Source: Bacillota bacterium
Lineage (GTDB): Bacteria > Bacillota > Clostridia > Oscillospirales > Oscillospiraceae
DNA: 17,273 nt
Direction of reading: 5' to 3'
Assembly: GCA_017861415.1 (NCBI GenBank)
Contig: JAGFXS010000007.1
Location: 1 to 17,273 of the forward strand
The position numbers and the translations under genes were made by a program. Shown one piece after another: positions 1-17,273 of the stretch. The first letter of the stretch is position 1. Each line of letters starts with the position of its first letter. Under the pieces are notes generated by a model. It was not told the origin of the DNA, ran no database searches, and was given only the letters and a program-made list of their open reading frames with translations.

Positions 1-335
1 AGACGGTAATCACTGTGAACAGTGGAAACGGTGGGAAGGCGCAGCCGACTGGCAAGCATGGCGCCGATCATATTGCCCCGGGCACCGTGGCAATGAATCA
101 GATCATAGCCCTCCTGTCGGATGAGAGCCTCCAGACGGAGCAGAGTACGCGGAAGGTTCTTTCCCTTAAATACCTCGGTACGAATACCCAGAGCCCGTGC
201 CTCCGCTACAAAAGGGCCGTCCACAAAGCAGACCATGGTTATGCCGATCTGGCTGCTAAGGCGGGAGAGAAGGGAGTGCACATGGGTTTTTGCACCTCCC
301 GTGTCGCCACCACTGATCAAATGAATGACTTTCAT
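1..335 (-). CDS. Family 4 glycosyltransferase, N-terminal fragment (runs off the left edge)
   Basis: The reverse strand reads from an ATG at 335 without a stop to the window edge, about 110 codons. The start MKVIHLISGGDTGGAKTHV is the typical first beta strand and glycine-rich loop of GT-B, family GT4 glycosyltransferases; further on, the segment DLIHCHGARGNMIGAMLASR matches the end of the first half of the N-terminal Rossmann domain. Such enzymes transfer a sugar from a nucleotide sugar to a cell-surface acceptor at the cytoplasmic face. GGGAGG lies 6 bases before the ATG, which fixes the start. The C-terminal donor-binding half lies outside the window, so the sugar and acceptor cannot be told. 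It is divergent from the DUF4330 gene. The family is fairly sure; the substrate is unknown. Confidence 0.82.
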   Translation of the reverse strand, partial: MKVIHLISGGDTGGAKTHVHSLLSRLSSQIGITMVCFVDGPFVAEARALGIRTEVFKGKNLPRTLLRLEALIRQEGYDLIHCHGARGNMIGAMLASRLRLPTVSTVHSDYR

Positions 336-356
336 GCAGGACCTCCCAAAAAAGAC

Positions 357-385
357 TTGTGAAATATTAGAAATTATTATACAAT
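357..385 (+). promoter_or_regulatory. Possible sigma-A promoter for the DUF4330 gene
   Basis: TTGTGA (357-362), a 17-base spacer and TACAAT (380-385) precede the gene at 423. The -35 match is 4 of 6 and the -10 match 5 of 6. Its -10 overlaps the -10 of the oppositely directed promoter, so the two probably compete for polymerase. Confidence 0.4.
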
Positions 386-405
386 AATAAGAGCGTTTGG
401 GTCAA
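376..405 (-). promoter_or_regulatory. Sigma-A-type promoter for the glycosyltransferase gene
   Basis: Read on the minus strand, TTGACC (400-405) is followed after 18 bases by a perfect TATAAT (376-381), about 40 bases before the start codon at 335. It overlaps a weaker promoter on the plus strand. Confidence 0.6.
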
Positions 406-422
406 GCAATGGAGGCTGAACA

Positions 423-947
423 ATGAAACTAATGGATGCAAAAGGAAGAATCTTCGGCAGAATCAACGTCATCGACCTGTTGGTGCTGATTGTAGTGATT
501 GCGGCAGCCGTTGTGCTGGTGGGCAAGCTGAAGGACAACGGCGGTGGTGACGGCGGAGATGCTATGAATCTTCGTTATACGGTGAAGGTGTACGGCGTGG
601 AGGCCGAGGTCTATGAGGCCCTTCAGGGCATTGCACTTCCTGACCAACTGATGGCAAACGGAGAGATGCTTCCTGGACAGGTGGTCTCTATGGGAGCGCA
701 GGAGAATGAGGACAGAGTGTACAGTGTGAAACCCGGTTCCCGCCCCGGTGGGCTAGAATACATTGATGAGACGGCCCATACCTACGATCTGACCTTCACC
801 ATTGAGGCCCATGTGGCAAACAATGTGACAAACGAGGTGGGTACGCAGGAAATCCGTGTGGGGAAATCACACATTGTTAAAACCCGTAATTTTGAATTGG
901 AGAGTGGTGTCATCCTCACCTGCGAAAAATTAGAAAGTGCCTCGTAA
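423..947 (+). CDS. DUF4330-family membrane-anchored protein
   Basis: This 174-residue protein has the architecture of DUF4330 proteins. It starts with the short motif MKLMDAKGRIFGRINVIDLL, then has one hydrophobic segment (about residues 16-37), then a glycine/aspartate linker and a soluble domain rich in beta strands. The soluble part is predicted to lie outside the membrane. No enzymatic residues stand out and the family has no established function; DUF4330 genes are often found near cell-surface polysaccharide genes, and here the divergent neighbour is a glycosyltransferase, so a role in envelope polysaccharide assembly is an inference. GGAGG at 411-415 supports the ATG at 423. The gene is complete, and a structured 161-base spacer separates it from the calcium ATPase gene. 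Confidence 0.75.
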   Translation: MKLMDAKGRIFGRINVIDLLVLIVVIAAAVVLVGKLKDNGGGDGGDAMNLRYTVKVYGVEAEVYEALQGIALPDQLMANGEMLPGQVVSMGAQENEDRVYSVKPGSRPGGLEYIDETAHTYDLTFTIEAHVANNVTNEVGTQEIRVGKSHIVKTRNFELESGVILTCEKLESAS

Positions 948-961
948 AACAGTCGGGCCAG

Positions 962-1069
962 GGTCTCCTGGGCTTTGCTGAAAGCGATCAAAACGCAGGA
1001 GACCTCTTAGAATAGTGGGTTCCTGCGTTTCTTGTTGTGTAAGGATGATTTTTCATCCTTTGGGAACCC
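962..1069 (+). promoter_or_regulatory. Structured spacer or leader RNA with competing hairpins upstream of the calcium ATPase
   Basis: Three exact pairings fit the spacer between DUF4330 and the ATPase gene. GGTCTCCTG (962-970) pairs with 996-1004 and encloses the small hairpin GCTTT/AAAGC (972-976 with 981-985). GGGTTCC (1017-1023) pairs with 1063-1069 and encloses AAGGATGA/TCATCCTT (1041-1048 with 1053-1060). An alternative 10-base pairing, AAACGCAGGA (991-1000) with TCCTGCGTTT (1021-1030), excludes both, because it shares bases 996-1000 with the first and 1021-1023 with the second. No arm is followed by a good U-tract, so this is not a plain terminator. It could be an attenuator or a metal-sensing leader, but I do not recognise a known riboswitch consensus. 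Confidence 0.4.
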
Positions 1070-1108
1070 TGTATAGAAGTCAACAAACTCATTTACGGAG
1101 GAAAGACC

Positions 1109-3724
1109 ATGGAATACCATGCGGAAACCAAGGAAGCAGTACTGAGTGAGCTGGACAGTCGAGAAGCAGCAGGACTCTCAGGTGAGGAAGTTCGTGAGCG
1201 GTTGGAGCGTTACGGGCCAAATAGACTAAAAGAAAAAAAGAAAAAAACGATTGCTGCACGATTTTTTGAACAATTCAAGGATGTGATGATTCTCATCCTT
1301 TTGGCGGCGGCGGCTATTTCCTTTGGCATTGCCTGTATAGAGGGGAATCCCCGGGAGTTTTTTGAGCCGGCGCTCATTCTACTCATTGTGGTTCTGAACG
1401 CTGTCATGGGCGTAGTACAAGAGAGTAAGGCAGAGCGGGCGCTGGACGCACTGAAAAATCTATCCGCCCCACACGCCCGGGTGATCCGGGACGGGGTGGA
1501 ACAGATCATTGAGGCCCAGGATTTGGTGCCCGGAGACATTATACGTCTGGAGGCGGGAGACTTTATCCCCGCTGATGCCAGACTGCTCCACTCGGTAAGC
1601 CTGAAAAGCGAGGAATCCGCACTCACCGGTGAGTCGGTCCCAAGTGAAAAATTTGCCCAGGCGGAGATTCCTGAGAAAGCACCCCTAGGTGATCGCGTGA
1701 ACATGGTATTCACCGGCTGTAGCATCACCTACGGAACGGCGACAGCTGTGGTCACCGCAACGGGAATGCAGACGGAAATGGGAAAGATCGCTGGCCTTTT
1801 GGAAGGGGAAGGCGACGGTCTTACTCCTCTCCAGCTGAAGTTGGCCCAACTGGGCAAGTATCTGGGAATCATCGCCATTGCCGCCTGCGCCATAATCTTT
1901 GTGGTGGGCTTTTTAAATGGACTGCCGCCCATGGAGCTGTTCATGACGGCAGTATCTCTGGCAGTGGCCGCCATTCCTGAGGGACTGCCCGCCACGGTGA
2001 CCATTGTGCTAGCAATCGGCGTCCAGCGGATGGTGAAGCGAAATGCCATCATTCGGCGGCTTCCCGCGGTGGAGACCTTGGGGAACGCCTCGGTGATCTG
2101 CTCTGACAAGACGGGAACACTCACCCAGAATCGTATGACTCTGGTGAAGGGCTTTGCCCAGGAGGAGGGCATCCTTGAGGCGATGGACCAATCCCTCAGC
2201 GAGCCTATGTCCACTCTGCTGAAGTGTGCCACCCTATGCTGCGACGGTTCCGTGACCTTTGAAGGGGATCGTGAGATCCACATCGGCGATCCTACGGAAA
2301 CAGCCATAGTCCTAGCAGCTCACCGGCACGGCATGGAGAAAGATGCTCTGGGTAAGGCTTACCCCCGGGTGGCGGGGCTGCCCTTTGACTCCGACCGAAA
2401 GCTCATGACCACCGTCAACCAAATTGACGGGAAGCTGGTGGTGATTACCAAGGGTGCCTTTGACGTCATGGCGGAACGTTGCACCAGTGGTGACGTGGAC
2501 AAGGGAGCCGAGATAAACCGGGCCATGAGTGCTGATGCACTCCGTGTGCTGGCAGTGGCCTGCCGGGTTCTTGAGGAGCTCCCCGGGGAAATTACTCCGG
2601 AGACGCTAGAGCGGGATTTGCACTTTATGGGCCTGGTGGGGATGATCGATCCTCCACGGCCAGAGGCGAAGGCTGCGGTGGAGGTTTGCCGGGGTGCGGG
2701 GATTCGCCCTGTCATGATCACCGGCGACCATGTATTAACGGCCTCCGCTATCGCTAAGGAACTGGGTATCCTGAGGGAAGGCGATCTGGCGATGACTGGC
2801 GTTCAGCTCGACGCCCTCTCTGATCAGGAGCTGGCGGAGCGTGTGACGGACATCTCTGTCTATGCACGGGTATCCCCGGAAAACAAGATCCGAATTGTGA
2901 AGGCATGGCAGAAGCGGGGTGAGGTGGTCTCTATGACAGGAGACGGCGTCAACGACGCCCCCGCCCTAAAAGCGGCTGATATCGGATGCGCCATGGGTAT
3001 TACCGGCACCGATGTGGCTAAGGGCGCCTCGGATATGATCCTCACCGACGATAACTTTGCCACCATCGTTGAGGCGGTTAAAGAAGGTCGGGGCATTTAT
3101 GCCAACATCAAAAAGGTGGTAGGCTTCCTTTTAGGCACCAATATCGGTGAAGTGTTGGCGGTGCTGGTGGCCATGGTTTTGTGGCATAAAACCCCGTTGC
3201 TTTCCATGCAGCTTCTGTGGATCAACCTGGTTACGGACTCTCTGCCGGCACTGGCTTTGGGGGTAGAACCAGTTGAAAAAGATGTAATGACCCAAAAACC
3301 AAAATCCAAAACAGAGGGCATTTTTGCCCAAGGCTTCGGCGTGCAAATCATCCTTCAGGGACTAATGTTCGGCATATTGACTCTGATCGCCTTCCGCCAG
3401 GGTGTTGAGGTGACGGGGCAGCTGGCAGGTGGTCAGACTATGGCCTTTTTGGTTCTGGCGCTCTCTCAGGTGGCCCATGCTTTCAATATGCGCTCCAATC
3501 GCTCCCTGTTTGCCACCGGATTCTTTACCAATAGCAAGCTGAATCTGGCTGCCCTGGGCTCCTTGGTGCTTACCTTACTGGTGGCCTTTACCCCCTTGCG
3601 TGTGCCCTTTAACCTGATTGCTTTGCCCGGTAGCCTGTATTTCACCGCACTGGCCCTGATTTTAACCCCCGTCTTTGTCATGGAGGCCATCAAGGCTGCG
3701 GGCTTTCTTCGTCACAGGGGATAA
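1109..3724 (+). CDS. P-type IIA calcium-transporting ATPase
   Basis: This 871-residue protein is a full-length SERCA/PMCA-like cation pump that uses ATP to export Ca2+ across the cytoplasmic membrane. The actuator motif TGES is at 173-176, the TM4 motif PEGLP at 290-294, the phosphorylation motif CSDKTGTLT with Asp333, and the hinge motif MTGDGVNDAP at 609-618. Ion-site residues known from SERCA are present: Glu291 in TM4, Asn678 and Glu681 in TM5 (TNIGEV), and Asn706, Thr709 and Asp710 in TM6 (NLVTD). Keeping the TM5 glutamate differs from the one-site Listeria pump LMCA1, which has arginine there, so two Ca2+ sites are possible. GGAGG at 1097-1101 supports the ATG. The cardiolipin synthase gene follows after 72 bases with no obvious terminator. 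Calcium is the likely substrate, though Mn2+ cannot be excluded. Confidence 0.93.
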   Translation: MEYHAETKEAVLSELDSREAAGLSGEEVRERLERYGPNRLKEKKKKTIAARFFEQFKDVMILILLAAAAISFGIACIEGNPREFFEPALILLIVVLNAVMGVVQESKAERALDALKNLSAPHARVIRDGVEQIIEAQDLVPGDIIRLEAGDFIPADARLLHSVSLKSEESALTGESVPSEKFAQAEIPEKAPLGDRVNMVFTGCSITYGTATAVVTATGMQTEMGKIAGLLEGEGDGLTPLQLKLAQLGKYLGIIAIAACAIIFVVGFLNGLPPMELFMTAVSLAVAAIPEGLPATVTIVLAIGVQRMVKRNAIIRRLPAVETLGNASVICSDKTGTLTQNRMTLVKGFAQEEGILEAMDQSLSEPMSTLLKCATLCCDGSVTFEGDREIHIGDPTETAIVLAAHRHGMEKDALGKAYPRVAGLPFDSDRKLMTTVNQIDGKLVVITKGAFDVMAERCTSGDVDKGAEINRAMSADALRVLAVACRVLEELPGEITPETLERDLHFMGLVGMIDPPRPEAKAAVEVCRGAGIRPVMITGDHVLTASAIAKELGILREGDLAMTGVQLDALSDQELAERVTDISVYARVSPENKIRIVKAWQKRGEVVSMTGDGVNDAPALKAADIGCAMGITGTDVAKGASDMILTDDNFATIVEAVKEGRGIYANIKKVVGFLLGTNIGEVLAVLVAMVLWHKTPLLSMQLLWINLVTDSLPALALGVEPVEKDVMTQKPKSKTEGIFAQGFGVQIILQGLMFGILTLIAFRQGVEVTGQLAGGQTMAFLVLALSQVAHAFNMRSNRSLFATGFFTNSKLNLAALGSLVLTLLVAFTPLRVPFNLIALPGSLYFTALALILTPVFVMEAIKAAGFLRHRG

Positions 3725-3796
3725 TATATTGTGGGGATAGGATATCCATCGCTAAGAACTGCCGGCTGAACTAAGCATAGAAAGGACGGAGGAACT

Positions 3797-5350
3797 TTGA
3801 GCGGATTGAGAGAGATGACGCGTAAACGCTTCCACATACTGCTGTGGCATCGGGCTGCAACCATTATGATGATTCTGCTGCAGCTGGCATTTATTCTCTA
3901 CGCGGTGCTATCTAACAGCCGGCAGTCCATGATCCTTCAGGTCGTGCTGACAGTGATTAGTGTGTTGGCTGCCTTTCATGTATTGACCCGGCAGAACAAG
4001 AGTGCGTATAAACTGTCCTTGATTTTCCTCATTCTCCTCTTCCCTATATTCGGTGGCCTGCTCTATTGGCTGTTTAGTGCCCAGATGGCCACCAAAGGTC
4101 TGCAAAAGAAGCTGGACCAGATTGAAAAAGATGGGAAGTATGCCTTTCGTCTCCTGGAGGATAGCTATGAGGAGGCTCTACAGGAGGCGCCGGACCATAA
4201 GTCGGATATCCGATACTTGCAAAAATACAACGGTTTTCCCGTCTACAAGCACACCCAGACCGAGTACTACCCCATGGGTGAAGAAGCCTTCAAGGCGATC
4301 CTACGGGAGTTGGAGCGGGCCGAGCGGTATATCTTCCTAGAGTATTTTATTGTGGCCGAAGGGGTCATGTGGGACGCTATTTTGGACATATTAAAGCGAA
4401 AAGCCGCCCAAGGGGTGGATGTCCGGCTGGTCTACGACGATCTAGGCTGCTTCCTCCTACTACCCAAAAGCTACCCGGAGATTATGCGCTCTATGGGGAT
4501 CAAGTGCCATGTGTTTAACCCCTTCCGGCCTCTGCTGACCACAGTGCAGAATAACCGGAATCACCGGAAAATTCTCTCCATCGACGGCAAGGTGGCCTTT
4601 ACTGGAGGCATCAATCTAGCAGATGAGTATATTAACAACAAGGTTCGCTTTGGGCATTGGAAAGATTCGGCAATCATGGTAAAGGGCTATGCTGCCTGGA
4701 GCTTCACGGTGATGTTTTTGGAGATGTGGAGTCTTCTGGACGGCAGGACGGAGCCCTATGAAGACTATCTGCCTTATCAAGAGGAAGGCTGTTGGGTACC
4801 CCATGACGGCCTGGTGCAGCCTTACAGTGACAGCCCTATGGATACGGAAAACGTCTCGGAGCATGTGTACCTGCGCATCATAGAGAAGGCTCAGGACTAT
4901 CTCTACATCACCACACCCTATCTTGTTCTAGATGACAGTATCATTTCTGCCTTGATCCTCACGGCGAAAAGCGGCGTTGATGTGCGGATCACCACTCCGC
5001 GGATCCCGGACAAGCCGCTGGTGCAGTTTGTAGGGCGCTCCTACTATCGTGCGCTGATCCAAGGGGGGGTACAGATCTACGAGTATGAGGAAGGGTTTAT
5101 TCACTCAAAAAACTTTGTCAGTGACGACAAAATCGCCACGGTGGGTACTGTGAATCTGGATTTTCGCAGTTTGTATTTGCATTTTGAGTGCGGTGTGTGG
5201 CTGTATCAGAGTCGGGCGGTGCAGCAGGTGAAGGAGGATTTTCTGGAGACGCTGAACCACTGCCGGCTTATCAAAGAAAAGGATTACCGCGCCAATGTGG
5301 TTGTACGTATGTTCCAGGATGTATTACGAATTTTTGCACCTCTTATTTGA
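3797..5350 (+). CDS. cls: Cardiolipin synthase (phospholipase D family)
   Basis: The 517-residue protein makes cardiolipin from two phosphatidylglycerols at the cytoplasmic membrane. Three hydrophobic segments lie near the N terminus (about 20-39, 44-63 and 72-93), followed by two phospholipase D domains. Each carries a complete HKD motif: His256-Lys258-Asp263 (NHRKILSID) and His436-Lys438-Asp443 (IHSKNFVSD), with the usual GGIN and GTVNLD segments after them. The chosen start is a TTG at 3797, 4 bases after GGAGG (3788-3792). That spacing is short, and an in-frame ATG six codons later (3815) is possible but has no good ribosome site of its own. It follows the calcium ATPase gene closely and may share its transcript. 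A long hairpin begins 22 bases after the stop. Confidence 0.92.
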   Translation: MSGLREMTRKRFHILLWHRAATIMMILLQLAFILYAVLSNSRQSMILQVVLTVISVLAAFHVLTRQNKSAYKLSLIFLILLFPIFGGLLYWLFSAQMATKGLQKKLDQIEKDGKYAFRLLEDSYEEALQEAPDHKSDIRYLQKYNGFPVYKHTQTEYYPMGEEAFKAILRELERAERYIFLEYFIVAEGVMWDAILDILKRKAAQGVDVRLVYDDLGCFLLLPKSYPEIMRSMGIKCHVFNPFRPLLTTVQNNRNHRKILSIDGKVAFTGGINLADEYINNKVRFGHWKDSAIMVKGYAAWSFTVMFLEMWSLLDGRTEPYEDYLPYQEEGCWVPHDGLVQPYSDSPMDTENVSEHVYLRIIEKAQDYLYITTPYLVLDDSIISALILTAKSGVDVRITTPRIPDKPLVQFVGRSYYRALIQGGVQIYEYEEGFIHSKNFVSDDKIATVGTVNLDFRSLYLHFECGVWLYQSRAVQQVKEDFLETLNHCRLIKEKDYRANVVVRMFQDVLRIFAPLI

Positions 5351-5371
5351 CAGGTATTAAGGCTTTACATA

Positions 5372-5426
5372 GAAATCCCCACGGGGAAATGTTCCTGCTT
5401 TAGGAACGTTTCTCTGTGGGGATTTC
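5372..5426 (+). terminator. Intrinsic terminator after cls, overlapping the convergent TSUP gene
   Basis: An 11-base perfect stem, GAAATCCCCAC (5372-5382) with GTGGGGATTTC (5416-5426), is extended by inner pairings between GGGAAATGTTCC and GGAACGTTTCTC and closes on a short loop, then CTTTCTGTT. The right arm encodes the last residues and stop of the minus-strand TSUP gene. On the minus strand the T-tract is weak, so it probably acts mainly on the plus-strand transcript. Confidence 0.75.
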
Positions 5427-5795
5427 CTTTCTGTTGGACGTAGCGCGGGGAAAAAGCTCAGAAATTCCGACGATGAGGAGAAACACACCGAAAATCTTTC
5501 GGAGCAAGGTCATATCTAGGCCGTTAGAGAACCAGGCTGCCAATCCGGAGAAAATGAGCCCGGCGATGACAGCGGGGATGACGGCTTTCCAGTCTACAAA
5601 ATGATGTTTCATGTGGGAGGGCAGGGCGGTAAGGGCGGCAGGCAGAAAATATATCAGGTTGATGCCCTGCGCTTCCTGCTGAGGAAGGCCGGCGAAGGCG
5701 GTGAGATAAATCAGCAACAGGGTACCACCCCCCACCCCAAAGCCGGAGAGAATCCCCGTAGCGCACCCCACGGCAAAGGCAAGGCCCCAGGTCAT
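5400..5795 (-). CDS. TSUP (TauE/SafE) transporter, C-terminal half-protein
   Basis: This 131-residue membrane protein equals the second half of a normal TSUP permease of about 250 residues, the family that moves sulfite, sulfoacetate and related organosulfur anions. It opens with MTWGLAFAVGCATGILSGFG and the glycine-rich GVGGGTLLLIYL signature, and has about four hydrophobic segments. The open frame extends upstream to 6041, but that stretch lies over the neighbouring gene and does not look like TSUP. I start at the ATG at 5795, which overlaps the stop of the upstream half-gene in an ATGA and gives a family-like N terminus. No Shine-Dalgarno precedes it, so translation is probably coupled to the upstream gene. 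The last codons lie in a terminator hairpin. The substrate is unknown. Confidence 0.8.
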   Translation of the reverse strand: MTWGLAFAVGCATGILSGFGVGGGTLLLIYLTAFAGLPQQEAQGINLIYFLPAALTALPSHMKHHFVDWKAVIPAVIAGLIFSGLAAWFSNGLDMTLLRKIFGVFLLIVGISELFPRATSNRKEIPTEKRS

Positions 5796-6160
5796 GCGCA
5801 AAGGGAGCGAAAAGCCCCATACAAGATTAGCAGGGCGAAGAGCCGCCGCAGCCAAACCATAGAGACCCTGTGAAATATTTTGCCGCCTATGAGTCCGCCC
5901 ACCAGACCGCCGGCCAAGTATGGTGCCGCAGTGGCAAGGTTTAAATTCCCGTGGTAGAGGTAAATGGATGCAGAGAGAACACAAAGGGGGAGGATAACGG
6001 CCACGGATGAGGCGAAGGCATTTTGCTGACACAGTTTGCATCGGCGAATGAACAGGGGGACCAACACCATACCGCCGCCGCCGCCAAAGAATCCATTGAC
6101 TAGGCCCGCGGCGCCGCCGGCCAGCAAGGCAGCCCGGCGTTTTCGATTTTCCTCAGACAT
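5792..6160 (-). CDS. TSUP (TauE/SafE) transporter, N-terminal half-protein
   Basis: This 122-residue protein carries the first TSUP repeat: a short charged start, then GLVNGFFGGGGGMVLVPLF with the hallmark glycine cluster, and about four hydrophobic segments ending in LFALLILYGAFRSLCA. AGGAGG lies 7 bases before the ATG at 6160. Its stop overlaps the start of the second half-gene by four bases. Since each half ends and begins as the repeats of the full-length family do, the pair most likely works as a heterodimer in place of one fused permease, rather than being a frameshifted gene. I recall half-size TSUP pairs in other Clostridia, but cannot confirm this from the sequence. It is the first gene of a leftward operon; no convincing promoter is seen in the 125 bases before it. 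Confidence 0.82.
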   Translation of the reverse strand: MSEENRKRRAALLAGGAAGLVNGFFGGGGGMVLVPLFIRRCKLCQQNAFASSVAVILPLCVLSASIYLYHGNLNLATAAPYLAGGLVGGLIGGKIFHRVSMVWLRRLFALLILYGAFRSLCA

Positions 6161-6280
6161 GGAAACGCCTCCTTTCGGTTTAGTTTGCCGAAGGAGGGAA
6201 ATATTATTCGGATATCAGTCCTCCGATTGAGCGCTATATGCTGAGTAAAAAATAACCCTCTACTTCTTTTAATAGGAAAC

Positions 6281-6315
6281 TAAAAGCCCCGCAGCACCTT
6301 TTTGTGCTGCGGGGC
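6281..6315 (-). terminator. Intrinsic terminator for the folding-factor gene
   Basis: A 12-base perfect GC-rich stem (6286-6297 with 6304-6315) has a 6-base loop. On the minus strand it is followed by TTTTAGTTTCC. It lies 22 bases after the stop of the leftward gene that begins at 7900. Confidence 0.9.
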
Positions 6316-6337
6316 GTGGTACGCAAGGGGATTAGCC

Positions 6338-7900
6338 TTACAGGCCAATCTCAGAGTAGCCACTCTCTTTTGTGATGGGATACTCTGCCTCGAGCTTTCC
6401 AAACCACATTGTATAGTCATTCTGGCGAAGGTTATTTAGTACGGCGGCTTCCCAGCGGGGCAGGCCGAAAGCATTGAGGTATACCACACGGTAGCCGGTT
6501 ACATTGCCGGTGGAATCTGTCATCTCCAGAATGGTGCTGTCGTTGAGGGGGGTGTCCAGAGAGAAGGCCCACTTGTCAAAGGCGGGTTCATAGGTGTTGC
6601 GGGAAGACTTGTTAAGAATGGAAACCGCTACATTCTCATCGTTGGGATAGGAATCAGCCAGGGACAGGAAGCTTTCCTCCAGCGTGCTGCCCATGGCATT
6701 CCATCCGGAAAGGATAGCCTCAGCCTTGGTGCGGGCCTCGGTCAGCTGCTCCTCGGTGGGAGCGGCGGTGGTGTTGCCCTGATCGTCGGTAGTCTCAGTG
6801 GTGGCTGCAGTGACGGCGACACTCCAGACATCCACGGTTTCATAGGAATTGTCCCGGCGCTCACGGTTTAAGAACTGCACCACATAGTAGCCGGAGCCAC
6901 TAGACTCCACAAGGGTCACATTGCCGGCTTTACGGGCAGAATCCTTCAGCCAGCTGCCATAAACACTGTTCAAAGAGGAGCCTAGAGCATCCGCAAAATG
7001 GTTGTACTCGGGGTCGGAGAACTTTTCACGGTCTGCCTCGGCGACAGTGGCCATGGCGGCGGTGTTAAAGTCAGCGCCGCGTTTCACCTGGGAAACCATA
7101 GACTCTGCGGCAGCCTTTGCGGCGACCATGGCAGCTGCGGTCTGTTCTTCCGTGGGTTCCTTCGCCTCGCCCTTTTCATCTACATCAGTCTGGGGCGTTG
7201 CGGCAATGAAGGCCAGCCGGTAATCGTAGGAATCCAAATTATCCTTCATGCTCTCATATGTTGTGTTCTTTTGCTCGTCAGTATAAGTGAGCTGATCCAT
7301 ATAATGAGTGGCATATTCTGAGGCCAAGACATTGTTGGTGATACACTCCCGCATGAGCTTCATGGTCATATGTTGACCATAGATGAGCTTTAAGCAAGTG
7401 TTTTCGCTGTAACCTGTGAGAACGCTGTTGTAGGCCAGTCTGGATTTCAGATAGCCCATCTGGGTTTCCACTTGGGCCAAGCCTTCTTCAGAGAGGGTAT
7501 ATCCCGCAGCAGCTGCCTGATCCAGAAGAATCTTGGTTTCCTGCAGGGCTTCGACAGCCAGGTCCTGGAAATGCCCGTGCCAGGTGATCTGCTTCTCCTC
7601 GTCATACATCTGATCGGCGGGTTTCTTGGAAGGATCGTAACCCTCGGGGTGGGACATACCGAAGTTAGCATACATCTGGGCATTACTGTTGGTGTCGTCG
7701 TAGACGTTGGTGTAATAAAAGCCCAGCTCAGCGGAGTTGAAGGTCTCTTCGCCGATGGTGACCGCGGCCACAGGCCGCTCCAGCACGCCGTTGCCAATAA
7801 TGATGATGACGGCGACTGCAATGGCAATAAGAACGCCCAGAATTACATATAACTTCGTGCGGTTTCCGGGGCTTTGATTGTTTCGTGCATATGCACTCAT
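6338..7900 (-). CDS. Membrane-anchored parvulin/SurA-like extracytoplasmic folding protein
   Basis: The 520-residue protein has a short basic cytoplasmic start and one hydrophobic anchor (about residues 17-40, LYVILGVLIAIAVAVIIII), and the rest is soluble and probably outside the membrane. After the anchor, VAAVTIGEETFNSAELGFYY resembles the SurA/PrsA N-terminal chaperone segment. Two later stretches look like parvulin-type isomerase modules: about 300-365, containing WLKDSARKAGNVTLVESSGSGYYVVQF, is the clearer, and about 440-505 is more divergent. The acidic, threonine-rich composition fits an exported protein. The expected role is folding or isomerising secreted proteins, but the catalytic residues of the parvulin fold are not clearly kept, so it may act only as a chaperone. 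GGGGG lies 9 bases before the ATG. A good promoter and terminator make it a single-gene unit. Confidence 0.65.
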   Translation of the reverse strand: MSAYARNNQSPGNRTKLYVILGVLIAIAVAVIIIIGNGVLERPVAAVTIGEETFNSAELGFYYTNVYDDTNSNAQMYANFGMSHPEGYDPSKKPADQMYDEEKQITWHGHFQDLAVEALQETKILLDQAAAAGYTLSEEGLAQVETQMGYLKSRLAYNSVLTGYSENTCLKLIYGQHMTMKLMRECITNNVLASEYATHYMDQLTYTDEQKNTTYESMKDNLDSYDYRLAFIAATPQTDVDEKGEAKEPTEEQTAAAMVAAKAAAESMVSQVKRGADFNTAAMATVAEADREKFSDPEYNHFADALGSSLNSVYGSWLKDSARKAGNVTLVESSGSGYYVVQFLNRERRDNSYETVDVWSVAVTAATTETTDDQGNTTAAPTEEQLTEARTKAEAILSGWNAMGSTLEESFLSLADSYPNDENVAVSILNKSSRNTYEPAFDKWAFSLDTPLNDSTILEMTDSTGNVTGYRVVYLNAFGLPRWEAAVLNNLRQNDYTMWFGKLEAEYPITKESGYSEIGL

Positions 7901-7987
7901 AGAGTAGAATCCCCCTTAACAAGTAGTGGTAGCAAGGGTCATCCGTAGGGAGCACCCTTGAAAGGCTGGAAAACTAGATACCACGAC

Positions 7988-8016
7988 ATTATACAAAACA
8001 TGTCCAATCTTTGCAA
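7988..8016 (-). promoter_or_regulatory. Sigma-A-type promoter for the folding-factor gene
   Basis: On the minus strand TTGCAA (8011-8016) is followed after exactly 17 bases by a perfect TATAAT (7988-7993). The start codon at 7900 lies about 80 bases downstream. Confidence 0.65.
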
Positions 8017-8212
8017 GTATTAAAACGGGTTTTACGCGGATGCCCCCGGAAAGGAGGGGATCTGGCAGTAGAAACGTGAATAAAAACTATTAATACATAG
8101 TGTTACCATGGTATTTATATGTTTAAGACTCGCAATAACGAAGGGTGAGTACGGGCGAGGTTTGGAAAAGCGAAGCAAGGCAAATGGAATGAACAGGAAA
8201 ATAGTAAAAGGG

Positions 8213-8344
8213 CTCGACATACTTCACCAATTTAGAGATTGTCGAGAAAAGAAAACGAGGAAGCCCGTGGAAAGGTGGAAAAACCTGTCGAACTCATTAG
8301 TTTTATGTCGATGGAAAACCCTTTTCAAACCACTTTTTATCGAA
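8213..8344 (+). promoter_or_regulatory. Cluster of Spo0A-box-like TGTCGA motifs
   Basis: The Spo0A box consensus known from Bacillus subtilis is TGTCGAA. Here TGTCGAG occurs on the minus strand at 8213-8219, TTGTCGAG at 8239-8246, a perfect TGTCGAA at 8286-8292, TGTCGAT at 8306-8312, and the one-mismatch TATCGAA at 8338-8344. Four copies of a six-base core in 100 bases is well above chance. All lie just upstream of, or within, the candidate promoter of the gene at 8389. This suggests control by the sporulation master regulator Spo0A; binding is inferred. Confidence 0.42.
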
Positions 8345-8350
8345 TAGAAT
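8322..8350 (+). promoter_or_regulatory. Candidate promoter for the DUF6514-like gene
   Basis: TTTTCA (8322-8327), a 17-base spacer and TAGAAT (8345-8350) lie 38 bases before the ATG at 8389. The weak -35 with TGTCGA motifs just upstream is what a Spo0A-activated sigma-A promoter would look like. Confidence 0.4.
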
Positions 8351-8388
8351 AAGAATACCTCACAAAAAACAGAGAAAGGTTTGAGTAT

Positions 8389-8658
8389 ATGCGGGAACTG
8401 TTGATTGGAACGAAAACAGCGCAGCCTGACAGCGAACGACCTATAACCTGTGAGTACAAAATACTGATTCAGGATATTGATACAGCGGTTACCTGTGAAG
8501 CCTACGGAATACAGGTGACCCTGCTGGAGACAGGTGAGTACGGACGTTTTTCAAACTTAACCGTGGACAGTGCAAGGATTACACAACTGGGCGATTTGCT
8601 GTACCGGAATGCGGTGACACCTTGTACCCTCCGAGATATCTTAGAAGACTGGATTTAA
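8389..8658 (+). CDS. Small DUF6514-like protein
   Basis: This 89-residue soluble acidic protein has no signal or membrane segment. The central EAYGIQVTLLETGEY and the ending NAVTPCTLRDILEDWI resemble DUF6514, a small family of Clostridia whose members keep a YGI segment and end in a P-x-H/T-L-x-D-V/I-x-E-D motif. The family has no known biochemical role. The ATG follows a weak AAAGG site 10 bases upstream. The spacer before it carries several Spo0A-box-like motifs, and the next gene, 108 bases on, is a PRK06851-type ATPase, so a sporulation-stage role is a reasonable guess. The family call rests on remembered motif style and should be checked with a profile search; the coding call is stronger. 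Confidence 0.6.
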   Translation: MRELLIGTKTAQPDSERPITCEYKILIQDIDTAVTCEAYGIQVTLLETGEYGRFSNLTVDSARITQLGDLLYRNAVTPCTLRDILEDWI

Positions 8659-8766
8659 AAGCGAGAGAGGAGGGGATTACGGAAAAAACATGATCAAAAG
8701 ACGTACCTGTTGGAGAGGTGCATCATAAGCTGGATAAAGACCAATACATAGATTGGAGGAACAGCA

Positions 8767-9852
8767 ATGGTGCAACAGGACGGGTCAATTGCCTATTTTT
8801 TGGGGGCAAATTCGGGGGATGGCTTTTTTTCACTGTATGATGAATTGATTGAGGAGAGCCGAGCAGCAGCATTTTATGTGCTGAAAGGTGGACCGGGTTG
8901 CGGAAAATCTACACTGATGAGAAAAGTAGGGCAGAAGCTGGAGGAAGCTGGCTTTGCCGTAGAGTACATCATTTGTTCGGGGGACCCAGACTCTCTGGAT
9001 GGGATCCTAATTCCGGAAAAGGCGATTGCCATGGTAGACGGCACATCGCCCCATGTGATAGAACCTTCTTACCCCGGGGCACTGGGGCATTACATCAACC
9101 TGGGGAAATATTACGATAGAAAAGCGCTGCGTAGCAGCGGTGAAGAGCTGGTAAGATTGACCAAGGCATATAAAAGTTGTTACACCCGCGCCTATCAATG
9201 TCTCCGGGCGGCGCGAGAGATTCGGAGAAAGGGAGAACAGGTTTTTCTGACCAATACCGCCATCTCTAAGGCGGAAAAGCGGGCGGATGGCATTTTGTCC
9301 CGGGAACTTCGGAAAAAGGTGGGAGGACATGGTAAGGAGGTCCGCAGATTCCTGAGTGGAATTACCTGTGAGGGAATTCTGTCCCTCCATGAAACTGTGT
9401 ACAGTCAATGTAAGCGGGTTTACGAGCTTCAAGAGAGCTGCGGCCTAGCCTCTGTCATGCTCAATCGAATCAGGGAGGGTGCCCTGGTGGCGGGATACGA
9501 TCTGGTGGTCTGCCCCTTGGGAGAAGATCCTGAAAAGCTTGCCCACATTCTGATACCGGAGCTTTCCCTTGCCTTTGTGACGACAGTAGGCGGAGAAACG
9601 CTGGGAAAAAGACCCTATCGCCGAATTCGTATGGATACCATCGCAGACCGCGAGCTGCTGAAGGAGCATCGGAGCAAGCTGCGCTTTTCCAACCGCATGG
9701 CAGACGAGTTGGTGAAGGACGGGATCCGCGAGCTTCGAGGGGCAAAGGCTTTCCATGACCAGATGGAGGCCCTCTACCATCCCCACGTAGATTTCAAAGG
9801 CGTAGATAAATTAACAGCTGAACTCACTCGGGAAATACTGTCATTTTCATAA
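8767..9852 (+). CDS. PRK06851-family P-loop ATPase of unknown function
   Basis: The 361-residue protein begins with IAYFLGANSGDGFFSLYDEL, followed by the Walker A motif GGPGCGKS at 41-48. It then shows the hallmark of the PRK06851 family, MVDGTSPHVIEP, at about 89-100, just after an aliphatic strand that supplies a Walker-B-like aspartate (Asp91). The family occurs mostly in spore-forming Firmicutes and has no established substrate. The second half (about 210-350) contains further Rossmann-like strands (YDLVVCPLGEDPEKLAHIL, LSLAFVTTVGGETLG) but no second P-loop that I can see. GGAGGA at 8755-8760 lies 6 bases before the ATG. It probably shares a transcript with the DUF6514-like gene upstream and is followed by a terminator. 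Family assignment is fairly sure; function is open. Confidence 0.8.
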   Translation: MVQQDGSIAYFLGANSGDGFFSLYDELIEESRAAAFYVLKGGPGCGKSTLMRKVGQKLEEAGFAVEYIICSGDPDSLDGILIPEKAIAMVDGTSPHVIEPSYPGALGHYINLGKYYDRKALRSSGEELVRLTKAYKSCYTRAYQCLRAAREIRRKGEQVFLTNTAISKAEKRADGILSRELRKKVGGHGKEVRRFLSGITCEGILSLHETVYSQCKRVYELQESCGLASVMLNRIREGALVAGYDLVVCPLGEDPEKLAHILIPELSLAFVTTVGGETLGKRPYRRIRMDTIADRELLKEHRSKLRFSNRMADELVKDGIRELRGAKAFHDQMEALYHPHVDFKGVDKLTAELTREILSFS

Positions 9853-9858
9853 ATGCAG

Positions 9859-9899
9859 AGAGAGAATCCTAGGTCCGCAGACGCGGCAGGATTCTCTCT
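9859..9899 (+). terminator. Probable intrinsic terminator after the PRK06851 ATPase gene
   Basis: A 12-base perfect stem, AGAGAGAATCCT (9859-9870) with AGGATTCTCTCT (9888-9899), encloses a smaller CCGC/GCGG hairpin. Only two T follow, so termination may be partial. It also lies beyond the stop of the leftward four-cysteine gene and might serve both directions. Confidence 0.6.
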
Positions 9900-9938
9900 T
9901 CGTGACACTAGTTATAAAATTTTAAGCAGTGAAGAATT

Positions 9939-10145
9939 TTACAGTTTAAAATCATCATCCTTCAGGCGACTAAAATCGGGAACCGCCGGACGAGGCGGCA
10001 CGCGTTTTAATGGGTCGTAACGAAACTTGTCACAGGAGTCCTCGGGAACCATGACCCCTTTTTTGATACAGAGGATTTTGTTGCCCGAAGGGATACCACG
10101 GCTACAGTAGCTGCACCGGGGCGGTATCTTGTTGGAAAACAGCAT
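9939..10145 (-). CDS. Small four-cysteine protein downstream of ylbJ
   Basis: This 68-residue protein starts MLFSNKIPPRCSYCSRGIP and carries four cysteines: Cys11, Cys14, Cys26 and Cys38. The pattern CxxC-x11-C-x11-C fits a small zinc or iron-sulfur site. A conserved-looking FRYDPLKRVPPRP stretch and an acidic, aromatic C terminus follow. I recall similar small proteins in Oscillospiraceae but know no function. An in-frame ATG eight codons earlier (10169) has no ribosome site, whereas GGAGGAG lies 7 bases before the ATG at 10145, so I use the latter. It begins 36 bases after the ylbJ stop and is probably co-transcribed with it. Confidence 0.7.
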   Translation of the reverse strand: MLFSNKIPPRCSYCSRGIPSGNKILCIKKGVMVPEDSCDKFRYDPLKRVPPRPAVPDFSRLKDDDFKL

Positions 10146-10181
10146 GATAGACTCCTCCAGACGGCCCAAATGCCGAAATGC

Positions 10182-11354
10182 TCAATGTCTGTTCTCATTA
10201 TACTGCAAGGGCAGACCACTCACAAGCACTTTTTTCCGCCGGTGGAAGAGGATGATTACACCCGAAAGGCCCCAAAGGGCCACAAGCTCTTGATGAAGCA
10301 GGGCGAGCAGGGGAGTGCTTCCAAGGAGGGTTGCCTCCAGAAAGGCCGGAGCCGGGGTAATGCCTGCGGGCAGGAGAACGGGAGCCAAGACGGCGGTAAG
10401 GCAAGCCGCTAACAGGCCATGGAGGAGTTTTCCTGTAAAATATGGGGCGCGGCTGTCTGTCAGACGGTCCAAAAAAGGGAGAGATTGGCAGTGGACCGAC
10501 AGCCCGCCCCAGCCCATGATGAAGGAAGCCACAGGGAGCGCCAGCGGAGTGGCGCCCACTTCGGACAGGGAGCAGACCCCGGTGGAGAGTTCAAAGATTC
10601 CAATGAGTAGGCTTTGGCAGAGGGCAGGAGACAAAATATCCGGAAATAGGCCAGAAAGAAACCCTGCCGCCATGGGCAGCAGACCTGAAGTCTGCATCAG
10701 GCGAATCAGTACGGTAAAAAGAATGACAAAGGCGCAAACATTCAAGGTTGATGTGAAGGAATCCCTCACGCTGTTGGGGAATTCCTGCGAAAAGCTGGCA
10801 GAATGATTGGGCAAAGGCAGGGGTGTGGCCTTTGTGCTCATCTCTGTGTTGCGGCGGGGACGATAGATCAGCCCCACCAGTAAGGCGGCGGCCCAATGAG
10901 TACAAAGCAGAAAAAAACCCGCTTCTTTGGAGGCGAAAACGCCTACCCCCGCTACACTGAGAAGGAAGCCAGGGCCGCAGAGATTGCAGAAGGCGGACAG
11001 CCGTCGGGCCTCCTCCCAACTGCACTCACCCGCCTCCCGGAGCATAGCGGCGGTGCGCAGTCCCACGGGATAGCCGCCCACCAAGCCCAGGAGCAGGGGC
11101 GCGGCGCAGGTTCCACGCATTCGGAAAAGGGGGGCCATCAGGGGGCCCAGAACTCGTCCCGCGGAATGGGACAGCCCCAGGCTGATGAACAGGGAGGAGA
11201 ATACGAAAAAGGGAAAGAGAGAGGGGATGATGACCTCTGTGCAGATGGCAAGGCCCTCTCTGGCGGCCGTCGCACTCTCTTGAGGGTAGCGAATCAGCAA
11301 AGCGCCGAAGCCCAGAAGGAGCAGGGCGGGAAGCGGACGAAGGAACTTCCTCAT
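10182..11354 (-). CDS. ylbJ: Sporulation integral membrane protein YlbJ
   Basis: This 390-residue, very hydrophobic protein is the YlbJ type of nucleoside-recognition/gate-domain membrane protein. SLFPFFVFSSLFISLGLS and LLLGLVGGYPVGLRTAAMLR in the first half, and CAFVILFTVLIRLMQTSGLL with FIMGWGGLSVHCQSL in the second, mark two gate-like repeats with about eight to ten membrane segments. In B. subtilis YlbJ is a sigma-E-controlled mother-cell protein needed for heat-resistant spores; its transported substrate is not established. The open frame could begin at 11450, but an in-frame ATG at 11354 has GGAGG 8 bases upstream and gives the normal N terminus MRKFLRPLPALLLLGFGALL, so I start there. 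A TATACT lies at 11423-11428, without a convincing -35. The small four-cysteine gene follows. Confidence 0.88.
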   Translation of the reverse strand: MRKFLRPLPALLLLGFGALLIRYPQESATAAREGLAICTEVIIPSLFPFFVFSSLFISLGLSHSAGRVLGPLMAPLFRMRGTCAAPLLLGLVGGYPVGLRTAAMLREAGECSWEEARRLSAFCNLCGPGFLLSVAGVGVFASKEAGFFLLCTHWAAALLVGLIYRPRRNTEMSTKATPLPLPNHSASFSQEFPNSVRDSFTSTLNVCAFVILFTVLIRLMQTSGLLPMAAGFLSGLFPDILSPALCQSLLIGIFELSTGVCSLSEVGATPLALPVASFIMGWGGLSVHCQSLPFLDRLTDSRAPYFTGKLLHGLLAACLTAVLAPVLLPAGITPAPAFLEATLLGSTPLLALLHQELVALWGLSGVIILFHRRKKVLVSGLPLQYNENRH

Positions 11355-11532
11355 GGCAGGCACCTCCAATGGGAAATGCTTATGCTGCAGGGGGAAAAAT
11401 ATTGCATGTCCCCATGGGGCATAGTATAATGTTTCTCGTATGCTGCCCATGACAAAAGGATAAGCTTAGCCCTTTGCTGAGGGTTTCTGTGAGGGAAGTT
11501 CGGGCAGGGAAATAAAGAAACGGAGAAAATCC

Positions 11533-12537
11533 ATGAAACGGATTCTGTATTTTGTGCCTGTGCTGCTTCTGCTGTTATCAGTCTCCGGCTGCGGAGAGAC
11601 TGCCCAAAATCAGGGCGTTACCAGAACCAGCTATATGCTGGATACCGTAATTAATATTACCCTATACGGCGGGGAAGAGGCTAACAATGAGGAACTTTTA
11701 ACCCAGACCATGGAGGAGATCAATCGGCTGGAAAACCTGCTCAGTGTGGAGCGGGCGGGCAGCGATTTGGACCGGCTGGCAAAGGCGGCGGGTTTGGATT
11801 GGGTGGAGATATCCCCGGAATGCGAAGAAGTGCTGACAAAGGCCAAGGAATATTGGACCCTATCCGGAGGCTATTTTGACGTGACCACCGGCCCACTCAT
11901 TGATCTTTGGAACATTCGGGACGGTACCGGGCACTACCCCACGGAAGAGGAACTGTCAAATACCATGCCCCTTGTCTCCTCGGAATGGCTGCTGGTAGAG
12001 GATGGACGAGCCTTTCTCTCCCATCAGGGAATGAAGGCCAATCTGGGCGCCATCGCCAAGGGCTACATTGCAGATAAAGTGAAGGAATTTCTCTTGGAGC
12101 GGGGCGTAGAGCACGCCATCATCGATCTGGGTCGCAACATTCTTCTGATTAACGGAAGGCCCGACGGAACCAATTTCCGCATCGGCGTGCAGGACCCCTT
12201 TGATACAGAGGGCAGTGCACGGTATGTGTTGTCTGCTACGGGGAAAAGCGTGGTGACGGCGGGAGTCTATGAGCGGTATTTTATGTACGAGGGCGTGCGC
12301 TATCATCACATTATGGATCCCTTCACCGGGTTCCCTGCAAACCGGGGGCTTGCCTCAGTGACCATCGTCTCTGATAATTCTGCCCAGGGCGATGCCCTAA
12401 CCACCACCTGTCTGCTGCTGGGGCCCGAGGATGGGCTGGCGCTGGTGGAGTCCATACCCGGCGTGGAAGGGCTTTTCATTGGCGAAGATGGTGAGGAATG
12501 GTTCAGCAGCGGTTTTGAGGCCTATCTGGCGGAATAA
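11533..12537 (+). CDS. apbE: ApbE-family FAD:protein FMN transferase, lipoprotein
   Basis: The 334-residue protein attaches FMN from FAD to threonine in target proteins such as Rnf/Nqr subunits or extracytoplasmic flavoproteins. It has a lipoprotein signal peptide (residues 1-19) with the lipobox VSGC, so Cys20 would be lipidated and the enzyme faces outwards. Family motifs are present: MKANLGAIAKGY (167-178), the glycine loop DLGRN (198-202), HHIMDPFTG (258-266), and the metal-binding segment DALTTT (287-292). The loop normally reads GGN; here the middle residue is Arg201, a possibly tolerated change. A GGAG site precedes the ATG by 9 bases. It diverges from ylbJ and stands alone, with no flavoprotein partner gene in the window. 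A strong bidirectional terminator follows. Confidence 0.92.
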   Translation: MKRILYFVPVLLLLLSVSGCGETAQNQGVTRTSYMLDTVINITLYGGEEANNEELLTQTMEEINRLENLLSVERAGSDLDRLAKAAGLDWVEISPECEEVLTKAKEYWTLSGGYFDVTTGPLIDLWNIRDGTGHYPTEEELSNTMPLVSSEWLLVEDGRAFLSHQGMKANLGAIAKGYIADKVKEFLLERGVEHAIIDLGRNILLINGRPDGTNFRIGVQDPFDTEGSARYVLSATGKSVVTAGVYERYFMYEGVRYHHIMDPFTGFPANRGLASVTIVSDNSAQGDALTTTCLLLGPEDGLALVESIPGVEGLFIGEDGEEWFSSGFEAYLAE

Positions 12538-12544
12538 AGAACAA

Positions 12545-12594
12545 AAAACACCCATGATTTACAGGACGCTATGCCTGTGAACCATGGGTGTTTT
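12545..12594 (+). terminator. Bidirectional terminator between apbE and the recombinase-spoVT gene
   Basis: A 21-base stem with one mismatch and one wobble runs from AAAACACCCATG (12545-12556) to CATGGGTGTTTT (12583-12594) around an 8-base loop. It has T-tracts both ways: TTTT on the plus strand, and TTTTTTGTTC on the minus strand. It ends 8 bases before the stop of the leftward gene, as expected for the native 3' end of spoVT. Confidence 0.92.
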
Positions 12595-12601
12595 CGGTGG
12601 G

Positions 12602-13054
12602 TTAGGCCTCCATGTGCTTCCCCAGAAAGCCGGCAATGGTTTGCGCCAGCTTCACCTCAATTTCATCGGAGTTGAGGTTGTCGCGGGGGCCGCAGAAGAT
12701 CACACAGCCCATGGGGTCGCTGTCGGTGAGGATAGGGGCCGCGGTTTCCAGAAAGAAGCCGTCGGACTCCTCGCAGACGGCGACGGGGGCGTTATCTCGA
12801 TGGTGCTGATAGATCTGCCGTCCCTCCATAATTTGCTCCAGCTGGGGAGAGATGCGCTTGTCGGTGAGCGCGCGCTTGGCACTTCCGGCCACGGCGATGC
12901 AGTTGTCCCGGTCGGTGATGACCACGGTGCGGCCAGTGGTCTTGTGGAGGGTATCGCAGAGCTGGGCGGCGAATTCCCCAAGACCGCTCATCAAGGAATA
13001 TTTCTTAAAGATGACGCCGCCTTCTTTGTCTGTATAGATTTCCAGCGGGTCACC
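12602..13054 (-). pseudogene. spoVT: 3' part of spoVT (codons about 31-180), lacking the AbrB-domain start
   Basis: The last 150 codons of the fused frame match SpoVT from its residue 31 to the end. The remembered B. subtilis protein reads GDPLEIFVDRDGEVILKKYS at this point. Later landmarks also agree: a GRTVVITDRDNCIAVAGSAK segment, AAPILTDSDPMGCVIF and the ending AGFLGKHMEA. Intact SpoVT is about 178 residues: an AbrB-type DNA-binding domain with the RRIDDLGRVVIPKEIRRT core, and a GAF-like sensor domain. SpoVT is made late in the forespore under sigma G and tunes sigma-G genes. Only the second AbrB strand and the GAF domain remain, so alone this piece cannot bind DNA as SpoVT does. It has no promoter of its own, and the native terminator follows. 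It may be a reversible disruption rather than a dead gene. Confidence 0.88.
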
Positions 13055-14806
13055 ACTGCTGATAACATTGATTTCAAAAACTTTGTCCACCCGGCGGATG
13101 CTGGACTGAACGAGGCTTTCCTGTAAGCTGTCCATGATATCAGACTCAAAAGTTGCAGGCACTGCTCCCTTTGACATGGCGGCGCTGACAGCTTCCTCCA
13201 GGGAAGCCTGTCGGGGTGTACATCGAAGTAGGCTGTCAATGTCGGCTTTAAGCCTGATATCCACATGACTCTCAAAGATGCGGATTTCGTCAACAATTAG
13301 CTCAATGTCCGTTTTCGCCAGAGAAGGCTTGGTAAGGATATCATCAAAAACCGACAGGACGGTTTTTGCCTTCCGATTCGACTGTGCAATGGCATTGTTT
13401 TTCTGGATGGCTAGGGTCAACTGGTTCTTCAGTCCTTCCATGCGGAGAGAGAGTTCCTCCTCGATTTCGCCATAGATTTCATCCAGCTGCCCCTGCCGCC
13501 CGGGATGAAGGGTAAGTTCCCGGATCTTCTGCTTCTTGGTGGATTTGAGCTGCTGCTTGACCTCCTCCAGTTCCTTTTCAAGGAGGTCTACCAGACTCCG
13601 GTTCTGGGCCAGAGAGGAGGGGGATTCATCAATGGTTTTCTGCAGGGCCGACACCATGTCTGAGGCATTGTCCCGCACCAGTCGGATATACCGCTTTAAA
13701 AGGTCATCCAGCAGATCCACCCGGATATGGTGGGAGGAACAACCGGCGGTGCCCCGGCGGTGGTAGGTTCCGCAGGTGTAGGCCGGTTTGAGATCTGGGC
13801 GGCTCATGGAGAACATGGGGGCGCCGCAGTCCCCGCACCGAAGCAATCCCGAATAATTATTTTCGTATTTCTTTACCCCGCGATAATTGCTTTTGGTGCG
13901 CAGCTTCATCTGCTCCTGCGTTTTGGTAAACTGCTGCTCCGTAATAATGGCGGGGTGGTGGTTTTCAAAGACAAACTGCTCCGCATTCTCGGTTTTGCGG
14001 TCGCTGCCATTGATTTTGGTGCGCTGGTATTTATGCTGGCGCAGGGTGCCTATATAAAAATCATTGGTTAGGATTCCCTGTACAGTGGCAATACTCCACT
14101 GGGGCTTGGCCTCGCGTCTGACGGTTTCTCCCGCCGCTAGGCGGCGTTCGTTTTCCAGGGTTCGCGGCGTGGGAATGGCCTGCTCCGTAAGCCAATTGGC
14201 GATTTTTTTGTATCCCCAGCCATCGAGATATAGCTCATAGACTTTTAGGACAATGGCGGCCGCGGTTTCTTCTACCTCAATGGTTTTGGCCGACCAATTT
14301 TTCACATAATAACCATAGGGTACGGCGCAAAGCCAATTGCCACTCTGCTGACGGTGAGACACAATGCTGCGTACCTTCTTGGAGGTATCGGTGACCGGCA
14401 TTTCGTTCAGAAGAAAGCGAAACTGAATTTGCAGCCACTCATCCTCAGTGGGATAATCAATGTTGTCTCCTATGGAGATGATCCTCACGCCGGCATCCCG
14501 CAGGTCTTCTAGCTCTACCAGACCGCGGGAATTGCGGCGGGCAAACCGGGAGAAATCTTTAACCATTAGGATAGCTGCGTCACCCGCCATCAGTCTGCGG
14601 CGCATGGTCTGATATGCGGGGCGCTGCTCGAAGGTGTAGCCAGAGCGGTCACGATCCTGAAACAGCTCCAGCGCTGCGCCGGGGAAGTTCCGCTTTGCGT
14701 AATCTGTAATGATGGCGCACTGGTGCTCAATGGAAGTATTGTCTTTATCCAGTTCCTCATCCACGGAGATACGTGCATAGCCATAAACTGTCAATGTTAT
14801 CACCAC
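12602..14806 (-). CDS. Large serine recombinase fused in frame to the C-terminal part of SpoVT
   Basis: One 734-residue frame holds two proteins. Residues 1-584 are a complete large serine recombinase. The catalytic domain has ARIS with Ser14, SIEHQ, a DRDRSGYTFEQRPAY segment and KDFSRFARR; the recombinase domain covers about 160-300. A zinc ribbon uses Cys324, Cys327, Cys345 and Cys356, and is followed by a coiled coil (about 380-470) and a typical closing segment, IELIVDEIRIFESHVDIRLK. Residues 585-734 are the end of SpoVT: GDPLEIYTDKEGGVIFKKYS, then the GAF-like domain ending AGFLGKHMEA. The AbrB start of SpoVT is absent. Known large serine recombinases end near 500-580 residues, so the tail is extra. 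The start is a GTG at 14806 with no Shine-Dalgarno, behind a good promoter. The simplest reading is a recombinase at the edge of an integrated element that crossed into spoVT. Confidence 0.93.
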   Translation of the reverse strand: MVITLTVYGYARISVDEELDKDNTSIEHQCAIITDYAKRNFPGAALELFQDRDRSGYTFEQRPAYQTMRRRLMAGDAAILMVKDFSRFARRNSRGLVELEDLRDAGVRIISIGDNIDYPTEDEWLQIQFRFLLNEMPVTDTSKKVRSIVSHRQQSGNWLCAVPYGYYVKNWSAKTIEVEETAAAIVLKVYELYLDGWGYKKIANWLTEQAIPTPRTLENERRLAAGETVRREAKPQWSIATVQGILTNDFYIGTLRQHKYQRTKINGSDRKTENAEQFVFENHHPAIITEQQFTKTQEQMKLRTKSNYRGVKKYENNYSGLLRCGDCGAPMFSMSRPDLKPAYTCGTYHRRGTAGCSSHHIRVDLLDDLLKRYIRLVRDNASDMVSALQKTIDESPSSLAQNRSLVDLLEKELEEVKQQLKSTKKQKIRELTLHPGRQGQLDEIYGEIEEELSLRMEGLKNQLTLAIQKNNAIAQSNRKAKTVLSVFDDILTKPSLAKTDIELIVDEIRIFESHVDIRLKADIDSLLRCTPRQASLEEAVSAAMSKGAVPATFESDIMDSLQESLVQSSIRRVDKVFEINVISSGDPLEIYTDKEGGVIFKKYSLMSGLGEFAAQLCDTLHKTTGRTVVITDRDNCIAVAGSAKRALTDKRISPQLEQIMEGRQIYQHHRDNAPVAVCEESDGFFLETAAPILTDSDPMGCVIFCGPRDNLNSDEIEVKLAQTIAGFLGKHMEA
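13035..13075 (-). other. Probable attachment-site junction (recombinase/spoVT boundary)
   Basis: Similarity to SpoVT begins sharply at codon 585 (13052-13054), where INVISS gives way to GDPLEI. In SpoVT the matching position is preceded by LRIRE. The crossover core of a serine integrase should therefore lie at or shortly downstream of 13054 on the minus strand, around GGTGACCCGCTGGAAAT. The partner site is not in the window, so the exact core cannot be fixed. Confidence 0.5.
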
Positions 14807-14826
14807 TAAAATATAATATAATTAAC

Positions 14827-14855
14827 ATTGTAAAACGGTGCGGGCGGAAAGTCAA
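14827..14855 (-). promoter_or_regulatory. Promoter of the recombinase gene
   Basis: On the minus strand TTGACT (14850-14855) is followed after 17 bases by TACAAT (14827-14832), each a 5 of 6 match. Transcription would start about 15 bases before the GTG at 14806, leaving a very short AT-rich leader with no ribosome site. Confidence 0.6.
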
Positions 14856-14988
14856 GATGATCGAACGCCTCTTGATGAATTGACCGTATCTTCTCTGGCG
14901 CATGAAACTTGGAGAGGTTCGAGAGATCTTGAAGAGGCCCTCCGCGTACAAGCTATACGATAGCTCTAAAGTTTGTTTAGTATAACTA

Positions 14989-15017
14989 TTGTGGCTTTTG
15001 ATGAAATCATGTACAAT
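14989..15017 (+). promoter_or_regulatory. Possible promoter for the DUF1538/P-II operon
   Basis: TTGTGG (14989-14994), a 17-base spacer and TACAAT (15012-15017) precede the operon, leaving a leader of about 100 bases. The -35 matches only 3 of 6. Confidence 0.35.
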
Positions 15018-15126
15018 TAAAATAAATAAGCTAACAAATATGGTAACCTAATGAAAGGGGGAATAAACCTAACCCAATGGAAATGGGCTTTGAAAATACG
15101 GAATAAGTGGAGGAAGTGAACCCTAT

Positions 15127-16617
15127 TTGAGTATAATTTTTGAAAAATTAAAAGAAGCAATGTTGTCGGTTGTATCCATCGTGCTGCTTGTACTGATTCT
15201 GAACTTTACCTTAACCCCTCTGGAACCGGACCAGCTAATCCGGTTTTTGCTTGGCTCTTTGCTGATTGTCATTGGGCTGGCTATCTTCCTACTGGGCGTT
15301 GAACTGGGGCTTGATAAAATTGGTCAGCAGATGGGCTCCGCCATTGCCAAATCCAATAAAGTGTGGATTGTTGTAATCGTCGGCATATTGCTGGGATTCT
15401 TCATCTCTGTTGCCGAGCCAGACCTGCACATTTTGGCGGGTCAGGTGGATGCTGTTACCTCAGGATTGGTGTCTAAGCTGGTCATTGTGATCATTGTCTC
15501 TGTTGGCATCGCGCTGCTTTTGTCTTTGGGACTGGTTAGAATCGTTTACAACATTTCCCTGCACAAAATGCTAACGGTACTATATGGTATTATTTTAATT
15601 CTTGCTATTTTTACGTCGCCGGAGTTCTTATCCATATCCTTTGACGCATCTGGCGCCACCACGGGAGCCCTGACGGTGCCCTTCATCCTTGCCTTGGCGC
15701 TGGGCGTGTCCGGGCTGAAAAAGGATTCTGAGGCTTCTGAAGAGGACAGCTTCGGCCTTGTGGCCATCACGTCCACAGGTGCCATCATATCCGTTATGAT
15801 TATGAACATCATCAGCGGGGCGGATAAAATCACAGGCACCATTGATGTGTCAGGCACCAATTCCGGAACCATTTTGTCTCCCTTTATTCATAAGCTACCT
15901 GTTGTGGCATCTGAAATTTTCCTGGCACTGCTGCCGATACTTATTATTTTCTTAATTGGCCAGAAGTCCGTCTTCAAATTGACCCCAAAAGCTAGGAATA
16001 GAATTCTGATCGGCATGTTATATTCCTTTATCGGATTAGTTCTGTTCCTTACCGGGGTGAACGCCGGATTTATGCAGGTAGGCACCATTGTAGGGGCGCA
16101 AATTGCCTCCATGGAGAATAAGACTTTACTCATTGTGATTGGATTTGTTCTGGGTTTGGTCACTATACTGGCCGAACCTGCTGTCTATGTACTGACAAAC
16201 CAAATTGAAAATGTGACCAGCGGCTACGTCAAGCGGAAAACGGTTCTGATTGCTCTGGCCATGGGCGTAGGGGTCTCTGTTGCCCTGTCAATGATCCGCA
16301 TCCTGATTCCTGAGCTGAAGCTTTGGCATTACCTGCTGCCGGGGTATATCATCGCGCTGGCCATGTCATATATGGTGCCAAAGCTCTTTGTGGGTATCGC
16401 CTTCGACTCCGGCGGGGTGGCATCTGGGCCTATGACAACCACCTTCATTCTGGCCTTTGCCCAGGGGGCGGCCGCTTGTATTGAAGGGGCGGATGTGCTG
16501 TTAGATGGTTTCGGTATCATAGCCATGGTGGCCCTGACCCCGCTGATTGCGCTGCAAATCTTGGGTCTCATCTACAAATTTAAGTCCAGAAAAGGAGGAC
16601 TTGAACATGACGCCTAA
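15127..16617 (+). CDS. DUF1538 membrane protein with two repeats
   Basis: This 496-residue protein has about twelve to fourteen hydrophobic segments and matches the DUF1538 family, probably a transporter of unknown substrate. The two halves are clear repeats: AEP at 96-98 and again at 349-351, each followed by an aliphatic stretch and an (D/N)xVTSG turn; and FDASGATTGALTVPF at 172-186 against FDSGGVASGPMTTTF at 426-440. These glycine-rich FDxxG loops probably form the core of a pseudo-symmetric transport site. The start is a TTG at 15127. GGAGG lies at 15109-15113, which is 13 bases away and longer than usual, and no better in-frame start exists nearby. The P-II-like gene overlaps its end by 11 bases, so the two are translated together, and the P-II protein probably senses a ligand and gates the membrane protein. 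Confidence 0.85.
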   Translation: MSIIFEKLKEAMLSVVSIVLLVLILNFTLTPLEPDQLIRFLLGSLLIVIGLAIFLLGVELGLDKIGQQMGSAIAKSNKVWIVVIVGILLGFFISVAEPDLHILAGQVDAVTSGLVSKLVIVIIVSVGIALLLSLGLVRIVYNISLHKMLTVLYGIILILAIFTSPEFLSISFDASGATTGALTVPFILALALGVSGLKKDSEASEEDSFGLVAITSTGAIISVMIMNIISGADKITGTIDVSGTNSGTILSPFIHKLPVVASEIFLALLPILIIFLIGQKSVFKLTPKARNRILIGMLYSFIGLVLFLTGVNAGFMQVGTIVGAQIASMENKTLLIVIGFVLGLVTILAEPAVYVLTNQIENVTSGYVKRKTVLIALAMGVGVSVALSMIRILIPELKLWHYLLPGYIIALAMSYMVPKLFVGIAFDSGGVASGPMTTTFILAFAQGAAACIEGADVLLDGFGIIAMVALTPLIALQILGLIYKFKSRKGGLEHDA

Positions 16618-17269
16618 TATGGAAAATATCATATTTATCTGTGTCATCGTTAACCGAAACGTTGGAAGCAGAGTGCTGCACGCGGCAAGAAAATATGGGC
16701 TTTCCGGCGGTACCATATTGCTCGGGAGGGGGACAATTAAAAATCCCCTTCTGGAGGCGCTCGCCTTAAATGATGTCAAGAAGGAAATTGTATTTCTTGT
16801 GGCGGAAGAGTCTGTTGGATTGAAGTTTTTGGAGAATTTAAGCAAAGAACTGAAGCTGCAAAAGCAGAACCATGGCATTGCCTTTGTCAGAGATGTAGCC
16901 CGTGTGTGCGGCACTAAGTGCCTCAGCTGCAGCGGCCTTCAGGATATTGGAGATGAGGAGAACGCAATGTATCAGTCTGTTTATATCATTGTTGATCGGG
17001 GAAAGGGCGAAACGGCCGTGGAAGCTGCCACCAAAGCTGGGGCCAAGGGTGCCACCATTATCAGCGCAAGAGGATCGGGCATTCATGAAACCAGCAGGCT
17101 GTTTAACATGGAGATAGAACCCGAAAAAGAGATAGTGCTGATTATCTTAAAAAGCGAGATCGCTGAAAAGGTGGTCTCTGCCGTTCGTACTGAAATGGAC
17201 ATAGATAAGCCCGGCAACGGCATAATATTTGTTCAGAATGTTCGGCAGGTTTATGGATTATTTGAATAA
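16607..17269 (+). CDS. Tandem P-II-like regulator paired with DUF1538
   Basis: The 220-residue protein holds two P-II-type domains. The first (about 5-100) starts with NIIFICVIVNRNVGSRVLHA and ends in HGIAFVRDVARVCG. The second (about 120-218) starts with SVYIIVDRGKGETAVEAATK and ends in NGIIFVQNVRQVYG. Both show the beta-alpha-beta pattern, a GAKGATIISARG-like loop and the closing strand of P-II proteins. Canonical GlnB has one domain of 112 residues, a T-loop tyrosine and forms trimers; here a fused pair is seen and no GlnB uridylylation motif. The frame is open upstream to 16547, but AGGAGG lies 7 bases before the ATG at 16607, which I choose. It overlaps the DUF1538 gene by 11 bases. A role in sensing a nucleotide or metabolite and controlling its membrane partner is inferred from known P-II/transporter pairs. 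Confidence 0.85.
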   Translation: MTPNMENIIFICVIVNRNVGSRVLHAARKYGLSGGTILLGRGTIKNPLLEALALNDVKKEIVFLVAEESVGLKFLENLSKELKLQKQNHGIAFVRDVARVCGTKCLSCSGLQDIGDEENAMYQSVYIIVDRGKGETAVEAATKAGAKGATIISARGSGIHETSRLFNMEIEPEKEIVLIILKSEIAEKVVSAVRTEMDIDKPGNGIIFVQNVRQVYGLFE

Positions 17270-17273
17270 ACCA

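Follow-up and report, generated by a model that had tools for sequence, protein, structure and literature searches.

What does it mean that, in the stretch of DNA analysed here (17,273 nucleotides, hereafter the window), the gene of a large serine recombinase continues in frame into the end of the gene of the sporulation regulator SpoVT? The window is the entire contig C22 of a 1.27 Mb bin of 152 contigs that is 73% complete, and its features are collected in Table 1. The preliminary description had read the single frame as a complete recombinase followed by the last 150 residues of SpoVT, and Pfam agrees, locating Resolvase (7-158), Recombinase (181-302), Zn_ribbon_recom (319-375) and SpoVT_C (609-733, E 1.1e-36), all four above their gathering scores. 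Ser14 and the cysteines of the zinc ribbon (Cys324/327/345/356) are where they had been placed. The recombinase part is homologous to SPbeta SprA/YokA (9dxh, E 4.6e-16), and the SpoVT part matches the solved SpoVT structure 2w1t (E 3.8e-26). The latter starts at GDPLEI (residue 585, base 13054) and runs to residue 734; the TIGR02851 match of the fused frame begins only at profile position 26. Perhaps the recombinase starts at the TTG codon at 14794, because the database copy P0002 has 730 residues.

Table 1. Positions of the features of the spoVT junction in the window
Feature	Position	Strand	Evidence
734-codon frame: large serine recombinase, then SpoVT end, no stop between	14806-12602	-	
Large serine recombinase part, residues 1-584 of the fused gene	13055..14806	-	Pfam, Ser14, zinc-ribbon Cys, SPbeta SprA/YokA homology
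spoVT 3′ part, codons 31-180 and stop, in frame with recombinase	12602..13054	-	SpoVT_C, TIGR02851, 2w1t
Terminator-like hairpin 3′ of spoVT	12545..12594		Inverted repeat followed by T, read by eye
Sigma-A-type promoter of recombinase (TTGACT, 17 bases, TACAAT)	14827..14855	-	Sequence
attR core GGTGACCCGCT (minus-strand sequence), 11 bp common to the window and the C58 orphan	13044..13054		
Recombinase-side arm of attP	13055..13074	-	Inverted repeat with tail arm on C58, 14/20 complementary
Native 3′ flank of spoVT, four genes	8767..12537		Same order beside intact spoVT of same-genus G044
DUF1538 protein and P-II-like protein, presumed cargo	15127..17269	+	Pfam; membership of the element from position only

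The rest of spoVT was sought in the same bin with a SpoVT profile, which found two further pieces, on contigs C144 and C58. The short AbrB gene on C144 is another, separate protein. C58 (4624-4722) carries the spoVT 5′ end, which closes with MRIREGDP and is followed by 28 foreign residues; its 30 residues up to GDP, together with comparison to intact SpoVT, confirm that the first 30 codons are missing from the window. An unrelated AbrB gene is ruled out for this orphan because its promoter (TTGGATAATTTGTCCG...TTCAAATAATAAG) closely matches the uninterrupted spoVT promoter of the same-genus genome G044. The orphan frame with a copy of the junction that had been predicted beyond the right edge of the window thus exists and shares the 11-bp core, but on another contig of the bin; the two halves (C22, C58) are unlinked in this assembly, and the other genes of C58 could not be placed beside the same-genus spoVT locus. 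On the other side of the junction, the comparison with relatives that had been proposed was informative, as G044 has the same downstream neighbours next to its uninterrupted spoVT (genes for an ATPase-like protein, a small protein, a nucleoside-recognition ‘Gate’ membrane protein and ApbE). The left of the window is therefore native 3′ flank and the element starts at the junction; the native-looking terminator reported after the SpoVT end was seen there again. The DUF1538/P-II-like pair to the right is absent from every other fetched locus. A complete spoVT elsewhere, named in the preliminary description as an argument against a regulated element, was not found in the 73% complete bin. The proposal that spoVT is the integration target is supported, as is the prediction that excision would rebuild the gene in frame.

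The spread of the arrangement bears on whether the junction is real. Among the best 80 of 373 related stretches from named genomes (titles include Ruminococcus flavefaciens, R. bicirculans chromosome II, Anaerotruncus massiliensis and Flavonifractor sp. An100), 75 have the in-frame fusion to SpoVT; of the other five, L099 has its junction behind a frameshift, L070 ends at the junction, and L091, L092 and L111 are unfused. The same four Pfam domains occur in all 120 listed of 7,993 protein-database matches, with names including Lawsonibacter, Intestinimonas and Pseudoflavonifractor. The preliminary description had allowed for an assembly misjoin at about 13055, for which it could be said that the window is a single contig of a fragmented bin. 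The junction recurs, however, at 75 of the best 80 loci, in G078, a 4.3 Mb genome on one contig, and in chromosome II of R. bicirculans, a record titled complete sequence; this rules a misjoin out, and we give it practically no credence.

We surveyed 101 genomes from 100 genera of the family to which the window belongs. Among the matches listed, spoVT is uninterrupted in 60 (one, G022, with an internal stop and another, G025, cut at position 126), its C-terminal part lies within a 719-818-codon frame in 16, only short matches occur in 19, and 6 have none; split and uninterrupted spoVT occur together in 0 of 101. A SpoVT profile run on 50 genomes out of the best 80 found the gene split, with no full-length copy, in 47, of which 40 have an orphan N-terminal half (match position 1 to 31-42), and the three genomes with full-length spoVT are exactly the three with the unfused recombinase. 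No fusion-bearing genome, whether among the 16 of the family survey or the 47 of the named set, has a complete spoVT; at least two genomes are common to the sets (G051 = G134 and G084 = G131, by coordinates), neither among the same-contig pairs that follow. Both halves share a contig in 20 genomes of the two sets, always on one strand, with the halves 11-54 kb apart and in excision order in 19; the exception, G031, has them in reverse order. The short core is directly repeated between the halves (36 pairs aligned at the core), and the recombinase sits near one element end, as judged by Pfam and homology search.

The foreign residues behind the orphan halves were the next clue to the reaction. 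In the 45 orphan N-terminal halves that were read, a nearly invariant spoVT part is followed by a homologous tail (consensus over 47 orphan sequences, DPLQTTLTPWERFCFAMLDLAKRLGWGK), which we had predicted beforehand to be the C-terminus that the recombinase itself has in the free circle. When the recombinase arm is placed next to the tail arm, 35 of 36 pairs show an inverted repeat whose axis falls between the G and the A of GGCGACCC. The mean complementarity of attP in these pairs is 15.4/20 against 9.3 in shuffles, and the same score is 8.8 for attB, 8.8 for attL and 9.8 for attR; the weakest attP pair scores 10/20, a value attained by 39% of shuffles. The arms of the window and C58 are complementary at the family axis to the extent given in Table 1 (fixed-axis binomial 3e-5). 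As is typical of serine integrases, the central dinucleotide at the axis is common to attP and attB. A search with one joined sequence, built from G084, gave 13 matches, the best of which (P0122) is a 602-residue recombinase that lacks SpoVT_C and ends NVISDGDPSQTTLAWWEQFSFGILNLEKRQGWDRTS; the other 12 have SpoVT_C and match weakly. The unfused recombinase of L091 has a homologous tail containing one stop.

Since a palindromic attP can be rebuilt and a recombinase with the native tail was found, attP lies within the recombinase gene, and by this reconstruction integration is an exchange of the last approximately 28 residues of the recombinase for 150 residues of SpoVT. That the element is an island in spoVT with its attP in the recombinase we regard as almost certain. 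A related arrangement is known from mycobacteriophages with integration-dependent immunity, where attP lies within the repressor gene and integration likewise alters the 3′ end of an element gene; in the spoVT island, by contrast, the altered gene is that of the recombinase itself and the new end is host SpoVT. It could be argued from the in-frame fusion at 75 of the best 80 loci that the fused protein is the functional product, SpoVT_C sensing or oligomerising to control the recombinase and rejoining of spoVT being secondary. However, the position of attP alone accounts for the frame, and the orphan 5′ halves and their promoters are conserved too; we think this very improbable.

The relationship between the recombinase and its host gene points to an element that moves. 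Across 79 loci the distances between recombinases correlate with those between SpoVT_C parts (Mantel 0.61), but strong mismatches occur, as in L109/L123, whose recombinases are 93% identical and SpoVT_C parts 39%. A SpoVT_C tree with 81 split and 34 intact rows (115 in all) has 17 state changes, at least 12 by supported branches. For cargo, 19 different proteins from nine elements were examined, ten with PADLOC and ten with Pfam. Complete three-subunit type I restriction systems are carried by L152 (which also has RhuM) and L161, a type II methyltransferase next to an ATPase-Toprim-like protein by L156, an ATPase-Toprim protein and a relaxase by L159, and histidine kinases, an FtsX permease and an ABC transporter by L041, L155, L157 and L160. 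No phage structural protein was found by PADLOC or Pfam among the 19. The recombinase-SpoVT query matched 407 phage and 279 plasmid records; in the plasmid records, no match covers more than 80% of the query. A faecal contig, H1, covers the entire query including the SpoVT part, and in H2 the match reaches residue 577, at its end. IMG/VR contributed 10 loci, among them three fused ones (L142, L143, L145) and one, L144, that stops at the junction. In alignment A1 the row of the window ends four residues before the junction. By these comparisons the islands are mobile and their cargo is varied, and the spoVT element is a widespread, horizontally mobile island family and not a local oddity.

When and in which compartment the island might leave was approached through promoters. 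A sigma-F/G-like promoter was found upstream of 35 of 47 orphans and 29 of 32 intact spoVT genes (shuffled means 0.9 and 0.5, respectively). These results are pattern-dependent, as the sigma-F/G regular expression and the tightest forespore pattern (‘hybrid’) were written after inspection of spoVT promoters and the sigma-F, G, E and K strings are general consensus forms. The recombinases have sigma-A-like promoters (70 of 83, shuffled mean 9.6) and no excess of forespore-type ones (2 of 83); their upstream regions, like the approximately 50 of the small neighbour discussed below, include a few near-identical genomes (L049/L141, L056/L098). PMC3789822 reports that sigma-F and sigma-G promoters resemble each other, a G upstream of the -10 marking sigma-F, and that C. 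difficile spoVT is under both factors, the mutant having no heat-resistant spores. In 51 of 83 recombinase promoters, attP-like half-sites also score above the 95th percentile of shuffles, a hint that the recombinase may regulate itself; the promoter in the window fails the threshold (1.1 vs 5.2).

A conserved small protein near the recombinase, here called R (51 distinct sequences aligned), is mostly encoded upstream of it, sometimes with an intervening gene such as RhuM; in the bin of the window, R is upstream of the orphan and not beside the recombinase. A sigma-F-type promoter precedes 19 of 49 R genes; among control genes the figure is 15 of 582, and among recombinases 1 of 83. Taken by itself, the sigma-G pattern is little commoner at R genes (11 of 49) than at recombinase promoters (15 of 83), and forespore-type patterns cover a minority of R genes. 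With a PWM trained on intact spoVT promoters, 14 of 49 R genes exceed the 95th percentile of the controls (p = 3.7e-10), and the recombinases shift slightly (4 of 83, p = 0.024). The predicted fold of R is confident (mean pLDDT 96); searches of known families, sequences and folds, including known directionality factors, gave no significant match. We suggest R as a candidate excision or directionality factor.

These promoters speak to two other accounts of excision. Excision could, as with skin and SPbeta, take place in the mother cell only, spoVT acting there too in these hosts; nearly all known elements obey this rule in the accounts given in PMC6957869 and PMC4191935, and a looser sigma-E pattern that allows one mismatch fits some promoters of orphans (8 of 47) and of intact spoVT (5 of 32). 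We consider this quite improbable given the sigma-F/G-like promoters of the orphan and intact genes, and the sigma-E and sigma-K patterns were found upstream of 0 of 49 R genes each. Alternatively, excision might be unregulated or occur at a low rate during growth, with only the excised minority completing sporulation and spores selected for loss of the island (bet-hedging). The constitutive-type promoter of the recombinase, the presence of a native-tail recombinase in a database and the recurrence of intact states among split ones on the tree would all fit. On the other hand, SpoVT_C is missing from only 1 of the 13 matches of the joined-sequence search, serine integrases of this kind usually require a directionality factor for excision according to the portions of PMC5025042 and PMC6957869 that treat them, and the promoters of R also speak against it; such bet-hedging seems to us rather improbable.

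Another possibility is that an ordinary site-specific island merely disrupts spoVT in hosts that tolerate the loss, with no developmental excision; mobile islands with varied cargo and a split gene in 16 of 101 family genomes (among the matches listed) speak for it. Both halves are, however, intact and constrained across many genera. In pairwise comparison of 26 codons, 47 orphan halves have 16,040 synonymous and 1,030 non-synonymous codon differences and 33 intact genes have 8,258 and 296, the pairs not being mutually independent. The constraint on the orphans, strong at the protein level, fits regular reunion, because a DNA-binding-domain fragment alone has no obvious use; recent repeated insertion could also be its source. 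A sigG model also matches all 67 genomes tested, strongly (E <= 1e-100) in 55, with none above the model cut-off. The best match in the bin of the window is only 5.6e-48 and may be another sigma factor. Together with the forespore-type promoters of R and the need for spoVT in making mature C. difficile spores, as reported in part of PMC3789822, the constraint and the strong sigG matches lead us to regard mere disruption as unlikely.

The element had been called skin-like, which is apt in that a serine-recombinase element splits a sporulation gene and inapt in that spoVT is, from the C. difficile data excerpted from PMC3789822, a forespore and not a mother-cell gene. A mother-cell target is a usual, not strictly defining, feature of the class, and the sigma-F/G-like spoVT promoters depart from it. 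The relevant passages of PMC6957869 place almost all intervening elements in mother-cell genes, so that the spore genome retains them, and those of PMC4191935 have SPbeta leaving the mother-cell genome only. The nearest comparison is skinCd in sigK of C. difficile (CD1231, CD1234), where, in the sections of PMC5025042 concerned, a serine-recombinase element also splits a sporulation regulator, the recombinase is constitutive (sigma-A; sigma-A-type in the spoVT island), and a small element protein, for which R is only a candidate counterpart, is the developmental switch. In skinCd, this directionality factor (CD1234) is controlled by sigma-E, which confines excision to the mother cell, and sigK is a mother-cell gene, whereas spoVT is a forespore gene and the R promoters are sigma-F/G-like; attP inside the recombinase gene is a feature of the spoVT island. 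The logic of the island looks like that of skinCd with the compartment exchanged. SPbeta in spsM of B. subtilis (SprA/SprB), as outlined in parts of PMC4191935 and PMC6957869, shares with it a homologous recombinase (SprA/YokA), an inverted-repeat att site and a target gene rebuilt in frame (predicted for the spoVT island); SPbeta is a prophage that excises in the mother cell, whereas the proteins examined from nine spoVT islands belong to restriction, signalling and transport. The gin element in gerE of Bacillus cereus ATCC10987 is, in the account excerpted from PMC5595907, a non-prophage island of 28.6 kb in the gene of a sporulation transcription factor, with serine recombinases and a short shared core as here; gerE is a mother-cell gene and gin is known from one strain, in contrast to a forespore gene, many genera and a single island family in the case of spoVT. 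Among the open-licence PMC papers listed by full-text search, we recognised no description of spoVT or sigG as the target of such an element.

Our model is that a mobile genomic island has inserted into spoVT at codon 32, a fixed site, and that the window contains one of its ends. In the free circle the recombinase would end in its own tail of approximately 28 residues; upon integration the last 150 residues of SpoVT would take the place of this tail, which would stay on the orphan spoVT 5′ end at the other end of the island, and recombination between the ends would free the circle and restore spoVT precisely. The target, site and orientation, the symmetry of attP, the native-tail recombinase and the horizontal mobility are evident from the sequences. 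The recombinase would be made in growing cells from its sigma-A-type promoter and excision would wait for R, made from forespore-type promoters, and the rebuilt spoVT would thereby arise in the compartment where SpoVT acts. More tentatively, the island would then ride in the spore as a circle, which the native-tail recombinase could re-insert at outgrowth; the C-terminus of the recombinase (native tail in the circle, SpoVT_C when integrated) would be the direction switch. We think it probable that excision rebuilds spoVT during sporulation, and we hold the model of a mobile island in spoVT with its own recombinase and regulated excision with the same good but incomplete confidence. As spoVT is a forespore gene (PMC3789822, in the part cited above), regulated excision in the compartment where it acts would alter the chromosome that is passed on. 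The control signals suggest a cut in the chromosome of the spore itself, and we advance forespore excision, a germline rearrangement, tentatively; the rearranged chromosome would then be the inherited one and the island would be either re-inserted or lost. In some of the same genomes sigG, which is likewise a forespore gene, is split beside serine-recombinase-like genes; elements of this kind may thus commonly reside in forespore genes.

Known intervening elements are thought to persist because the mother cell, which is doomed, is the only cell they leave. An island family spread widely in a forespore regulator either breaks with this rule or imposes a cycle of cutting and re-insertion through the spore. 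The system also offers natural serine integrases for which attP and attB can be read from sequence and which exchange their own C-terminus in the reaction they catalyse. It would link sporulation in common bacteria of the gut and rumen, which move between hosts as spores, to mobile islands able to carry restriction and other defence genes and, if the germline reading is true, would be a case of DNA rearrangement of the inherited chromosome in bacterial development.

On contig C58 of the window's bin, the orphan 5' end of spoVT is flanked by a gene resembling that of R, the conserved small element protein and candidate directionality factor, and by an EF-G-like gene. The R-like gene, preceded by a -10-like stretch (GGGAATACTA), lies upstream of the orphan half, whereas R is found beside the recombinase elsewhere. 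A relative of the EF-G-like gene occurs in L135, approximately 6 kb downstream of the 3' part of spoVT.

Coordinates and loci of the features discussed
Feature	Genome or contig	Locus	Coordinates	Placement
R-like gene	C58	L010	4232-4414	upstream of orphan half
EF-G-like gene, apparently frameshifted	C58	L010	4751-6583	3' of orphan half
Tandem orphan N-halves	G080	L054	2834-5887	upstream of intact spoVT
Uninterrupted spoVT	G022, C37		49065-49574
Apparent sigG split	G102	L212/L213
Apparent sigG split	G004	L214/L215
Apparent sigG split	G138	L216
Apparent sigG split	G051	L217
Apparent sigG split	G148	L218

At least two orphan halves per genome are present in G080, G101, G107, G114, G116, G117 and G141. 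In the G080 tandem, two of the orphans are whole and a further repeat is partial; the L054 stretch examined around it lacks a recombinase. One contig of G126 (L162, L163, L199) holds an orphan, an unfused recombinase with a native-type tail and an intact spoVT, the promoters of orphan and intact gene being nearly identical; a single insertion does not account for this layout. Only in G031 (L045, L046) do same-contig halves stand in reverse order, the orphan following the 3' part by 18.6 kb on the same strand. The uninterrupted G022 spoVT contains a single in-frame TAG.

The forespore sigma-factor gene sigG appears split near FSTYGVPM in the genomes tabulated. A serine-recombinase-like gene, called here by motif rather than by profile, directly precedes the sigG 3' part in four genomes; in G148, such a gene comes after the 5' part, in convergent orientation. 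Across the four genomes the sequences look mutually dissimilar, apart from those of G004 and G138, which resemble one another.

At many of the 83 loci, the recombinase promoter overlaps with attP-like half-sites; the window's own promoter fails this test. Because of these overlaps, the promoter sequences hint that the recombinase may repress itself.
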